The notes under the pieces: model-generated
Seen by the model: the letters and a program-made list of their open reading frames with translations, nothing else
Told to the model about the DNA's origin: nothing
The model's database searches: none
In this document: piece after piece, positions 1 to 64,000 of the stretch
Layout: the number at the start of each line of letters is the position of its first letter
How positions within the stretch are numbered: position 1 is the stretch's first letter
DNA from: Myxococcales bacterium 68-20
GTDB taxonomy: Bacteria > Myxococcota_A > Polyangia > Polyangiales > Polyangiaceae
NCBI GenBank assembly: GCA_001899635.1
Contig: MKVQ01000043.1
Coordinates: 186,001-250,000, forward strand
Reading direction: 5' to 3'
Length of the DNA: 64,000 nt
Translations under genes and position numbers: made by a program

Positions 1-1
1 C

Positions 2-232
2 GGCGGCATCGAAGCGCTCGACGTTCGGCGCACCGCGATGATGGCCTTCGCGGGCTTCGGCGCGGAATGGGAGGTCGGCCGCGCCTTTCGGATCGGCGCT
101 GACGCTCGCGTGGGCGGATCCATCGCGCGTCCGGCGTTCTTGATCGAGTCCGCCTCGGACGGCCAGCGCCTCCTTCATCGCCCCGCGGCTGTCAGGGGCG
201 AGGGCTCGTTGACGTTCGGAATGGTCTTCTGA
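2..232 (+). CDS. C-terminal end of an unidentified protein (partial)
   Basis: Only the last 76 codons lie in the window; the reading frame is open from base 2 and stops at 230-232. The visible tail has alternating short hydrophobic and glycine-rich stretches and ends in Met-Val-Phe. A terminal aromatic residue is typical of the last strand of outer-membrane beta-barrels, so a barrel-like surface protein is possible. Nothing more specific can be said, and the start is outside the window. Confidence 0.55.
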   Translation, partial: GGIEALDVRRTAMMAFAGFGAEWEVGRAFRIGADARVGGSIARPAFLIESASDGQRLLHRPAAVRGEGSLTFGMVF

Positions 233-490
233 AGGCTGGGCAGGACCGCGCCGGCGCCGCGGGTGCGAAAGGAGGCGCGCACGAAGCGACGCGCGGACGG
301 AGCGGACACGAGCGGGAGCTCGGACGAGCGCGACCGTTTCGTCCACGCAGCAGCGTGGTCGGACGCGCACGCCAGGCCGAGGGCCAGCTCACCAGCGGGA
401 TCGACGTCCTCAGGATCAGTGAGAGGTGCGAGGTGGACCGCCCGATCGAAGCTGTCGGAGAACGAATCATCCGAGACGCTCGCGGGCCGC

Positions 491-496
491 TAGACT
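491..496 (+). promoter_or_regulatory. -10-like hexamer (TAGACT) before the FAD oxidoreductase gene
   Basis: TAGACT lies 9 nt before the ATG at 506, and no Shine-Dalgarno sequence is visible between them. The arrangement suggests a transcript that starts at or next to the start codon. It is one of a series of similar sites in this window. Confidence 0.4.
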
Positions 497-505
497 CCCG
501 CCCCC

Positions 506-1597
506 ATGAAGTCGCTCGCGATCGTCGGTGGTGGATTGACCGGTCTCACGGTCGCGTTTCGTCGTGCGTGCGCCGGCGACCGGGTCACGCTGTTCGAGGC
601 CTCCTCCCGGCTCGGCGGTCAGCTCTGGACCACCCGCGAGGATGGATGGATCGTCGAGCTCGGCGCGGAGGGCTTCGTGGCGCGCAGCGAGGTCGTGCCT
701 CGCCTCGCACACGACCTCGGGATGACGGCCCCCGACGCACCGGGTGAGCGTGACCGCGGAGTCCCGTGGTCGATGCTGCTCTCTCAACACGCGACGACCT
801 CGTATCGCTTCGAAGGCGGCGTGCTCCGCGCGCTTGCGCCCGGTGAGGCGGCCGAAGCGCTCCGATTCCAGGTCGCGCCGTCGGATAAGGGCGCCGGCAT
901 CCGGACGTTCGTGGGAGGCATGCAGACGCTCGCCGACGCGCTCGCGGCGTCGCTCGGCGAGCGTGTCGACGTACGCCTCGGGCACGAGATCCGAACCCTC
1001 GAGCGGGACGGCGCGCGCGTGCGTCTCGACGGAGAGGCATTCGATGCCGTCGTCCTCGCGACGTCGAGCGCCGCCGCCGCGCGACTGGTCGCACCGCTCT
1101 TCGACGCGCCCGAGCTGAGCGAACTCGCGCAGGCCGAGACGCTCTCGAGCGTCACCGTCTCGCTCGGCTACGAGGCAGCGCAGATCGCTCACCCGCTCGA
1201 CGGCACGGGCTTCGTCGTCGGCGAGCCGTTCGAGGGCTTCCGCGCTTGCACCTTCACGTCGTCGAAGTTCGACCATCGCGCTCCGGACGGATACACGTCG
1301 CTGCGCGCGTTCTTCCGCCCCACCGCGGAGGAGCTCGCGAGCGACACGCCCTGGGCGGAGCGAGCAGCGCGGGTCCTCGCGCAGGTGCTCCCGATCGAAG
1401 GCGCGCCGCAGCGCACCTGGGTATCTCGCTGGCCGAACGCGCTTCCTGTCTTCGGGCCGGAGCATCGCGACACCGTCGCGCGCATCGAGGCAACGCTCGG
1501 CCCGTGGGCGATCCATCTCGCCGGCTCCGCGTTCCACGGCTCAGGAATCGACGCCGCCGTGCGATCCGCCGAAGCGCTCGCGGCCCGCCTCGATTGA
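506..1597 (+). CDS. hemG: Protoporphyrinogen oxidase-like FAD-dependent oxidoreductase
   Basis: This 363-residue flavoprotein belongs to the amine oxidase / protoporphyrinogen oxidase (HemY/PPO) superfamily. The Rossmann motif G-x-G-x-x-G is at residues 8-13, followed by the Glu-Ala-Ser FAD-ribose segment and an Arg-Leu-Gly-Gly stretch. The C-terminus carries the closing FAD motif (Gly-Ser-Ala-Phe-His-Gly-Ser-Gly-Ile) with the helix after it. PPO oxidises protoporphyrinogen IX to protoporphyrin IX in haem synthesis, and the C-terminal motif favours that assignment. The protein is about 90 residues shorter than typical HemY, and no other haem gene is adjacent, so a related flavin oxidase is possible. 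The ATG at 506 is preceded by a -10-like box rather than a ribosome site. Confidence 0.72.
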   Translation: MKSLAIVGGGLTGLTVAFRRACAGDRVTLFEASSRLGGQLWTTREDGWIVELGAEGFVARSEVVPRLAHDLGMTAPDAPGERDRGVPWSMLLSQHATTSYRFEGGVLRALAPGEAAEALRFQVAPSDKGAGIRTFVGGMQTLADALAASLGERVDVRLGHEIRTLERDGARVRLDGEAFDAVVLATSSAAAARLVAPLFDAPELSELAQAETLSSVTVSLGYEAAQIAHPLDGTGFVVGEPFEGFRACTFTSSKFDHRAPDGYTSLRAFFRPTAEELASDTPWAERAARVLAQVLPIEGAPQRTWVSRWPNALPVFGPEHRDTVARIEATLGPWAIHLAGSAFHGSGIDAAVRSAEALAARLD

Positions 1598-1651
1598 GCC
1601 CACGCTCTTCGAGCATCGTCCGTCCTGGGCCGATGCCGTTCGCGCGCCGCC

Positions 1652-2188
1652 GGCGATGAGAACACGGCGTCGTGCGACGCCTTCGTCTACTTCGACGCCG
1701 CCAATCCCGAGCGAAGGCTCGCGCCCGACGGCACGGTCAAGCTCGGCATCCCCCAGCACGACTTCGACGCCTGGAAGAGCTGGGAACGCGGAACCCCGGA
1801 GCTCGCCTTCGAGATCCTCTCGCCGAGCGACTCCCCGGAACGTTGGACCTTCGAGGAGAAGCTCCTCCGCTACCGCGCCCTCGGTGTGAGCGAGCTCGTC
1901 GTCTTCCACGTCGACGGCGCCCCCGGAACACGCCTTCGCGTCTGGGACCGCATCGACGGCGATCTCGTCGAGCGTGCCGTCACCGGCGAATCAACGCCCT
2001 GCCTCACCCTCGACGCCTTCCTCGTCGTCGCCCCGGTCGGAGATCTGCCCGCCTGCGTACGCCTCGCCAGCGACCCCGCCGGACGAGACCTCTTCCCCAC
2101 CGACGAAGAAGCCCGACGAGACGCCGAGGCACGTCTGCGCGACGCCGAGCGACGGATCGCCGAGCTCGAAGCGTCGCGCTCACGCTGA
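1652..2188 (+). pseudogene. 5'-truncated Uma2-family endonuclease
   Basis: The frame is open straight on from the oxidoreductase stop at 1597 and has no usable ATG or GTG before the conserved part. From 1652 the translation matches the core of Uma2 (DUF820, PD-(D/E)XK-like) proteins: an Asn-Thr-Ala-Ser-Cys-Asp segment, Ala-Pro-Asp, the Glu-Ile-Leu-Ser-Pro-Ser motif and a downstream Glu-Lys-Leu-Arg-Tyr. A charged C-terminal helix with repeated Glu-Ala-Arg follows, typical of multi-copy Uma2 proteins of Myxococcota. The N-terminal helical part, about 50-60 residues, is missing and replaced by the end of the neighbouring gene. An internal start at 1886 would make only 100 residues without the active-site region. 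I read it as a decayed copy. Confidence 0.7.
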
Positions 2189-2220
2189 GCGAGCACTTCG
2201 CCGTGTCGAATGGGACTCGT

Positions 2221-2745
2221 TCAGGCAGGCGAGCCGGCACCCAGCGCGGTGCGAAGACGCTGGACGGTGTCCGGTGTCAGCGAGCTCTGGATGAGGCGGG
2301 CGCCGGCGAAGCGCGCGAGCTCCCGCTCGAGCGCCTCGTCCTTCACATGGCTCACGAGCAGCGCGAGCGCCGAGACGCCGGGCGAAAGGGCTCCTTCGAG
2401 CTCCTTGATCGTCCCGTCCGGGATCCCGATGTCGATGAGCTTGGCCGACAGCGCGCCGAGCCCCGCGCTCACGGCGCCGCCGACGACGGTCCCGACCGGA
2501 CCGGCGATCAGCGTGCCGAGGAGCGCGCCCCAGAGACCGGAACGCGCGGCGCCTTCCGCGGGCTTCACGTCGATGGTCTCGGTGACGTTGCTCCGTCCCG
2601 CCTCGTCCTTGTCGAGGAAGACCGCATCGTGGAGCAGGATGCCTTGCTCGTTCTGGAGACGCTGGAACGCAAGGAACGCCTCACGCGACTTCAACGGCGA
2701 GTCGAAGGCAATGACGAGAAGATGATTCGGTTCCGTCTGGCTCAT
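2221..2745 (-). CDS. DUF1269-family glycine-zipper protein
   Basis: This 174-residue protein resembles the DUF1269 family. It has an N-terminal alpha/beta domain beginning with a hydrophobic strand, Leu-Leu-Val-Ile-Ala-Phe. A Gly/Ala-rich hydrophobic segment (Gly-Leu-Trp-Gly-Ala-Leu-Leu-Gly-Thr-Leu-Ile-Ala-Gly, then repeated Gly-x-x-x-Gly) could insert in or associate with membranes. The C-terminus contains the family-typical Leu-Ser-Pro-Gly-x-Ser-Ala-Leu, followed by charged helices. I start at the ATG at 2745; a GTG ten codons upstream (2775) is possible, but neither has a convincing ribosome site. The function of the family is unknown. Confidence 0.7.
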   Translation of the reverse strand: MSQTEPNHLLVIAFDSPLKSREAFLAFQRLQNEQGILLHDAVFLDKDEAGRSNVTETIDVKPAEGAARSGLWGALLGTLIAGPVGTVVGGAVSAGLGALSAKLIDIGIPDGTIKELEGALSPGVSALALLVSHVKDEALERELARFAGARLIQSSLTPDTVQRLRTALGAGSPA

Positions 2746-2959
2746 GCTCGCGACATCTTCGTCCTTCACTCCCACAATGCAAGTTCACGCGAACGAATTG
2801 GTTGGTGTTTCAACCTTCGAGAGCGCTCATCGGCGAAAAGCGATCTCGACTGCAACATCCAGTGCAACGCCGTGCATGGATCGGTCATCGAACGAGCGAC
2901 GCGCTCGACGATGGTGACGCCTCGCTTCACCGCGAGCCCGGCGCAGAGGACGTGACGGC

Positions 2960-3607
2960 TCAGCGCACGAAGGCAACCCACCAGGGAGTTCGCTTCTGGA
3001 CCGGATGCATCGCGTGCCAGAGGTCGGTGGGAAGAAACAGCGTGTGATTGCAGTACTGGCAGTCGACGAGGCGGGGCGTGCCGTCGGTGAGCTTCAAGTT
3101 CGCTCCGCACTCGGGACACGCGAAGCTCACCGCGCGAGTCTGCGCCGGAGGTGGAACGATGACCGGCTCGAAGAACTGCTGAAGGTCCGGATACTCGGAG
3201 CGAAGCCACGCCGGTGCGGGGAAGCTCGGCGTCGTGAACGCACACCCGCTGCACGGGGTCGGACCTTCCGTGCCGATGGGACGAAGATCGAGACGGAGCG
3301 GGCTACGGCACTGCACGCAGCTCGGGTGCTCCGCGACGAAGCGCGCATAGAGGGGGAGCTCGCTCGTCAGTGCTCCCGCGAGAGCGAGCCGGACCGGGTT
3401 CTTGCTCGGGATCGCGGAGTGAAGGCGAAAAAAGAGCCCCGACCAGAAATGCAGCGGGACGGGGACGGTGCTCCTGCACGCCTTGCATGTGAGCTCAGCT
3501 CGAAGCCCATGGACCACCATGGGGCTCCCGCACTCGGGGCACTCCGTCCGGGCGTAGATCGCTGCAGTGACCACGGTCGGCGCGTCGCTCTTCGAGAACC
3601 ACGACAT
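2960..3607 (-). CDS. Hypothetical protein with three zinc-ribbon-like motifs
   Basis: This 215-residue protein has three Cys-x2-Cys pairs, each matched by another Cys-x2-Cys 14-25 residues later: near residue 23 (Cys-Pro-Glu-Cys), in the middle (Cys-Val-Gln-Cys ... Cys-Ser-Gly-Cys) and near the C-terminus (Cys-Pro-Glu-Cys ... Cys-Gln-Tyr-Cys). These look like zinc ribbons or rubredoxin-like knuckles, suggesting a structural metal-binding or nucleic-acid/protein-binding role. There is no signal peptide or membrane segment. The start at 3607 is chosen because a TATAGT hexamer lies just upstream and the residues before it are low-complexity. I do not recognise a specific family. Confidence 0.7.
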   Translation of the reverse strand: MSWFSKSDAPTVVTAAIYARTECPECGSPMVVHGLRAELTCKACRSTVPVPLHFWSGLFFRLHSAIPSKNPVRLALAGALTSELPLYARFVAEHPSCVQCRSPLRLDLRPIGTEGPTPCSGCAFTTPSFPAPAWLRSEYPDLQQFFEPVIVPPPAQTRAVSFACPECGANLKLTDGTPRLVDCQYCNHTLFLPTDLWHAMHPVQKRTPWWVAFVR

Positions 3608-3614
3608 GGCCGCA

Positions 3615-3620
3615 ACTATA
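3615..3620 (-). promoter_or_regulatory. -10-like hexamer (TATAGT) before the zinc-ribbon gene
   Basis: Read on the minus strand, TATAGT lies 7 nt before the ATG at 3607 with no Shine-Dalgarno between. It differs from the -10 consensus at one base and is among the best candidates for a leaderless start in the window. Confidence 0.45.
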
Positions 3621-3812
3621 CGCGAGCGAGCTTCGGGCCGGCGCGATCGCGGCGTGCTTCCGTCCTTTCCTGCACGAGCGACGTCGAACGAGGACGGGCC
3701 CGGCGCTCCTCGATTCGTGACCAACGCCGCGAATCGCCTCCACGCCGAACCAGCTCGGAGTCGGCGCCGTGAGCGGCGACGCTCGACACTACCGAGCGGT
3801 GCTCACTTGCAT

Positions 3813-3865
3813 TGACCTCCGATTCACGCCCGCCCGTTGGGCGAGCGGGCGTGAATCTCCGGTCA
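3813..3865 (-). terminator. Large hairpin downstream of the PPOX-fold gene
   Basis: Two 21-nt arms (3813-3833 and 3845-3865) pair with only a 3-nt internal mismatch: TGACC-tcc-GATTCACGCCCGC against its complement, around an 11-nt loop. The 13-bp inner stem is perfect. It lies about 60 nt past the stop of the minus-strand gene above it. There is no T-tract, so it could be a terminator, an RNA 3'-end stabiliser or an intergenic repeat. Confidence 0.5.
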
Positions 3866-3907
3866 AAGCGAGTTCGTGTGAGCCGACCGCTTCGAACTTT
3901 CAGGATC

Positions 3908-3926
3908 GGCGCAACTGAGTTGCGCC
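3908..3926 (-). terminator. Short palindrome at the PPOX-fold gene stop
   Basis: GGCGCAACT-G-AGTTGCGCC is a perfect 9-bp inverted repeat with a 1-nt centre, abutting the TAA stop codon at 3927-3929. A hairpin with so small a loop must open slightly. It could act with the larger hairpin beyond it, or be an operator-like palindrome. Confidence 0.35.
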
Positions 3927-4445
3927 TTAGCTGTGGTGGGCGACGAGCTCGCCGCCTTCGCCGACCTTCACACGCCCGTGCTGGCCTTCGACGTACGGCA
4001 TCTCGTGCTTCGTGAGGAGCGCCTTCGCCGCCTTGAACGCGAAGCGAATGCCTATGGCACCCGCGTTGTCCCAGAACTCGGCGTCGGTCACGGTCACGCG
4101 GATGAGCACGATCGACGGGTCGTCCTTGCCCTTGGTGAACCAGAGCTTCCAGGACGGCCGCCAGAGCTCGTGGATCTTGGAACGGTCGTCGACCAGCTCG
4201 GCGGTTCCGCTGAGCGCCACGAAGCGCCTGCGGGACTGGAACGTCACCGATACCCGGGTGTCTCGCCGGATCTCGTCCGACTTCGGTGAGCTTTGTGCGG
4301 TCGCGAACCAGATGGTGTTCGACCCCTCGACCGCCGCAATCGACATCGGACGGCCGTGCTCGCGGTCGTCGTAGTGCGTGATGAGCATCCCGGTATCGAA
4401 CGACTCGAGGAGCGACTTCAGATGCGTCTTCGTGCTCTCACCCAT
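3927..4445 (-). CDS. Pyridoxamine 5'-phosphate oxidase-fold protein (general stress protein 26-like)
   Basis: This 172-residue protein has the split-barrel flavin-binding fold of the PPOX / general stress protein 26 family. Visible family features are the early segment on a Gly-Met-Leu-Ile-Thr strand followed by Gly-Arg-Pro-Met, the strand Ile-Trp-Phe-Ala-Thr, the Ser-x-Lys-x-x-Glu-Ile-Arg helix, and Val-Ser-Val-Thr-Phe then Ala-Leu-Ser-Gly-Thr-Ala. Such proteins usually bind FMN or F420-type cofactors; the substrate is unknown. The ATG at 4445 is preceded by GAGGA at 5-nt spacing, which fixes the start. Confidence 0.75.
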   Translation of the reverse strand: MGESTKTHLKSLLESFDTGMLITHYDDREHGRPMSIAAVEGSNTIWFATAQSSPKSDEIRRDTRVSVTFQSRRRFVALSGTAELVDDRSKIHELWRPSWKLWFTKGKDDPSIVLIRVTVTDAEFWDNAGAIGIRFAFKAAKALLTKHEMPYVEGQHGRVKVGEGGELVAHHS

Positions 4446-4788
4446 GAGGTTCCTCGCTGGCTCACTGAGCTGATGTGATGCGCACCCCTGATGCGCAGAC
4501 GGACCGCTCGAGGAGGTGCGAGAGACGTGCCGCAGGTCGCGGCCAAGCACGACGAACGCATGGCCGGCCTCGGCCTTGGCCCGTCGCTCGGCTACGCCGG
4601 GAGCGCAGGTGATGGCGGCGCTGTTCGGACGAGCTCATCGCCGCGCGCTCGTGACGAGGCAGGCGAGCCGGGCGAGGCGCGCGCGCTCGGCGAGCTAAGG
4701 GAGGTGCGCGTCGACGCCGAGGTGCACGCGACGAGCCCGATGGCGGATCGGCGCTATCGCCATGGCGCCATGCGTGGGAGCTCGACGG
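4446..4788. other. Non-coding gap of about 340 bp
   Basis: No convincing gene was found. The open frames here are Arg/Ala-rich, as expected from GC-rich non-coding sequence. The segment just right of 4445 should hold the promoter of the PPOX-fold gene. I see no strong hairpin near the RCC1 gene stop at 4789. Confidence 0.4.
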
Positions 4789-6261
4789 TCAGAGATCGTC
4801 GACCCGGCGCGGAATCGACGACGATGACGACGACTTGCCGGCCTCGCCGATCGGCCCTTGGCCCCAGCAGCGAACGTCGCGATCGCCGATGACGACGCAG
4901 GCGCTCGACTCGCCGACCGCGAGGAGACGCGCGCCCTCGAGATCGACCTTCGCGGGTGCGAGCGCGCTCGCGATGGGAGCGGCGACGGCGCGCGCCGCGC
5001 TCGTGCCATCGCCGAGGACGGAGCCGGTACCGGTTCCCCAGCAGTACACCTTGCCGCCAGCGCCCGCCTCGGTCAGCGCGCACGCGTAGCCGTTGCCGAC
5101 GCCGACGTCGATCACGCGGGCGAGCGCCTGGCCCCCGCTGACCTTGACGTCGAGCGACGCGTCCTGCTGCGAGCCTCCGACCGGATCTTTGCCCGACTGC
5201 CCGAGGTTGTTCTGGCCCCAGCATCGCACGCGGCCCATCCCAGTCACCGCGCAGCTCGACGTATCCCCGGTGGAGACTCCGAGGAGGCCGGTCCCGTCGG
5301 GAACGGAGACGAGCCTCGGCCGCCCGTCCGTCACTGCGACGCCGCTCCCGATGCCGAGCTTGCCGCTGGCGTTGTCGCCCCAGCACGCGACGGTGTTGTT
5401 CTGGAGCGCGCCACACCCGTGATGGCGTCCGAGCGAGACGGTCTTCACGCCGAGCAAACGATCGTCGGCCGGTGCTGGCTGACCGCCGACCGCGAGCACG
5501 GGCTTGGGCGCGATCGCGTCCGACTGGCTCGGATTGCCGCGACCGAGCGGGCCGTTCGGGCCGCCGGAGACGTAGCCCCATGTCAGCACGGCGCCGTTGA
5601 TGACGGCGGCCGAGTGGGCGACCCCGCCGGAGACGCGCCCGATCCCGGCCAGGTTGCTCGGTCCCGTGAGCTTCGGACCAGCGGCGCTCGAGTCCTTCAC
5701 GATCCTCGCGAACGGCGTGACCTGCGTGTCCTGGCCGTTGTTGCGGGTGAAGTCGCCGAGCTGGTACTCGTTGTTGAAGCCCCAGCATGCGAAGTTGCCC
5801 GAGAGGAGCCGCGCGCATGCGTGCCGGTAGGACGCCGCGACTTCGGCAACGCCCGTGAGAAAGCCGCCGCCGTCATCCGCACGGATCGGGATGGGGCTCG
5901 GCTTCGGCGTCGACGTCGAGCCACCGCCGGCAAGGAGGTAGCTGCCCCAGCAGCGCATCACGCCCTTCTCGAACACCACGCACGCGACGTTCTCCCCGAC
6001 CGCGATCGACTCGACCTTCGCGTCATTCGCTCCGGCCTCGCTCGCGCTCGCGTCCTTGGTCGCGGCGTCCGGCGCCTTGCCGCCGTCCGGAAGCGTGACG
6101 TCGTCGTCGTCGTCATCCGACGCGCCGCCGCCCGGCCGCGAGCCGGGGTCGTCCGGCGTGTGCGTGCCGTCGCCGGCGTCTCCGTCTCCGCTATCGGCGA
6201 TCCGGAGCGATGCGCAGCCGCCGAGGAGCAGCACGACCGAAAGCGAAAGCACGTAGCGCAT
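4789..6261 (-). CDS. RCC1-repeat lipoprotein
   Basis: This 490-residue secreted lipoprotein has a signal peptide ending in Leu-Leu-Gly-Gly-Cys, with the lipidated Cys at residue 16. A long Asp/Gly/Pro-rich linker with a run of consecutive Asp residues follows. The rest is a string of RCC1/BNR-type blades, each with a variant of Cys-x-Val/Leu-x6-8-Cys-Trp-Gly and a Gly-rich turn, enough for a seven-bladed beta-propeller. The paired Cys in each blade suggests disulfides outside the cytoplasm. RCC1-like lipoproteins of this build are common in Myxococcota, and their ligands are unknown. A -10-like box lies 8 nt before the ATG. Confidence 0.82.
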   Translation of the reverse strand: MRYVLSLSVVLLLGGCASLRIADSGDGDAGDGTHTPDDPGSRPGGGASDDDDDDVTLPDGGKAPDAATKDASASEAGANDAKVESIAVGENVACVVFEKGVMRCWGSYLLAGGGSTSTPKPSPIPIRADDGGGFLTGVAEVAASYRHACARLLSGNFACWGFNNEYQLGDFTRNNGQDTQVTPFARIVKDSSAAGPKLTGPSNLAGIGRVSGGVAHSAAVINGAVLTWGYVSGGPNGPLGRGNPSQSDAIAPKPVLAVGGQPAPADDRLLGVKTVSLGRHHGCGALQNNTVACWGDNASGKLGIGSGVAVTDGRPRLVSVPDGTGLLGVSTGDTSSCAVTGMGRVRCWGQNNLGQSGKDPVGGSQQDASLDVKVSGGQALARVIDVGVGNGYACALTEAGAGGKVYCWGTGTGSVLGDGTSAARAVAAPIASALAPAKVDLEGARLLAVGESSACVVIGDRDVRCWGQGPIGEAGKSSSSSSIPRRVDDL

Positions 6262-6269
6262 GCTCGATC

Positions 6270-6275
6270 AGCATA
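6270..6275 (-). promoter_or_regulatory. -10-like hexamer (TATGCT) before the RCC1 lipoprotein gene
   Basis: On the minus strand TATGCT sits 8 nt before the ATG at 6261, without a ribosome site between. It lies in the divergent interval shared with the monooxygenase gene at 6404. Confidence 0.42.
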
Positions 6276-6403
6276 GCGCGTCCATTGCCAGGTGACGCAC
6301 GCGCCTTCCGCGATGGGTGAAAAGGTGGGAGCATCGTGGCGGTCGAACCGGCCGCAGCACCGCGAACGACCACGAAGAATACAGAAGAAGACGAAGAAGA
6401 AAG

Positions 6404-7870
6404 ATGGAGCCCGAAGCGCTCGACGTCGTGATTGTCGGTGCCGGCCTCTCCGGCATCAGCGCCGCCTATCACCTGCAGACGCACCTACCGGAGAAGTCGT
6501 ACGCGATCCTCGAAGCCCGCGAGGACCTCGGCGGGACGTGGGACCTCTTTCGCTACCCCGGGATCCGCTCCGACTCGGACATGTACACGCTCGGCTACTC
6601 GTTCCGGCCGTGGACGAGCCCGAAGGCGATCGCGGACGGCCCGTCGATCCTCGCGTACATCCGCGACACCGCACGGACGTACGGCATCGACCGGCACATC
6701 CGCTACCGGAAGCGCGTGGAGCGCGCGCGGTGGTCGAGCGAGCAGGACCGGTGGGAGATCGAAGCGCGCGATGCTGCGAGCGGTGAGCTCGTACGGTACT
6801 CCGCTCGGTTCCTCTTCGTGTGCGCCGGCTATTACGACTACGACGAGGGCTACACCCCCGACTTCCCCGGCCGCGAGAAGTTCCGCGGGCGCCTCGTCCA
6901 TCCGCAGAAGTGGACGCCCGACATCGACTACGACGGCAAGCGTGTCGTCGTGATCGGCAGCGGCGCGACCGCGGTCACCCTCGTCCCCGAGCTCGCGAAG
7001 CGCGCGGCGCACGTGACGATGCTTCAGCGCTCGCCGACGTACATCGTCTCGATGCCGGCCGAGGATCCGATCGCCGACCTTCTGCGCGAGCGACTCTCGA
7101 GCCACACGGCCTACGGCATCACCCGCTGGAAGAACGTCCTCCTCGGGATGGGCTTCTACAACTTCTGCCGGAAGGCGCCGGGGATCGCGAAGCGGCTCCT
7201 CGTCTATCAGATGAAGCGCCGCGCCCGGCACGTGCCGGACGCCGAGACCCACTTCACCCCCGCGTACGATCCCTGGGACCAGCGCCTGTGCCTCGTTCCG
7301 GACGGCGATCTCTTCGCTGCGCTCCGCCATGGGACCGCGTCGGTCGTCACCGACCACATCGAGTCGCTCACCGAGGGAGGGATCCGCCTCCGCTCCGGGC
7401 AGGAGCTCGAGGCCGATCTGATCGTCAGCGCCACGGGCCTACGGCTCAAGTTCCTCGGCGGAATGCAGCTCGAGGTCGACGGCACGCCCGTCGAGCCATC
7501 CGAGCGCTTGGTCTACAAGGGCTCGATGCTCGACAGCGTGCCGAACCTCGCCTTCGCGATCGGCTACACGAACGCGTCCTGGACGCTGAAGTGCGACCTC
7601 ACGAGCGAGTACGTCTGCCGCCTGCTCCGCTACATGGACGAGCAGGGCTACACGAGCGGCGCACCGCGCAGGAACGATTCGTCGCTCGAGGAGGAGCCGC
7701 TCATCGACTTCTCCTCCGGCTACGTCCGCCGCGCCCTCGGCGCGATGCCGAAGCAGGGCTCCCGGACGCCGTGGAAGCTCCATCAGAACTACGCGCGCGA
7801 CATCGCGCTCTTCCGCCGCGGAAAGATCGCCGACAGCACGATGGAGTTCACGCGACGCGGGCACCGGTAG
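6404..7870 (+). CDS. Flavin-containing / Baeyer-Villiger-type monooxygenase
   Basis: This 488-residue NAD(P)H- and FAD-dependent monooxygenase has a first Rossmann motif Gly-Ala-Gly-Leu-Ser-Gly at residues 12-17. The Gly-Gly-Thr-Trp segment with Tyr-Pro-Gly and Asp-Ser-Asp downstream is typical of class B monooxygenases. The Baeyer-Villiger fingerprint F-x-G-x3-H-x3-W-x-D is at about 160-173, and a second (NADPH) Rossmann motif Gly-Ser-Gly-Ala-Thr-Ala is at about 184. The likely reaction is oxygen insertion into a ketone, or N/S-oxidation; the substrate is unknown. The length is normal for the group. The ATG at 6404 follows a purine-rich GAAGAAAG stretch and is preferred over upstream starts that would add an Arg-rich tail. 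Confidence 0.85.
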   Translation: MEPEALDVVIVGAGLSGISAAYHLQTHLPEKSYAILEAREDLGGTWDLFRYPGIRSDSDMYTLGYSFRPWTSPKAIADGPSILAYIRDTARTYGIDRHIRYRKRVERARWSSEQDRWEIEARDAASGELVRYSARFLFVCAGYYDYDEGYTPDFPGREKFRGRLVHPQKWTPDIDYDGKRVVVIGSGATAVTLVPELAKRAAHVTMLQRSPTYIVSMPAEDPIADLLRERLSSHTAYGITRWKNVLLGMGFYNFCRKAPGIAKRLLVYQMKRRARHVPDAETHFTPAYDPWDQRLCLVPDGDLFAALRHGTASVVTDHIESLTEGGIRLRSGQELEADLIVSATGLRLKFLGGMQLEVDGTPVEPSERLVYKGSMLDSVPNLAFAIGYTNASWTLKCDLTSEYVCRLLRYMDEQGYTSGAPRRNDSSLEEEPLIDFSSGYVRRALGAMPKQGSRTPWKLHQNYARDIALFRRGKIADSTMEFTRRGHR

Positions 7871-7894
7871 CCCGCGTCGCGTGTCGCGCCCTCG

Positions 7895-9340
7895 TCAGCG
7901 GCGAAGCTTGCCGTGCGGCGTGCCCTCGCCGTAGCCGGCGGCGGTCTGGACGCCGATCTGCGCCTTCTCGCCGAGCTCGACGATCGTGCGAGCACCGGCG
8001 TAGGTCATCGCGGACTGCACACCCGTGATCATCTCGACGAGGATCGCGCCGACGCTCTCCTGGCCTTCGCGGATGTAGATGCGCGACGTCGAGATGCCTT
8101 CGCGGAAGAAGCCCTTTTTCGCGCGCTCGAACGCATCGAGATCGGCCGTGCGATCGCTCACGGCCCGGCCGCTCGCCATGCCGTAGTTCTCCTTGAAGAG
8201 GTAGCCGTCCTTGTCCTCTTTGACGTCGCCGGGGCTCTCGTAAGTGCCGGCGAGGGCGGTGCCGATCATCACGCGGCTCGCGCCGGCGGCGAGGTAGATC
8301 GCGACGTCGCGCGGGTGCCGCACTCCGCCGTCCGCCCAGACGTGTTTGCCGAGGGCCTTCGCTTCGCGCGCACAATGGAGGACGGAGGTGAAGGTCGGGC
8401 GGCCCACGCCGGTCTGCATCCGCGTCGTGCACATCGCGCCCGGGCCGACGTTCACCTTCACGACGTCGGCGCCGGCCTCGATCAGCGCTCGCGTGCCCTC
8501 GGTCGTGCACACGTTGCCGGCCACGATCGGGACCTTGCCGGCGACCACGTTCTTCACCGCGCGGATCGCCTCGAGCATCCGGCGCTGGTGTCCGTGGGCC
8601 GTGTCGAGCACGATCGCCGAGACGCCGAGCTCGCACAGCTTGCCCGCAAGCTGCGGTGCCTGGGCGGAGATGCCCACGGCCGCCGCCACCATCAGCTCCC
8701 CGGAGCGATCGAGCGAAGGGCGGAGGAGCTCGAGCCGCACGGCATCCTCGCGCGTGAGCACGCCGACGAGGCGCCCATCGGCGTCGAGGACGGGCGCGGC
8801 CTTCACGTGCGCCTCCAACATGGTGAGGAACGCATCGCGGTTCGACACGCCGACCGGGAGCGTGACGAGCTTCCGCGACATCAGCGCCGAGACCGGCGTG
8901 TACTGATCGGAGTCGAGGTTCTTGTGGGTGACGATCCCCATCGGGCGCCGCTCCTCGTCGACCACGACGACGAGATCGTGCGAGCGCTTGCGGATGATCC
9001 CCTGCACGTCGCGGAGGGTCGCCTTCGGCGAGACCGACAGCGGCGTGTCGTAGCGCGGGTCGGCCGCCTTGATGTGCGCGATGATCCGCTCGGCGGTATC
9101 GAGCGCCATGTCTTGCGGCAGGACCCCGAGACCGCCGAAGCGCGCCATCGTCTCGGCCATGCGCTTGCCCGTGACCGCGTTCATGTTCGCGGAGACGATC
9201 GGGTGCGAGCCGCCGGGGAAATCGGGCGGCGTGAGGTCCGTGTCGAGGCGTGAGCTGCCGTCGAAATAGACAGGGCTGATGAAGACGTCGTCGGTCGCGA
9301 GCTCGAGCTCTTCGTCGCGTTCGGGATGAAGGAATTTCAC
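7895..9340 (-). CDS. guaB1: GuaB1-family IMP dehydrogenase-related protein (probable GMP reductase)
   Basis: This 481-residue TIM-barrel enzyme has two CBS domains inserted at about residues 95-215. The catalytic loop Gly-Pro-Gly-Ala-Met-Cys-Thr-Thr places the nucleophile at Cys304. The substrate-binding Asp-Gly-Gly and the Gly-Thr-x-x-Ala-Gly-Thr-x-Glu-Ser motif follow. The start Met-Lys-Phe-Leu-His and the Asp-Val-x-x-x-Pro near residue 18 match the GuaB1 branch rather than true IMPDH. Actinobacterial GuaB1 has been shown to be a GMP reductase, so purine salvage from GMP to IMP is the likely role. The start is GTG at 9340; an AGG lies about 10 nt upstream. Confidence 0.87.
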   Translation of the reverse strand: MKFLHPERDEELELATDDVFISPVYFDGSSRLDTDLTPPDFPGGSHPIVSANMNAVTGKRMAETMARFGGLGVLPQDMALDTAERIIAHIKAADPRYDTPLSVSPKATLRDVQGIIRKRSHDLVVVVDEERRPMGIVTHKNLDSDQYTPVSALMSRKLVTLPVGVSNRDAFLTMLEAHVKAAPVLDADGRLVGVLTREDAVRLELLRPSLDRSGELMVAAAVGISAQAPQLAGKLCELGVSAIVLDTAHGHQRRMLEAIRAVKNVVAGKVPIVAGNVCTTEGTRALIEAGADVVKVNVGPGAMCTTRMQTGVGRPTFTSVLHCAREAKALGKHVWADGGVRHPRDVAIYLAAGASRVMIGTALAGTYESPGDVKEDKDGYLFKENYGMASGRAVSDRTADLDAFERAKKGFFREGISTSRIYIREGQESVGAILVEMITGVQSAMTYAGARTIVELGEKAQIGVQTAAGYGEGTPHGKLRR

Positions 9341-9439
9341 GATTGAGAAGCCTACACCACGAGCACTGTCCCGCCGCGCGCGAGTCGCTCGCCCCGGACA
9401 TCGATCGCCGTCTTCTTCGCCACTCCCGCAGCGCCCCGC

Positions 9440-9445
9440 TATCCT
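9440..9445 (+). promoter_or_regulatory. -10-like hexamer (TATCCT) before the SGNH hydrolase gene
   Basis: TATCCT is 7 nt before the GTG at 9453 with no Shine-Dalgarno between. It is part of the recurrent leaderless-type start arrangement in this window. Confidence 0.42.
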
Positions 9446-9452
9446 GCGTGCA

Positions 9453-10889
9453 GTGCGGCGCTCGTTCGGCTTGCCCCTCGCGTGTCTGGTTGCATGGGCG
9501 GCCGGAGGCACGACAGGCTGCAGCCCGAAGCGGGACGAGAAGCCGCCGACGACCAAGGAGGCGATCGCAGAAGCAGGCGCGCTCGGCGCTTCGACGCCTG
9601 CGCCGAGCGCGGCGAACGTCCCAGCATGCGCGGCGCTCGAGCCGGCGAAGGTCGCGCCGCTCGCGACGTGCGCGGCGAACGTCGTCAAGACACCGGTGCC
9701 CGAGATCGTCGACGAGCATCACTCCCTCGCGCCGTTCTTCGATCGACTCGCTGCGCTCGAGCGCGCGAACGCCGCGCGCCCGCTGCGCATCGCGATCTAC
9801 GGGGACAGCAACCTGACGAGCGACTTCCTCCCCGGCCACCTGCGGCGCGTTCTCCAGACGCGTTACGGCGACGCCGGTCACGGCTGGGTGTCGCTCTCGC
9901 GCCCGTGGGGCAGCTACCGTCACGAGGACGTCTCGAACGCCGGCTTCTGGCCGATGTTCAAGCTCTACGCGCCGACGACGCACCTCGCCCACGACAAGCA
10001 ATACGGCTTCGCCAACATGGCCGCGGAGTCGAGCGAGAGCGGCGCCTCGGCGTGGGCAGGAACGACGAAGGACCCGAAGTCCAAGATCGGCCAGAAGGTC
10101 TCGCGCTTCGAGCTCCACTACCTGAAGCAGCCCCGCGGCGGCTCGTTCAAGGTGCAGATCGATCGCAAGGACGTCCGCTCGGTCGAGACACGCGCGACGG
10201 CATTCGAGGCCGGCATCGAGACCTTCGAGGTGGACGACGGACCACACGAGCTCCGGTGCGTCGTGCGTGGCGACGGCAAGGTGCGGCTCTTCGGGGCGTC
10301 GCTCGATCGGTCACCCGCGATCAGCGACGATGCCCCTGGGAAGCCCGGCATCCAGATCGACTCGCTCGGCGCGGGCGCGCTCAACTACGAGCGGCTCACC
10401 TGGGTCGCGAACGACACGCGCCGCGCGCAGCTCGCACGCCGCGCCTACGATCTCGTCGTCATCTGGCTCGGGATGAACGTCATGTTCGTCCCGCCGAACA
10501 GGGACTACGCGAAGACCTTCATTACCGAGCTCCAGGCGGCGCTTCCCTCGGTTCCGATCCTCGTCCTCGGCCCCGGCGACACCGTGAAGGAGGGCCAGAC
10601 GAAGTCCGCCCCGCGGATCGTCGCCGTCTCGAAGCAGATGCGCGAGGTCGCCGCCGAGGCCGGCGTCGCCTTCTGGGACTTCCGCGAAGCGATGGGCGGC
10701 GACGGCTCGATCATCGGCTTCACCAAGCGCGGGCTCACCGGCAAGGATCACATCCATTTCGGCCCGGAGGGCAGCCGCCTCATGGGCGACCGCCTCCTCT
10801 GCGCGCTGTCGAGCTCGTTCACGGCGCACGCCACCGAACATCCGCAGGCGGGCTGCCGCGCGGCGGACGCAGCCGCGCCTCCACGCTGA
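9453..10889 (+). CDS. Secreted SGNH/GDSL-type hydrolase
   Basis: This 478-residue exported protein has a signal peptide followed by Thr-Thr-Gly-Cys, giving possible lipidation at Cys23, although the lipobox is weak. A Pro/Ala/Thr-rich linker leads into an SGNH hydrolase domain: block I is Tyr-Gly-Asp-Ser-Asn with the nucleophile at Ser119, and block V is Asp-His-Ile-His near residue 432, then Phe-Gly-Pro-Glu-Gly. A beta-sandwich-like region lies between. Such proteins deacylate or de-O-acetylate cell-surface glycans or lipids; the substrate is unknown. The start is GTG. Confidence 0.8.
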   Translation: MRRSFGLPLACLVAWAAGGTTGCSPKRDEKPPTTKEAIAEAGALGASTPAPSAANVPACAALEPAKVAPLATCAANVVKTPVPEIVDEHHSLAPFFDRLAALERANAARPLRIAIYGDSNLTSDFLPGHLRRVLQTRYGDAGHGWVSLSRPWGSYRHEDVSNAGFWPMFKLYAPTTHLAHDKQYGFANMAAESSESGASAWAGTTKDPKSKIGQKVSRFELHYLKQPRGGSFKVQIDRKDVRSVETRATAFEAGIETFEVDDGPHELRCVVRGDGKVRLFGASLDRSPAISDDAPGKPGIQIDSLGAGALNYERLTWVANDTRRAQLARRAYDLVVIWLGMNVMFVPPNRDYAKTFITELQAALPSVPILVLGPGDTVKEGQTKSAPRIVAVSKQMREVAAEAGVAFWDFREAMGGDGSIIGFTKRGLTGKDHIHFGPEGSRLMGDRLLCALSSSFTAHATEHPQAGCRAADAAAPPR

Positions 10890-10917
10890 CAGACGCTCCA
10901 CCAGCGCCCCGATCCGG

Positions 10918-10923
10918 TATGGT
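10918..10923 (+). promoter_or_regulatory. -10-like hexamer (TATGGT) before a lipoprotein gene
   Basis: TATGGT lies 6 nt before the ATG at 10930, in the 40-bp gap after the SGNH gene. This implies a separate leaderless start despite the close spacing. Confidence 0.4.
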
Positions 10924-10929
10924 GTGCCC

Positions 10930-11721
10930 ATGCGCCGGTCTCTGGTGGCTCTCGCTCTCGCCGGGACGGCCGCGTGCTCGTACATCTTCGAGCTGCCCGC
11001 GACGAGCGAGATCCCGACGCCGGAGACCGACGCCGGAGACGCCGCGCCCCTCCCGGATGCGCCGCCGCCGTACGATGCGCCGCCGGAGATCCCGTTCTGC
11101 GCGAGCAGGACCACCCCGTCGCTCTGGTGCATCGACTTCGACGGCGTTCCTCCTCCCGAGCTCGCGAGCCTCGGGACGGTGCAGGTGACGGACGCGCAGC
11201 TGCTGCTCTCGAACGCGGTTGCTCGCTCGTCGCCCCGCTCGCTCCTCGTGAACGTCCGCGACGGGAAGAGCTCCACGGCGTCGATCAAACATGCGCTCGG
11301 CTCCGATCCCGAGGGCCTCACACTCTCGTTCGCTCAGCTCGTCTCCGCCTGGGACACGACCGGGGCGCAGCTCGCGGAGATCGAGCTCGCCGGCACGAAC
11401 GGCACGTGCTTCATCCGCCTCGAGGGCGGCGCCACGGCGTGGTCGTTCACGCAGGTCTGCGAAGCCGGCGGCGTCGAGACGGCGCGTTCGACGACCGACG
11501 CCCTGGTCCCGATCGCGCGCGGGCGCTGGCAACGCTTCGCGCTCGAGGTCATCTTCGGTCCGACGCCGAGCGTGACGCTCGACATCGACGGCGCCCGGAC
11601 GGGCGCGGCCGGAGTGGCGCCGCTCGAGCGCGCGCCCGCCTCGGTGACGATCGGAGCGAAGCTCGTGCCGATCGGAAACGTCACGCTCTTCCAGGACGAT
11701 GTCCTCGTGACGAGCCCTTGA
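10930..11721 (+). CDS. Secreted lipoprotein with a concanavalin-like C-terminal region
   Basis: This 263-residue protein starts with a signal peptide ending Gly-Thr-Ala-Ala-Cys. An Asp/Ala/Pro-rich linker containing repeated Asp-Ala-Pro-Pro follows. The remainder is beta-rich, with Trp-Cys-Ile-Asp-Phe-Asp near its start and two more Cys in the middle. Its pattern resembles the LamG-like or concanavalin-like sandwich modules common in myxobacterial lipoproteins, but this is a weak structural inference. It is co-oriented with the SGNH hydrolase gene 40 bp upstream. A GTG two codons earlier is an alternative start. Confidence 0.68.
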   Translation: MRRSLVALALAGTAACSYIFELPATSEIPTPETDAGDAAPLPDAPPPYDAPPEIPFCASRTTPSLWCIDFDGVPPPELASLGTVQVTDAQLLLSNAVARSSPRSLLVNVRDGKSSTASIKHALGSDPEGLTLSFAQLVSAWDTTGAQLAEIELAGTNGTCFIRLEGGATAWSFTQVCEAGGVETARSTTDALVPIARGRWQRFALEVIFGPTPSVTLDIDGARTGAAGVAPLERAPASVTIGAKLVPIGNVTLFQDDVLVTSP

Positions 11722-11761
11722 GCGTCCGCACGCCCTTTCGCTCGTCCGAGCCCTCGGACGC

Positions 11762-11796
11762 GTAGCGCCTCACCTCGACTTCACGCGAGGCGCTAC
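11762..11796. terminator. Bidirectional hairpin between convergent genes
   Basis: GTAGCGCCTC (11762-11771) and GAGGCGCTAC (11787-11796) form a perfect 10-bp stem around a 15-nt loop, midway between the plus-strand lipoprotein stop and the minus-strand mutase stop. The position fits a shared terminator, although no T-tract follows on either side. Confidence 0.6.
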
Positions 11797-11810
11797 GTGG
11801 AGGGCGCCGC

Positions 11811-13592
11811 TCAGATCGCGATGGCCACGAACGCGTCGGCGAGCTTCTTCATCGTCGCCGCGGCGCGGGCCTCGGCTGCGGTGAGCGGCTCGTCTCCCAC
11901 GATCGGCTCGCGGACGTCGAAGTAGAATTTCGCCTTCGGCTCGGTGCCGCTCGGCCGCGCGATGACGCGGCTCCCGGACGCGAGCTCGAACGCGAGCACG
12001 TCGCTCTTCGGCAGATCGAGCGGCCGCGTCGTCCCGTCGGCGAGGGTGATGATCTGGTTCTGGAAGTCACGCACGCTCACGACGGTGTGCTCCCCGATCT
12101 TCCACGGCGGATTCTCGCGGAGCCGCTGCATGATCGCGCGGAGCTCGGCCAGGCCCTCGGCGCCCTTCCGTGTGAGGTTGAACTGCGAGCTCACGAAGAG
12201 TCCATAGCGCCGGTAGAGGCCCTCGAGATGCGCGAGGACGGTCGTCCCCGACGCGCGGAGAACGGCGGCCAGCTCCGCAAAGAGCACCGACGCGCTGATG
12301 CCGTCCTTGTCGCGAACGAGCTCGCCGACCGTGTAGCCGAGCGCCTCCTCGAAGCCGAAGACGAAGTGCTCACCGCTGTTCTTCTTCCGCTCGAGCGCCC
12401 GGTTCGCGATCCACTTGAACCCGGTCAACACCTCGTCGTACTGCGCGCCGAGCGCGTGCGCGACGACGCCGAGCATCGGCGAGCTCACGATCGACGCGAT
12501 CACGAGCGGCTCACCAACCTTCGGCTTCGCGGCCTGCTCGAGGCTCTCGAGGCCTCCCGTGAGGAGGTAGTGACCGAGGAGGACGCCCACCTGGTTGCCG
12601 GTGAGCTGCACCCAGCCGGTGGGCGATGCGTCGCTCGGGAGGGCGACGGCGAGCCGATCGGCGTCGGGATCGTTGGCGATGACGAGATCCGCCTTGCGCG
12701 CGGTGGCGAGCGCGAACGCGAGGTCCATCGCCCCCTTCTCCTCGGGATTCGGGAACTCGACGGTGGGGAACGCGGCGTCGGGCTTCTGCTGCTCCGGGAC
12801 GGAGACGACGTTGGTGAAGCCGGCCTGATCGAACGCCATGCGCGCGAGCTTGTCGCCGACGCCGTGCATCGGCGTGTAGACGATGGACAGCGTGCGATCG
12901 CCGTCGGTCCGCGCGCCGAGCTTCTTCACCTCGGCGAGGTAGGCGCTGTCGAGCTCCTCGCCGAGAATGGTGACGAGGCCCTTCGACTTCGCCTCCTCGA
13001 TCGCGAGCCGCGGGACGTCCTTCGCCGCCGGGGCGCGCTCGATCGCGCGCGCGATGCCCACGTCGGTCGGCGGGACGATCTGCGCGCCGTTACCCCAATA
13101 CGCCTTGTACCCGTTGTACTCGGGCGGATTGTGGCTCGCCGTGATCATGACGCCGGCGGCGCACCCGAGCCGCGAGACCGCGAAGGCGAGGAGCGGCGTC
13201 GGGACGACGTCGTCGAAGAGCTTCGCCTTGATGCCCGCAGCGGCGAGAGCGCATGCGGTGTCCTCCGCGAGCTCCTTGCTCATCCGACGGCCGTCGTAGC
13301 CGATCGCGACGCCTTTCTCCGCCGCGCCCGGCCCACCGGCTTCGAGGAGGTACTGGGCGAGGCCCCAGGTCGTGCGGAGGACGACGGCGCGGTTCATCCG
13401 GTTCGGACCGGCACCGATCACCCCGCGGAGCCCTGCGGTCCCGAACTCGAGCGAGCCGGCGAAGCGGTCGGCGAGGTCGGTCTTCGCTGGATCGGGCGCT
13501 GCGAGGAGCCCTTCGATTTCCGCGCGCGCGGAGGGGTCGGGATCGGCTTCGGCCCACGCACGGGCCAGCTTGATGACGTCGGCGAGATCCAT
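11811..13592 (-). CDS. Phosphoglucomutase / phosphomannomutase
   Basis: This 593-residue alpha-D-phosphohexomutase is of the long bacterial PgcA-like type. The active-site loop is Thr-Ala-Ser-His-Asn-Pro, with phosphoserine at Ser153. The metal loop Asp-Pro-Asp-Ala-Asp-Arg is at residues 308-313, followed by the sugar loop Gly-Phe-Glu-Glu-Ala. The C-terminal phosphate-binding loop is Arg-Pro-Ser-Gly-Thr-Glu-Pro. It interconverts hexose 1- and 6-phosphates, feeding glycogen, cell wall and exopolysaccharide precursors. The ATG at 13592 is preceded by GGAAG. The length matches the family. Confidence 0.9.
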   Translation of the reverse strand: MDLADVIKLARAWAEADPDPSARAEIEGLLAAPDPAKTDLADRFAGSLEFGTAGLRGVIGAGPNRMNRAVVLRTTWGLAQYLLEAGGPGAAEKGVAIGYDGRRMSKELAEDTACALAAAGIKAKLFDDVVPTPLLAFAVSRLGCAAGVMITASHNPPEYNGYKAYWGNGAQIVPPTDVGIARAIERAPAAKDVPRLAIEEAKSKGLVTILGEELDSAYLAEVKKLGARTDGDRTLSIVYTPMHGVGDKLARMAFDQAGFTNVVSVPEQQKPDAAFPTVEFPNPEEKGAMDLAFALATARKADLVIANDPDADRLAVALPSDASPTGWVQLTGNQVGVLLGHYLLTGGLESLEQAAKPKVGEPLVIASIVSSPMLGVVAHALGAQYDEVLTGFKWIANRALERKKNSGEHFVFGFEEALGYTVGELVRDKDGISASVLFAELAAVLRASGTTVLAHLEGLYRRYGLFVSSQFNLTRKGAEGLAELRAIMQRLRENPPWKIGEHTVVSVRDFQNQIITLADGTTRPLDLPKSDVLAFELASGSRVIARPSGTEPKAKFYFDVREPIVGDEPLTAAEARAAATMKKLADAFVAIAI

Positions 13593-13732
13593 CTCTTCCG
13601 GGTTATCACGGGATGGCTGACGGTTCACGCGTGATGCCGTGCGCTGCGGCGCCCGTGAACGCCGACGGGAAGATGCCCGTGAGCGCCGGTTGATCACGCA
13701 CCCGCCGGTCCGGATCGCAGCGCGCCAGCGGA

Positions 13733-16700
13733 TCACGAGCGATCGTCGACGATGCGAGCGATCCGCTCGACGACCGCCGCGCGGTCCTCGACCCACATCC
13801 CGGGGCTCACACGGAGAACACGCCAGCCGAGACGCTCCCAGAAGCGAGGGCCGTAGACGTCGCGGCGGAGCGCGTCACCCTCGCCCAGGAAGTCGGAGCA
13901 GTCGACACCGAGTCGCCAGCGCTCTTCGTCCGCACGCCCGACCGCGAGATCCAGCTTGCCGTGACCGAGCCCCAGGCCACGCTTCGTGCGGAGGCCGCGC
14001 GCCACGAGCGCAGCATCGAGCTCGCTGCAGATGCGCTCTCCGACGCGCGCATCGCTCGCACCGTGACGGCGGCCGCCGACGACGCCCTTGCCGCCGCCGA
14101 GCTCGCCGGCGTGGACGAGCAGCCGGTCCACCTCGGCAGCGCGGCCGCTGGCATGAGCGCGCACGAGCTCGAGATACGCGCGTAGCAGCTTGGGGCCGAC
14201 GTGCTTCGAACCGCTCACGTCGAGGTCCTCGGGCTCGACCGACGTCACGACGACGAGGCCGCAACGCGCGCGCGTGACGGCGACGTTCAGGCGCTTCTCG
14301 CCGCCCTCGAGGCCGAGCGGTCCGAAGCGCGCATGCACGCGCCCGCCCGCCTCCGACGGTCCGTACGCGAGCGAGAGAATGATGACGTCGCGCTCGTCGC
14401 CCTGCACGTTCTCGAGGTTCCGGACGAAGAGCTGCTCGACGACGCTCCGCGCTCGATCGCGCTCGCAGGCACGACGAAAGGCGTCGGAGTGGCTCATCCG
14501 GCGGTCGAGGAGCTCGTTGACGAGATCGGCCTGCTTCTTGTTGAACGCAATGACGCCGATGCTCGGCGGCTCCCCGCTCACGTCGCTGGCCAGGAGCAGC
14601 TCCGCGACGATGTCGACGACGCGCTCGGCCTCGAGCTCGTTCGTCTGCTCTTGCCACAGGCCCGGGACCCTCACCCACGACAGTCCCTCACTCCGCGCGG
14701 GAGCGCGTCGGTCCGCCTGTGGAGCGGTGATGAGGCGCCCGCCGTAGAAGGCCGCATTCGAGAACGCGACGAGCTCCTCGTGACGCGAGCGGTAGTGCCA
14801 CCGAAGGACGGTCCCGGGAAAGGCGACGCGAGCAAGCCCGAGGATCGAGCTCGTCGCGAGGACGGTGAGCTCGCCGGCGTCTTCGTCGTCGCCCTCCTGC
14901 TCCTCGTCGTCCACGTTCGCGCGGAAGAAGTGAGTGGGCGGCATCTGCTGATCGTCACCGGCGACGAGCGCGCGGCGAGACCGAGCGAGGGCGGGGAGCG
15001 CCGCCTCGACCGGACACTGGCTTGCTTCGTCGAGGACGACGAGGTCGAAGAGGTCGGCCCGCAGCGGGAAGAGCGATGCGACCGATTCGGGTGAGCAGAA
15101 CCAGATCGGTCGGACACTCGAGAGCCCGTCATCCCAGTGCCGCTCGACGAGCTGCCGCATCGTCGCCCGGTTCCGCTTCTTCGCCACCTCGGCGGCGAGC
15201 TTGCGCACCGCGATCCCTCGCTTCCGATCGGACATCGTCTCGAGCACACGCTGCCGGTAACGCGCGAGCACACCGCGCCCGGCCGCATCGAGGCAACCGT
15301 CGAGGTCCCTCGAGAGCTGCTCGAGCAGGTCGGGATCGACGAGCGCAGCTTCGATCTGCGCCGCGGTCCGCCCGCTGCGGCCGAGCGCGATCCACGCGCG
15401 CTCGAGCGCGAGAAGGGCGTCGTCGCCGGCGCCGATCGGGACGGCGCTGTCTTCACGCGGCCGCCATTCGCGGAGGAACGCGCGGGTCCACGCCGGAAGG
15501 TCGCGCGTGCGGTCGTCGAGACGGACGGCCTCCATGCCGACCTTCTCGGCATCGGCGAGCGCTTCGATCCGTTCACGAGCCTCTACGGTGCGGCCACACG
15601 CGGCGGAGCCGACGACGGAGTCGAGGAACGTCTTCGCGAGATCGCCGGAGAGCGCACGTGCCGCGGCCTCGACCTCCACGTAGAGCCGCCCGCGCCGGCG
15701 CTCGGTGACCGCACCGAGAAGGAACGGCTGCTCACCGATCGTCTCCGGCGCCTCGCGCTCGAGGTCGGGGAGCGCCCCGAAGTCACCGCCAAGCCCCCTC
15801 AGCTCCTTCGCGAGCGTGTGGACGGCGCGGGTGCGGGCGTGATGCGTCTCCAGGACGGAGATCGCGTCGTCGAGATCGGCGAGTTCACCGCGGAGCCCGA
15901 AGTCGAAGAGCGCATTGTCGACGGGGAGCTCGTCGATCAGCTCCTGCCACGGGATCGCGCGCTCGCAGAGCCTCCGCGCGGCGGCAGCGAGCGACCGATC
16001 CTCCGCGGGCGTGAGGGACATGAGGCCCTTGCAGAGCGCAAGCACCTCGTCGGGACGCTTGCGGAGCGACCACCAGCGCGGGAGGAAGAAGCGATACCAG
16101 AGGCTCTCGAGATGCTCGAGCCTCGTGAGATCGGCGATCCAAGCATCGAGCCGCGTGCGCTTCTCGAGCACGAGCTCGGGCGGCGCCTCCTCGAGCTTCT
16201 TCCGTGCGCGCTTCAGGCGCTCCATCACCTTCTGCCACTCGCCGTGCACGACGTGGCCGCCGGTCCAGACCCATCCGAGAAGGAACGTGCGGAGCTCCTC
16301 GCGGTCGTTCCTCTCGATCGGATCGAGCAAGACGCTCGCCTCGTCCCAGAGCGCGGAGCGCTGCGACGCTGCGAGCGGCGTCAGGCTTCCGCGCGGAAGC
16401 GCATCGAGCTCGCGGAGCAGGTCGCGGAGGTTCCGGACCCGCTCGAACACGCCTTCGAGATCGGCTGTACGAAGGCCGCTCCAGTCCCCACGATTGGCGA
16501 TCGGATGGGGCGCTGCGAGCGCGATCGTCTCTCGCGCAAGGAGCTCGATCGTGGGAACGAGCTCGTGTGCGCCGTCCTCCGTCGCCTCCGCCGCGAGCTC
16601 GCCGAGCTCGGGCAACGGCCGCCCGTCGTCGTCGAGCGAACGCTCGAGGAGGCGCGCGAGCCCTGGCTTCGAGCCGTCGCCGGCCATCACGGAGAACGCG

Positions 16701-18061
16701 GACTGCGCCGCCTCGAGCCGCGCAGAGAGCCGGCCGAGCACGCGCGTGTGCTCGCGGGTCCGGTGCTCGATGTCACGAGCGACCTCGCCGTCTCCCGCTC
16801 CTGCGCTCGATCCGCCGAGCTCTCCGAGCGTCCGCGCGACACCTTCGCAGACCTCGGTCCGATCGCGCTGCACGTCGTAGACGATCGCGATCGGCTCGCG
16901 GAGACCGACCGACGCGAGCCGATCGGCGACGACGTCCAGCGCGGCGCGCTTCTGACAGACCACGAGCACGCGCTTCCCCTCGGCCACGGCGGCGGCGAGC
17001 AGGTTCGCGATCATCTGCGACTTACCGGTGCCGGGCGGCCCCTGGACGACGACGGCGCCCTCGCCTGCGCTCGCGAGCGCCTCGTCCTGGCTGTCGTCCG
17101 AAGGAAAGACGCGCCACGCGAGCGTGTCCCCGGCGGTCGGCGCGGACTTCGCGCTCGTCGTCCGGATCGGACCCGAGCTCCCGGCGTCGTCGACCTCGAG
17201 GAGACGCGCGGCGACGCCGAGACGCTCGTCCTCATCCCCGTGCGGACCGACGAGCGTGGGGCCAGCAAGCAGCTCGTCGTAGTCGGCGACGATGCTGCTG
17301 TCCGAGCGCGGGAAGCGCCCGAGCACGAGATGCGAACGGAGCGCGAACGCACCGAGCGGCGCGCGGTCGCGATCGTCGCGGAGACGCGGCTCGACTCGCT
17401 CGAAGTCGGGGAAGGCGCCCGGCCGAGGAGCGTCGAGCTCGAACCCGACGCTCTCCAGGTAGCGGACGATCCCGGCCCAAGTCGGCTCGTCGCATTGGAA
17501 GCGGCCGTCATCGTCGTGCGCGAGCATGCCGTCGATCGTGAGCTTCACGCTCGCGAGCCGGACGAGCGCGTGCGCGAGCGACTCGTTGAGCTCCGGCGGA
17601 CCTAGCGGCTCGAGCATCCACGAGAGGCGTCCGGTCGACGTCATCCCGAGCTTCACGGGATAGAGGAGGAGCGGGGCGCGGATCCAGGTCCCGTCCTTGG
17701 TTCGTCCTTCGAGAAACGGCCAGCCCACGGCGAGATCGCGCGTGCCCGTCTCCGACCAGGCCATCGCGCTCGCGTGGGCGAGCGCGGCGACGTCGTGCGT
17801 GAAGGCGCGCGCGTCACGCGCCGGCTCGACGTCGCAAAGCGCGACGCCCGCCGCGCCCTCTCTCCCGAGCATCGCGAGGATGCGTTCGAACGCGGGCGCA
17901 TCGATCGCGTGAAGTCGATGGAGATCGAGCGCGCCGGACTGCGTGGTGCGGGTGAGGCGAAGCGAGCGACTCCGGAGCGATACCGCGACGAGACGCGCGC
18001 GCAGCTGACCGAGCCGGCGCCGTCGGCTCTGATCGAGATCGGATGCCGAGCTCCCATCCAT
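13733..18061 (-). CDS. DUF4011 / SF1 helicase with C-terminal restriction-endonuclease-like domain (Hhe-like)
   Basis: This 1442-residue protein has a DUF4011-like N-terminal region (about 10-300). An SF1 helicase core follows: Walker A Gly-Pro-Pro-Gly-Thr-Gly-Lys-Ser at 341-348, Walker B Asp-Glu-Ala-Ser near 1010, Gly-Asp-Asp-Gln-Gln-Met-Pro just after, and motif VI Asn-Val-Ala-Val-Thr-Arg-Ala-Arg near 1260. At the C-terminus is an MTES_1575/Vsr-type nuclease fold (Leu-Asp-Leu-Ala-Val ... Leu-Gly-Val-Asp-Cys ... Leu-Gly-Trp-Arg-Val) near 1370-1442. DUF4011-helicase-Vsr is the architecture reported for the single-gene anti-phage system Hhe. The nuclease site has Asp where relatives often have Glu. 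A role in defence or in nucleic-acid turnover is inferred from architecture only. The ATG at 18061 follows a TAAGCT box. Confidence 0.78.
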   Translation of the reverse strand: MDGSSASDLDQSRRRRLGQLRARLVAVSLRSRSLRLTRTTQSGALDLHRLHAIDAPAFERILAMLGREGAAGVALCDVEPARDARAFTHDVAALAHASAMAWSETGTRDLAVGWPFLEGRTKDGTWIRAPLLLYPVKLGMTSTGRLSWMLEPLGPPELNESLAHALVRLASVKLTIDGMLAHDDDGRFQCDEPTWAGIVRYLESVGFELDAPRPGAFPDFERVEPRLRDDRDRAPLGAFALRSHLVLGRFPRSDSSIVADYDELLAGPTLVGPHGDEDERLGVAARLLEVDDAGSSGPIRTTSAKSAPTAGDTLAWRVFPSDDSQDEALASAGEGAVVVQGPPGTGKSQMIANLLAAAVAEGKRVLVVCQKRAALDVVADRLASVGLREPIAIVYDVQRDRTEVCEGVARTLGELGGSSAGAGDGEVARDIEHRTREHTRVLGRLSARLEAAQSAFSVMAGDGSKPGLARLLERSLDDDGRPLPELGELAAEATEDGAHELVPTIELLARETIALAAPHPIANRGDWSGLRTADLEGVFERVRNLRDLLRELDALPRGSLTPLAASQRSALWDEASVLLDPIERNDREELRTFLLGWVWTGGHVVHGEWQKVMERLKRARKKLEEAPPELVLEKRTRLDAWIADLTRLEHLESLWYRFFLPRWWSLRKRPDEVLALCKGLMSLTPAEDRSLAAAARRLCERAIPWQELIDELPVDNALFDFGLRGELADLDDAISVLETHHARTRAVHTLAKELRGLGGDFGALPDLEREAPETIGEQPFLLGAVTERRRGRLYVEVEAAARALSGDLAKTFLDSVVGSAACGRTVEARERIEALADAEKVGMEAVRLDDRTRDLPAWTRAFLREWRPREDSAVPIGAGDDALLALERAWIALGRSGRTAAQIEAALVDPDLLEQLSRDLDGCLDAAGRGVLARYRQRVLETMSDRKRGIAVRKLAAEVAKKRNRATMRQLVERHWDDGLSSVRPIWFCSPESVASLFPLRADLFDLVVLDEASQCPVEAALPALARSRRALVAGDDQQMPPTHFFRANVDDEEQEGDDEDAGELTVLATSSILGLARVAFPGTVLRWHYRSRHEELVAFSNAAFYGGRLITAPQADRRAPARSEGLSWVRVPGLWQEQTNELEAERVVDIVAELLLASDVSGEPPSIGVIAFNKKQADLVNELLDRRMSHSDAFRRACERDRARSVVEQLFVRNLENVQGDERDVIILSLAYGPSEAGGRVHARFGPLGLEGGEKRLNVAVTRARCGLVVVTSVEPEDLDVSGSKHVGPKLLRAYLELVRAHASGRAAEVDRLLVHAGELGGGKGVVGGRRHGASDARVGERICSELDAALVARGLRTKRGLGLGHGKLDLAVGRADEERWRLGVDCSDFLGEGDALRRDVYGPRFWERLGWRVLRVSPGMWVEDRAAVVERIARIVDDRS

Positions 18062-18072
18062 CGCGGGGTCGG

Positions 18073-18078
18073 AGCTTA
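18073..18078 (-). promoter_or_regulatory. -10-like hexamer (TAAGCT) before the helicase gene
   Basis: On the minus strand TAAGCT lies 11 nt before the ATG at 18061, in the divergent interval shared with the PepSY gene. It is the longest spacing in the series, so it is a weaker member. Confidence 0.3.
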
Positions 18079-18175
18079 GCCCGGCGCTCGATCGACCTCC
18101 ACGGAGAGCTCGAGCATACGCGCGTTGCAAGGTGATTCCCCGCTCCGTCGCCTGGCAGCGCAGGCGTCCCCGCGC

Positions 18176-18181
18176 TAGAAG
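18176..18181 (+). promoter_or_regulatory. -10-like hexamer (TAGAAG) before the PepSY gene
   Basis: TAGAAG is 7 nt before the ATG at 18189. The last base departs from TANNNT, but position and the lack of a ribosome site match the other cases. Confidence 0.28.
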
Positions 18182-18188
18182 CCCCGTA

Positions 18189-19385
18189 ATGGATGAGAGC
18201 TCGCGGGGGCGGGACCAGGATCCCCCCGCGTTGCCGGTGGAAGGCGCAGTGCTTGCGTCCGTGCGCGCGGCGCTCTTCTGGATCCATTTCGGCATCGGAG
18301 TCGTCGTGGCCGCCGTGGTCCTCACGATGGCGTCGACCGGGACGATCATGGCGTTCGAGCACGAGATCCTCGCCGCCCTCGACGCGCGCCACCGCATCAC
18401 CGCGCCGGAAGGGACAGCGCAGCTCCCTCCTTCGAGGATGCTCGCGACGGTCACCCCGCAGCTCCCTCCGGGGACGAAGCCGAGCGCGCTCACCGTATAT
18501 GCCGAACCCGGCGCGCCTGCCCTCCTCGCCGCCAAGGGCAGCGGGTACTGGCTCGTCGATCCGTACAGCGGCGAGATCCTCGCCGAGAGCAGGGCGCGCG
18601 CGTTCTTCGCCCTGGTCGAGGACGTTCACCGCAACCTCGCGCTCGCGCGCTTCGACAAGTCGTCCGTCGGGAAGACCGTCACGGGATGGACCGCGGTGGG
18701 CGTCGCGTTGCTCGGCGTCTCGGGGCTCTATCTCTGGTGGCCGGCCAAGCGCGGTGGCCCGGGCCGCTTCCGTCGCGTCGCGTTCTTCCGGCGCACGGGC
18801 AACCCGGCCGCGCGTGACTTCAACTGGCACAACGTCATCGGCGTGTGGACGGCTCCGGTGCTCGTCGGCATCGCGCTCACGGGGACGACCATCTCGTTCG
18901 ACGGCGTGAAGAAATTCGTGACCACGACGTTCGGCGTCGCCGCGTCACGTCCCGAGCCGCCGCCGGCGTCCGCGAAGTTCGATCTCGACGAGGCCTTGGC
19001 CGAGGCCGTCCGCCGGGTCCCGGAGTGGACGGCCGTCAACGTGCGCTGGCCCGCGCGCGACGGAAAGCTCACGCTCCGCATCCGCACCGGGCACGGCACG
19101 CGCCCCGATCAGTGGAGCCTCCTCACCTACCGCGTCGACAACGGCGCGGTCGCCTCCTTCTCGCGTTACGAGGAGGCGAAGACGGGCACGAAGATCCTCG
19201 GCTGGGCGCGCTGGCTCCACACCGGACAGGCGCTCGGCCTTCCGGGCCAAGCCGTCGGAGCGATCACCGCCGTCGGTGCCACCGTGCTCGCGGGGACCGG
19301 GCTCACGATGGCGTGGCGCCGGATGCGGAGGACGCTCTTCGCGCGGCGACGCGGAGCGAAGGGCACCGCGCAGCCGTCGGCGTGA
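18189..19385 (+). CDS. PepSY-associated transmembrane protein
   Basis: This 398-residue inner-membrane protein is of the PepSY_TM type. It has four predicted membrane segments, near residues 28-50, 168-190, 220-245 and 355-378. Between TM1 and TM2 is a PepSY-like periplasmic domain with Trp-Leu-Val-Asp-Pro-Tyr-Ser-Gly-Glu, followed by a conserved His (Asp-Val-His-Arg-Asn). His residues at Asn-Trp-His-Asn near TM3 and Trp-Leu-His-Thr-Gly before TM4 are the usual candidate haem ligands. Relatives occur next to siderophore uptake genes and may reduce ferric siderophores, but no such gene is adjacent here. The N-terminus is short and cytoplasmic. Confidence 0.82.
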   Translation: MDESSRGRDQDPPALPVEGAVLASVRAALFWIHFGIGVVVAAVVLTMASTGTIMAFEHEILAALDARHRITAPEGTAQLPPSRMLATVTPQLPPGTKPSALTVYAEPGAPALLAAKGSGYWLVDPYSGEILAESRARAFFALVEDVHRNLALARFDKSSVGKTVTGWTAVGVALLGVSGLYLWWPAKRGGPGRFRRVAFFRRTGNPAARDFNWHNVIGVWTAPVLVGIALTGTTISFDGVKKFVTTTFGVAASRPEPPPASAKFDLDEALAEAVRRVPEWTAVNVRWPARDGKLTLRIRTGHGTRPDQWSLLTYRVDNGAVASFSRYEEAKTGTKILGWARWLHTGQALGLPGQAVGAITAVGATVLAGTGLTMAWRRMRRTLFARRRGAKGTAQPSA

Positions 19386-19424
19386 GCGCGAGCGAGACGC
19401 GCGCGACCGAGGAGCGAGCGGGTC

Positions 19425-19438
19425 GGGGCTCACGCCCC
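19425..19438. terminator. Small G/C hairpin between convergent genes
   Basis: GGGGC-TCAC-GCCCC forms a perfect 5-bp stem with a 4-nt loop, extendable by GGT/ACC after a 1-nt mismatch on each side. It lies between the PepSY stop at 19385 and the ABC-F stop at 19471. A compact shared terminator is plausible. Confidence 0.35.
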
Positions 19439-19470
19439 AACCTCCCGCAGCGGAGGGCGTTCGCCCGCGA

Positions 19471-21099
19471 TCAGCTCTCGAGCTGACGCATGCCCGGGGC
19501 CTCGCGCCCCGTCGTCGCGACGTACTCGTCGTACGGGCCGCCGTAGACGTGGGGCCCCTTCGGCGAGAGCTCGAGGATCCGCGTGGCGATCGCGCGGAGG
19601 AACGCGCGGTCGTGGGACACGAAGACGATCGTACCTTCGTACTGGGAGAGCGCCTTCACGAGCGCGCGCTTCGTCACGATGTCGAGATGGTTCGTCGGCT
19701 CGTCGAGGACGAGGAGGTTCGGCGCATCGAAGAGGATCTTCGCGAGCGCGAGGCGGGCGCGCTCGCCGCCGGAGAGGACGCGGATCGGCTTGTCGTGATC
19801 GTCGCCGTGGAAGCCGAACGCGCCGGCGAGGGACCGGAGCGTGCCGAGGTTGGTCGTCGGGCTGTGAGCGACGAGCTCCTCGATGACCGAGCGATCGGCC
19901 GTGAGCTGTTCCATCTGGTGCTGGGCGAAGTAGCCCATCGTCACCGACGCTCCGACCGTGACCTTGCCTGCGTCCGGCGTCAGCGCGTTCGCCATCATCT
20001 TGAGGAGCGTGGTCTTGCCGGAGCCGTTCTCGCCCATCACCGCCCAGCGCTCGGTGCGACGGACGAGGAGGTTCAGGCCGTCGTGGATCGCGCGCTCGCC
20101 GTACTTCTTCTTGACGCCCTCGACCTTGATGACGTCGTCGCCGCTACGGGGCGCGGGCCTGAAGTCGAAGGTCTTCTCGATGATCCGGCGCGGCGGCTCG
20201 ACCTTCTCGATCTTCTCGAGCTTCTTCACGCGCGACTGCACCTGCGCGGCGTGGCTCGCGCGCGCCTTGAAGCGCTCGATGAACGCCTTCTCCTTCGCGA
20301 GCATCGCCTGCTGACGCTCGTACTGCGCCTGCTGCTGCGCCGCCGCGAGGGCGCGCTGCTGCTCGTAGAACTCGTAGTCGCCCGAGTAGCTCTTCACCTC
20401 ACCGCCATCGAGCTCGACGATCTTCTTCACGACGCGGTTCATGACGTCGCGGTCGTGGCAGGTCATGAGGACCGAGCCCTGGTAGTCGCGGAGGAAGCCC
20501 TCGAGCCAGAGGATCGACTCGATGTCGAGGTAGTTGGTCGGCTCGTCGAGGAGCAGCGCATCCGGGCGCGCGAGGAGGATCTGCGCGAGCGCGACGCGCA
20601 TCTTCCATCCACCGGAGAGGTTTCCGACGTCGCCCTCGACCTGCTGCGGCGAGAACCCGAGACCGGCGAGGATCGCCTGGGCACGGGCCTCGAGGTCGTA
20701 GCCTCCGAGCTCCTGGAAACGCGCCTGCACGTCGCCGAAGCGCTCGACGGCGTCGTTGAAGCCGGGATCCTCGGGATCGTTCAGCTTCGCCTCGAGCTCC
20801 TTCATCTCCTCGCCGAGCCGACCGGCCTCGCCGGCGCCGGAGAGCGTCTCCGCCAGGACGCTCCGTCCCTTGAGGTCGCCGACGTCCTGCCGGAAGTAGC
20901 CGATCGTCGTGCGCTTCGGCCGGTCGACGAGGCCGTCGTCCGGCTGCTCCTCGCCGGTGATCAGGCGAAAGACGGTGCTCTTGCCGGCGCCGTTCGGCCC
21001 GACGAGGCCCACCTTCTCGCCGTCACCGAGGTGGAAGCTCGCTTCGAGGAAGAGGATCTGGCCGCCGTACTGCTTCGAGACGTTCGAGAACGAAATCAT
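19471..21099 (-). CDS. ABC-F family ATPase (EttA/Uup/YbiT type)
   Basis: This 542-residue soluble ATPase has two ABC domains and no membrane segment. In domain 1, Walker A is Gly-Pro-Asn-Gly-Ala-Gly-Lys-Ser-Thr, the signature Leu-Ser-Gly-Gly-Trp, and Walker B Leu-Leu-Asp-Glu-Pro-Thr-Asn-Tyr-Leu-Asp. A charged linker rich in Ala/Gln/Lys (about 245-310) follows. Domain 2 has Gly-Glu-Asn-Gly-Ser-Gly-Lys-Thr-Thr, Leu-Ser-Gly-Gly-Glu-Arg and Asp-Glu-Pro-Thr-Asn-His-Leu-Asp. ABC-F proteins act on ribosomes in translation regulation or antibiotic protection. The start at 21099 gives the usual Met-Ile-Ser-Phe-x-Asn-Val-Ser. A GTG eight codons upstream is less likely. Confidence 0.9.
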   Translation of the reverse strand: MISFSNVSKQYGGQILFLEASFHLGDGEKVGLVGPNGAGKSTVFRLITGEEQPDDGLVDRPKRTTIGYFRQDVGDLKGRSVLAETLSGAGEAGRLGEEMKELEAKLNDPEDPGFNDAVERFGDVQARFQELGGYDLEARAQAILAGLGFSPQQVEGDVGNLSGGWKMRVALAQILLARPDALLLDEPTNYLDIESILWLEGFLRDYQGSVLMTCHDRDVMNRVVKKIVELDGGEVKSYSGDYEFYEQQRALAAAQQQAQYERQQAMLAKEKAFIERFKARASHAAQVQSRVKKLEKIEKVEPPRRIIEKTFDFRPAPRSGDDVIKVEGVKKKYGERAIHDGLNLLVRRTERWAVMGENGSGKTTLLKMMANALTPDAGKVTVGASVTMGYFAQHQMEQLTADRSVIEELVAHSPTTNLGTLRSLAGAFGFHGDDHDKPIRVLSGGERARLALAKILFDAPNLLVLDEPTNHLDIVTKRALVKALSQYEGTIVFVSHDRAFLRAIATRILELSPKGPHVYGGPYDEYVATTGREAPGMRQLES

Positions 21100-21199
21100 G
21101 GGAAAGCCTGCGCTCAATAGCACGGCCGACCGATCGATGGAGCGCGACTGCGACCGAGCCCTCGCTCCGGCTTCTGGATTGGAGCGGGCCTCCCGGGCG

Positions 21200-21205
21200 T
21201 ATGCT
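21200..21205 (+). promoter_or_regulatory. -10-like hexamer (TATGCT) before a lipoprotein gene
   Basis: TATGCT lies 7 nt before the ATG at 21213 without a Shine-Dalgarno. It is the same hexamer as that used by the RCC1 lipoprotein gene on the other strand. Confidence 0.42.
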
Positions 21206-21212
21206 CATCCGC

Positions 21213-22577
21213 ATGCAGCGGACGCTCGCCCTCCTCCTCGTGCTCCTCGTGCTCGGCTGCAAGAAGAAGCCCCCGGCAGAGCCACCGGACGCCGGGCCCA
21301 CGGCGAAGGCCGTCGCCGATCCGGGCGCGATCGCCGGCAAGGGCCCGAGCGACGCCGGCTCGCCAGGCCCGGCCGCGGACGGCGACGCCGGCGCGAGCAC
21401 GACCGTCACGAGCCCTCCCCTCCCGCTCGCATCGGACGACCTCGAGCTCGTCGCCGTCGGCAAGAGCTGGGGCTCGAAGATCATCTGGCTGAAGATGCTC
21501 GGCTCGCGCGTGTGGCTCTCGGGGCGCAACGTCGACGCGTACGCCGACGGCGACGGCCCGCTCGTCCCCGGGCCGGACATGCTGAAAGGCCTCCCCTACA
21601 AGCCTGGCGTGCACACGCTCGACGTCGCCGGGATCCATCCTCGGCTCTACGTGCTCCGCGCGAAGGACGTGTCGTCGCGTGTCGAGTCGCCTGAGCCGAC
21701 GGTGTTCGTTCATCACGAGAATGGCTGGAGCCAGGCAAAGCCGCTCGACCTCATCTCGTACCCGCATGCGTTCGTCCCGTGGGGTGACGGCGTCATCGTC
21801 GTCGACTCGCAGATCCACCTGAACGCCGGGCCGTACGACAACGAGGAGCGTCCCGGGACGACGCTCCTCTACGTCGACCCCGACGGGAACGTCGGCGCGC
21901 CGAACGTCACGCTCGATCGCCGGTTCCTCGCGTGGGCGGCGGCGTCCGACGGAACGACGCTCTCGCTGCTCGGCACCATGGGCGATCCCAAGCGGGACGA
22001 GCCGTTGACGAACGGGCTTCACGTCGCCCGCGGCACCGCAAAGGACAAGCTCTCGGTCCTCCTGCTCGCCCCGAACGCGCAGGCGGGCATGGAGATCTAC
22101 GGCTCGAAAGTCGCCGAGCTCGGGAGCGTCGCCTGGGTGACGCCGCCGCGATCCGTCACGATCGAGGAGACCTGGAAGCCGACACCGACGACGGTGTTCC
22201 GGGTCGCAGATGGAAAGTCCCAGCCCAAGAGCGCGTGGTCCGGCGACGACTGTCACGTGCAAGGAGCGGCGTTCGTCGAGACGACGCTCTTCGTGATCCG
22301 CGAGTGCTTCGGCTCGGGTGAGGCGCCGTCGCTCGTGCGCATCAGCCCCGACGGCAAGCGCGAGCGCGTGAAGCTGCCGATGCTCGCGAAGAAGGAGGGC
22401 GGCTCGTTCCGCGTCGCGACGGCGAGCGACAAGGTCCCGTTCCGCTGCGACCCGAAGAAGCTCCACGTCCGCGCGCCCGCCGACCTGTGGATCGAGGCGG
22501 AGTGCGGAGGCGAAGGCGGCGGCATCCCCGCCGTCTTCCGGCGCGGCCACGCGCAGGAGGCGGTGACGCTTCCATGA
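21213..22577 (+). CDS. Hypothetical secreted lipoprotein
   Basis: This 454-residue lipoprotein has a signal peptide ending Leu-Val-Leu-Gly-Cys, followed by three Lys and a Pro/Ala/Asp/Gly linker of about 50 residues. The remainder is beta-rich with recurring Val-Trp-x-Ser/Val and Tyr-Val-Asp-Pro-Asp-Gly segments, suggestive of a propeller-like fold. Four Cys in the C-terminal third could form disulfides. I do not recognise a family. The next gene, a cytochrome, follows after 31 bp in the same direction, so co-transcription is possible. Confidence 0.7.
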   Translation: MQRTLALLLVLLVLGCKKKPPAEPPDAGPTAKAVADPGAIAGKGPSDAGSPGPAADGDAGASTTVTSPPLPLASDDLELVAVGKSWGSKIIWLKMLGSRVWLSGRNVDAYADGDGPLVPGPDMLKGLPYKPGVHTLDVAGIHPRLYVLRAKDVSSRVESPEPTVFVHHENGWSQAKPLDLISYPHAFVPWGDGVIVVDSQIHLNAGPYDNEERPGTTLLYVDPDGNVGAPNVTLDRRFLAWAAASDGTTLSLLGTMGDPKRDEPLTNGLHVARGTAKDKLSVLLLAPNAQAGMEIYGSKVAELGSVAWVTPPRSVTIEETWKPTPTTVFRVADGKSQPKSAWSGDDCHVQGAAFVETTLFVIRECFGSGEAPSLVRISPDGKRERVKLPMLAKKEGGSFRVATASDKVPFRCDPKKLHVRAPADLWIEAECGGEGGGIPAVFRRGHAQEAVTLP

Positions 22578-22608
22578 GCCGAGCTGCCGAGCGCAGGCAC
22601 GGAGAGGC

Positions 22609-23622
22609 GTGAAGGAGCGCATCGCCTTCGTCGCCGTGGCGATCGCTGCGTGCACGAGCATCGTCGCCGAAGGCCAGCCGGCGCCGCCGATGCCGGGGCC
22701 GGCACGCGCCGGCTACGTGCGCGGCACGCGCGCCGAGGACGACGCTGCCTGCGTGAAGTGCCACCGCGCGGAGGCGCGCGACCACGAGGGCTCGCTCCAC
22801 CGCGCCAGCTTCGACGACGCCTCGTTCCAGCGCGGCTACCTCGTCGAGCCGAAGGCGTTCTGCCGCTCCTGTCATGCGCCCGAGTCGGAGCCGAGCCGGG
22901 AGCCCGACGCCTTCGCGCGCTCGCATGGCGTCGCCTGCGTCACGTGTCACAAGCCCGATCCCGCCGGCCCCGTATTGAGCTCGCCATCGGCGAAGCCTTC
23001 GCGGGCACCACATGCCACGGCGCGCATCCCCGACTTCGGCACGCGGGCATGCGCGAGCTGCCACGAGTTCGCCTTCCCCGGCGGCGAGGCGCTCGGCGAC
23101 GAAGGACGGATGCAGAAGACGATGTCGGAGCACGCCGCGTCCTCCGCGCGCGATCGATCCTGCGCCGACTGCCACATGCCGAAGGACGAGACTGGACGGA
23201 GCGGCCACCGCTTCGCCGCCTCGCGCGATCCGGCGCTCCTCGCTCGGTCGGTCACCGTCGACGTCGCCCGCACGCCGGAGGGATTCCTCGCCTTCACGGT
23301 AAGGGCACGCGACGTCGGGCATGCGTTTCCGACCGGCGACCTGTTCCGCCGCCTCGTCCTCCGCGTGCACGGACCACGCGGCGTGATCGAGCGACCGCTC
23401 GAACGAACGTTCAGCGCTCGCAAGAACGAGCACGGTCGCGTGGTGCGCTTCGAGACGAGCGACCGCCGCCCGGCCCCGGAGCAGCGTGTGCTCGTGCCGA
23501 CCGTGGCAGCCCCCGGCACGCGCTACGAGCTCGTCTACCAGCGGCTCACGGGCGTCGGCCAGACTCCCCCGTTCGCCGTGACGGTCGAGGACGAGATCGA
23601 GCTCGCGCGCGGCACGCTGTGA
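22609..23622 (+). CDS. Exported pentaheme c-type cytochrome
   Basis: This 337-residue protein has an N-terminal signal peptide and five haem-attachment motifs: Cys-Val-Lys-Cys-His (48), Cys-Arg-Ser-Cys-His (85), Cys-Val-Thr-Cys-His (110), Cys-Ala-Ser-Cys-His (148) and Cys-Ala-Asp-Cys-His (185). Further His residues could be distal ligands. The C-terminal beta-sandwich begins with Val-Gly-His-Ala-Phe-Pro-Thr-Gly-Asp, a motif seen in multihaem cytochromes of the c552/c554 type. A periplasmic electron-transfer role is likely; the partner is unknown. The start is GTG at 22609; the GGAGAGG in front is too close for an ideal ribosome site, so the start is not certain. Confidence 0.82.
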   Translation: MKERIAFVAVAIAACTSIVAEGQPAPPMPGPARAGYVRGTRAEDDAACVKCHRAEARDHEGSLHRASFDDASFQRGYLVEPKAFCRSCHAPESEPSREPDAFARSHGVACVTCHKPDPAGPVLSSPSAKPSRAPHATARIPDFGTRACASCHEFAFPGGEALGDEGRMQKTMSEHAASSARDRSCADCHMPKDETGRSGHRFAASRDPALLARSVTVDVARTPEGFLAFTVRARDVGHAFPTGDLFRRLVLRVHGPRGVIERPLERTFSARKNEHGRVVRFETSDRRPAPEQRVLVPTVAAPGTRYELVYQRLTGVGQTPPFAVTVEDEIELARGTL

Positions 23623-23986
23623 CCGCGGATGAACACGCGAATCGATGGCGCTGCGAGAGCCCTCTGCGAACACTTTCGGGGCAAGGCGGACTTTGCCGAC
23701 CTTCGACGATTCTTGAACACCTGCTCCAAGGCGAACGTGAATTGATGACGACCGACGAGCTGATGCATGCGCTGATCGACCGTGGAGCCCGTCCACGTGC
23801 TCGGAGAGCCGATGCTGATGACTTCGGAAGGAGCGAGGATCTCGACCGCCTCCGGGCACAGCTCCGACTACAGCTCTTCGGAGTCGGTACTCGAGGAGCT
23901 GGCGCGACGTGCGAGCGGAGGCAATCCGCGGGTTGCCGCAGAGGCGCCGTTAGCCCGACTGCAGACGGTGGGGTAGAGGTCGTGTC
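23623..23986. other. Gap with two tiny overlapping open frames
   Basis: No recognised gene. Two small frames deserve mention. One, 23629-23745, encodes 38 residues ending Ser-Lys-Ala-Asn-Val-Asn. Its TGA overlaps by one base the ATG of a second frame, 23745-23990, that encodes 81 residues starting Met-Thr-Thr-Asp-Glu-Leu and ends within the GST start. The TGATG junction mimics translational coupling, but neither product resembles a known family. The second turns into an Arg/Gly-rich tail, so this may be a decayed gene or chance. Confidence 0.3.
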
Positions 23987-24649
23987 ATGAAACCCGTCCT
24001 CTACGTCGGCAATCGGAACTACTCGTCGTGGTCGCTTCGGCCTTGGCTCGTTCTCACGTGGGGTGGGATCGCCTTCGAGACGCGCGTGGTCGCGCTTGGT
24101 GGTGCTGGTTACGGGAAGCGGCAGATGGAGTCGGTGCTCGCGATCTCGCCGAGCGGGACGGTGCCGGCGCTGCACGTGGGAGACGAAGTCGTCAGCGACT
24201 CGCTCGCGATCTCGGAGTGGGCCGCAGAACAGGCCCCCGGCCTGTGGCCGTCCGATCCGACAGCGCGGCTTCATGCGCGCGCAGCGACGTGCGAGATGCA
24301 CTCCGGCTTCCCCGCTCTCCGCGCCAATCTCCCGTGCAACATCCGCCGGCGCGCAGCGCCGCGCGAGCTGTCCGAGGACACGCGCCGCGAGGTCGCTCGC
24401 GTGGAGGCGCTGTGGACGTCGCTCCGCGCACGTTTCGGCGAGCAGGGCCCCTACCTCTTCGGCTCGGCTCCGACGATCGCAGATGCATTCTACACGCCCG
24501 TCGCCACTCGGTTCCGGACCTACAGCGTCGCGCTCTCGGAGGAGGCGCAGCGCTACGCCGATACACTCCTGTCGAATCCGGCCTTTCGGGCGTGGGAGGC
24601 AGAAGGCAACGCCGAGCCGTGGGCGATGGACGCCTGGGACGACGCCTGA
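23987..24649 (+). CDS. Glutathione S-transferase family protein
   Basis: This 220-residue cytosolic protein has an N-terminal thioredoxin-fold GST domain. The segment Asn-x-Asn-Tyr-Ser-Ser-Trp-Ser-Leu-Arg-Pro-Trp, with its candidate catalytic Ser, is characteristic of a bacterial GST subgroup. The cis-Pro in Gly-Thr-Val-Pro-Ala-Leu and the following Asp-Ser-Leu-Ala-Ile mark the glutathione site. The C-terminal domain is all-helical and contains the N-cap box Pro-Thr-Ile-Ala-Asp-Ala. It probably conjugates or reduces electrophiles; the substrate is unknown. It ends with an acidic tail. Confidence 0.88.
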   Translation: MKPVLYVGNRNYSSWSLRPWLVLTWGGIAFETRVVALGGAGYGKRQMESVLAISPSGTVPALHVGDEVVSDSLAISEWAAEQAPGLWPSDPTARLHARAATCEMHSGFPALRANLPCNIRRRAAPRELSEDTRREVARVEALWTSLRARFGEQGPYLFGSAPTIADAFYTPVATRFRTYSVALSEEAQRYADTLLSNPAFRAWEAEGNAEPWAMDAWDDA

Positions 24650-25868
24650 GCCGTATCCGTTCGCGATGACGCGATGAGCGGCGAAGCGCGAGTCGTTTCG
24701 CCTCGGCTTCGTCTCCGGCAGCGGGGCTCGCCTCGTGGGGCACCGAGCTCCGCATCGCCACCGGAAGGCGAGCGAATGCGTGCATACCCCGAGCAAGGCG
24801 TCCCCGGGCGACAGCGACGTCGAGCCAGGGGCGGCGAGCGCCCGGGGTCGGAAGGCGCGGGGGCGCCGGGCGGAGCGCCGACCGATAAGCGCCGCGACGT
24901 GCCCTAGGCCCATCCCACGCAGTCGACCGTTCGACGCACCGCAAGGCTCGACCCGACGAGAAAGCAAACAACATGCGTTGCTCGAGGTCCTCGGGGTAAC
25001 CGCTCGTTTCCGTGTCCGATGACGATTCGGATTTCTCGCTCGACGCACTCGGGACGCTGACCGGCGCGAAAGCGCGGGTCGTCTCGACCGGGGCTTGCTG
25101 GCTACGAGTCGCGTCCTTCGTGCGCGGAAGGCCGTTCGACGCGATCGAAGCGTCGGTCGCCCGCAGGGGTTCCGGTGAGCCGCGATGACCTGACCGGCGC
25201 CCGAGGTCTTCGGACGCGGTTCATCTACCGGATGCGTCGCGGCGGCTTCTCGAGCTTTCCCCGACGCTGCGGGACCCGGCCTGCTTCAGGACGAGCGGCT
25301 GCGAGAGCGAGTCGAGCCCTCGAGCCGATCGTCCGCCAGTCGCCCGGTCCATGTTCGATGGCGATTTCCGAATTCGCGCTTGACGTCATTGGAGACGATG
25401 ACCGGAGCAAAAGCGCGGGTGATCGCGTCGACCGGGCCGTGCTGGTAGAGAGTCTGCGTATTCCGTGGCGATCGTGTACGGAAGGCCTCGCGACGAGATC
25501 GAAGCGTCGGTCGCCCGCCGGGGTTTCCCGTGAGCCGCAATGACCTGACCGGCGTCCCGCGACGTTGCGGGGGGGCCGGCCTGCTTCAGGACGAGCGGCT
25601 GTTACATCGTTTGCAGCTCGAGAGAGAGAGTCGTGCCCTCGAGCCAATCTTCCGCCGGTCGCTCGATCCATGTTCGATGACGAATTCCGAGTTCGCGCTT
25701 GACGTCATTCGAAAGGATGACCGACGCAAAAGCACGATTGGTCACCTCGACCAGGTCGTGCTGGCAAGGAATCCCGTTCTCCGTGGCGATCGCGCGCGGA
25801 AGGGCTCGCGACGTGATCAGAGCGTCGATCGCCCGCGGATGGGGCCTTTCCGTGAGCCACGAAGGTGC
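24650..25868. repeat. Non-coding region with three degenerate ~0.3 kb tandem repeats
   Basis: From about 24990 to 25868 the sequence consists of three imperfect copies of one unit. Landmarks are a 26-nt identity at 25276-25301 and 25576-25601 (exactly 300 apart), a TTGACGTCATT-containing block in copies 2 and 3, and a GCGTCGGTCGCCCGC-like block near 25150, 25503 and 25822. Copy 1 is the most diverged and lacks the 5' part. The last copy runs directly into the HNH endonuclease gene. From 24650 to about 24990 I see nothing recognisable. The open frames across the repeats are not conserved in all copies, so the unit is probably non-coding. Confidence 0.65.
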
Positions 25869-27449
25869 ATGTTAGAAGCGCTCATGGACAAGCTGGGGGA
25901 TCTGTCCGACGAGGACCTGCTCGCACGTCTGCGCGGGCATGTCGGCAAGGGCAACGTCTGGTGCGCGCAGCTCATCGCGTACCTCGTCGAGGTCGAGGAG
26001 CGGCGCCTCGATCGAATTCACGCGTGCTCGTCATTGTGGGACTTCTGCACGCGCAAGCTCGGGATGAGCGAGAGCGAAGCGCACCGTCGGATCGCAGCGG
26101 CACGCGCCGTCCGGCGCTTCCCTCAGGTGCTCGGCTACATCGAGCGGGGCGTGATCCACCTCTGTGCTCTCTACGCGCTGCGGAAGCACCTAACGAGCGT
26201 CAACGTCGACGAGCTGCTCCGCGAAGCGTCCGGCAAGAGCACGCGGGAGGTCGAGAAGATGGTGGCCGCGCGCTTTCCTCGTCCGGACGTCCCGGCTTGC
26301 GTCGAGCTCGTCGCGGCGCAAGCGCCGCTGTCACCGATATCGCCGGTGTCCGTCGCAACGCCGTCGCCGGTGTCCGTCGCGATGCGCTCCGATTCAGTGC
26401 CGGCGTGGTCTCTGTCGCTAGCGGCGCCGCCCGCGCCCGGACCTCGGCAGCGGATCGAGCCGCTCTCGGCGACGAGGTACCGAATCGAGCTCACCGTGAG
26501 CGCCACGACGAAGGAAACGATCGACCGCATCAAGGACCTGATGCGCCATCGCAACCCGAGCGGCGATCTGGAGACCATCCTCGACGCATCGCTCGCGCTG
26601 CTTCTTGCCCAGCTGGAGAAGGAGCGGCTCGGCAAGACGCCTCATCCACGAGGCAGGAGGCGTAAGCCGGCCGAGGCGACAAACGCATGCTCCTCGTCCA
26701 CCTCGACACATGTCTTGAGCACGACTCGGGATCCGACCGCGCCCGTCGATGTGGGGGCGACGGCGGACGATCCGGTCGCGCACGTGCGCTCGGAGGTCAC
26801 GATGCGCGCCCCGCACGGGCGCGCACGTGTGGGGACGGCGGCGGGCGATCCGGTCGCGCACGTGCGCTCGGAGAGCAAGACGCAGGATCCAGGCGCGCAC
26901 GTGCACGCGGACACGGTCAGCGGTAACCAGGGAGTGTCGGTAGCCGCGCCTGCGAATGCCGAGCCGAAGACGGCGGAGCCGGCCATGTCCACGCCTGCAA
27001 CGAAGGCGGCGCGGAAGGACTCTCGGTATGTCCCGAGAGAGCTGCGGCGGGAGGTCTTCGAGCGAGACGGCAAGCAGTGCACCTACGTGGGCCCCGACGG
27101 CGATCGCTGCCCCGCCCGCGGGTACCTCGAGCTGGATCACATCCGCCCGAAGGCCCACAGAGGGACGGAAACGGCAGCCAACCTGCGGGTGAGGTGCAGA
27201 GCGCACAACGCGCTCTACGCCGAGCAGGTCTTCGGCCGCGCGCACGTCGCGGGCCGCATGCACTTGCATCATCGCAAGTTCGCGCCGCCGGCACCGACCT
27301 CCTTCGAGACCTCCGCCCGAGGTCTGCGGTCCCCGGGCTTTCGCGAGCCCGAAGTGCGTCGAGTGCTCGCGACCCTCGCGAAGAAGCGCGACATGGAAGC
27401 CGCTCCCGTCGAGACGATCCTGCGCGAAGCGCTGCTCGTCCTCACCTAG
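25869..27449 (+). CDS. HNH endonuclease domain protein (multi-copy myxobacterial type)
   Basis: This 526-residue protein has a helical N-terminal domain (about 1-140) with Leu-Ser-Asp-Glu-Asp-Leu-Leu-Ala-Arg-Leu and Ser-Glu-Ser-Glu-Ala-His-Arg-Arg. A Pro/Val-rich linker and a second helical stretch near 200-265 follow. Residues 288-352 are a low-complexity 13-residue repeat. The C-terminal HNH nuclease (about 397-470) has Phe-Glu-Arg-Asp-Gly-x-x-Cys, Leu-Glu-Leu-Asp-His-Ile, a downstream Asn (Ala-Asn-Leu-Arg-Val-Arg-Cys) and His-Asn. Active-site residues look intact. Homologues of this layout recur in Myxococcota; their function is unknown. The start is either ATG 25869 or ATG 25884; the latter lies 5 nt after TAGAAG. 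An in-frame extension to 25530 is open but lies within the repeat. Confidence 0.8.
   Translation: MLEALMDKLGDLSDEDLLARLRGHVGKGNVWCAQLIAYLVEVEERRLDRIHACSSLWDFCTRKLGMSESEAHRRIAAARAVRRFPQVLGYIERGVIHLCALYALRKHLTSVNVDELLREASGKSTREVEKMVAARFPRPDVPACVELVAAQAPLSPISPVSVATPSPVSVAMRSDSVPAWSLSLAAPPAPGPRQRIEPLSATRYRIELTVSATTKETIDRIKDLMRHRNPSGDLETILDASLALLLAQLEKERLGKTPHPRGRRRKPAEATNACSSSTSTHVLSTTRDPTAPVDVGATADDPVAHVRSEVTMRAPHGRARVGTAAGDPVAHVRSESKTQDPGAHVHADTVSGNQGVSVAAPANAEPKTAEPAMSTPATKAARKDSRYVPRELRREVFERDGKQCTYVGPDGDRCPARGYLELDHIRPKAHRGTETAANLRVRCRAHNALYAEQVFGRAHVAGRMHLHHRKFAPPAPTSFETSARGLRSPGFREPEVRRVLATLAKKRDMEAAPVETILREALLVLT
26730..26924 (+). repeat. 39-bp in-frame minisatellite inside the HNH gene (5 units)
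   Basis: Units start at 26730, 26769, 26808, 26847 and 26886, spaced exactly 39 bp. Units 2 and 4 share 27 identical bases (26769-26795 and 26847-26873). Each encodes 13 residues on the pattern Asp-Pro-x-Ala-His-Val followed by a variable part; unit 3 is the most diverged. Because 39 is a multiple of three, copy-number change would keep the nuclease domain in frame. Confidence 0.85.
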
Positions 27450-27713
27450 CCGTCGCCGCGGAGCAGCGGCCGCCCTGCCCGACCGCATCACGCGAGCGCG
27501 CCGGTGCTTCCCCTCGCAACGCGTTGGCCCCAGGCTCCGGTCGTCGTCGATGGCCACCTACTCGATGCACTCACCGGTGGCCGCCCCGACGAACGGACTG
27601 CACTTGTTCATGTCGTCGTCGTTGAGAGAGCTGCCCGAGCAACCGCCCGTCCCGTTCAAGACCACCCGCCCCGCGCGTCGCCCCGCCGCTCGACGACGGA
27701 CGATGCTCCGTCG

Positions 27714-28529
27714 TCAGGGAAGGATCACGACGGGCTCGCAGCGCGCCTCGACGCCGTCGGTGACGTCGCCGGCGTGGATGCGCATGCCTGCAGCGACCGT
27801 GTTCGCGCCGCAGTCGAACGGGCCGACGGCCGTTGCGCTCGTTGCCCCGATGCCACCGGCGACCAAAGCAGCGGCGCCAATGGTGACGGTGAGGTTCGAG
27901 TAGCTGAGTGGCGCGCAGACGATCTGGACGTACGCCGCGAGGTCGCGCACCGGAGGGAAGTCGACGGGCATCGTGTTGCCCCGAATGCCGACCACGACCT
28001 GGTTTGCCGGACAGATCACCTGCGTGACACGTGAACCGGGGGCGTCGGTGCCCCGGGCATTGGCCACATCGGGAACCCCGACTCCCGGACCGATGGAGAT
28101 CACGGTCTCGCCGCCGCTCGGGAGCTGGGGCGTACCGCACAATGTTCGCACCTTCGTCAGCACGCCGTCGTAGAAGCCGCGGGCAGCTCCACCTTCCAGG
28201 CCAACGACGAGCTGACCTGCGGGGCAGCGATCCTCGTACAGGCTGCCGCCAACCGTCCCGATCCTACCGGAGTACGAGACGTCGACCGCTCCGTCGGACG
28301 CGTCTGCTGCATCGGCTGCGTCCGCACCGGCGTCGGCGTCAGTATCGGCATCCATCGGATCGCCAGCGTCGAAGCCCGTCGTACCTCCTCCATCGAAGGG
28401 AGAAAACGACCCGTCGAGCTGGAAGTCGGGTCCGCGCCCCGATGACGGGTCGGCCTCGCAGGCGGCGAGACCGCCCATCACCGACAAGGCCATTCCGGAG
28501 ACGCAGAGGCAGAGCACGGAGGTCTTCAT
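27714..28529 (-). CDS. Secreted lipoprotein with three Cys-bounded repeats
   Basis: This 271-residue protein has a signal peptide ending Gly-Leu-Ala-Ala-Cys and a linker very rich in Asp/Ala/Gly. Three homologous segments follow, each running from a Cys-Pro/Gly-Ala-x-x-x-Val-x-Gly-hydrophobic start to a Cys 30-45 residues later: Cys-Pro-Ala-Gly-Gln-Leu-Val-Val-Gly-Leu, Cys-Pro-Ala-Asn-Gln-Val-Val-Val-Gly-Ile, and Cys-Gly-Ala-Asn-Thr-Val-Ala-Ala-Gly-Met. This suggests three copies of a small disulfide-closed beta module. Function unknown. It is divergent from the kinase gene at 28818. TAGACA lies 10 nt before the ATG. Confidence 0.72.
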   Translation of the reverse strand: MKTSVLCLCVSGMALSVMGGLAACEADPSSGRGPDFQLDGSFSPFDGGGTTGFDAGDPMDADTDADAGADAADAADASDGAVDVSYSGRIGTVGGSLYEDRCPAGQLVVGLEGGAARGFYDGVLTKVRTLCGTPQLPSGGETVISIGPGVGVPDVANARGTDAPGSRVTQVICPANQVVVGIRGNTMPVDFPPVRDLAAYVQIVCAPLSYSNLTVTIGAAALVAGGIGATSATAVGPFDCGANTVAAGMRIHAGDVTDGVEARCEPVVILP

Positions 28530-28817
28530 GGCAACCACTTGTCTACACCCATCTCGTCACCGGTCCCGTCACCCTTTTGCAGGTGGATGCGAAGGCCTGG
28601 CGATCCGGTGTGCGGGTGATCCACGGAGGAACCCGCGTACGATCCCGAGGACTGGGCCTCGAGGAAGCCACGGAGATGGGACTCGGCGGCGGCGTACCGC
28701 TCGCCTCGCACGAGAAGTTTGCGCTGCTCGAGCGGCGACGTGGAGGTCGGCGGCGCCCCCTCCCCGCGGAAAACATCGACGCTCTCGCGCTGCGACCTGC
28801 TCCGATGCCGTGAAACG

Positions 28818-30053
28818 ATGGCAGAATGCGCATCGATGGCAGTGGAATCACCGCACCGCCCCGGCACCGACCACTCGGGGCCGACCCGCCTCGGTCGTTG
28901 GGATGTCGTCGCCAAAATCGCGAGCGGCGGCATGAGCAGCATCTATCTCGGCCGCCAGGTGGAACCCGGCCCCGATCCGCACGAGCCTCGCATGGTTGCA
29001 CTGAAGGTGCTTCGGCACGAGGTGCGCGACGATCCACGCGTGATCAAGATGTTCCTCACCGAGGGACAGCTCCTCGTTCGCCTGGTCCACCCGAACATCG
29101 TGCGCACGCTCGAAGTTCACGTCGACGACGAGCGCGGCTTCATCGCGATGGAGCTCCTGCTCGGTCAGTCGATCGCCGCCATCCAGGATGCATGCGTCGA
29201 GCGCGGTCTGCGACTCAACCCGGAGATCGCCGCCTTCTGCGTCGCGCGCGTCGCGGACGCGCTCCAGTACGCCAACGAGATCACCGACGACGACGGCCGC
29301 CCGCTCGACATCATCCACCGCGACGTGACCCCGCAGAACGTGTTCGTGTCGTACGCGGGTGAGGTCAAGCTGATTGACTTCGGAATGGCCAAGATCGTGG
29401 ACGGCAGCATCACCGGGCCGAACCTCCTCGTCGGCAAGCTCCCGTACCTTGCGCCGGAGCAGATTCAGCAGATGCCGCTCGACCACCGCACCGACATCTT
29501 CGCGCTCGGAGTGACGTTCTGGGAGCTGCTCACGGCGAAGCGACTGTTTCGCCGCAACACCGACGAAGAGACCATCGAAGCCGTCCGCTCGGGCCGCATC
29601 CCCGACGTCCGCGAGGTGGCGCCGGAGGTGCCCGAGGAGATCGCGCGCATCGTCGCGACGGCGCTCGAACGCGATCGGGACAAGCGCTACTGGTCAACGT
29701 CGGAGCTCGCCTACGACCTCGACGCGTTCCTCGTGCCAGACGTTCAAGCCGGCATGGGCGAGCGCTTGTCCGCGCTCGTGCACACGCTCTACCCCGACGA
29801 ATACGCCGAACAGCAAGGCTGGCTCGTGCCGCCGCCGGGAAGCTCGCACTCCGTGTCGTTGCCGCCCGCGCCGCCCGCGCCTCCCTCGTCCCGATCCGGG
29901 CTTCCGCCGATGCCGCCGTCCTCCCCGAGCCTCTCAGAATCGGTGCCGGTTCGGCGCTACACGCTGCCTCCGATGAATCCGCCGCCGCGCTTCGGAGCCG
30001 CCTCATCGCGACCGTTCCTTCAGCCTGCGGCGCCGAACGACGACGACACTTGA
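28818..30053 (+). CDS. Eukaryote-like Ser/Thr protein kinase
   Basis: This 411-residue Hanks-type kinase has a Gly-rich loop (Ala-Ser-Gly-Gly-Met-Ser), VALK lysine at Lys63, catalytic His-Arg-Asp with Asp169 and Asn174, Asp-Phe-Gly at 187-189, and Ala-Pro-Glu in the activation segment. The glycine and catalytic residues are intact, so it should be active. After the kinase domain comes a Pro/Ser-rich tail of about 90 residues with no membrane segment, indicating a soluble kinase. Such kinases are abundant in myxobacteria. A metallophosphoesterase is encoded 1.4 kb downstream on the other strand. Start choice between ATG 28818 and 28836 is uncertain; neither has a ribosome site. Confidence 0.88.
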   Translation: MAECASMAVESPHRPGTDHSGPTRLGRWDVVAKIASGGMSSIYLGRQVEPGPDPHEPRMVALKVLRHEVRDDPRVIKMFLTEGQLLVRLVHPNIVRTLEVHVDDERGFIAMELLLGQSIAAIQDACVERGLRLNPEIAAFCVARVADALQYANEITDDDGRPLDIIHRDVTPQNVFVSYAGEVKLIDFGMAKIVDGSITGPNLLVGKLPYLAPEQIQQMPLDHRTDIFALGVTFWELLTAKRLFRRNTDEETIEAVRSGRIPDVREVAPEVPEEIARIVATALERDRDKRYWSTSELAYDLDAFLVPDVQAGMGERLSALVHTLYPDEYAEQQGWLVPPPGSSHSVSLPPAPPAPPSSRSGLPPMPPSSPSLSESVPVRRYTLPPMNPPPRFGAASSRPFLQPAAPNDDDT

Positions 30054-30249
30054 GAGAGCCGACGCAACGCCGGCCTCGGTGAGTGTCGAAGACGTGGCTT
30101 CGGCTCCAGACAATAAAAGCTGCAAAATCATCGGATCAGGGACAAACGACCCCGGGCAAGGTTTCTTGCAATGGGCGGCCCCTTCCATCGTCGGTATCTC
30201 ACCGAGCGAGTCGCTGCAGGGTGAATCGTCACCACGCCGCGATGGGGAT

Positions 30250-30254
30250 GGAGG
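30250..30254 (+). promoter_or_regulatory. Shine-Dalgarno (GGAGG) fixing the start at 30263
   Basis: GGAGG is 8 nt before the ATG at 30263 and shows that the gene starts there, directly at the signal peptide, although the frame is open to 30083. It is one of the few classical ribosome sites in the window. Confidence 0.75.
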
Positions 30255-30262
30255 GCACGATC

Positions 30263-31360
30263 ATGAACAAGATTTCGATTGTCGCAGTGGGGCTTCTCGC
30301 TGGTCTGCTCGGGAGCGCGTGTGCCGTCTCGGCCGACGGGACGAGCGAGCCGGAAGCCGAGAACCTGGGAGCGCAGTCTTCGGCGCTCGTGACCACCGTG
30401 GGCTCGGGCTACGCGTGGGTCCTCGCGAGCGGCAGCTTCGGCGGTGGCTGGAACTCCACGAGCGGAGCGATCACCACTTCGAAGCTCGGGACCGGCCAGT
30501 ATCAGGTCGACTTCGCTGGTCAGTCGTCCACCAACGCCAATGCGCAGGTCGTTGCGTACGGCTCCAGCAGCACGCGCTGCAAGCTGGTCACGAACGCCGT
30601 GGGTACGACGTACACGCGGTGGCTCGTGCTCTGCCACGACGCCGCAGGCGCGTTGACCGATAGCGCCTTCAACATCCTCACCGACCACCGCACGGGCAGC
30701 GGCTCCGCGGGCAGCGCGTACCTCACCAGCTCGATGTCCGGCTCGGTGAGCGACTCGTTCAACTCGGGCGGCGGGACCAACACCGTCGCCGTCGATTCGA
30801 CGGGCGTCTACACCGTGACGATGCCCGGCTTCACGAGCGCGAATTCCTCGGTTCACGTGACGGCGACGGGCCTCAACGGTAATCGGTGCCAGGTCGGGTC
30901 GTGGGGGCTGACCACCGTCCGCGTGAGGTGCTTCGACGCGAGCGGAGCGCCGGCGAACACCGGCTTCAGCATTGCGCGCCGACCGAGCTCGCTCATCGAC
31001 GGGCAGATCGGCGGGCACGGATGGGTCAGCGGCGGAACGTTGCCGTCCGGATACACTCTGACGACCGGCAGTTGCCCGAACAACATCCCGCAGCCGATGA
31101 CGCTTGCGGCGAGCGGTAACGACATCGTGATGACGCTCCCCGACGCCACCTTGCCGCCCGGCGGCGGCTGGCCCGACGTGATGCCGATCGTGACCGCCTA
31201 CGGCTCGGGCACCAACACCTGCAAGGTCGTCGGCTGGGGCGTGAGCGGAACGACCGCGAGCGCGACGGTGCGCTGCTTCGACAACGCCGGCGTCCAGGTG
31301 AACGCGTCGACGACGCCGTTCACCTTCACGTTCACCAGCAAGCACTTCCCGTTCTGCTGA
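30263..31360 (+). CDS. Secreted lipoprotein made of three homologous beta modules
   Basis: This 365-residue protein has a signal peptide ending Leu-Leu-Gly-Ser-Ala-Cys. Three repeats of about 80-100 residues follow. Each contains a Tyr/Ile-x-Val-x-hydrophobic-Pro/Ala-Gly strand, a Val-x-Ala-Tyr/Thr-Gly segment, a Cys, and 15-20 residues later a second Cys in hydrophobic-x-Val/Leu-x-Cys-Phe/His-Asp-x-Ala/Ser-Gly. The protein ends in Pro-Phe-Cys. The paired Cys suggest a disulfide in each module. No known family was recognised. It is Ser/Thr/Gly-rich, typical of exported myxobacterial proteins, and follows the kinase gene after 210 bp. Confidence 0.75.
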   Translation: MNKISIVAVGLLAGLLGSACAVSADGTSEPEAENLGAQSSALVTTVGSGYAWVLASGSFGGGWNSTSGAITTSKLGTGQYQVDFAGQSSTNANAQVVAYGSSSTRCKLVTNAVGTTYTRWLVLCHDAAGALTDSAFNILTDHRTGSGSAGSAYLTSSMSGSVSDSFNSGGGTNTVAVDSTGVYTVTMPGFTSANSSVHVTATGLNGNRCQVGSWGLTTVRVRCFDASGAPANTGFSIARRPSSLIDGQIGGHGWVSGGTLPSGYTLTTGSCPNNIPQPMTLAASGNDIVMTLPDATLPPGGGWPDVMPIVTAYGSGTNTCKVVGWGVSGTTASATVRCFDNAGVQVNASTTPFTFTFTSKHFPFC

Positions 31361-31385
31361 GCGACGGCGAGGAATGATCTGAGTC

Positions 31386-31415
31386 GCCGGCGTAGCCTCG
31401 ACGGGTTACGTCGGC
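31386..31415 (+). terminator. Hairpin after the three-module lipoprotein gene
   Basis: GCCGGCGTAGCC (31386-31397) pairs over all 12 positions with 31404-31415 when two G-U pairs are allowed in the plus-strand RNA; the loop is 6 nt. It begins 26 nt after the stop codon. No T-tract follows. Confidence 0.5.
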
Positions 31416-31442
31416 GGCCGCTCACCGACGAGCCGACCACCT

Positions 31443-32270
31443 TCAATACAGGCGGCGGATCTCCTCACCGTCGTGCAAGTCGTCGACGGTCGCGTAGCGA
31501 GCCGCGAGATCGAGGCGCAGGTAGCGCCTGTTCTCGCGGGGAGCTCCGAAGACGACCGGACACAGTTGATGCCGGCCTTCCTTGAAGAAGCCGGTCTCGT
31601 CGCGATCGTGGCCATGGACGACCACACCGAGCTGCAACCCCGACGAGGCGGAGACCTGCTCGAGCATCGTCCGCGACTTCTCGTCGGGCTGACCGTACGC
31701 CGTGAGAAGCGCGCGCATGACCGTCCGCTCGGCGTAGCTCATCTCCGCGATCGCCAGCGGGATCGTGTCGAGCGCTGCGAGGTCGGAGAGCGAGTCGTCC
31801 GGCGAGCCGTGCGTGAGCAGGACGCCGCACGGCGCAGCAACGGCGAGGAGAGCGCCGGAGAGCACGTCGCGAAGGCGATCCCGCGCGCCATCATCGAGAG
31901 TGGCTTCGAGCGCGAGGACCTCGTCGTCGTGGAACTTGTGCGTGTGCGGCCCGCCGACGTGCCCGTGATCGTGATTGCCGAGGACGAAATGCACGTGGCC
32001 TGGCGCCTCGACGATGAGCCGTCGAATCGCGTCGACGATCTCCATCGATGAATCTGGGTAGTCGTAGAGCTCGGGGCGCTCGCGGCGCGCGCCCTCGTCA
32101 GGTCCGTGCACGACGTCGCCGAGGATGACCCAGTGGGTCTCCGGCTCGCGTGCGCGCTCCTCCCGAAAGATCGTCTCGAGCCGGGCGAAGTCTTCGCCGT
32201 TCCCATGAACGTCGGTGTTCACGAGCAGCACACCATGGTCCGGCAGGAAGAGATGTCTCGAGCGCAGCAT
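31443..32270 (-). CDS. Calcineurin-like metallophosphoesterase
   Basis: This 275-residue protein has the metallophosphoesterase signature in order: Asp-Val-His-Gly-Asn near residue 20, Gly-Asp-Val-Val-His-Gly near 50, Gly-Asn-His-Asp-His near 100, a later His in Leu-Thr-His-Gly-Ser, and a final Gly-His-Asp within Val-His-Gly-His-Asp. All metal-binding residues expected for a PP2A/PrpE-like phosphatase are present. The substrate could be a phosphoprotein or a nucleotide. Proximity to the Ser/Thr kinase gene suggests but does not show opposing functions. The gene ends convergently with the lipoprotein gene and lies 13 bp after an unknown gene in the same direction. Confidence 0.82.
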   Translation of the reverse strand: MLRSRHLFLPDHGVLLVNTDVHGNGEDFARLETIFREERAREPETHWVILGDVVHGPDEGARRERPELYDYPDSSMEIVDAIRRLIVEAPGHVHFVLGNHDHGHVGGPHTHKFHDDEVLALEATLDDGARDRLRDVLSGALLAVAAPCGVLLTHGSPDDSLSDLAALDTIPLAIAEMSYAERTVMRALLTAYGQPDEKSRTMLEQVSASSGLQLGVVVHGHDRDETGFFKEGRHQLCPVVFGAPRENRRYLRLDLAARYATVDDLHDGEEIRRLY

Positions 32271-32283
32271 CAACGCCGTTCGC

Positions 32284-33810
32284 TCATCCGCCTGCCGTAG
32301 GCGCGGGGGAACGCGCCACGCTGAGCTCGTGGGCGCGACGGGCGACCGAGTCGTCATCGACGGAGAGGAGCTCCGCGGCCGCCATGTCGGGGCCGAGGAT
32401 GCAGCGCCGCCGGAGAATCTCCTGCTCGACGCGAACGAGGCCCGAATCGACCGCATTGGCGATGGCCGGCGCCTCGAGCTCCGCGTGATTCGCGATACCG
32501 GTGACGCGGATGCCCGAGCCACCGGGCTGCGCGTAGGCGCGACAGCGGACCGTCGAGATCTTCGGTCCCTTGGGAACCGAGATCCAACCGATGCCCACGG
32601 TCGCGAACATGGCGAGGCCGACGAGGGACGACGCCATCGACTTCGCGCCGCTGCCGATGTTCATCGGAAGTGAGAAGTCGAGCGTCATCACCGTTCCATC
32701 CCAGTGCTCGCCGACGGGCTGACCGAGCACGTAGGGCAGTGCGGCGCGCAGATCGCCGAGCGACAACGGAGAGAATGCCCAACCTTGGCGCTCTCCGCGC
32801 CCCCACTGCTCGTTCTGGTGCTGAAGCACGAGGCGGGCGTGAAGATCGCCGGCAACTTCGGGCGTGAGCCCCAATCCGTCGACGCACGTGTGGAGCACGC
32901 GGTCTCCGAGCAATGGCGCGTTCGGTGGACGAGGATCGTGACGCTGGTGCGGAGGCATCTGGAGCACCGTCATGAAGAAGCGGTGCACGGCGTCCGCGGC
33001 ATCCGCCGCCGTGATGAGCGTGATCTCGCGCGGGCCCAAGCTCGTGGCGAGCACGAGCTTGCGCTCGAGCAAGCCGCGCTTGGGCGTCACGTTCTGAATG
33101 TGCGCGTAGGGCACGTTGAAGAAGTCGTTCGGTGAGCTCGCGGCTTCGTTGCGAACGTGCACCGCGCGGTCGGTGAAGACGACACCCTCGTCGCCTTTGC
33201 CGAGCGTCGTTTCGTCGATGACGGCGAGGAGCTCTTCACCGCTCGGGTGGTCCATGCCGCGGGAGAAGAGGCGAATGCCCTCCCGCTTCTTGCGGCTGAC
33301 GCCCCAGGGGGTAAGGACCTTCGGCGCCGCGTGGAGCACGTGCAGGGCCGCTCGAGTGACGGGGCCGCGCAGCGCGAGCTCGGCCGGCGCCGACGTGCGC
33401 TCCCCGTGGTTCCAGGCGACGACGATCTCCACCATCCTATGGAGTGCGCCGCGTGCGTAGTCCTGCGTGAGCTGCGGCACGGCAAACGGGCCGTTCGGCG
33501 TGTCGATGAAACCGGCTTCGTCTTCGCCGTTGGGATAGTGCGGGCCGCCGCGGATCAGCGAGAGATCCAGGCGCTGACCGTCGGCGAGCGAGTAGAGCGC
33601 GTTCGTGGTCAGGAGGATCCCGACCTTCGCGCTCTGCATGATCGTATCGTCGACGAGGACGAGGGGATGCTCTCCGTTGATCGGAAAGCGCAGCTTCGCG
33701 AGGCGATCGGGCGTCGGATGAACCTGCACCTCTTGCGGGAGGCCGGTGAAGTTCTGGCGTACGTATTCGTAGAACGGCAGCTCGGGGCCCACGACGCGGT
33801 AAGGCATCAT
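32284..33810 (-). CDS. Hypothetical protein with two PH-like modules and a membrane segment
   Basis: This 508-residue protein has no recognised family. Two segments resemble the strand pattern of bacterial PH-like (SHOCT/YokE-type) domains: Val-Gly-Ile-Leu-Leu-Thr-Thr-Asn-Ala-Leu-Tyr near residue 60, and Gly-Val-Val-Phe-Thr-Asp-Arg-Ala-Val-His near 205. A hydrophobic stretch near 410-430 (Leu-Val-Gly-Leu-Ala-Met-Phe-Ala) could be a single membrane helix. It precedes the phosphoesterase gene by 13 bp in the same direction, so the two are probably co-transcribed. Two adjacent Met codons (33810, 33807) are possible starts. Confidence 0.55.
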   Translation of the reverse strand: MMPYRVVGPELPFYEYVRQNFTGLPQEVQVHPTPDRLAKLRFPINGEHPLVLVDDTIMQSAKVGILLTTNALYSLADGQRLDLSLIRGGPHYPNGEDEAGFIDTPNGPFAVPQLTQDYARGALHRMVEIVVAWNHGERTSAPAELALRGPVTRAALHVLHAAPKVLTPWGVSRKKREGIRLFSRGMDHPSGEELLAVIDETTLGKGDEGVVFTDRAVHVRNEAASSPNDFFNVPYAHIQNVTPKRGLLERKLVLATSLGPREITLITAADAADAVHRFFMTVLQMPPHQRHDPRPPNAPLLGDRVLHTCVDGLGLTPEVAGDLHARLVLQHQNEQWGRGERQGWAFSPLSLGDLRAALPYVLGQPVGEHWDGTVMTLDFSLPMNIGSGAKSMASSLVGLAMFATVGIGWISVPKGPKISTVRCRAYAQPGGSGIRVTGIANHAELEAPAIANAVDSGLVRVEQEILRRRCILGPDMAAAELLSVDDDSVARRAHELSVARSPAPTAGG

Positions 33811-34345
33811 CGAACACGCGAGGCTACGACAGAAGCGCTCCGCTTCGCTCGCCCCACTCAGCGACAGCGCTGCGCGACGCGCGCCCACCGCAAGCCTCTC
33901 CGAAGGCGGCCACACACGCACAGCTCTACGAAGGGCAGAAGCGCCACTCGTGAGGCGCAGCGCCCGCGCCCGCCACTGATCTGTCAACGATGTCCTGTCC
34001 CGTTCCGCGATCCAGCCTGTTCCCGTTCCCTTGTATCTGGCGGGACGGGTTACAGAGGGCTCGCCAAGGCAGAGAACGGCAGACCGACGTTCCCAGGTTC
34101 TCGCAGGCCGCGGGACAGCAGGGTCGCCGTTCTCTAGCCTCGGCTTGAGCCCCCGTCTCCGCGACATCGCCCAGCCACATGAGCGCGCCGCCGCCGGGCT
34201 GGGCGAAGGGGCCGCCGCCTTCGGACGAGGGGGCCACGCCCCGAGCTCGAGCGCGATCCCTCCCAGCTCTACCGTCGAGCCTCTCTTCGCTGGATTTCGC
34301 CGTATAGGGGCATCCAAACGCAAGGCTCGCTATAGTCTGCCCCCC
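33811..34345. other. Non-coding 0.5 kb divergent region with a long-range inverted repeat
   Basis: This lies between the minus-strand unknown gene and the plus-strand permease gene. AGAGAACGGC (34071-34080) and GCCGTTCTCT (34126-34135) are perfect inverted repeats 45 nt apart; with flanks the arms extend to about 18 nt (AGGC-AGAGAACGGC-GACC, with single-base gaps). Several short TCCCGTTCC-like blocks precede them (33990-34030). The open frames here are Pro/Arg-rich and unconvincing. The region could contain a structured leader or a small RNA, or just promoters. Confidence 0.4.
34331..34336 (+). promoter_or_regulatory. -10-like hexamer (TATAGT) before the dppB-like gene
   Basis: TATAGT is 9 nt before the ATG at 34346, separated by a C-rich stretch with no ribosome site. 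No clear -35 element is visible 17 nt upstream. Confidence 0.42.
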
Positions 34346-35878
34346 ATGCTGGCGTTCGCGCTCCGTCGCGCGATCTGGGCAATCCCGACGCTCTTCGGCG
34401 TGAGCCTCGTCGTGTTCTTGCTCACGACGTTGCTCCCCGACCCCGAAGCGGAGGCCCCGATCGCCTCCGGGGACGTCGGCGCGCGGGTCCGCCTCGAAGA
34501 GCTCCGCCGCGCCCGGTTCCTCGATTTGCCGCGCCTGCTCAACGTGGCGCCGCGCGACGTGCGGGTCACGGTCGACGAGTGCACCGCCCACCTCGTCGTG
34601 GGGGACGTCGACGCCAGGTTCTGCGAGGAACGCATCGCCCGCCTCGGTGGGGCCGCGCTCCCGCATCTCCTCCCTCGCCTCGACGACATCCCGCCGGCCG
34701 AACGGGGACGGATCGCGCTCGCGCTCGCGCCGGTCGCACGCCGGATGGGGATCGGCGAGGAGGCCGACCTCACCCAGCCCGACCGCGCCGCGCTCTTCTG
34801 GAGCCGCTTCTGGGAGGACCGCTCCGTCGACTTCACCGAGCCCGCCGTCCGGCGCTCCGTCCAGCGCATCACCGCCCGCGAGAGCGACCTGATCGAGCAG
34901 GAGATCCGGCTCGTCGACACGTTCGCGCTCCGCGAGCTCATGCGGTCGCTCGGGACGACGCGCGATCCTGCGGCGCTCGCTCGCCTCACCCGCATGGCGG
35001 CGCACGTCACCGGTCGATCGGGTGTCCTCGAGCCGACCGCGGATCGCGCTCGAACGCGCGCGGTCGTCTCCGAGTGGCTGTCGTGGTGGTACGTCCACGA
35101 GGCGGACTACGTCGTCCTCCAGGGCGGCGAGAAGGTGACCGCCAGCGTCGCGCAGACGCGCTACGCTAAGTGGGTGCTCGGAGCGGTGACCGGCCAGCTC
35201 GGGCTGAGCACGCGCGACGGACTGCCGATCTTCGACAAGCTCCTGGCGCGTGCCCCCGTCACCCTCGGCATGGCACTGCTCGCGCTCCTGGTGAGCTCGC
35301 TCGTCGGCGTCCCCATCGGAGTCCTCGCTGCGTGGCGGCGCGGGCATCCGATCGACCACGGCACGGGAGCCATCATCCTGCTCGTCTACTCCATCCCGAC
35401 GTTCCTCGTGGCGGAGCTCCTCGCCACGTTCGGCCGCGCGTCGGGAGCCGGCTTCGTCTTGCCGGTCCTCGCGCTCTCGACGGTGTCGCTCTCGGTGATG
35501 GCCCAGCAACAGCGTGCATCGATGATCGAGGTGCTCGGCCAGGACTACGTCCGCTCCGCGCGAGCGAAGGGCGCACGCACGCTGCGAGTCGTGCTCGTCC
35601 ACGCGCTCCGCAACGCGCTCGTCCCGACGGCGACGATCGCGGGCGTCCAGTTCCCGGTGCTCGTCGGCGGTGCCTTCGTCGTCGAGGAGGTGTTCGACGT
35701 CCGCGGTATCGGGTGGGAGACGCTGCGCGCGATCGAGTCCCACGACGTGGCGTGGATCGTTGCCGTCACGCTGCTCTGCGCGATCGTCACCACCGCATGC
35801 CTCGTCGCGAGCGACATCGCCTATGGCCTCCTCGATCCGCGCGTGCGCGAGAGGCAGACGCGGAGGCAGGCGTCGTGA
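34346..35878 (+). CDS. DppB/OppB-type ABC permease with a large periplasmic insertion
   Basis: This 510-residue inner-membrane permease has the standard N-terminal helix (residues 8-27, Leu-Arg-Arg-Ala-Ile-Trp-Ala-Ile-Pro-Thr-Leu) and five further helices in the C-terminal half. That half contains the EAA-type loop (Asp-Tyr-Val-Arg-Ser-Ala-Arg-Ala-Lys-Gly) that docks to the ATPase. Between TM1 and TM2 is a segment of about 230 residues (35-270), mostly helical, with Leu-Gly-Gly-Ala-Ala-Leu-Pro-His-Leu-Leu and repeated short helices reminiscent of HEAT repeats; ordinary DppB proteins have roughly 70 residues there. The partner dppC overlaps by 4 nt. No binding protein or ATPase gene is nearby. 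Confidence 0.85.
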   Translation: MLAFALRRAIWAIPTLFGVSLVVFLLTTLLPDPEAEAPIASGDVGARVRLEELRRARFLDLPRLLNVAPRDVRVTVDECTAHLVVGDVDARFCEERIARLGGAALPHLLPRLDDIPPAERGRIALALAPVARRMGIGEEADLTQPDRAALFWSRFWEDRSVDFTEPAVRRSVQRITARESDLIEQEIRLVDTFALRELMRSLGTTRDPAALARLTRMAAHVTGRSGVLEPTADRARTRAVVSEWLSWWYVHEADYVVLQGGEKVTASVAQTRYAKWVLGAVTGQLGLSTRDGLPIFDKLLARAPVTLGMALLALLVSSLVGVPIGVLAAWRRGHPIDHGTGAIILLVYSIPTFLVAELLATFGRASGAGFVLPVLALSTVSLSVMAQQQRASMIEVLGQDYVRSARAKGARTLRVVLVHALRNALVPTATIAGVQFPVLVGGAFVVEEVFDVRGIGWETLRAIESHDVAWIVAVTLLCAIVTTACLVASDIAYGLLDPRVRERQTRRQAS

Positions 35879-37053
35879 GCGATCGCTCGTCGTCTCCCCC
35901 GCGTCGGTCTCGCGAGCCGAAGGCTTCGCTCCCCGCCGACGACGGCCGCGAGAGCATCCCGCTCCTCCTCGCGCGCCCGGCCCACGAGCCGCCGCCCTCC
36001 TCGCAGGATCCCGCCGCCCTCCTCGCAGGATCCCGCCGCCCCAAGACGACGCCGCCCCAGGCCCCTCCCCCGCTCGCGGGCATCGACTGGACCGATAATC
36101 CTGGAGCGGTCACGCTGCGCCTCGGGAAGATCGGCTTCCTCGTCGGCGCGCTCCTCCTCATGTTGTCGATCTTCGCCGACGTCGTCGCGAGCGATCTCCC
36201 GATCGCGTGCAAGGTCCACGGCACCGTCTTCGTGCTGCCGAACGTCACCCGGCCTCATCAGCTCGAGACGATGGACCGCCGCGTGCTCGCCGCGGAGGCC
36301 GACTGGACCATCCGGCCGATCGTCGCCCACGGCCCGTTGCTCGCGCCCGGCGACGAGCGTGTCCCGCTGCTCGCACCGACGAGCGCGCATCCGCTCGGCA
36401 CCGACCGCGAAGGACGCGACGTCTTCGCTCGCGTCGTCCACGGCACGCGGAGCTATCTAGTCTTCGCGCTGGCAGCGGTGTTCGCGTCCCTCGCCCTCGG
36501 GGTCTTCCTCGGAGCGATCGCCGGCCTCTTCGGCGGCGCTGCGGACGCGCTGGTCGGTCGGATCGTCGAGTCGGTCTCCGCGTTCCCGCCGCTCGTGCTC
36601 GTCCTCGGGATCCAGGCCGCGGTCCCGGAACCGACGCTCCTTACGCTCTTCCTCGCGATCGCGCTGACACGCTGGCCCGAGATCGCCCGCCTCGTACGCG
36701 GCGAGGTCATGCTCGCATCGACGCGTGACTACGTCCTCGCCGCGCGCGCGCTCGGGGCCTCGCCGCTGCGGGTCCTCTGGAGGCACATCATGCCCAACGT
36801 GCGCGCGCCGCTCGTCGTCGCGGGCTCGGTGGGCGTGAGCACGGTCGTGCTCACGGAGGCGTCCCTCGACTTCCTCCGCGTCGGCGCTCCGGCCGGGGCC
36901 GCGTCGTGGGGTGAGACGATGAGCCAGTTCCGCGACGCGCCGTCGGCATGGTGGCTCCTTGCGTTCCCGGGCGTGCTGCTCGTCGTGACGATCGTCGCCT
37001 ACAACCTCATGGGTGAAGCCCTCCGAAACGCGCTCGATCCGCGCTCTCGTTGA
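35875..37053 (+). CDS. DppC/OppC-type ABC permease
   Basis: This 392-residue inner-membrane permease starts at a GTG that overlaps the dppB-like stop by 4 nt (GTGA). A cytoplasmic, Pro/Arg-rich N-terminal tail of about 80 residues precedes TM1 (Gly-Phe-Leu-Val-Gly-Ala-Leu-Leu-Leu). The conserved His-Pro-Leu-Gly-Thr-Asp-x-x-Gly-Arg-Asp-Val motif before TM2 and the EAA loop (Asp-Tyr-Val-Leu-Ala-Ala-Arg-Ala-Leu-Gly) are present. It pairs with the upstream permease to import or export peptides or similar solutes. The N-terminal tail contains a 22-bp tandem duplication that shifts the reading frame, so the true N-terminus is uncertain. Confidence 0.85.
   Translation: MSDRSSSPPRRSREPKASLPADDGRESIPLLLARPAHEPPPSSQDPAALLAGSRRPKTTPPQAPPPLAGIDWTDNPGAVTLRLGKIGFLVGALLLMLSIFADVVASDLPIACKVHGTVFVLPNVTRPHQLETMDRRVLAAEADWTIRPIVAHGPLLAPGDERVPLLAPTSAHPLGTDREGRDVFARVVHGTRSYLVFALAAVFASLALGVFLGAIAGLFGGAADALVGRIVESVSAFPPLVLVLGIQAAVPEPTLLTLFLAIALTRWPEIARLVRGEVMLASTRDYVLAARALGASPLRVLWRHIMPNVRAPLVVAGSVGVSTVVLTEASLDFLRVGAPAGAASWGETMSQFRDAPSAWWLLAFPGVLLVVTIVAYNLMGEALRNALDPRSR
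35997..36040 (+). repeat. Perfect 22-bp tandem duplication in the dppC-like gene
   Basis: The units 35997-36018 and 36019-36040 are identical (CTCCTCGCAGGATCCCGCCGCC). Because 22 is not a multiple of three, the two copies are read in different frames (Ser-Ser-Gln-Asp-Pro-Ala-Ala, then Leu-Leu-Ala-Gly-Ser-Arg-Arg). Confidence 0.9.
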
Positions 37054-37281
37054 GCCGCGGGCTCGATGAGAACGGGCGTTCGCGCTCGCGATCGCCTCGG
37101 CCGAGCTCGGGCCCTCTCTCGGGATACCTGCGAAGGGCTCCGCCGGCGAAACCGAGTGCGGCCGGCGAGCGCGATGGGCCGGTCGTTCGTGCATTCGCCG
37201 GCCCCCGCACCGCTATCCAAGTCGAGAGCGCGGGCGTCGGGCGGCCCAGAGGCGGCCGAGGGGCTTGGCTAGCCACGGATC

Positions 37282-38013
37282 ATGGGTTACCTCTCCGCCG
37301 ACATGCACATCTTCGGCGGTGGATCGCGCGGCTCCAGGGGACCCGGCTCGCCTGGCTCGGCGGGCGGCGCGAAGGGCAACATCCCGTTCGTCACGGAGCG
37401 GGACTTCGAGCAGCAAGTCCTCCTGGCGGAGACGCCGGTGCTCGTGCAGTTCACGGCCGACTGGTGTCAGCCGTGCAAGACGATTGCGCCCGAGGTCGAG
37501 GCCTTCGCCGCCGAGATGGAGGGCAAGCTCAAGGTCCTCCGGGTCGACATCGACAAGGCGCAGGCGCTCGCGCGCCAGCTCCGCATCCAGTCCGTCCCGA
37601 CGTTCATGCTGTTCGTCGATCAGCGCCTCGGCGACGTCCAGGTCGGCGCGCTCGGCAAGAAGCAGCTCCGCGCGATGGTGGAGCCGTTCCTTCCGCGGGC
37701 GGCCGGCGCGCTCAAGGCACGCGAGCTCGCGGAGCTCATCAAGCAGGGCGCGGTCGTTCCGGTCGACGTGCGCGACGCGGGAGCCCACGGTCGTGCGCAT
37801 CTCCCCGGCGCCAAGAGCATGCCGCTCGAGGAGCTCGAGTCGCGGCTCGCGGAGCTCTACATGCTGCCGGGCCAGCCGGTGCTCTACGATCGCTCGGGCG
37901 ACAAGACGAAGGACCTCGCCGAGCGCATGGCCGAACAGGGCGCTCCCGTCGCGTACCTCGAGGGCGGCATCCTCGCCTGGGAGGCCGAGGGCCTTCCGAT
38001 CGAGCGTCCCTGA
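37282..38013 (+). CDS. Thioredoxin-rhodanese fusion protein (rhodanese active site lost)
   Basis: This 243-residue protein has a Gly/Ser-rich N-terminus and then a thioredoxin domain (about 35-140) with the redox motif Trp-Cys-Gln-Pro-Cys (Cys62, Cys65) and cis-Pro in Ser-Val-Pro-Thr. A rhodanese-homology domain follows (about 143-243), with Val-Asp-Val-Arg-Asp and His-Leu-Pro-Gly-Ala. At the position of the rhodanese catalytic Cys (usually Tyr-Cys-x-x-Gly) the sequence is Leu-Tyr-Asp-Arg-Ser-Gly, so Asp203 replaces Cys and sulfur transfer should be impossible. It is probably a cytoplasmic disulfide reductase with a rhodanese-like binding module. An alternative ATG lies 7 codons downstream. 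It is convergent with the PAP2 gene. Confidence 0.85.
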   Translation: MGYLSADMHIFGGGSRGSRGPGSPGSAGGAKGNIPFVTERDFEQQVLLAETPVLVQFTADWCQPCKTIAPEVEAFAAEMEGKLKVLRVDIDKAQALARQLRIQSVPTFMLFVDQRLGDVQVGALGKKQLRAMVEPFLPRAAGALKARELAELIKQGAVVPVDVRDAGAHGRAHLPGAKSMPLEELESRLAELYMLPGQPVLYDRSGDKTKDLAERMAEQGAPVAYLEGGILAWEAEGLPIERP

Positions 38014-38048
38014 TCCGTCCGAGCGCCTGAGGGAACGGCGCGGATCAG
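38010..38048. terminator. Bidirectional terminator overlapping both stop codons
   Basis: CTGATCCG (38010-38017) and CGGATCAG (38041-38048) form an 8-bp inverted repeat that includes the TGA of the thioredoxin gene and the complementary stop of the PAP2 gene. An inner GCGCC/GGCGC stem (38023-38027, 38037-38041) can add stability. It fits a compact shared terminator. Confidence 0.5.
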
Positions 38049-39058
38049 AGCTCCCAGCCCACGCTGACGATACGTCCGCCCGGCACCGGCGCCGTCGCGA
38101 TGCTCGCGCGCCGGAGCCAGCGCATGCTCGCGCTCTCCTGGCCGGCGGTCGGTCGATGAAACAGGTACGGCACGCCTCCGCCGACGACGAGCCCGATCGC
38201 TGCGCCGCCGAGGGTGTCGGTGAAGTAGTGCTTGTCGGCGGCGATGCGTGCATAGGCCGTCGCGACGCCGAACATGATCCCGGTCGCCCACACGAGGGGC
38301 GCGAGCCGGTAGCCACGGAGCGACGCGATCATCCCCGCCGAGGCCGTCATCCCGAAGACGGCGGTCGTGTGCCCGGACGGGAACGAGCGGATCGCGTCCG
38401 GATTGCCGGCGACGACCTCGCGACGCGCATCCTCGTCCGCGATCGCGTGCGCGAACGGCCGCGTGCGCACGATGATCGGCTTCAGGACCTCGGTCGTCAC
38501 GATCGCGGAGAAGGTGCCCTCCGCGACCAGCACGAGGTCGGTCAAGGTCTCGCTCGAGCGACGATCGACGGCGGCGGCGAGGACCGTGAGCCCGCCCGTC
38601 GCGAGCGGCGCCATCCCGAACGCGAGGATGTGGCTCGAGAGGTTCGCCGGTCCCGGGTCGGGCCGGCGAAGCCCGGTACGGAACCAGTCATCGAGGCCGT
38701 TGAGGTCGGACGGCTTGGATCCGTCGCACCAACGGCACTGGCCCGGCTGGAGGCCGTCACGGATGAGCATTGCCGTGACGACCGAGGCCGCGAGGCCCGC
38801 CGTCACCGCGCCGTCGATGCGAAGGTCATGGCGGAGCTCGACCGGAGGCGTGACGGGGCCCGACGCCGGCTCCGGCTCGGCGCCGCGAGCCTCCTTCGGG
38901 CCGACTCCGAGCGCGAGAGCGACGCAGACTCCCCAAAACCACGCCGCCGAGCGCGGGCGCGCGAATCGGCGAGAGCCTAAGAAAGACAGCCGGTTCCAGC
39001 ACTCCGAACGAGCGGGAAGTCGGATACGACTTGACGGCTCGCGAGGGCAGCGCGACAT
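38045..39058 (-). CDS. Exported PAP2-family phosphatase
   Basis: This 337-residue protein has a signal sequence or first membrane helix (about 40-58) and further hydrophobic segments. The three phosphatase motifs are intact: Lys-x6-Arg-Pro (in Lys-Pro-Ile-Ile-Val-Arg-Thr-Arg-Pro), Pro-Ser-Gly-His, and Arg-x5-His-x3-Asp (Arg-Ile-Ala-Ala-Asp-Lys-His-Tyr-Phe-Thr-Asp). A Cys-Arg-Trp-Cys pair lies near residue 93. It probably dephosphorylates lipid phosphates or undecaprenyl pyrophosphate in the periplasm. The only in-frame ATG/GTG ahead of the signal sequence is at 39058, giving a long n-region and placing its start 11 bp from the divergent fur gene. Confidence 0.82.
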   Translation of the reverse strand: MSRCPREPSSRIRLPARSECWNRLSFLGSRRFARPRSAAWFWGVCVALALGVGPKEARGAEPEPASGPVTPPVELRHDLRIDGAVTAGLAASVVTAMLIRDGLQPGQCRWCDGSKPSDLNGLDDWFRTGLRRPDPGPANLSSHILAFGMAPLATGGLTVLAAAVDRRSSETLTDLVLVAEGTFSAIVTTEVLKPIIVRTRPFAHAIADEDARREVVAGNPDAIRSFPSGHTTAVFGMTASAGMIASLRGYRLAPLVWATGIMFGVATAYARIAADKHYFTDTLGGAAIGLVVGGGVPYLFHRPTAGQESASMRWLRRASIATAPVPGGRIVSVGWEL

Positions 39059-39069
39059 GTCTTGTTCGT

Positions 39070-39591
39070 ATGGGAGGAGGCCTGAAAGCCAAGCCGGCGC
39101 ACGGCGGTTCGACGGAAGCGCCGAATCTAGAGCATTTCCGCGCCCTGCTCCATGACCACATGGCCAAGCGGGGCCTCCGCTCGACCGATCAACGGCGTCT
39201 GATCGTGGAGACCTTCTTCAAGGCTCCGAACCACATCAGCATCGAGGAGCTGCTCGCCGAGGTCCGGCAGAAGGACTCGCGGGTGGGCTACGCTACCGTC
39301 TATCGCACGCTCAAGCTCCTCACCGAGTGTGGCGTCGCGTTCGAGCGCAAGTTCGGCGACGGCCTCACCCGCTACGAGCTCGCCGACGAGTCCTCGCACC
39401 ACGACCACCTCATCTGCGTCGAGTGCGCGAAGATCGTCGAGTTCGAAGAGCCGCAGATCGAAGATCTCCAGGAGCGCATCGCTGCGCGCCACGGCTTCGT
39501 CCTGAAGTCGCACAAGCACGAGATGTACGGCGTCTGCGCGGAGTGCCAGGCGAAGGCCGCCCGCAGCACGGGCGCCCGACGCGGCAACTGA
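39070..39591 (+). CDS. fur: Fur-family transcriptional regulator
   Basis: This 173-residue protein has a winged-helix DNA-binding domain (Gly-Leu-Arg-Ser-Thr-x-Gln-Arg; Val-Gly-Tyr-Ala-Thr-Val-Tyr-Arg-Thr-Leu) and a dimerisation domain with metal sites. The regulatory His-His-Asp-His-Leu-Ile-Cys cluster and two Cys-x2-Cys pairs (Cys-Val-Glu-Cys and Cys-Ala-Glu-Cys) for structural zinc are present. It probably senses Fe(II); Zur or PerR-like specificity cannot be excluded. The N-terminal extension is about 20 residues longer than in E. coli Fur. The ATG at 39070 is chosen. A TTGACG at 39031 could be a -35 element, but its -10 partner is poor. Confidence 0.88.
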   Translation: MGGGLKAKPAHGGSTEAPNLEHFRALLHDHMAKRGLRSTDQRRLIVETFFKAPNHISIEELLAEVRQKDSRVGYATVYRTLKLLTECGVAFERKFGDGLTRYELADESSHHDHLICVECAKIVEFEEPQIEDLQERIAARHGFVLKSHKHEMYGVCAECQAKAARSTGARRGN

Positions 39592-39647
39592 GGCCGCGCC
39601 GCGGTCGGCGCAACCAAGCTGCCCCCTGGCCAGCGGGTCGAAGACGC

Positions 39648-40313
39648 TCAGCCGGCGTCGCGCGCGTCGAGCACGCGCTTGTCGGTGACGACCCAGGCGA
39701 CCTGGACGTCGCCGGGCGTCGCCGGGACCTCGGCCACGAGCTGGTAGTCGTACGCCACGGCGATCGCGACCGCAGGCGGCGCGTATTTGGGGAGGGTGCG
39801 GTCGTAGTAGCCGGCGCCGTAACCGATGCGATGCCCGGTCGGGTCGACCGCAAGCGCGGGCACGATGACGAGATCGAGGTCTCCCGAAGCCGCGACCGGC
39901 GCGTCCTTCGAGGGCTCGGCGAAGCCATAGCCGGCGTCCTCGAGCTCCGCCGGGTCGCCGACGAAGCGGAAGACCATGTCGCCAGTGTCGGGATCGATCG
40001 ACGGATACGCGACGCGGACGCCGCGCGCGCGGAGCGCCGTATCGAACGGGCGGAGGTCGACCTCGTGCCGCTCGACGATCGGCCAGAAGAGGGCCGCGGC
40101 CTTCGAGGCCTGCACCGCCGGGTGCGCCTCGAGCGATGCGACGATCTGGGCGGAGCGCTCGGCACACGCCTCGAGCGGCGCCGTCTTGCGCACGCCGCGC
40201 ATCCGCTTGCGGAGCTCGGCCTTCACCTTGAAGCGGATGAGCTCCTCGGGGGCGAGCGCATGCGAGTGCGGGGCGGCGGGGCCCGGATCGGTTCCTCGGC
40301 GGTGCCCGTTCAT
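39648..40313 (-). CDS. 5-formyltetrahydrofolate cyclo-ligase
   Basis: This 221-residue enzyme converts 5-formyl-THF to 5,10-methenyl-THF using ATP. Typical features are the N-terminal helix with Lys-x-x-Leu-Arg-Lys-Arg-Met, Tyr-Pro-Ser-Ile near 100, Val-Pro-Ala-Leu-Ala-Val-Asp near 155, and the hallmark Gly-Tyr-Gly-Ala-Gly-Tyr-Tyr-Asp-Arg with Gly/Lys residues for ATP and folate. The length is normal with a short N-terminal extension. Its ATG overlaps the stop of the upstream DNA methylase gene by 4 nt (ATGA), so the two are translationally coupled. Confidence 0.9.
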   Translation of the reverse strand: MNGHRRGTDPGPAAPHSHALAPEELIRFKVKAELRKRMRGVRKTAPLEACAERSAQIVASLEAHPAVQASKAAALFWPIVERHEVDLRPFDTALRARGVRVAYPSIDPDTGDMVFRFVGDPAELEDAGYGFAEPSKDAPVAASGDLDLVIVPALAVDPTGHRIGYGAGYYDRTLPKYAPPAVAIAVAYDYQLVAEVPATPGDVQVAWVVTDKRVLDARDAG

Positions 40314-41212
40314 GACGCCTTCCTGCTCCGCACCACGACCTCGGCGAGCTTGCCACGGCGGGCGGCGTTCGAGTTCACGCTCCGCGACGCATACACGCGC
40401 TCGATCTCGAAGCCCGCGTAGAGCCTGCGCACCTCGACCGTGTCCGAGTTCGACAGGAGCACGTGAACGCCGCGCTTTGCGAGCCTGCGGAAGACCTCCG
40501 CGAGCTTCTCCTGCTCGGCCGCGCCGAAGCCGCCGGGGATGTATGCGGTGAAATCGGAGGTCGGCGACACGGGGACGTACGGCGGATCGAAGTAGACGAA
40601 GTCACCCTTCTTGGCGAGCTCGAGGACGCCGGAGAAGTCGCCGTGCTCGATCGAGACGTCGCGAAGCGCACGCGAGCACGCGTGGAGGTTGCCGACGTCG
40701 CAGAACAGCGGCTTCGTGAAGCGCCCGAACGGGACGTTGAACTGGCCGGAGCGATTGACGCGATAGAGCCCGTTGTAGCCCGTCTTGTTGAGGAAGATCG
40801 TGCGCGCCGCGCGCTCGGGCGGCGAGAGATCCACCGGGTTCTGCGCGCGAACCTCGTAGTAGTACTCGCTCTCGTAGCGGTGACAGCGAAGGGCGCGGAT
40901 GACCGACTCGACGTCGTCGCGAACCGCGACGTAGCAGTTCACGAGCTCCGCGTTCACGTCGCTCAGGAACGCGGGCATGTCCGGCCGCCGCGTGCGCAGG
41001 TCGAAGAACAGCGCGGCGCCGCCGACGAACGGCTCGAAGTAGCGCTGGAAGGTCTTCGGCAGGAAGGGCTGCATCTGCTCGAGCAGCTGCGTCTTGCCCC
41101 CGACCCACTTCAGGAGCGGGCGCGGAGCCGGCAGCTCCTCGGCGGGCCCCTCTTCCCGCGCGAGGGAGCTCGCAGCGCCCGAGGTCGCGACGGCTTTCGC
41201 GGATCTGCCCAT
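40310..41212 (-). CDS. Dam-family DNA adenine methyltransferase
   Basis: This 300-residue D12-class N6-adenine methyltransferase has an N-terminal Ala/Ser-rich tail of about 30 residues. The AdoMet motif is preceded by Leu-Leu-Lys-Trp-Val-Gly-Gly-Lys and continues with Tyr-Phe-Glu-Pro-Phe-Val-Gly-Gly-Ala. The catalytic Asp-Pro-Pro-Tyr is near residue 190, after Asp-Phe-Val-Tyr-Phe. Asn-Lys-Thr-Gly-Tyr-Asn-Gly in the target-recognition region matches Dam and DpnM-type enzymes that methylate GATC; the specificity here is inferred. No restriction enzyme gene adjoins, so it is an orphan methylase coupled to a folate gene. A GTG at 41224 is an alternative start. Confidence 0.87.
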   Translation of the reverse strand: MGRSAKAVATSGAASSLAREEGPAEELPAPRPLLKWVGGKTQLLEQMQPFLPKTFQRYFEPFVGGAALFFDLRTRRPDMPAFLSDVNAELVNCYVAVRDDVESVIRALRCHRYESEYYYEVRAQNPVDLSPPERAARTIFLNKTGYNGLYRVNRSGQFNVPFGRFTKPLFCDVGNLHACSRALRDVSIEHGDFSGVLELAKKGDFVYFDPPYVPVSPTSDFTAYIPGGFGAAEQEKLAEVFRRLAKRGVHVLLSNSDTVEVRRLYAGFEIERVYASRSVNSNAARRGKLAEVVVRSRKAS

Positions 41213-41423
41213 TCCCAGGACCACGCTAGTGTCGGCAGACGCCGGGAGTCAATGCGCGGAACGCGTGATATCGCCCCGATGAGGGGATGAGGGGGGAGCG
41301 GCCGCGCTACGTCCGCACGACCGTCCGTCCTCTCGTCGAGGGCGGCACGGCTGCGCGCAGCTCGAACGGGACGGCCACCGCGTCCTCGACCTCTGACGCG
41401 ACCGCCCCGACCGACTTCCTCGG

Positions 41424-42575
41424 CTACTTCTTCGGGCAGCTCTGCTCGGCCTCGAGCTTCACGAGCTGATCGACCGTCTCGGGCTTCATGCTGCCCATCG
41501 CCTCGTAGGCTTCCCGGAGCGACTTCTTCCCCTGATCGCACTGCCCGACCATCATCAGGCAGGCCGCACGCACGTTGAGCATTCCGCGAGGGAGCGTGGA
41601 GAGCCTCGGCGAGTTCGGGAACTTCTTGTCGGCCTCGTCGAAGTCGGCGAGGCAGCCCTTGCCGTCCTTCTGCGCGCGCTTCCGGGCGGCGGACTCGCGG
41701 AGCGCGGTCTCCTCCTTGCTGATCGAGCTCTGATCGGTGCGCGTCGCGTTCGTCGCCGCGCCCGGCGTGCTGCCCGCCGCGTTGCCCTCCGGGTTGTCGC
41801 CATCGGTGACCTCGCGGAGCATGAGCCGGATCGGCACCGAACAAGTCCTGCTCTCCTTCGCCGTCTGGATGTCGCCGCACGACCCGAGCACGCCGCCCTT
41901 CTTCTCCGCGGACGAAGAGGAGCTGTGTTGGCCGCCTACGCCCGCGTTCTTCACGCCCACGTCCGCCTCGGCGTGCGTCTTCTTGGCGGAGGCGAGCTCG
42001 AACGCGCCGAGCGCGTAGCCGTAGACGTAGTGCGTGGCGCCGGCGCAGCCCGGGATCCCCGTCAGCTCGCCGCGATAGACGGCAGGGCGCGTCGAGGTGC
42101 GGGTGCCGCTGACGAAGTACTGCATCGAGAACGTCTCGCCACCCTTCACCCGACCGCCGAGGCTCGCGACGCCGAGCGGGAGCTTCGCAACGAGCTCGCC
42201 CTCGTTCGCGATGTCGATCTTCTCGACCGAGCCGCTCGTCCACTCCGGCGGCTCGTAGCGCCCGAAGTAGGTGAGGTCGTTGTCCTTGGAGCAGCGATCG
42301 AGGACCGTGAGGTTGCAGCCCTCGTACTTCACGAAGACCACTCCCGTCTTCTCCGCACGTCCCTGGAACATCGACATGTCCGTCGCGTCCCACTCGATCA
42401 CGAACGGCCGCTCGTGGTTCTTCGGGTTGCACGACTGCCCCGCGAGCGTGCTCCCCATCAGCGAGCTCTGTCCGGACTCCCTCGACGGCTCCATGGCAGG
42501 GACTCCGCCGCCACCACACCCGACGACGAGAGCAGCGACCGTTGCGAGAGACGAGAGCGCGAGCTTTCGGAGCAT
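41424..42575 (-). CDS. Hypothetical secreted lipoprotein
   Basis: This 383-residue protein has a signal peptide ending Leu-Val-Val-Gly-Cys, followed by a Gly stretch. The N-terminal half is beta-rich with several Cys (for example Gln-Ser-Cys-Asn and Leu-Asp-Arg-Cys-Ser). A Ser-rich run (about residues 215-225) leads to a C-terminal helical part (about 290-383) with Lys-Lys-Phe-Pro-Asn-Ser-Pro-Arg and Cys-Asp-Gln-Gly-Lys-Lys-Ser-Leu that resembles TPR-like helices. No family was recognised. It is monocistronic by spacing. TATCAT lies 9 nt before the ATG. Confidence 0.68.
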   Translation of the reverse strand: MLRKLALSSLATVAALVVGCGGGGVPAMEPSRESGQSSLMGSTLAGQSCNPKNHERPFVIEWDATDMSMFQGRAEKTGVVFVKYEGCNLTVLDRCSKDNDLTYFGRYEPPEWTSGSVEKIDIANEGELVAKLPLGVASLGGRVKGGETFSMQYFVSGTRTSTRPAVYRGELTGIPGCAGATHYVYGYALGAFELASAKKTHAEADVGVKNAGVGGQHSSSSSAEKKGGVLGSCGDIQTAKESRTCSVPIRLMLREVTDGDNPEGNAAGSTPGAATNATRTDQSSISKEETALRESAARKRAQKDGKGCLADFDEADKKFPNSPRLSTLPRGMLNVRAACLMMVGQCDQGKKSLREAYEAMGSMKPETVDQLVKLEAEQSCPKK

Positions 42576-42584
42576 GTCTCGCGA

Positions 42585-42590
42585 ATGATA
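42585..42590 (-). promoter_or_regulatory. -10-like hexamer (TATCAT) before a lipoprotein gene
   Basis: On the minus strand TATCAT lies 9 nt before the ATG at 42575, within the short 73-bp gap after the DUF4340 gene. It suggests that the lipoprotein gene has its own start despite following the ABC operon. Confidence 0.42.
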
Positions 42591-42648
42591 CGTCCGCCCC
42601 TGGCCGGATCTCCCGCACAATCTCGACCGTTCGACGAGGCCCGGATGC

Positions 42649-44886
42649 TCAGTGTGCCGGGTGTGCCGGGTGCGCCGAACGTGCCGCGCCCGGTGCGCCG
42701 GGCGGCGCGAGGAAGGGCTCGACGAGGCCCGACCGGACCTCGAACACCGCCTTGACGGCGGGCGTCGAACATCGCCGCCAGCGCCCGGTGGGCGTCGTGA
42801 GCGGCGCTCCGCAGAGCACACGCTTCGGCGGCCCACCCTCCGCGAGCGCGATCTGGATCTCGACGTCGACCGGCCCCACGTCGCTCCCGCCGAGCGAGAC
42901 GACGTGGTCCGCGAAGAGACCACTCGCGGCCTCGCGAAGCACGGCCGGGTCGCGCGCGGGCACGGGCTTGCCCCTCGCGATGACCTTCACGGACTCGCTC
43001 TTCTCGAGCGAGACGCGCAGCGTGGCGTGGCTCACGTAGATGCGCTTCGCGAGCTCGTGGAGCGCGAGCGGCGCGACGAAGACCTCGGGGCGCCCGTCGA
43101 TCGTCCCGTAGATGCCGCCCTCGCCTTCCGCACCGAAGCGCACCGTCGCCGGAGCTTTGCGGTCGGCGAACGCGAGGACGACACGGCACGGGCCGCTCGC
43201 ATCCCCCGGCGTGTCGTGCGGTCCAAGACCGAACGATCCGTCGTCGGCGTCCGCGACCCACGCGAGCACTTTGCCGCGCACGAGCCCGTCGACGAGCTGC
43301 ACGATCGAGCCGTCGGTCTCGTAGCCGGTCGGCTCGACCAGCTTCAGGCCGGAGCCTTCGTCGACGAGCTCCTGCGCCGTCCCGCAGCGGAGCACCACAC
43401 GCTCCACACGCCGCGTCTCGTCGAGGAGCGTGCGCGGGCGCGTGGTCGTCGCGCGCGGCACGAGGCGGCGAGCGATCTCCGGCGCGACGACGAGCCGAGC
43501 ATCGTCGCGCACGCGGCGCAGGACGACGCCTGCCCTCGCCCCGGCGCCGTCGATCGCCGAGCCCCGACGCAGCGCCTCTCCCAGAGACGCAAACGGGCCG
43601 ATCTCGACGACCTCGTCGTGATCGCCGGCGCGCACCCGCGCGCGCGCGATCGGCGTGAAGGGACCACCTTCCGATCCCGGTCGCACCTCGTCCGCCGCCC
43701 CGAGCTCGACCAGCGACAGAAGCTCGCTCACGGCGTCGGCTTCCTCGGTCGTGAGCTCGCGGTCCTCCGGCTCGCGCTGGTGGAAGCCCGTGCCTCGACG
43801 CGCGACCTCGATCACGCGAGGCGCTACCCCCGCATCGCCGGACGTCTTGCCCGCATCGAGAGCGCCACCGACGAGGGACTCGAGCCGGAGCTCCTCGATC
43901 TCGTCGTGCCGGAACGAGAACGGCTTTTTGTCGACGAGCATCAAGGGCTCGATCGCAAGGAGCGCGTCGATCGCGCCCTTCGGCGCGCAGGCCGCCACAC
44001 GCGTCGGCTGCTTCCGCAGAACGACGACGTCGTCGGGATGGCCGGGGCATGCCTCGCCGACGACGAGCTCGCCCGCCGCCTTGCCGGCCTCCTTCGGCGT
44101 CATGAGGATCGTGAGCACCGGGTTCGCGGTGAGACGCTCCGCATCGGCGTCCTTCGGGAACGCCTCCGCCCGCATCTCGGCGAGCGCTCCCCAGACCTTG
44201 TCGAGCGCCGAGCGCGAGGCGCCGATCCCGAGGCCCTGGATCGTGAACGATCGCTCGTCGCGCCGCTGCACGACGAAGCCGCCGCCGGGATGTTTCACCT
44301 CGAAGCTCGCCAGCTCGAGCGAGAGGTACGGGACGACGGTGCGATCGCGATACGTGTCCGAGTGCGCGAGGAGCGCATCGGTCAGCTCCTTCGACGCGAC
44401 GAACGGCGCCCCGTCGCCGACGCGGAGGTAGCCCGAGCCCTCGGGTCGCGGCGACGGTCCGCCGAGCGTGAAGTGGAAGACGAGCGTGCCCATCGTCACC
44501 GAGCCGACGGCGCGCGGCGCCTCGAAGCCGAGCAACACCTTGTCGGCATCGTTCACCTTGCCCGAGGGGTCGGCGACCTTGCGCACGACGGTGGCGAACT
44601 CGAGCGTCGTCATGAGGCGCTCGGCGGCCGCCTGATCGACGCGCTCGGTCCGCGGGGACGTCATGCGCCACGGCTTATCCCCCTTCGCATCCCGCTCGAG
44701 CACGAGCGTCTCGCCTTCGTGCGCGATCTCGAGGCGTGAGACTTCCTCGCGGCGCCAGGCGGTGAACACGTTGTTCTCCCGCCGCGAGCGCTCTCCCTCC
44801 GTCACCTTGTCCCGATCGAGCCAGACCCAGACGCCGACAACCACGGCGACGAGCAGGAGGACGATCGTCGTCGCGTGCTGCTTCAC
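42649..44886 (-). CDS. DUF4340-domain membrane-anchored protein
   Basis: This 745-residue protein has one N-terminal membrane helix (about 7-24) and a long extracytoplasmic part made of DUF4340-like repeats. Each carries hydrophobic-x-Ile/Leu-x-x-x-Gly-x-x-Leu-x-Leu-x-Arg then Trp-x-x/Phe-x-x motifs, visible near residues 45-70, 185-215 and later. DUF4340 proteins commonly accompany GldA/GldF/GldG-type ABC systems and may be periplasmic adaptors. The start is a GTG overlapping the GldG-like stop by 4 nt. The C-terminus ends in an odd Ala/Pro/Gly/His-rich tail with three Ala-His-Pro-like units encoded by short tandem repeats. Confidence 0.78.
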   Translation of the reverse strand: MKQHATTIVLLLVAVVVGVWVWLDRDKVTEGERSRRENNVFTAWRREEVSRLEIAHEGETLVLERDAKGDKPWRMTSPRTERVDQAAAERLMTTLEFATVVRKVADPSGKVNDADKVLLGFEAPRAVGSVTMGTLVFHFTLGGPSPRPEGSGYLRVGDGAPFVASKELTDALLAHSDTYRDRTVVPYLSLELASFEVKHPGGGFVVQRRDERSFTIQGLGIGASRSALDKVWGALAEMRAEAFPKDADAERLTANPVLTILMTPKEAGKAAGELVVGEACPGHPDDVVVLRKQPTRVAACAPKGAIDALLAIEPLMLVDKKPFSFRHDEIEELRLESLVGGALDAGKTSGDAGVAPRVIEVARRGTGFHQREPEDRELTTEEADAVSELLSLVELGAADEVRPGSEGGPFTPIARARVRAGDHDEVVEIGPFASLGEALRRGSAIDGAGARAGVVLRRVRDDARLVVAPEIARRLVPRATTTRPRTLLDETRRVERVVLRCGTAQELVDEGSGLKLVEPTGYETDGSIVQLVDGLVRGKVLAWVADADDGSFGLGPHDTPGDASGPCRVVLAFADRKAPATVRFGAEGEGGIYGTIDGRPEVFVAPLALHELAKRIYVSHATLRVSLEKSESVKVIARGKPVPARDPAVLREAASGLFADHVVSLGGSDVGPVDVEIQIALAEGGPPKRVLCGAPLTTPTGRWRRCSTPAVKAVFEVRSGLVEPFLAPPGAPGAARSAHPAHPAH

Positions 44887-46643
44887 GCGTCCTCGCCCGC
44901 CGATCGCTTCGCCTTGCTGCTGCTCTTCGCGTTTGCCTTCGCCTTCGCGCCCGGCTTGGGCTCGCTCTTCAGCTCCGGTTCCTCGTCGTCGTCCGCGCCG
45001 GCTCGCCGGGAGCGAGCCCGCGTGGGGAGGGGACCCCGGAAAACCGCGCTCTTCCGGGGAGGGGCGGCGCGTGCCGCCCCTGGATGAAAAGCCTGCCCCT
45101 CGGTTCGGCGGCGCCACAGCGCGACCACGATGCCGAGGATGGCGACCGTGCCAGGCATCATGAAGAGGACGTAGCGGCGCACCGCGGCACGGTCGTCGTC
45201 GGTGATGCGGATGCCCGCCGGCACGGCGGTACGGTCGGGGACGTCGAGCACCTGGGGCTTCGAGGCGAGCCACGAGATCGCGCTCTCGACGAAGAGCGCC
45301 GCGCCTCGGAGCGGGAGCGGCTCGCGGAACGTCGGCGACGTGAGCGGGCTCGCGCTGCCGATGACGACCACGCGCGGACCGTGCGCGGCCGACGGCGACG
45401 TCTTCGGGCGCTCCGCTGCCATCGCCACCGGGAGCGGGCCGCCGAGATCGCCTGCCTTCTTCTGCGGCGCGTCCTTCCATTCGGACGCCCCGGAGATGTT
45501 CACGAGGCCGAACGACTTCTGCGACGTGAGGAGGAGGTCGGCCGGGCTCGCGCTCCCCGGCTCGGTCACGCGCCGCATCGATCGCGCGAAGTGGATCACC
45601 GTGCGCGGAACGTCACGCTTGTCGTCGCCCTTCACCAGCGCAGCAGTGAGCGCGTGCGGCCGAGGCTGCACGACGAAGCGGATCCCGCCGGTACCCGGGA
45701 ACGAGAGCTCCGGGTCCTCCTCGATGACGAGGTCCTCGTCGAGGGCGATCCCGAACGGCGCGAGCGCGCGGTCGAGGTTCGGCGGGACGAGGCCCGTCTC
45801 GCTCGCCCCCGTGATCGGGCTCGCCGCGAGGAGCAGGTTGCCTCCGCCGAGGAGGTACGTGCGGAGCCGCTCCGTCTCCTCGGTCGTGAAGCCTCCGCGC
45901 AGACCCGCGATCACGACGACGCTGCAGGCGGCGAACGGCTCGCTCGCGTTCGGAGCGCCCGGATCGACGACGGTGAGCTCGTAGTTGTCCTTCTCGAGGA
46001 CGTCCCGGAGCATCCCCGCGCCTTCGCGGCCCGGGTCGTCCGGGCTCATCTCGCCGTGGCCGGTCGTGAAGCAGAGCTTCGCCTTCTCGGAGCCGAGCAC
46101 GCTGCGGATCGCGCCGGTGAGCGCACGCTCCTCCTTCGGCTTCACCTGCGTGTCGTCGCCGCCGGAGATCTCCACCATGTCCGAGAGGGAGAGAAACCAG
46201 TGCCGGTCCCCGCGCGCCACGACGACGATCGCATCGGTGACGACGTGGCCCTGCTCGGTGCGACCGGTCTCGATCTTGAAGCGCTGCTTGACGTCCTCGA
46301 GGGCGACGACATCGCGATCGGGATCGACGTAGCGGATGTCGAGCTTCGTCGTCTCCGCCTTGTAGGCGACGAGGAGCTGCTTCACGCTCTGCTCGAGCGG
46401 GTCGGCCGGCCCGAGGAGGACCCAGATCTGGATCGGCGAAGGCAGCTCTCGCAGCGTCTGGACCGTCGCCGGCGTGAGCGAGTAGCGCTTGTTCGTGGTC
46501 CAGTCCCAGCGCGTGAACCGCCGCGTCGAGGCGACGTTCAAGAGCACGACGATGATCATCGCGAGCACGATGCCCACGAGCACCGAGGTCTGCGTCGGAT
46601 CGAGCCGCGGGAAGGACAGCTTCCTCTTCTTCTCGCGCGCCAT
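44883..46643 (-). CDS. gldG: GldG-family ABC transporter-associated protein
   Basis: This 586-residue protein has an N-terminal membrane helix (about 20-40, Val-Leu-Val-Gly-Ile-Val-Leu-Ala-Met-Ile) and a large periplasmic ABC_transp_aux domain (Ser-Leu-Thr-x-x-Thr-Val-Gln-Thr-Leu; Thr-Gly-His-Gly-Glu near 205). A second membrane helix lies near 515-535. The cytoplasmic tail is highly charged, rich in Arg/Asp/Glu then Lys/Ala/Ser. GldG works with GldA and GldF in Bacteroidetes gliding, and homologues serve export or motility functions elsewhere. Its ATG shares one base with the permease stop (TGATG). Confidence 0.83.
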   Translation of the reverse strand: MAREKKRKLSFPRLDPTQTSVLVGIVLAMIIVVLLNVASTRRFTRWDWTTNKRYSLTPATVQTLRELPSPIQIWVLLGPADPLEQSVKQLLVAYKAETTKLDIRYVDPDRDVVALEDVKQRFKIETGRTEQGHVVTDAIVVVARGDRHWFLSLSDMVEISGGDDTQVKPKEERALTGAIRSVLGSEKAKLCFTTGHGEMSPDDPGREGAGMLRDVLEKDNYELTVVDPGAPNASEPFAACSVVVIAGLRGGFTTEETERLRTYLLGGGNLLLAASPITGASETGLVPPNLDRALAPFGIALDEDLVIEEDPELSFPGTGGIRFVVQPRPHALTAALVKGDDKRDVPRTVIHFARSMRRVTEPGSASPADLLLTSQKSFGLVNISGASEWKDAPQKKAGDLGGPLPVAMAAERPKTSPSAAHGPRVVVIGSASPLTSPTFREPLPLRGAALFVESAISWLASKPQVLDVPDRTAVPAGIRITDDDRAAVRRYVLFMMPGTVAILGIVVALWRRRTEGQAFHPGAARAAPPRKSAVFRGPLPTRARSRRAGADDDEEPELKSEPKPGAKAKANAKSSSKAKRSAGEDA

Positions 46644-47392
46644 CAGCCCCACCTCCAGGCGTCGACCGCACGCACCGTCACGAAGAACGGCAGGACGATG
46701 AGCGACCCGTAGAAGACGAGCCGCCGAGAGTCGACCACCCCCGACGCGAAGTCGTTCATGTGAGCCCACACCGAAACGTGCGAGCAGATGTCGTGCATCA
46801 CCGTCCCGTCGCGGGTGACGAACTCGCCGACGCCGAGGATGAACAGCGCGAGGATCAACATCGCGGTGAGGACCAGCGCGAGGAACTGACTCTTCGTGAT
46901 CGCGCTCATCAACATGCCGATCGAGAGATAGCCGCCGCCGACGAGGAGCACGCCGAGGTACGCCGAGGCGGCCACGTTCCAGTCGATGTCCCCGGTCTGC
47001 CGCAGGATCACGAGGTAGAGGACGGTGGGCGCCCACATCGCGACGTAGGTCGTGAGCACCGCGGCGTACTTCGCGAGGACGACGCCCAGGCTCGAGACCG
47101 GGGCCGTCATCAGCGACTCGATCGTGCCGCTCCTCCGCTCCTCGGCGAAGAGGCGCATCGTCATCGGCGGGACGAGGAGGAAGAGCACGAGATAGAGCAG
47201 GACGGTGTTGCCGAAGAACGCCTGGAGGGGCGTCTGATCGCTGATCTGCTGCCCGGCGGTCGAGAAGTGATCGACGAGCAGGAAGAAGTGCATCCCCTGG
47301 ACGAGGAGGAACACCGTGATGAGCACCCACGCGAGCGGGGTGACGAAGAACGCGAAGAGCTCGCGCTTGTAGATCGGCCAGAAGCTCCTCAT
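46643..47392 (-). CDS. gldF: ABC-2 type permease (GldF-like)
   Basis: This 249-residue integral membrane protein has six hydrophobic segments. The first is Phe-Val-Thr-Pro-Leu-Ala-Trp-Val-Leu-Ile, preceded by Lys-Arg-Glu-Leu. The conserved Phe-Ala-Glu-Glu-Arg-Arg-Ser-Gly-Thr-Ile-Glu coupling helix lies between TM2 and TM3 and is diagnostic of ABC-2 permeases. A periplasmic loop lies between TM1 and TM2, and the protein ends Arg-Trp-Gly. It should form the channel with the ATPase encoded just upstream, whose stop overlaps this start by 4 nt. Confidence 0.86.
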   Translation of the reverse strand: MRSFWPIYKRELFAFFVTPLAWVLITVFLLVQGMHFFLLVDHFSTAGQQISDQTPLQAFFGNTVLLYLVLFLLVPPMTMRLFAEERRSGTIESLMTAPVSSLGVVLAKYAAVLTTYVAMWAPTVLYLVILRQTGDIDWNVAASAYLGVLLVGGGYLSIGMLMSAITKSQFLALVLTAMLILALFILGVGEFVTRDGTVMHDICSHVSVWAHMNDFASGVVDSRRLVFYGSLIVLPFFVTVRAVDAWRWG

Positions 47393-48399
47393 GACGCGGC
47401 CTCCGCGTCGTCGGGCTCGGCTTCGCCCGACGCATCCTCGGCGCGCGCGCCGGTGAGCTCGCCGAAGAGCTCCTCGAGCGAGCTCTTCACCGGGCTCGCC
47501 TCGCGGACGAACAGGCCTGCGCCGACGAGCGCGCCGATGGCGGCCTCCGTCGCGCGCGCGGCCGCGGCCTCGTCGAGCTTCTTGCTCCACGAGCAGCGCA
47601 CCGCGAAGACGTCCTCTCCGTCCGTGCGCGCGGCGTGATCCCGCGTGGCCTTGGTGATCCCTTCGATCCCTCGGAGAGCAGCCAGAGCGGCGTCGAGATT
47701 CCCGCGCACGACCATGTGGAGCCCGGCGGAGCGGCGCTTCTTCGCGATCTCGTCCATCGAGCCCTCGGCGACGAGCTTGCCGCCTGCGATGACGACGACC
47801 CGGCTGCAGCTCGCCTCGACCTCGCTGAGGATGTGCGTCGAGAGGAGGACCGTATGCTCCTTGCCGAGCTCCTGGATGACCTCGCGGACCTCGCGGATCT
47901 GGTTCGGATCGAGGCCGGCAGTGGGCTCGTCGAGCACGAGCAGCGGCGGGCTGCCCACGAGCGCATCTGCGAGACCGACGCGCTGCCGATAGCCCTTCGA
48001 CAGATGCCCGATCACGACGTTGGCGACGTCGCGCACGTTGGCCTTCCCCATCGCGTCCCAGACCGCACGCTTGCGATCGCCGCGGGGAACTCTCTTGAGC
48101 TCGGCGCGGAACGAGAGGTACTCGACGACGCGCATCTCGGGGTAGAGCGGGACCGCCTCGGGCATGTACCCGAGCTTCTGGCGCGCCTCGAAGCTCTCCT
48201 TCGCGATGTCGTGACCGGCGACCTTCACGGTGCCGCTCGTCGCGCCGAGGAAGCCGGCGATGACACGGAGCGTGGTGCTCTTGCCGGCGCCGTTCGGCCC
48301 GAGGAAGCCGACGACCTCTCCCTTGTCGACCTCGAACGAGAGATCGTCGACCGCGACCTTCCAGCCGTACCGCTTCACGAGGTGCTGAACGGAGATCAT
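47389..48399 (-). CDS. gldA: ABC transporter ATP-binding protein (GldA-like)
   Basis: This 336-residue ATPase has Walker A Gly-Pro-Asn-Gly-Ala-Gly-Lys-Ser-Thr near residue 35, a Q-loop in Gly-Tyr-Met-Pro-Glu, the signature Leu-Ser-Lys-Gly-Tyr-Arg-Gln-Arg, and Walker B Leu-Val-Leu-Asp-Glu-Pro-Thr-Ala-Gly-Leu-Asp. Leu-Ser-Thr-His-Ile-Leu provides the switch His. The signature reads Lys in place of the second Gly, a common variant in GldA/CcmA-like ATPases. A C-terminal regulatory domain of about 110 residues ends in an acidic tail. This is the first gene of a four-gene operon with overlapping junctions. Confidence 0.88.
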   Translation of the reverse strand: MISVQHLVKRYGWKVAVDDLSFEVDKGEVVGFLGPNGAGKSTTLRVIAGFLGATSGTVKVAGHDIAKESFEARQKLGYMPEAVPLYPEMRVVEYLSFRAELKRVPRGDRKRAVWDAMGKANVRDVANVVIGHLSKGYRQRVGLADALVGSPPLLVLDEPTAGLDPNQIREVREVIQELGKEHTVLLSTHILSEVEASCSRVVVIAGGKLVAEGSMDEIAKKRRSAGLHMVVRGNLDAALAALRGIEGITKATRDHAARTDGEDVFAVRCSWSKKLDEAAAARATEAAIGALVGAGLFVREASPVKSSLEELFGELTGARAEDASGEAEPDDAEAAS

Positions 48400-48509
48400 G
48401 TTGGGCGAACGACGCCTGACGTCGTGGTCGACTTCCTACCACGAGGGGCGCTGGGCCGCGTACGTTTGAGGCCGAGGCCGGCTCGTTCGACCGAATGCGC
48501 CCGAGCGCG

Positions 48510-50462
48510 TCAGCCGAGCGTGAAGTAGATGCAGGCGCCCTCCGGAGAGGCCTCCGCCCAGGCCCGGCCGCCGTGACGCCCGACGATCCGCCGTACCGTC
48601 GCGAGGCCGATACCGGTCCCCTCGAACTCGCTCTGCGCGTGGAGCCTCTGGAAGGGGCGAAAGATCTTGTCCGCCCGCGCCATGTCGAAGCCCACGCCGT
48701 TGTCGCGCACGAGGAACGCCCGCCCACCGTCGACCTCGGTCGAGGCGACCGTGATCTTCGTGCGTTCGCGCTTGGAGCTGAACTTCCAAGCATTGCCGAT
48801 GAGGTTCTCGAGGACGGAGCGGAGCAGGCCCGGGTCCCCCTCCGCTTCGAGGCCCGGCTCGACCTCGACTTCGGCCACGCGGCCCGGCTCACGTCCGGCG
48901 AGGTCGCGGGCGACGACACGGGCGATCTCGCTCAGATCGACGCGCTCGCGCCGGAGCTCGGCGCGCGTGACACGAGAGAGCGTCAGGAGATCCTCGATGA
49001 GCTCGCTCATCCGCGCGGTCGCCGCGTAGACGCGCGCGAGGTGCTTCCGGCCCTCCTCCTCCAGAAGGTGTCCCTGGTCCTCCTCGAGCGCCCGCGAGAA
49101 GCCCTCGATCGCGCGGAGCGGTGCACGGAGGTCGTGCGAGACGGAGTAGCTGAACGCCTCGAGCTCGCTGTTCGCGACCGCGAGCTCCGCGTTCTTCCGC
49201 TCGAGCTCCGCGAGCAGCCCGGCGCGCGTCTCGGCCAGGGTCTGCGCCGCGCGGGCCTCCGCGAGCGTGAGCTCACGGGCGAGGCGGGCCTCGCGCTCAC
49301 GAGCCCCTTCTTCCTCGACCTGCTTTCGCCGGAGCTGAGCGCGGATGCGCGCGACGAGCAGCGGGCCCGGCGTCGCTCGGGACACGACCTCGTCGACCCC
49401 CGCCGCGAGGCAGTCGATCGCCAGCCGCGAGTCGCTGTCCGGAGTGAGCGCAACGACCGCGCTCGGGCGGGAAAGCGCCGCCCGGATCGCCCTCACACCC
49501 ACTGCGTCCGCCGTGACCTCGACGAGGACACACGCCGGCTTCTCGACGCCCGCGAGAAGGACCGCGTCCTCGGGGGTGGAAGCGAACGCGACGTCGAAGG
49601 CGTCGTTCCGGAGCGCGGCGGAGAGGTGCTGGATGCCGCCTCCGACGAGCAGCAGCTTCTTCGCGGCGAAGGCGCTGCGCACCGAGGACAGCGGAGTGGG
49701 AGCCGAGGCGAGCAGCGACGCGACGCGCGCGACGATCTCCGCGGGGGGCGTCCGCTTGTCGAGGTACCCATCGACACCTGCCTCGAACGCCCCCATCTCG
49801 CTGTCCGGGACGTCGGAGGCAGTGATCATGATGCACGGCGTGTGACGGAGCGCAGCGTCGAGTCGAAGACGCCGGATGACGGTCACGCCGTCGATGCCGG
49901 GGAGCTGCGCATCGACGATCACGAAGGCCGGCCGCATGAACGCGGCCATCTGGAGGCCCTCCTCGCCCGACCCGGCGGTGATCGCGCGGTAGCCGGCCGC
50001 CTCGAGCGCTTCGCGAATGGCTTCACGGAAGGACACGCTGTCGTCGATCACGAGGATCGTCGGCCGGTCCGGGGGGACGCTCGAGCGACTCTCGGAGGCG
50101 AGCTCACGCGCTCGCGCAACGACGTACGAGAGCACGTAGGGTTTGCCGGCGTACTCGTCGGCCCCGGTCGCGAGCCCGCGGACGCGGTCACGAACGTCCG
50201 TCTCCGACGAGAGCATCATCACGGGAGTTCGACCGATCTTCTCCTCCGCAGCGCGGAGCTCACACAGGAGATCCACTCCGTCGCCGTCGGAGAGCCGAAC
50301 GTCGAGGATCACGACGTCGAAGCGCCACTGCGCGAGCGAGGCCCGAGCCTCCGCGAGCGAGCCGCAACCGATGACGTCGAAGCCGGCGTCGTAGAGCCCC
50401 TCCACGAGGTCCATCCGGACCGTGAGGCTGTCGTCGACGACGAGCGCGCGCCGCCTCTTCAT
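48510..50462 (-). CDS. Hybrid sensor histidine kinase with three N-terminal receiver domains
   Basis: This 650-residue cytoplasmic protein is built as REC1 (Asp54 in Ile-Leu-Asp-Val-Arg-Leu), REC2 (Asp184 in Val-Asp-Ala-Gln-Leu-Pro-Gly), a third receiver-like domain (about 265-375), a coiled coil rich in Glu/Ala/Arg (375-430), HisKA with Ser-His-Asp-Leu-Arg-Ala-Pro (His443) and HATPase_c (Asn-Leu-Ile-Gly-Asn-Ala; Gly-Thr-Gly-Ile-Gly-Leu). In the third receiver the phospho-acceptor Asp position is Glu315, so it is a likely pseudo-receiver. It has no membrane segment. It is the last gene of the chemosensory operon, its ATG overlapping the cheB stop, and it could receive phosphoryl groups from CheA and pass the signal on. 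Confidence 0.86.
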   Translation of the reverse strand: MKRRRALVVDDSLTVRMDLVEGLYDAGFDVIGCGSLAEARASLAQWRFDVVILDVRLSDGDGVDLLCELRAAEEKIGRTPVMMLSSETDVRDRVRGLATGADEYAGKPYVLSYVVARARELASESRSSVPPDRPTILVIDDSVSFREAIREALEAAGYRAITAGSGEEGLQMAAFMRPAFVIVDAQLPGIDGVTVIRRLRLDAALRHTPCIMITASDVPDSEMGAFEAGVDGYLDKRTPPAEIVARVASLLASAPTPLSSVRSAFAAKKLLLVGGGIQHLSAALRNDAFDVAFASTPEDAVLLAGVEKPACVLVEVTADAVGVRAIRAALSRPSAVVALTPDSDSRLAIDCLAAGVDEVVSRATPGPLLVARIRAQLRRKQVEEEGAREREARLARELTLAEARAAQTLAETRAGLLAELERKNAELAVANSELEAFSYSVSHDLRAPLRAIEGFSRALEEDQGHLLEEEGRKHLARVYAATARMSELIEDLLTLSRVTRAELRRERVDLSEIARVVARDLAGREPGRVAEVEVEPGLEAEGDPGLLRSVLENLIGNAWKFSSKRERTKITVASTEVDGGRAFLVRDNGVGFDMARADKIFRPFQRLHAQSEFEGTGIGLATVRRIVGRHGGRAWAEASPEGACIYFTLG

Positions 50463-51529
50463 CGCTTGCCTCCCGCGATCAATCGCTGGAGCACCGGACC
50501 GATCGCGTCGATGGGCAAGACCGTCTCGACAGCGCCGACCTCGACCGCGGCGCGCGGCATCCCGTAGACGACGCACGACGCTTCGTCCTGCGCGATCGTA
50601 CGGCCGCCCGCCCTGCGGATCGCGAGGAGGCCCTCGGCGCCGTCGCGGCCCATCCCGGTGAGGAGCACCCCCACCGCTCCGCCACGGACCTCCGTGGCGA
50701 CCGACTCGAAGAGGACGTCGATCGAGGGCCGGCACGAGTGTCGCTCCGGCCCCGAGTCGAGGCGCAGCCTCCCTTTGCTGATCGTCATGTGCTTGCCAGC
50801 CGGCGCCATGAAGATGCGCGGCGGCCCATCGAACAGGGCCTCGCCGTCCTCGGCGAAGGCGACGCGATGCGGGCTCTGCGCGTCGAGCCAATCCGCGAGC
50901 GTCGCGTCGAACGGCTCTCCGATGTGGAGGACGAGGAGCACCGGCACCGTAAAGCCTGCGGGGAGGCTCGTCAGGAGCCGCCGCACCGCCCCGGGTCCAC
51001 CGGTGGACGCCCCGATCGCGACGAGGCGATCGAACGAGCGCTGCGACGGCACTCCCAGCGCGCCGACGTTCGACGAGCTCGACGCGCTCGACGCCTGGAG
51101 ACGGCCTCGCGGGTGGGTCACGACCTTGATGCGCGACGCGATGCGAAGAATGAACTTGAACTGGTCGGCCCACGCCGGGTCGGGCTTCGCCTCGGGCTTC
51201 GACACCACCTCGACGGCCCCCGCCGCGATGGCGTCGTACGTTCGGAAGGCCTCACCGCGGTTGATCGAGGCCGAGACGATGACGATCGGCGTGGGGCAGT
51301 ACGCCATGATCCACTCGGTCGCCGCGACCCCGCTCATGACGGGGAGCATCATGTCCATCGTCACGACGTCCGGGCGAAGCCGCTCACAGAGCTCGATCGC
51401 CTGACGTCCGTCCGCAGCCTCGGCGACGACCTCGAACGCCGGGTCAGCCGCGAGCAGCTCGACGATGTGCTTCCGCACCGTGATCGAGTCGTCGACCACG
51501 AGCACACGGATCCTCCCTGACACGGTCAT
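50459..51529 (-). CDS. cheB: Chemotaxis response regulator protein-glutamate methylesterase CheB
   Basis: This 356-residue protein has an N-terminal receiver domain with phospho-acceptor Asp59 in Val-Thr-Met-Asp-Met-Met-Leu-Pro. A Ser-rich linker (about 145-155) joins it to the methylesterase domain, where catalytic Ser175 is in Gly-Ala-Ser-Thr-Gly-Gly-Pro, followed by the His region (Leu-His-Ile-Gly-Glu) and Gly-Met-Gly-Arg-Asp-Gly-Ala with the catalytic Asp. It demethylates or deamidates the MCP encoded at the head of the operon, opposing CheR. Its ATG overlaps the cheA stop by 4 nt. Confidence 0.93.
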   Translation of the reverse strand: MTVSGRIRVLVVDDSITVRKHIVELLAADPAFEVVAEAADGRQAIELCERLRPDVVTMDMMLPVMSGVAATEWIMAYCPTPIVIVSASINRGEAFRTYDAIAAGAVEVVSKPEAKPDPAWADQFKFILRIASRIKVVTHPRGRLQASSASSSSNVGALGVPSQRSFDRLVAIGASTGGPGAVRRLLTSLPAGFTVPVLLVLHIGEPFDATLADWLDAQSPHRVAFAEDGEALFDGPPRIFMAPAGKHMTISKGRLRLDSGPERHSCRPSIDVLFESVATEVRGGAVGVLLTGMGRDGAEGLLAIRRAGGRTIAQDEASCVVYGMPRAAVEVGAVETVLPIDAIGPVLQRLIAGGKR

Positions 51530-53619
51530 CCGACAGACCTCCGAACTGCATCGAGGAACTCGTCCTGCGCAAACTCCCCCTTCACGATGTAGGCGCGCGC
51601 CCCCGCGGCGAGGCCTCGGCGCCGGTCTTCCGCGGAAGCACGCGACGTGACGAGCACCGCGGGAGTGGCGCCGAGCATGGGGTCGGCGCGGGTGTGGGCC
51701 ACGAATTCGAGGCCGCTCATCCCGGGCATCTCGACGTCCACGACGAAGACCGCGAACCTCCGCTCGCGCGCGACCTCGAGCGCCTCCTCGGCGGACGCCG
51801 CCGTCGTCACGTCGTAGCCGGCGGCCTCGAGGATGCCCCGCTCCAGCATCCGCGACGTGAGCGAGTCGTCGATCACGAGCACGGACTTTCTCTCCGGCAG
51901 AGGGGTGGGCCGCAACGCCCCGGGGAGGCGGCGCACGGCCTCCACGAGCGAGCGCGGGTCGAGCGCGAGCCGGGGGTCGCCCTGCCCGTCGAGCGACGCC
52001 CCGACGACGATCGGGTCAGCCACCGCCGGCGCCGGGATCGGTCGCACGACCTCGTTCGCCACACCGAGCACGCGGTCGACGCCGACCGCAGCACGCAGGC
52101 CGCCGATCTCGAGCAGCACCGCGGTCGAGAAGTCGCGATGGCCAAGCTCCTTGCCCTCACGGCGGAGGACGCGAGCGAGCGACGCGAAGCGCACCATCTC
52201 CCCGCCGTCGGACAGCGCGTCGCCTTCGGGCGATCGAGCGATGTCGCCCCCGGCGACACGCGTGGTCCGGGCAACGGCGTCGAGCGGGATCGTCGCGGCG
52301 ACGTCGCCGGCTTCGACGACGAGAGCGGCGGCCGCGGTCATCGATACGGGGACGTCGAGCTCGAACGTCGTCCCACGTCCCGCTTCGGTGCGAACCGTGA
52401 GCTCGCCGCGGAGTCGCTCGATCACGGAGCCCACCACCTGGAGGCCCACGCCGCGCCCCGCGAGCTCCGTCGCCGACGCGCGCGTGGTCACGCCACGACG
52501 CATCGCGACCCGCACCAGCGCCGCGACATCCATCTCACCTGCCGCCTGCTCCGACGCCAGGCCTGCCGCGACGAGCGCCGCGCGGACGGCCTCCACGTCG
52601 ATCCCGCGACCGTCGTCCCGACACGTGACGACGGCACGTGATCCGCGGAGCTCGAATCGGATCGCGATGCGGCCCGTGGCGGGCTTCCCGCCGCTCCGTC
52701 GCTCCGTTTCGGGTTCGAGCGCGTGCGCAATCGCGTTGCGAACGAGCTGGAGAAGAGCATCGCGCAGCAGCCCGAGCACGTGTGCGTCGAGGCGGAGATC
52801 TCCGCCCGCCGTCTCGAGCTCGACGCGCCGGGGCGGCGCGCCCGGTGCAGTCACGTCGGCAGCCGCGGCGTCCCGCGCGGCGCGCGCGAGCTCGGCGAAG
52901 AGCGTCTCCGCGGGAAGAAGACGGAGCCGGCGCGCATCGTCGAGCGCCTCACGCACACGACGCTCCGCCCCGTCGATGACACCTTCGAGCGCCTCACGCT
53001 CGACGCGCAGCTCGCCGCGCAAGTGCCCGACCGTCTCGATGACCGTGTCCCAGTCGAGCGAGGAGCGGTCACCGGCGTACTTCGCCGCGGCTAGCCACTC
53101 CTCGACCTTCCGGACCGCGAGCTCGACACGCACGAGGCCGGCACTGCTCGCGCTCGCGCTCGCGAGGCGCGCGCTGACATCGGCGATCGACGCGAGCACC
53201 CCGTCGACCTCGAGGAGATCGAGACGCACGGACTCCGCGTTCTTCTCGACGGGGGCCGTCGCTGCCCCGGTCGCCTGCGCCGCCGGCGCACCGAGGGCCG
53301 TCAGCTCCGACGCGATCGCATCGACGACGTCGAGGAGCGCGCTGATCGGTGTGCGGCTCGAGCCGTCGTCGCGCGCGTGACCGGCGAGGAGCTCCTCCAT
53401 GCGGTGCGCGAGCTTCGCGATCGCGTCGTGTCCGACGACGCCCGCGGCGCCCTTCAGCGTGTGTGAGGCGCGGAGAAGCCGATCGATGTCTGCCTTTCTC
53501 GCAGCGCTGCTTGCGCCCCGCGTCTCGAGCTTCAGGATCCCCTGGGAGAGCACGTCGAGAATCTCGCGCGCCTCGATGCGGAAGTAGCGAAACGGGTCCT
53601 TCTCCATACCGTCGATCAC
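51526..53619 (-). CDS. cheA: Chemotaxis histidine kinase CheA fused to a receiver domain
   Basis: This 697-residue protein has an HPt domain with His53 (Ala-Ser-His-Thr-Leu-Lys-Gly), an Ala-rich spacer, a helical dimerisation region, and HATPase_c (Val-Arg-Asn-Ala-Ile-Ala-His; Asp-Asp-Gly-Arg-Gly-Ile; Gly-Arg-Gly-Val-Gly-Leu). A CheW-like domain (about 415-560) and a C-terminal receiver with Asp near 625 (Val-Val-Asp-Val-Glu-Met-Pro-Gly) follow. A CheY-binding P2 domain is not obvious. CheA-REC fusions are common in alternative-function chemosensory systems such as Frz. The GTG start overlaps the upstream stop (GTGA); an ATG four codons later is the alternative. Confidence 0.92.
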   Translation of the reverse strand: MIDGMEKDPFRYFRIEAREILDVLSQGILKLETRGASSAARKADIDRLLRASHTLKGAAGVVGHDAIAKLAHRMEELLAGHARDDGSSRTPISALLDVVDAIASELTALGAPAAQATGAATAPVEKNAESVRLDLLEVDGVLASIADVSARLASASASSAGLVRVELAVRKVEEWLAAAKYAGDRSSLDWDTVIETVGHLRGELRVEREALEGVIDGAERRVREALDDARRLRLLPAETLFAELARAARDAAAADVTAPGAPPRRVELETAGGDLRLDAHVLGLLRDALLQLVRNAIAHALEPETERRSGGKPATGRIAIRFELRGSRAVVTCRDDGRGIDVEAVRAALVAAGLASEQAAGEMDVAALVRVAMRRGVTTRASATELAGRGVGLQVVGSVIERLRGELTVRTEAGRGTTFELDVPVSMTAAAALVVEAGDVAATIPLDAVARTTRVAGGDIARSPEGDALSDGGEMVRFASLARVLRREGKELGHRDFSTAVLLEIGGLRAAVGVDRVLGVANEVVRPIPAPAVADPIVVGASLDGQGDPRLALDPRSLVEAVRRLPGALRPTPLPERKSVLVIDDSLTSRMLERGILEAAGYDVTTAASAEEALEVARERRFAVFVVDVEMPGMSGLEFVAHTRADPMLGATPAVLVTSRASAEDRRRGLAAGARAYIVKGEFAQDEFLDAVRRSVG

Positions 53620-54143
53620 GCTCCGACCGTGTCGGACGAAGAGCCAAGGCGAGCGAGCATTGCCCCGAGATCGAGGAGGGCACGATCGGAGGCCTCACCG
53701 TCCAGGCGAACGAGCCCGGCGACATGCCGGCGCGCATCCGCAGGCACGGCCGCGACGTTCGACGGAGAAACCACGACCTGTCCCTCGAGCTCCTCGAACG
53801 CGAGCGCGACCGGCCGTGGCCCACCCGCGACCGCGAGCCACGAGAGCCGCGACGGCGCCACCTCGTAGCCGAGGAGCACGGGCATCGAGAAGACACCGAC
53901 CAGTCCTCCGCGAAGCCCTGAGAGCCCGAGCTGCGCGGGAGCTCCGCCCGGAAGCGGGACGACGCGCTTGCGTTTCGCGATGCCGGACAGTCCTTCGAGG
54001 AGGAGGAGGTAAGGATCGCCGCCGACGCGGATGACGAGCGCCGGCCTTCCCTCGTCCTCACGCACACGCACGGGCGCTGCGAACGAGCGGTCGAACGTCT
54101 CGGCGAGCACGCGGGCGCGGCGTGCGATGTCGGTATCGCTCAT
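53616..54143 (-). CDS. cheW: CheW-like coupling protein
   Basis: This 175-residue protein lies between cheR and cheA. It has an N-terminal helix of about 30 residues, then beta strands typical of CheW: Leu-Val-Ile-Arg-Val-Gly-Gly-Asp-Pro-Tyr-Leu-Leu-Leu, Gly-Leu-Arg-Gly-Gly-Leu-Val-Gly-Val-Phe, and Ala-Gly-Leu-Val-Arg-Leu-Asp-Gly. The Gly-Leu-x-Gly-x-Val segment matches the MCP/CheA-binding subdomain. Divergence from classical CheW is strong, so binding preferences may differ. It begins at ATG 54143, overlapping the cheR stop by 4 nt. Confidence 0.78.
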   Translation of the reverse strand: MSDTDIARRARVLAETFDRSFAAPVRVREDEGRPALVIRVGGDPYLLLLEGLSGIAKRKRVVPLPGGAPAQLGLSGLRGGLVGVFSMPVLLGYEVAPSRLSWLAVAGGPRPVALAFEELEGQVVVSPSNVAAVPADARRHVAGLVRLDGEASDRALLDLGAMLARLGSSSDTVGA

Positions 54144-55567
54144 GAGGCACCTCCGAGCGTCGCGAGCTCGGTCCGGCAGAGCGCAACGAGCCCCGCACGG
54201 CTGAAGCCGCCGCCGAAGAGGAGGAGCCGCGACGTCTCCTCGCGCACGAGGAGCTCGAGCGCCTGGCCGAGCGCGTGACGAGCCTCGTCGAGCCGGCCCT
54301 CGCGCCGCTGGATCCGACCGAGATGGAGATGCGCAAGGGCGAACTCCGGATCGAGGTAGAGCGCGGCGCGGTGATGCTCGATCGCCCCGCGACGATCTCC
54401 GCGGTGCTCCGCGACGAGAGCGAGGACGACGTGCGCCTCGACGGAGCCCTCGCCGCCCGCGAGGAGACGATTGCAGTCGGCTGCCGCGGCATCGACATCC
54501 CCGATGCCGAGGCGCGCGACCGCCCGGAGGATCACGACGCCCGCCGCCTCCTGCTCCGCCGGAGAGAGGAGCGCGAGCGCCTCGAGCGCCTGATCGAAGC
54601 GCTCGAGAGACACGAGGTCGCGAACGCGGTCGAGCACGTCCTCGCTCGGCCCCGGTGGCGCAGGATCGGCGGGGAGCGCGAGCGCGACGGGCGCGGCGGT
54701 CGGGAGCGTCGAGCTCACCGCCCGCACGGGCGGCGCGGCGGTCGGACGTCGTTCGCGTCGGTAGTAGAAGGTGTCGTGCGAGCTCTCGAGTGAATAGTCG
54801 TTCGAGAGCCCGCGGAGCGACTCCGCATGGCCGAGGAAGAGGACGCCGCCCGGAGCGAGCGCCGCGGTGAGCCTCGCAACGACCGCGCGCGCGGCGTCGG
54901 GCGTGAAGTACATGAGGACGTTGCGACAGAAGATGATCTCGTAGGCGCCACCGGCAGCGAGCTGCCCGCTCTCTTCGAGGAGGTTCTGCTGCTCGAACGT
55001 GACGTTCGTCCGGGCCTGCGCTCCGAGCTCGTACTCTCGACCGCGCGCCGAGAAGTAGCGCTCGCGGAGGTCCGCCGAGGTCTCGCGGAGCGCCCACGCG
55101 GAGTAAACGCCGGTCTCGGCCTTCGCGAGCGCGCGCCGGCTCAGGTCGATCGCGTGGACGTGCCATCGGAGCCAGGTCGCCGGCAGGAACTGCCGCTCCC
55201 GCTCGCGCATGAAGATCGCGAGCGAGTACGGCTCCTCCCCCGAGGAGCAGCCGGCGGAGAGGATCCGGAGATCATCACCGCACGACCGCGCCCTCGCCGG
55301 GAGCACGACGTCGCGCAGCACGTCGAACTGCTCTCGCGCGCGGAAGAAGCAGGTCTCGCCGACCGTCAGGAGCTCACCGAGCGCATGCACCTCCCTGTGA
55401 TCGTGCGTGTCGAGCGCATCGAGGTAGGCGCTCGCCGCCGGGCGTCCGCGCTCGGCGAGGCGCCGCGTCAGGGCCTCACCGAGCTCGGCGTCCCTCCCGG
55501 CGTCCAGCATGAGGCCGAGCCGGCGTGCGACGATCGCGCGGAGCCGCGCGAGAAGCTCACCGTCCAT
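54140..55567 (-). CDS. cheR: CheR-type methyltransferase with C-terminal TPRs
   Basis: This 475-residue protein has an N-terminal CheR helical domain and an AdoMet-dependent methyltransferase domain with Gly-Glu-Thr-Cys-Phe-Phe-Arg and the signature Ser-Ala-Gly-Cys-Ser-Ser-Gly-Glu-Glu-Pro-Tyr-Ser. Phe-Cys-Arg-Asn-Val-Leu-Met-Tyr-Phe is near 220. After a Pro/Ala-rich linker (about 280-315) come several TPR-like helices (about 320-450), including Ala-x-x-x-Tyr-Leu-Asp-Pro-Glu-Phe-Ala-Leu-Ala-His. CheR-TPR proteins are known in the myxobacterial Frz and other alternative systems, where the TPR part mediates protein contacts. The start overlaps the upstream cheW by 11 nt. Confidence 0.92.
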   Translation of the reverse strand: MDGELLARLRAIVARRLGLMLDAGRDAELGEALTRRLAERGRPAASAYLDALDTHDHREVHALGELLTVGETCFFRAREQFDVLRDVVLPARARSCGDDLRILSAGCSSGEEPYSLAIFMRERERQFLPATWLRWHVHAIDLSRRALAKAETGVYSAWALRETSADLRERYFSARGREYELGAQARTNVTFEQQNLLEESGQLAAGGAYEIIFCRNVLMYFTPDAARAVVARLTAALAPGGVLFLGHAESLRGLSNDYSLESSHDTFYYRRERRPTAAPPVRAVSSTLPTAAPVALALPADPAPPGPSEDVLDRVRDLVSLERFDQALEALALLSPAEQEAAGVVILRAVARLGIGDVDAAAADCNRLLAGGEGSVEAHVVLALVAEHRGDRRGAIEHHRAALYLDPEFALAHLHLGRIQRREGRLDEARHALGQALELLVREETSRLLLFGGGFSRAGLVALCRTELATLGGAS

Positions 55568-56057
55568 CGCGGACCTCCACCTCCGCGCCGCCGCTCTCTG
55601 GCTTTGAACGCGCCTCGCCGAGCGCCGTCCAGACCTCGTCCGAGACGAGACGCGCCGCCTCGAGGACGACGAGCAGCTCGCCGTCGAGGACGGACAGGGA
55701 GCTCACCGCACCGTGCGCAGCGCTCGTCAGGAGCGGCGGCATCGCGCCTTCCGCGCAGACGTCGGCGAGGCGGCGCACTCCGATCACCTCGGCGACGGCG
55801 AGCGCGACCGCGCGCGCGGCGACCTTGATCGAGATCCATCGGGCAGCCTGCGTGTGCCCGGGCGCTCCGAGCAGCGTGCCCACGTCCACGATCGGGGTCG
55901 GGTAGCCACGAATGACCGCGGCCCCGGCGACGAACGAAGGCGCTCCCGCGACCGGCTCGCACGGGAGCGGCCGCATCGTCTCGAGGACGTGCTCCACCGG
56001 GAGCGCCGCGAGCGTCGCCGGCTGCGGGCGGAAAAGGAGCGCGAGGCCGCTCGTCAT
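55557..56057 (-). CDS. cheW: CheW-like coupling protein
   Basis: This 166-residue CheW-domain protein follows the MCP gene. Segments expected for the fold are Pro-Val-Glu-His-Val-Leu-Glu-Thr-Met near residue 20, [15 protein letters not shown] near 50 (equivalent to Gly-x-x-x-Leu-Arg-Gly-x-Val-x-Pro-Val-x-Asp-Leu), and Ile-Gly-Val-Arg near 90. It should bridge the MCP and CheA. Its ATG overlaps the MCP stop by 4 nt. The two coupling proteins of the operon are clearly different from each other. Confidence 0.87.
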
Positions 56058-57520
56058 GTCGCGGCGTGATCCACGAGACGAAGCAAGCTGCGTGAGAGCT
56101 CGCTGAGCTCGCTGGCCGCCTGGAGCGTCTGCTTCGCGCTCGCGTCGGACTCTCGCGTCGCTTGCGCCACGTTGCCGATCGCCGAGCTCACCTGCTCGAC
56201 CGCGCTGGCCTGCTGCTTGGTGCTGAGCTCGATCTCGCGTGACGCCTCGGTCGTCGTGCCGACGAGCGACGCGATGCGCTCGAACGAGCTCGTCACGTCC
56301 GCGAAGCGGGAGGCTCCCGCGTCGACGGCCTTCACGCCGCTCTCCGTCGCCATCACGGTCGTGTTCACCGCGGCGCGCATGTCGTCGATGATCCCGCGGA
56401 TCTCCTTGGTCGCCCCGCCGACACGATCGGCGAGCTTGCGGATCTCGTCGGCCACGACGGAGAACCTGCGACCGCTCTCGCCTGCGCCCGCCGCCTCGAT
56501 CGTCGCGTTGATCGCGAGGATGTTCGTCTGCTCCGAGAGCTCGTTGACCAGATCGAGGATCCCGCCGGCCTGCTGGGACTTCTTCCCCAGGTCGAGCATG
56601 TGTCCCACGACGACGTCCATCTGACGCTTGATCGCGAGGATCGACTCGCGGGCGTTCTGCACCGTGCCGGAGCCGGTCTTCGCTCCGGTCAGCGTCTCCT
56701 CGGCCACGCGCGTCACCCGCTGCGCGCTGTCGGTGATCTGCCGGGACGTCGCGAGGAGCTCGCGGATCGTGGTCGCCACCTCGGTCGTCGCGGAGAGCTG
56801 CTCGCGGGATCCGGACGCCTGCTGGGTAGCCGCCGCCTGGAGCTCTGCCGACGAGCTCCGGATGCTCGTGACGGCGGCGCCGAGCTGCGTCCCGAGCGAG
56901 CGCGTGATGAGGACGCCGGCTGCGGTCACGAGGAAGAGCGAGACGAGCGCGCCGAGCCCGACCGTGAGCTTGGCCCCACGCGCGCCCTCTTCGGCCGCGG
57001 CCGAACGCTGATCGAGGAGCAAGCGCTCGTCCTGATCCATCAGGGTCGCCACGCGGCGGATCTCATCCATGTGCTGTTTGCCGGCGCCGCCCTGGACGAA
57101 CTTCGCCGCTGCCTCCAGACCATGCGCGCGGCGCTCGTCGACCGCCTCCCTCAGGTGCGCGAGCTTTCCGCGAGTCGCCACCTCGAGCTCGTCGATCCGC
57201 GAGCGCTGGCGTGGGTTGTCCGCAGTGAGCCGGCGGAGCTCCGCGATCTCCGTCGGGATCGCCCCGACCGCGACCTCGTACGGCTCGAGGAAGGCGAGGT
57301 CACCCGTGATGGTGAAGCCACGCTGGCCGGTCTCGGCGTCCTTCACGAGCGAGAGCGTCGTCGCGATCTTGTCCAGCACCACGTGGGTGTGGGTAACGCG
57401 CTTGTTGTTCTCGATCAGCGCGTCGATGCTCCGATAGGCAACCGCGCCGACGAACAGGAGCATGAGGACCGTAAGCCCGAACCCCACCCCTAGCTTCCTA
57501 CCGAACGTCCACGACTTCAT
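56054..57520 (-). CDS. Methyl-accepting chemotaxis protein with CHASE3-like sensor
   Basis: This 488-residue receptor has TM1 at about 10-29, a periplasmic helical domain of about 150 residues resembling CHASE3 ([10 protein letters not shown] near 60-70) and TM2 at about 185-206. The long cytoplasmic coiled coil has its hairpin tip at about 340-375 ([10 protein letters not shown]-x-Ile-Glu-Ala-Ala, then Phe-Ser-Val-Val-Ala-Asp-Glu-Ile). There is no obvious HAMP domain between TM2 and the signalling helices, which is unusual. It heads the chemosensory operon. The ATG at 57520 is preferred over one 8 codons upstream. Confidence 0.87.
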
Positions 57521-57671
57521 ACGACCCCATCCGCTCGAGCTCATTCCCGGACAAAAGACACTGGGTCGGGATACTCGCCGTTTTTGCCGGATTCGTCGAG
57601 ATCAGTTGCGCGCTTTCTCCGTCGCGGGAGACGAGGCACAGTGTGCGCCGGCTCACTCCTACGGCTGGTAC

Positions 57672-58679
57672 GTGCGGCAAATTTGCTCTCTCTTCCGCGT
57701 CACGGTCCTCGTCCTCGCGACATTTGCGATCGGTTGTCGATCCGGGGCCACACCGCCTCCCCCTCCTGCGGCGAGCGCTGTCGCACCGAGCGTGCCCGCG
57801 GAGGCCGGGGTCACTCCGGCCGCCGCCGCAGAGAACATTTCCGAAGCTACGGAAATGGACGCCGGCGCGCTCGTCACGGCGCCATCCGACGCCGGCCATC
57901 GAGAAGCTCAAACGCCACCGCAACCGGAAGGCATGCTCCTCGTGAAGGGCGGCACCTTCAAGATGGGAGCGGACACGGGCGGCGAAGGTGACGAGCGCCC
58001 CGCGCACGACGTCACCGTCGCCTCGTTCTGGCTCGACAAGACGGAGGTGACGCAGGCGGCCTACGAGGAGTGCGTCGGCGCGAAGGTCTGCACACCTGCG
58101 GATCCGGAGATCCTCGCAACGTTCGGCGGCTTGTTCCGCGGACCGCAGAAGCCGGTGGTCGGCATCTCGTGGCACTCGGCACGTGACTACTGCAAGTGGA
58201 AGGGCAAGCGTCTGCCGCGCGAAGCGGAGTTCGAGCGAGCCGTCCGCGGAGACGACGGGCGGAGATTCCCCTGGGGGAACGAGCCGCCGACGAAGGAGCT
58301 CTCCGTCTTCTCGACCAACTCTCCCGAAGACGTCGGCTCACGCCCCGCGGGGCGCGGACCGTACGGTCACGACGACCTCGCCGGCAACGTCTGGGAGTGG
58401 ATCGAGGACGACTACGATCCGCTCGCCTATACGCGACCGACCGCGAGCGAGGGCAAGCCGGGGACGTGTGACGAGATCGTCCTTGCCCAGAACAAGCTTC
58501 GCGCCGAGGGCAAGCAAGGCTTCACGGGGACGAACCCGATCCCGACCGAATGCGAGAAGTCGATCCGCGGGGGAGCCTACAACTACCCGGCGCAAGGCCT
58601 CCGAAGCACGAACCGCATCCATCACCCCGCGCGCTTCAAGCTGCGGATGACCGGGGTGCGCTGCGCCAAGGACGCGTGA
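57672..58679 (+). CDS. SUMF1/FGE-sulfatase-domain lipoprotein
   Basis: This 335-residue protein has a signal peptide ending Phe-Ala-Ile-Gly-Cys, a Pro/Ala-rich linker of about 80 residues and a formylglycine-generating-enzyme-like domain: Gly-Gly-Thr-Phe-Lys-Met-Gly, Leu-Asp-Lys-Thr-Glu-Val-Thr, Arg-Leu-Pro-Arg-Glu-Ala-Glu-Phe-Glu, Phe-Pro-Trp-Gly-Asn, Asp-Leu-Ala-Gly-Asn-Val-Trp-Glu-Trp and Arg-Gly-Gly-Ala-Tyr. Arg-Gly-Gly is followed by Tyr-Asn-Tyr rather than the Cys pair used by true FGE, so sulfatase activation is unlikely; many such paralogues are C-type-lectin-like binding proteins. The start is GTG at 57672, and it is divergent from the MCP gene. Confidence 0.83.
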   Translation: MRQICSLFRVTVLVLATFAIGCRSGATPPPPPAASAVAPSVPAEAGVTPAAAAENISEATEMDAGALVTAPSDAGHREAQTPPQPEGMLLVKGGTFKMGADTGGEGDERPAHDVTVASFWLDKTEVTQAAYEECVGAKVCTPADPEILATFGGLFRGPQKPVVGISWHSARDYCKWKGKRLPREAEFERAVRGDDGRRFPWGNEPPTKELSVFSTNSPEDVGSRPAGRGPYGHDDLAGNVWEWIEDDYDPLAYTRPTASEGKPGTCDEIVLAQNKLRAEGKQGFTGTNPIPTECEKSIRGGAYNYPAQGLRSTNRIHHPARFKLRMTGVRCAKDA

Positions 58680-58690
58680 GCCTAGCCCCA

Positions 58691-58828
58691 ATGCCGTTCG
58701 GTTAGGCCGCGGTCCCCGGAGACAGAAACAGGAAGGCGGAAAGACGGGAAGAATCTATTGATCAAACTCTCTTCCCGCCTCCCCGCCTTCCTGTTGAATC
58801 TCTCTCGGTTCGCTTGAACGAACGGCAT
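58691..58828. repeat. Nested palindromic intergenic element
   Basis: Outer 10-bp perfect inverted repeats, ATGCCGTTCG (58691-58700) and CGAACGGCAT (58819-58828), enclose a large central hairpin with 26-nt arms. The whole 138-bp unit fills the gap between the SUMF1-like gene and the minus-strand DUF3293 gene. The build resembles a small non-autonomous mobile or REP/BIME-like element. No second copy was noticed in this window. Confidence 0.6.
58727..58795 (-). terminator. 26-bp hairpin, likely terminator of the DUF3293 operon
   Basis: Arms 58727-58752 and 58770-58795 pair over 26 positions around a 17-nt loop. The three non-Watson-Crick positions become G-U pairs only in RNA copied from the minus strand, so the stem is continuous in the transcript of the histidine kinase/regulator/DUF3293 group. 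It lies 58 nt past that group's last stop codon. Confidence 0.6.
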
Positions 58829-58853
58829 CGAGCCCGGGAGCTCGTCGATCGGA

Positions 58854-59321
58854 TCAGCCGCGAACGCGCCAGTTGCCGATGAAGCTGCGACCGACCTCGT
58901 CACACGTCGGATCGGTCACGATGAGCTCGGGGCGCCCGTTTCGGTTCGTGACGATCGTGTTCTGACGGAACACGCGGCCGAAGGAGAGCGCCTCGTCTCG
59001 ATCCATCCCGTGCACGAGCCAGGACGGCTCGCGCCACGTGCCCTCGGGATCGTCCTCGTAACCGACGCACTGCTCGACGCGGTAGCAGCCGAGCACCAGC
59101 ATGTCGCGGAGGACCGTGTGGCGCGAGTCGTTCACCTTGCGCGGCAACAGCATCGAGCGCGGATTGAACGCGGTCAGGATCGTGAACGGCTTCGTGAGCA
59201 GCTCGGGGAGCGTGGCCACGTCCTGGACGACATCACCGTCGAGCGAGACGCGGAGCGGACCGCTCGACGACGGCAGGTCGTAGACGGTGGCGAGATACTG
59301 ACGGAGGAGGTTGTGATCCAT
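58854..59321 (-). CDS. DUF3293-family protein
   Basis: This 155-residue protein matches the DUF3293 pattern: Pro-Phe-Thr-Ile-Leu-Thr-Ala-Phe-Asn-Pro early, then an Asn-x-x-Arg-x-x-x-Leu helix, Gly-x-Tyr-x-Val, Trp-Arg-Glu-Pro-Ser-Trp-Leu-Val-His-Gly, Ala-x-x-x-Gly-Arg-Val-Phe-x-Gln-Asn, and Asn-Gly-Arg-Pro-Glu-Leu-Ile-Val-Thr. The length is typical. Function unknown. It lies 61 bp downstream of the response regulator gene in the same direction and may be co-transcribed. The start at ATG 59321 is preferred; a GTG eight codons upstream is possible. Confidence 0.82.
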   Translation of the reverse strand: MDHNLLRQYLATVYDLPSSSGPLRVSLDGDVVQDVATLPELLTKPFTILTAFNPRSMLLPRKVNDSRHTVLRDMLVLGCYRVEQCVGYEDDPEGTWREPSWLVHGMDRDEALSFGRVFRQNTIVTNRNGRPELIVTDPTCDEVGRSFIGNWRVRG

Positions 59322-59382
59322 GCGGCGCGTGATGAATACCACGCACCGGCCTCTCGAAGCCCGAGAAGCGCCAAGGGCGGGC

Positions 59383-60141
59383 TCAGCCGGACTTCTTCGG
59401 CTCTTCGCGATCGAAGCGGTAGCCCACGCCGCGCACGGTCTGGATGAAGGCGGGCTCCTGCGGGTCCGCTTCGAGCTTCGCGCGGAGCTGCTGGATGAAA
59501 TTGTCGACGGTCCGCGGCGTGCCGTGATGGTTCGGGCCCCACACCCGGCGGAAGATGTCATCGCGTGACAGCGCGGTGCCGCGCTCGGCGACGAGACACA
59601 TGAGGACGTCGAACTCCGTCGCCGTCACCTCGACGATCGCGCCGGCGCGACGGATCGTTCGCGCGGCGACGTCGATCTCGACGTCGCCGAATCCGATGCG
59701 CGCCCTCGGAGGGCCTCCCTGGCTCGCGGACGCAGTCGCGCCGCGGCGGAGCGCGCCGCGCACGCGCGCGAGGAGCTCGGCGAGGCTGAAGGGCTTCGCG
59801 ACGTAGTCCTCCGCGCCAAGCTCGAGCCCGGCGACCTTGTCCATCTCGGCCGACTTCGCGGAGAGGATGATGATCGGCATCGTGCGCCCTTCGGCTCGGA
59901 GGTCGTGGAGGACCTCGAGCCCGTTGCGCTTCGGGAGCATCACGTCGAGGACGATGAGGTCCGGCTCGATCGTTCGCGCGAGCTCGAGGCCACGCTCGCC
60001 GTCGTCGGCAACGTGGACCTCGTAGCCTTCACTCTCGAGGTTGATGCGCAGCCCGATCGCGATGCTCGGGTCGTCTTCGACGACGAGCACGCGGCGCCCC
60101 TGGAGACTGATCGACTTGGGTTGTCGAGAGTTGGGCGTCAC
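59383..60141 (-). CDS. OmpR/PhoB-family response regulator
   Basis: This 252-residue protein has a receiver domain (about 15-130) with acidic pair Glu-Asp-Asp, phospho-acceptor Asp66 (Leu-Asp-Val-Met-Leu-Pro), the conserved Ser in Leu-Ser-Ala-Lys, and Lys-Pro-Phe. A winged-helix DNA-binding domain follows (about 150-245), with Leu-Thr/Val-x-x-Glu-Phe-x-Val-Leu, Thr-Val-Asp-Asn-Phe-Ile-Gln-Gln-Leu-Arg and Arg-Gly-Val-Gly-Tyr-Arg-Phe. It is paired with the histidine kinase encoded 75 bp upstream. The start is GTG at 60141, with AGGTG 7 nt ahead. Confidence 0.92.
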   Translation of the reverse strand: MTPNSRQPKSISLQGRRVLVVEDDPSIAIGLRINLESEGYEVHVADDGERGLELARTIEPDLIVLDVMLPKRNGLEVLHDLRAEGRTMPIIILSAKSAEMDKVAGLELGAEDYVAKPFSLAELLARVRGALRRGATASASQGGPPRARIGFGDVEIDVAARTIRRAGAIVEVTATEFDVLMCLVAERGTALSRDDIFRRVWGPNHHGTPRTVDNFIQQLRAKLEADPQEPAFIQTVRGVGYRFDREEPKKSG

Positions 60142-60216
60142 GGCATCACCTCGATAGTTCGTCCCTCGGCTTTAGCGCGAAGCCTCGGCGCGCCGCCAGG
60201 ACTTCTTGCGGCGGGC

Positions 60217-61218
60217 TTACCTCGCAGCACCAGGAGCGACAGCGGCTTCCGGTGGGAGCGCGGGCAGGACGATGGCGAACGTCGAGCCTTTCCCCTCGGC
60301 GCTGTCGACCGTGACGCGAGCACGGTGCGCGCGAGCAACGTGGTTGACGATCGCGAGGCCGAGGCCCGAGCCCTCCTTCGTTCGCGAGAGGCGATCGTCG
60401 ATTCGGTAGAACTTCTCGAAGATGCGCCGGTGCTCGGGTCGCGGGATCCCACTGCCGTTGTCGGTCACCGCGATCGTCACCACGCCACCGGCCGCCGAGA
60501 CGCGGAGCCTTACGCGCGGCGGCGACCCGCCGTACTTCTGCGCGTTGGACAGCAGGTTGACGATCGCGTCGGCCATGGCAGCACGGTCCACGAGGACGTC
60601 CGGGAGCTCGGGCATCGCCTCGACCCCGAAGTCGAGATCGCGACCGAGCTCACGATGAGGTGCGTAGGCGCGGAGCGCGTCCTCGAGGACGTCGCCGACC
60701 TTCTCCGTACGGAGCTCGTAGATCTTGCGCCCCGCCTGCATTCGCCCCCAGTCGAGGAGGCGCTCGATCATCTTGGAGAGGCGCTCCGACTCGGCAACGA
60801 GGAGCGTGGTGCACTTCTCCCGCGTGGCGTCGTCCGCCTCGGGCCGCTGGATCGTCTCGGCGAAGAGGCGGATTGCCGTGAGCGGCGTCCTGAGCTCGTG
60901 GCTGACCTTCGACACGAAGTCGGCCTGGAGCTCGGACAGGTTCGCCTCACGACGAACGAACACGAGGACGAGCACGATCCCCGTGATGACGACGGAGACG
61001 AAGCTGACCGTGAGGATGCCGAACAGGAGGTTGATGCGCCCCTCGACGAACATCATGATGATGCCGATCGAGAGAAGCAGGACCGTCGGGATGATGATGA
61101 GGTAGACGAGGAGCTGGACGATGCGGCGATAGCCGAGCCGCTGGACGTTCTTCGCCGTCACCTGGCGGATGCGCTCCGCGGTCACGTTCGTCGAGGATGG
61201 CCTTTCCGTCGTCCCCAT
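60217..61218 (-). CDS. Sensor histidine kinase
   Basis: This 333-residue membrane kinase has two closely spaced membrane helices (about 33-58 and 62-89) and almost no periplasmic loop, so it probably senses within the membrane or from the cytoplasm, or through a partner. HisKA follows with Val-Ser-His-Glu-Leu-Arg-Thr-Pro-Leu (His107), then HATPase_c with Asn-Leu-Leu-Ser-Asn-Ala-Gln-Lys-Tyr, Asp-Asn-Gly-Ser-Gly-Ile and Gly-Ser-Gly-Leu-Gly-Leu-Ala-Ile. It is the cognate kinase of the adjacent regulator by position. GAGG lies 3 nt before the ATG and TATACG lies 13 nt before it. Confidence 0.9.
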   Translation of the reverse strand: MGTTERPSSTNVTAERIRQVTAKNVQRLGYRRIVQLLVYLIIIPTVLLLSIGIIMMFVEGRINLLFGILTVSFVSVVITGIVLVLVFVRREANLSELQADFVSKVSHELRTPLTAIRLFAETIQRPEADDATREKCTTLLVAESERLSKMIERLLDWGRMQAGRKIYELRTEKVGDVLEDALRAYAPHRELGRDLDFGVEAMPELPDVLVDRAAMADAIVNLLSNAQKYGGSPPRVRLRVSAAGGVVTIAVTDNGSGIPRPEHRRIFEKFYRIDDRLSRTKEGSGLGLAIVNHVARAHRARVTVDSAEGKGSTFAIVLPALPPEAAVAPGAAR

Positions 61219-61295
61219 GGTCCTCGCCTCGCGTATAGCACCGGCTGGCGTCCCGGCTTTTCGTGCGTGCTCTTCCATCGGGCGATCGAGGCCCC

Positions 61296-62153
61296 TCAAC
61301 CGAGCGCCGCCCGCATCACGTCGAGCGGAGGCTTCACACCGAGCCATAGCTCGAACGCGAGCGCGCCCTGACGCACGAGCATCCCGAGCCCTCCGTCGTT
61401 CGCGAGCCCGCGCGCGGCGGCGCGAAGGAGGAGGGGCGTCCGTGGCGGCGCATAGACGACGTCGTAGACGACGCAGTCGAGCGGGACGCGATCCCAGGCC
61501 ACGACGTCGGCGACGACGTCCCCCGGCGTCTCCGCGCCATGCATCCCGGCGGTCGTCGCCTGCACGATCGCGGCGTAGTCGGAAGGATCCGACGGTGGCG
61601 CGCCGAACGGCTCGAACGCGAGCTCGGCGTTCGAACCGCTCGCGGCGAGGACGCTCGCGAGGTCCGCCGGGTCTTTCCGCCGCCCGCGGACGACGACGCG
61701 CGCGACGCCGAGCTGACCGAGCGCGAAGATCGCCGCACGCGCCGCGCCGCCCGTACCGAGGACGAGCGCGCTCCGACCGCGAAAGCGTCCGGCGTCCTTC
61801 GTGAGCGCGACGAGCTCGTCGCGCAGCGCCGGGGCGTCGGTGTTGAACGCGCGGACCGAACCGGCCGCGGTGCGCACCAGCGTGTTCGCGGCGCCGGTCG
61901 CGTCCGCGCTCGGATCGACCGCATCGACCAGCTCGAGCACCCGCGTCTTGTGCGGGACCGTCACGTTCAGCCCCGCGAGCTCGCCGGCGCGAAGCGCACC
62001 GACGCGGTCGCCGAGCTCGCCGGCGCTGGTCTCGATCTTGTCGTAGGTGTGCGGGAGACCGAGCGCACGGAACGCGGCACCGTGCATCGCAGGGCTCCTC
62101 GAGTGTGCGACCGGAGAACCGATCACCGCAAAGCGAAGCGTCTCGGTGCTCAC
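61296..62153 (-). CDS. aroE: Shikimate dehydrogenase
   Basis: This 285-residue NADP-dependent enzyme reduces 3-dehydroshikimate to shikimate in aromatic amino-acid synthesis. Signature features are Ile-Gly-Ser-Pro-Val-Ala-His-Ser-Arg-Ser-Pro-x-Met-His at the N-terminus, the catalytic pair Lys69 (Val-Thr-Val-Pro-His-Lys) and Asp106 (Phe-Asn-Thr-Asp), a Rossmann motif Gly-Thr-Gly-Gly-Ala-Ala-Arg-Ala, and a C-terminal Gly-x-x-Met-Leu-x-x-Gln-Gly-Ala. All are intact. The start is GTG at 62153, overlapping the xseA stop by 4 nt (GTGA). The aroE-xseA coupling is unusual but may be lineage-specific. Confidence 0.92.
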   Translation of the reverse strand: MSTETLRFAVIGSPVAHSRSPAMHGAAFRALGLPHTYDKIETSAGELGDRVGALRAGELAGLNVTVPHKTRVLELVDAVDPSADATGAANTLVRTAAGSVRAFNTDAPALRDELVALTKDAGRFRGRSALVLGTGGAARAAIFALGQLGVARVVVRGRRKDPADLASVLAASGSNAELAFEPFGAPPSDPSDYAAIVQATTAGMHGAETPGDVVADVVAWDRVPLDCVVYDVVYAPPRTPLLLRAAARGLANDGGLGMLVRQGALAFELWLGVKPPLDVMRAALG

Positions 62154-63868
62154 GAGCTCTCCTTGTCGAGCTTCGACCCTGTCCCCGTCACGCCCGTCAC
62201 GCCCGTCACCTGCGCCTCGAACGCACCGTCCGCGACGCGGACGTGGAGCGCGTCGCCGGGCACCACCTCGCCCGCCGCGCGAACGGCCCGACCGTCGGAG
62301 CTCCTCGTGACGATCGCGTAGCCGCGCGCGAGGACCTTCAGCGGGCTCATCGCATCGAGACGCCCGGCGAGCGAGGCGACCTGATCGGTGCGGTCGCGCA
62401 CGAGCCTCGGCGCGAGCGCATCGAGCCGGCCGGCGAGCGCCGAGGCGCGATCGCCCTGGTCCCGGATCTCCGCGCGCATGGCTGCGGTGAGGCGCGAGGA
62501 GACCTCGGATGCGCGTGCGCGATCGCGGGCGATACGCTCGCGTGGATGCGCCGCGCCCAGGCGTGCGCCGAGGCGCGAGGCGGCCTCCTTCTCGCGCGCG
62601 AGGCGCTTCGAGAGGATGCGACCGAGCCGCATCACGTGCTCGTCGACGCGTTGCTGCGCGCTCGCGATGAGCAGACGTGGATCGCCGAAGGACTGCGCGA
62701 GCCGCCCTGTGACGACACGGTCCTCGGCGATGCGTGCGTGCATCGCCCGTCGCAGGCGCCCAAATCGCTCCTCGAGGAGGCGTCGGCGCGCGACGGTGTC
62801 GGGCACGATCATCTCCGCGGCCTGGGACGGCGTCGCCGCGCGAGCGTCGGCAGCGAAGTCGACGAGCGTGACGTCGACCTCGTGACCGACGGCGCTCACC
62901 ACCGGGACGCGACACGCAGCGACGTCCCGCACGAGCTGCTCGTCGTTGAACGCGAGCAGGTCGTCCTGCGAGCCGCCTCCTCGCCCCACCACGATGACGT
63001 CGACCTCCTCCACCCTCTGCAGCATCTTGAGCGCGCGCCGGATCGACTCGGCCGCGCCCGCCCCTTGCACCAGCGCCGGCGCGAGGAGGATGCGCGCGCC
63101 GCCGCGGCGAAAGGCGACCTTGCACACGTCGTGGATGACCGCGCCGCTCGCGCTCGTGACCACGCCGATGACGCGCGGATCGTGAGGGAGCGGCCGCTTC
63201 CGCTCCGGCGCGAAGAGGCCCTCGGCCCGAAGCTTCTCCTTAAGCTTCTCGAGCGCCTCGAGGAGCGCGCCCTTGCCGGTGGGCTCCACGCGATCGCCGA
63301 CGAACTGCAGCTTGCCGCGCGGAGACCAGTACGTCGGCTTCCCACGGACACGGACGCGTGCGCCGTCCTTGATGAGCGCGCGGCCTCGCGGCGTGACCTG
63401 CGAGCGATAGAGCACGACGTCGATCGCCGCCTCTTCGTTCTCGTCCTTCATGGAGAAGTAGACGTGTCCGCTCGATGCGGGGCGGGCGCCGCTCACCTCT
63501 CCTTCCACCCAGAGCTCGCTCGCGAACGAACGCTCGAGCGAGCGCCCGACGGCGCGGCCGAGCTCTGCAACGGAGAGCACGCGCGGCTCCGCACGTGCCG
63601 GAGCGGCGGGCCGTTCCGGCAGCGGGGCCGGAGCCCAGGGCTCGGCGGGTGGCCGCTCCGGTCGCGCGAGGGCGGCCGGAGCGGTGAACGGGCGCGAAGA
63701 CGGAATGGGGGCGGAGGCCGGCGCGCCTTGGGAGCTCGACGGCACCGGCGCAGGCGGGGGCGACGGAGGAGACGGGGGCGGAGGCGAGGCGGCAGGCTTC
63801 TTCTCGACGGGCGGAAGCGTCCAGTCGAAGGAGAGCGACTCGCCGGGCCTGGGACGCTTGCCTTCCAC
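62150..63868 (-). CDS. xseA: Exodeoxyribonuclease VII large subunit
   Basis: This 572-residue protein has a Pro/Ala-rich N-terminal extension of about 90 residues that is absent from typical XseA (about 450 residues). An OB-fold DNA-binding domain (about 95-190; Trp-Val-Glu-Gly-Glu-Val-Ser) follows. The catalytic domain has Val-Thr-Ser-x-x-Gly-Ala-Val-Ile-His-Asp, Arg-Gly-Gly-Gly-Ser-x-Asp-Asp-Leu and Gly-His-Glu-x-Asp-x-Thr-Leu. A long coiled-coil region rich in Arg/Ala (about 360-500) precedes the C-terminal Arg-Gly-Tyr-Ala-Ile-Val. With XseB it degrades single-stranded DNA. The start is GTG at 63868, 3 bp after the preceding stop. Confidence 0.92.
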   Translation of the reverse strand: MEGKRPRPGESLSFDWTLPPVEKKPAASPPPPSPPSPPPAPVPSSSQGAPASAPIPSSRPFTAPAALARPERPPAEPWAPAPLPERPAAPARAEPRVLSVAELGRAVGRSLERSFASELWVEGEVSGARPASSGHVYFSMKDENEEAAIDVVLYRSQVTPRGRALIKDGARVRVRGKPTYWSPRGKLQFVGDRVEPTGKGALLEALEKLKEKLRAEGLFAPERKRPLPHDPRVIGVVTSASGAVIHDVCKVAFRRGGARILLAPALVQGAGAAESIRRALKMLQRVEEVDVIVVGRGGGSQDDLLAFNDEQLVRDVAACRVPVVSAVGHEVDVTLVDFAADARAATPSQAAEMIVPDTVARRRLLEERFGRLRRAMHARIAEDRVVTGRLAQSFGDPRLLIASAQQRVDEHVMRLGRILSKRLAREKEAASRLGARLGAAHPRERIARDRARASEVSSRLTAAMRAEIRDQGDRASALAGRLDALAPRLVRDRTDQVASLAGRLDAMSPLKVLARGYAIVTRSSDGRAVRAAGEVVPGDALHVRVADGAFEAQVTGVTGVTGTGSKLDKESS

Positions 63869-63871
63869 GCC

Positions 63872-64000
63872 TCAGACCTGCTCGACGTCGAGGACACGAA
63901 CGCCGCGCTTCTTCTTCTCCTGCTCGGTGCAGTAGCGAAGACGCTCATAGAGCGCGACCACGTCGGTCTTGATGCCGGTGATGCGGATGTTCGAGGTCGT
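63872..64000 (-). CDS. C-terminal end of an unidentified protein (partial)
   Basis: The last 42 codons of a minus-strand gene cut by the window edge. The tail reads Asn-Ile-Arg-Ile-Thr-Gly-Ile-Lys, then Leu-Tyr-Glu-Arg-Leu-Arg-Tyr-Cys and a basic Lys-Lys-Lys-Arg patch, ending Val-Glu-Gln-Val. The stop is 3 bp before the xseA start, so the gene is the upstream member of the xseA-aroE operon. The gene xseB would be an attractive candidate by position, but the visible tail does not let me identify it. Confidence 0.6.
   Translation of the reverse strand, partial: TTSNIRITGIKTDVVALYERLRYCTEQEKKKRGVRVLDVEQV

Follow-up and report, generated by a model that had tools for sequence, protein, structure and literature searches.

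The HNH nuclease gene of the window (the whole stretch of 64,000 nucleotides that was analysed) lies on the plus strand at 25884..27449, stop codon included. It encodes a protein of 521 amino acids and was characterized through its open reading frame, domain searches, and a predicted structure. Directly 5' of it, a segment of about 0.2 kb is repeated three times head to tail, on the same strand, in imperfect copies called L1, L2, and L3. When scored with a profile HMM built from 14 leaders of the host genome, L3 itself included, the gene-attached copy L3 (25652..25883) has an E-value of 1.2e-75, L2 (25334..25540) one of 3.6e-48, and L1 (24999..25185), the most degenerate of the three, one of 2.7e-32. 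Spacer 1 (25186..25333, 148 nt) separates L1 from L2, and spacer 2 (25541..25651, 111 nt) separates L2 from L3. Upstream of the array there is an open reading frame at 23987-24649 (+), whose translation presumably represents a glutathione S-transferase-like protein.

The first-pass annotation had described degenerate tandem repeats of about 0.3 kb leading into an HNH gene. Three imperfect copies are indeed seen both with the leader HMM and by self-alignment of the array (550 columns, 72%, E 6.6e-75), and the array runs to the start of the nuclease gene, L3 ending at the ATG (25884). Within it, 25303-25454 and 25622-25773 match over 152 nt at 82% identity, and a 62-nt family has three members (25103, 25457, and 25775). 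A 26-nt identity reported to recur after exactly 300 bp does so, at 25276 and 25576, where it sits in spacers 1 and 2, outside the conserved core. The unit size was misjudged, however, since a core of about 0.2 kb plus spacers of these lengths places the copy starts about 335 and about 318 bp apart, not 300. Likewise, the TTGACGTCATT block thought to be common to the copies is intact at 25380 in L2 and at 25699 in L3, but the first copy has TCGACG (25040) in place of TTGACG. The statement that no reading frame is conserved agrees with the 1- and 2-base indels between leaders, and a coding leader was rejected because the copies differ by indels whose lengths are not divisible by three.

The predicted structure of the nuclease, made from 14 sequences, has a mean pLDDT of 61.6, with confident N- and C-terminal parts and disordered linkers. 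It suggests a protein composed of a ParB/Noc-like domain (about residues 22-133, encoded by 25947-26282), an HNH domain (about residues 377-453), and a tail that resembles RuvA domain III (residues 471-521). Model residues 19-133 align with the DNA-binding part of Noc/ParB (Z 9.4, rmsd 2.5-2.7, 101 residues), residues 471-521 with RuvA domain III (Z 8.6, rmsd 1.1-1.2), and residues ~374-454 with HNH nucleases (Z up to 6.9, rmsd 3.5), where, by the tool's own warning, a Z under about 13 may reflect a common arrangement in helical bundles. The best Foldseek E-value for the model is 0.30, and Pfam ParB gives no match to the protein. The N-terminus in the window matches DUF222 (PF02720) at E 2.8e-4, with 20.7 bits against a cut-off of 24.4, and two of 14 relatives match this family at E<=1 (best 9.9e-4). 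A C-terminal HNH nuclease domain is indicated by the sequence matches together with the model: PF01844 (HNH) is found in 14 of 14 relatives at E<=1 (best 2.5e-5), the window protein scoring 17 bits, under the cut-off of 21.4, and the best match to PHROG HNH families is at 9.8e-10. RuvA_C matches in 8 of the 14 relatives (best 8.5e-9), and PADLOC contains no family that matches at E<=0.1. Among named genomes, MAGs of Labilithrix, Polyangiaceae, and other Myxococcota contain the best protein relatives.

The host genome comprises 11.9 Mb in 52 contigs. When it was searched at the DNA level with the array stretch, 15 places were recovered (40 of 131 candidates were scored). Fourteen of these, the window included, lie directly 5' of a copy of the same gene, on 11 contigs, and the fifteenth is a 39-nt piece located further upstream of one of these copies. 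A protein search returned the same copies together with fragments that have no 5' end. No gene-free leader was found elsewhere in the genome among the scored candidates of the DNA search. The 14 leaders can be aligned from about -235 to the ATG; beyond that point similarity drops sharply and the sequence is mostly unrelated. Certain subsets share more, up to about -400, so that a longer unit may have been copied in the past. At 24672-24729 lies a block of about 60 nt that contains an inverted repeat and also occurs far upstream of the copies at L046 (C16) and L051 (C40), at differing distances; it may be a dispersed hairpin or an outer end of older date. The expectation that the repeat unit always precedes homologous HNH genes, as opposed to occurring only here, therefore holds for the leader, which stands before every one of the 14 host copies found with a 5' end, and not for the threefold array, which was found at no other locus. 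With the 14-leader HMM, 11 of the 14 copies lack a second leader piece, and degenerate additional pieces are present at two other loci, C43b and C16.

Two short boxes stand out within the leader. The TTGACG box (25699..25704, +) has its first T 185 nt before the ATG; it is invariant in the 14 host leaders, where it starts 183-186 nt before the ATG. The other, TGTTAGAAG (25870..25878, +), is a putative extended -10 element, so read from a TGnTA located 14 nt before the ATG in 14 of 14 host copies and from its distance to the TTGAC box; with a -10 in this position, the mRNA of the nuclease gene would be leaderless or nearly so. L3 is the only copy in the array with the full layout, as both L1 and L2 are without a -10 box and a start codon. 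Both boxes recur at nearly the same distance in G003 (2 of 2), G016 (3 of 3), G058 (4 of 4), and loci L133-L136. They are present in three of five loci of G005, one more having TGGACG at the box position, and in three of the four read in G023, the fourth being without the 5' part of the gene. The box lies at -195 in G039, and no TTGAC box was found in G009, G004, or G043, in which the start positions are uncertain. In one clade of homologues (L134, L360-L366, and L370), about 40 nt lie between the -10 and the start codon and look like a stem-loop, of the form CACCCCG...CGGTCCCG...GGGG or similar.

Among 58 genomes, the host included, a leader match at E<=0.001 is seen in four, which outside the host extends over no more than 22-55 nt, and a protein match in 19; between families, the sequence that separates the boxes cannot be aligned. 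Of 377 genomes of the phylum that were searched, 181 had some match, in many cases to the HNH part only. Several relatives have multiple copies, in line with the earlier claim that the family is multi-copy in Myxococcota. From this search, 21 loci with a near-complete 5' end were used for a test of the layout, with the host genome, G005, G023, and partial matches left out; one locus was too short, and 16 of the remaining 20 have TTGAC(A/G) at -270 to -170 of the match start. (When all 60 orders of the five letters are taken as a permuted control, the mean is 0.78 and the next best order reaches 6.) The box is absent from this interval in G187, G181, G307, and G296. Without G039, G124, G059, and G099, which had been seen earlier or are close to earlier leaders, the count is 12 of 16.

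Counted from the first T of the box, the best -10, which was chosen within 158-192 nt, lies at 170-175 nt in 41 of 44 leaders, the 14 from the host among them, and at 181-182 nt in the other three, which belong to G039 and G231, members of one genus, and to G262. These two independent shifts of about one turn suggest that the box spacing is helically phased. A TTT at +8 to +10, which played no part in the selection, occurs in 76-84% in 25 sequences; the host family deviates from it. The strict pattern, TTT included, matches at 22 of 380 loci, several of which are one place counted twice, and by their coordinates all of the matches are leaders of the gene or leader-bearing derivatives; it has no match in 36 control stretches (576 kb). 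Without the TTT, the pattern has a single match in the window, at L3, where 0.06 would be expected; a match was obtained in 6 of 100 shuffles.

Neither box appears to have the partner of an ordinary promoter. A σ70 promoter at the TTGAC was considered and rejected: there is no normally spaced -10, and the mean best match to TATAAT is 1.76 versus 2.20 in shuffled sequence (25 sequences). Nor was a -35 found preceding the -10 (2.56 versus 2.64 shuffled, again in 25 sequences). A structured leader RNA is not supported either. The RNAalifold covariation term is +0.76, with changes on both sides in 6 of 50 pairs; folding z-scores of 16 leaders on the plus strand range from -2.7 to +1.3, the two below -2 being the window and L134; and within 24600-26000 no RNA family reaches its gathering score, a single Rfam match lying far below.

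The gene is mobile in relatives. In G023 (same family, other genus) it lies inside an element with a sharp left end. Comparison of 36 distinct left flanks with 31 right flanks yields 18 identical pairs of 10-mers and one pair with 9/10, all at one offset, as against 0-2 pairs at other offsets. Two of the 18 pairs have both ends on one contig; in the other 16 the ends fall on separate contigs, the assembly being fragmented, and their pairing is inferred. Many G023 copies are internally deleted, including numerous MITE-like derivatives, and C217 has inverted ends of about 149 bp. A short C-terminal transposase piece from G023, which gave no plasmid match and one chance Pfam match, led to the transposase of G058, a genome of the same genus in five contigs. 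Both ends are present in 12 of the 16 G058 loci that were read. With the best pair of ends taken, 10 of these 12 have a 10-bp duplication (nine exact, one 9/10), and two have none. Downstream of the nuclease gene lies a transposase that matches PF01609 at 3e-7, above the cut-off, and PF13808 (DDE_Tnp_1_assoc) at 17.6 bits against a cut-off of 32.3; PF13808 has no match in G000, G005, or G023. Unbroken matches to both nuclease and transposase are found at L337, and in most other copies of G058 the transposase is internally deleted or the nuclease frame is changed. Target duplications of 10 bp together with short imperfect terminal inverted repeats are typical of ISAs1, and we take the G058 elements to be ISAs1-like. 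With transposase, terminal repeats, and a duplication of fixed length in one unit, the G058 gene is a passenger of such a transposon; loci L193, L194, L196, L197, and others in G023, and L336-L351 in G058, represent a transposon family with 10-bp target duplications that carries the HNH gene. Target duplications, which the first-pass annotation had suggested looking for at the boundaries of the repeat unit, exist in the sister genus around whole gene-carrying transposons, and not around the repeat units. Near the 14 host copies, no convincing transposase of the G058 type was found (best E 0.19), nor were paired transposon ends or target duplications, one isolated end-like word being present at C24. 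What the copies in G005 (L111, L112, L119, L120, and L207) have in common is another set of sharp ends and, behind the gene, rearranged modules rich in G+C; no target duplications were seen there by eye.

How far L1 and L2 have decayed can be judged from the divergence among 13 host copies (78 pairs; C5a, whose gene is internally deleted, was omitted). Mean divergence is 0.30 in the distal, 0.27 in the middle, and 0.15 in the proximal third of the leader. In the first 125 codons it is 0.20 at four-fold sites, 0.05 at first and 0.04 at second codon positions, and in the 80 nt past the stop codon (nine copies) it is 0.33. By these values, drift in the leader is nearly unconstrained apart from the short boxes and the part close to the start. 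The proximal third is raised in L1 (0.24) and L2 (0.22), and their other thirds are no worse than those of attached copies. At columns conserved in other leaders the mismatch is 0.10 in L1 and 0.07 in L2, versus 0.02-0.14 in attached copies, and the 52 conserved columns contain on average 6.5 gaps in L1 and 2.1 in L2. As the mismatch in L2 is no higher than in functional copies, L2 may have a function. A tree of the leader cores joins L2 with L3 (support 0.936) and places L1 apart from them, weakly with C5b (0.738).

Tandem repetition is frequent around the gene family. A direct repeat of at least 50 nt is present upstream of 6 of 14 copies and downstream of 4 of 14, compared with 2 of 54 control gaps (Fisher p 6e-4 and 0.014). 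This comparison used one BLAST setting on noncoding stretches with mean lengths of 1032 (upstream), 1086 (downstream), and 1076 nt (control), and its control gaps, of at least 400 nt, come from twenty hand-picked 16-kb stretches of the host genome as delimited by a crude home-made gene caller. A wider control gave 3 of 80 gaps in G000 and 1 of 50 in G005. At L049 (C43b), L050 (C9), and L058 (C5b), the 3' end of the gene, its RuvA-like part, is tandemly repeated after the stop codon, and the repeated segment has nearly identical limits in C43b and C9.

Taken together, these observations make it rather probable that the leader is a control region copied together with a multi-copy nuclease gene, and that in the window a tandem duplication took in the leader and about 0.1 kb besides. 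The leader would move to new sites along with its gene and act on it in cis, and a protein, perhaps the nuclease's own ParB-like region, may bind the distal box. From the tree, L2 and L3 would have split after their own lineage had left the other copies. L1 and L2 would then be decaying by-products without function, formed where DNA near these genes is prone to tandem duplication, of which nicking by the nuclease is one possible cause. For the most part the repeats would be an ordinary by-product, and the gene family next to them is unusual, with a control region that was not expected.

The idea of a repeated cis-acting site was correct insofar as the repeat unit includes a conserved cis-acting block. 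That the repetition itself was selected, with additional upstream TTGAC sites raising the local concentration of a regulator in the manner of auxiliary operators, would accord with the retention of TTGACGTCATT in L2 and with the low mismatch of L2 noted above. It is nevertheless unlikely, because the box is lost in L1, the promoter-proximal third has drifted in both L1 and L2, and the 11 copies in which no second leader piece was found argue that extra sites are not needed. The homing-like amplification proposed by the first-pass annotation, in which cleavage by the nuclease in or close to the leader is followed by a repair that duplicates the unit next to the gene, fits the adjacency of gene and repeats, the enrichment of direct repeats around the family, and a protein model that combines a DNA-binding-like region with an HNH domain. 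It fares poorly, and we regard it as very unlikely: with no gene-free leader among the scored candidates of the host genome, no empty target is known; the sister-genus duplications flank whole transposons; RNA families at the site are all under their gathering scores; and the spacers contain no recognisable remnant of the nuclease gene. Hardly probable, finally, is an origin of L1 and L2 from adjacent insertions of leader-plus-gene elements that lost their genes by internal deletion, for which G023, rich in deleted derivatives that retain the leader and gene fragments, offers a precedent, and for which a 26-nt stretch opening spacer 1 resembles the 3' part of the gene, but only at E 0.068 in the genome search, and a nucleotide model of the whole element detects no gene remnant above chance in either spacer (best E 0.056, elsewhere).

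Under the preferred reading of a copied control region, the repeats themselves are probably by-products; their significance is that they led to a nuclease family that is multi-copy in several Myxococcota and transposon-borne in one genus. In the control region of this family the spacing of two boxes is constant even though the intervening sequence cannot be aligned between families. A bolder proposal, which we hold only tentatively and consider rather unlikely, is that the leader represents a helically phased long-range control region in much of the Myxococcota. The two partnerless boxes, about 165 bp apart (about 16 turns; about 17 in two lineages), would act via a DNA loop, either as a split promoter with RNA polymerase at both or as an operator through which the nuclease's own ParB-like region limits its spread. 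The tandem leader copies would in that case be stray extra loop sites, and the leader would provide a naturally occurring system in which to test how bacterial promoters are acted on from afar, as well as an entry point to a class of mobile nuclease genes that is widespread and little studied. Among titles and the beginnings of abstracts in the open-licence literature, none was recognised as concerning this leader or HNH passengers of ISAs1, which is weak evidence of absence.

Several known systems share parts of this arrangement. IscB resembles it in the HNH part (NCBIfam NF040563, 14 of 14 relatives, best 8.2e-8) and, with its guide RNA, in having a conserved noncoding stretch ahead of the nuclease gene. 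The match, however, covers positions 181-238 of the 314 in the model, at 26.1 bits versus a cut-off of 175; an identity with IscB was rejected, as the HNH part alone matches and the full-length model with its RuvC parts does not. Unlike the guide RNA, the leader shows neither covariation support nor a consistent folding signal. ParB/Noc/Spo0J are similar in the DNA-binding part with which model residues 19-133 align, although no Foldseek E-value is under 0.3 and identity is 9-21% among the matches listed. ISAs1-like elements with a passenger gene are represented by those of G058, with their short imperfect terminal inverted repeats, 10-bp duplications, and PF01609 transposase, whereas no transposase, ends, or duplications were found near the copies of the window's genome. 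An excerpt of one report counts REP13E12/HNH endonuclease/DUF222 among repetitive elements near insertion sequences (PMC10589994). Although the DUF222 match of the window protein stays under the curated cut-off (20.7 versus 24.4 bits), the REP13E12/DUF222-HNH genes of Mycobacterium are alike in being dispersed, multi-copy genes for a protein that joins a DUF222-like part to an HNH domain.
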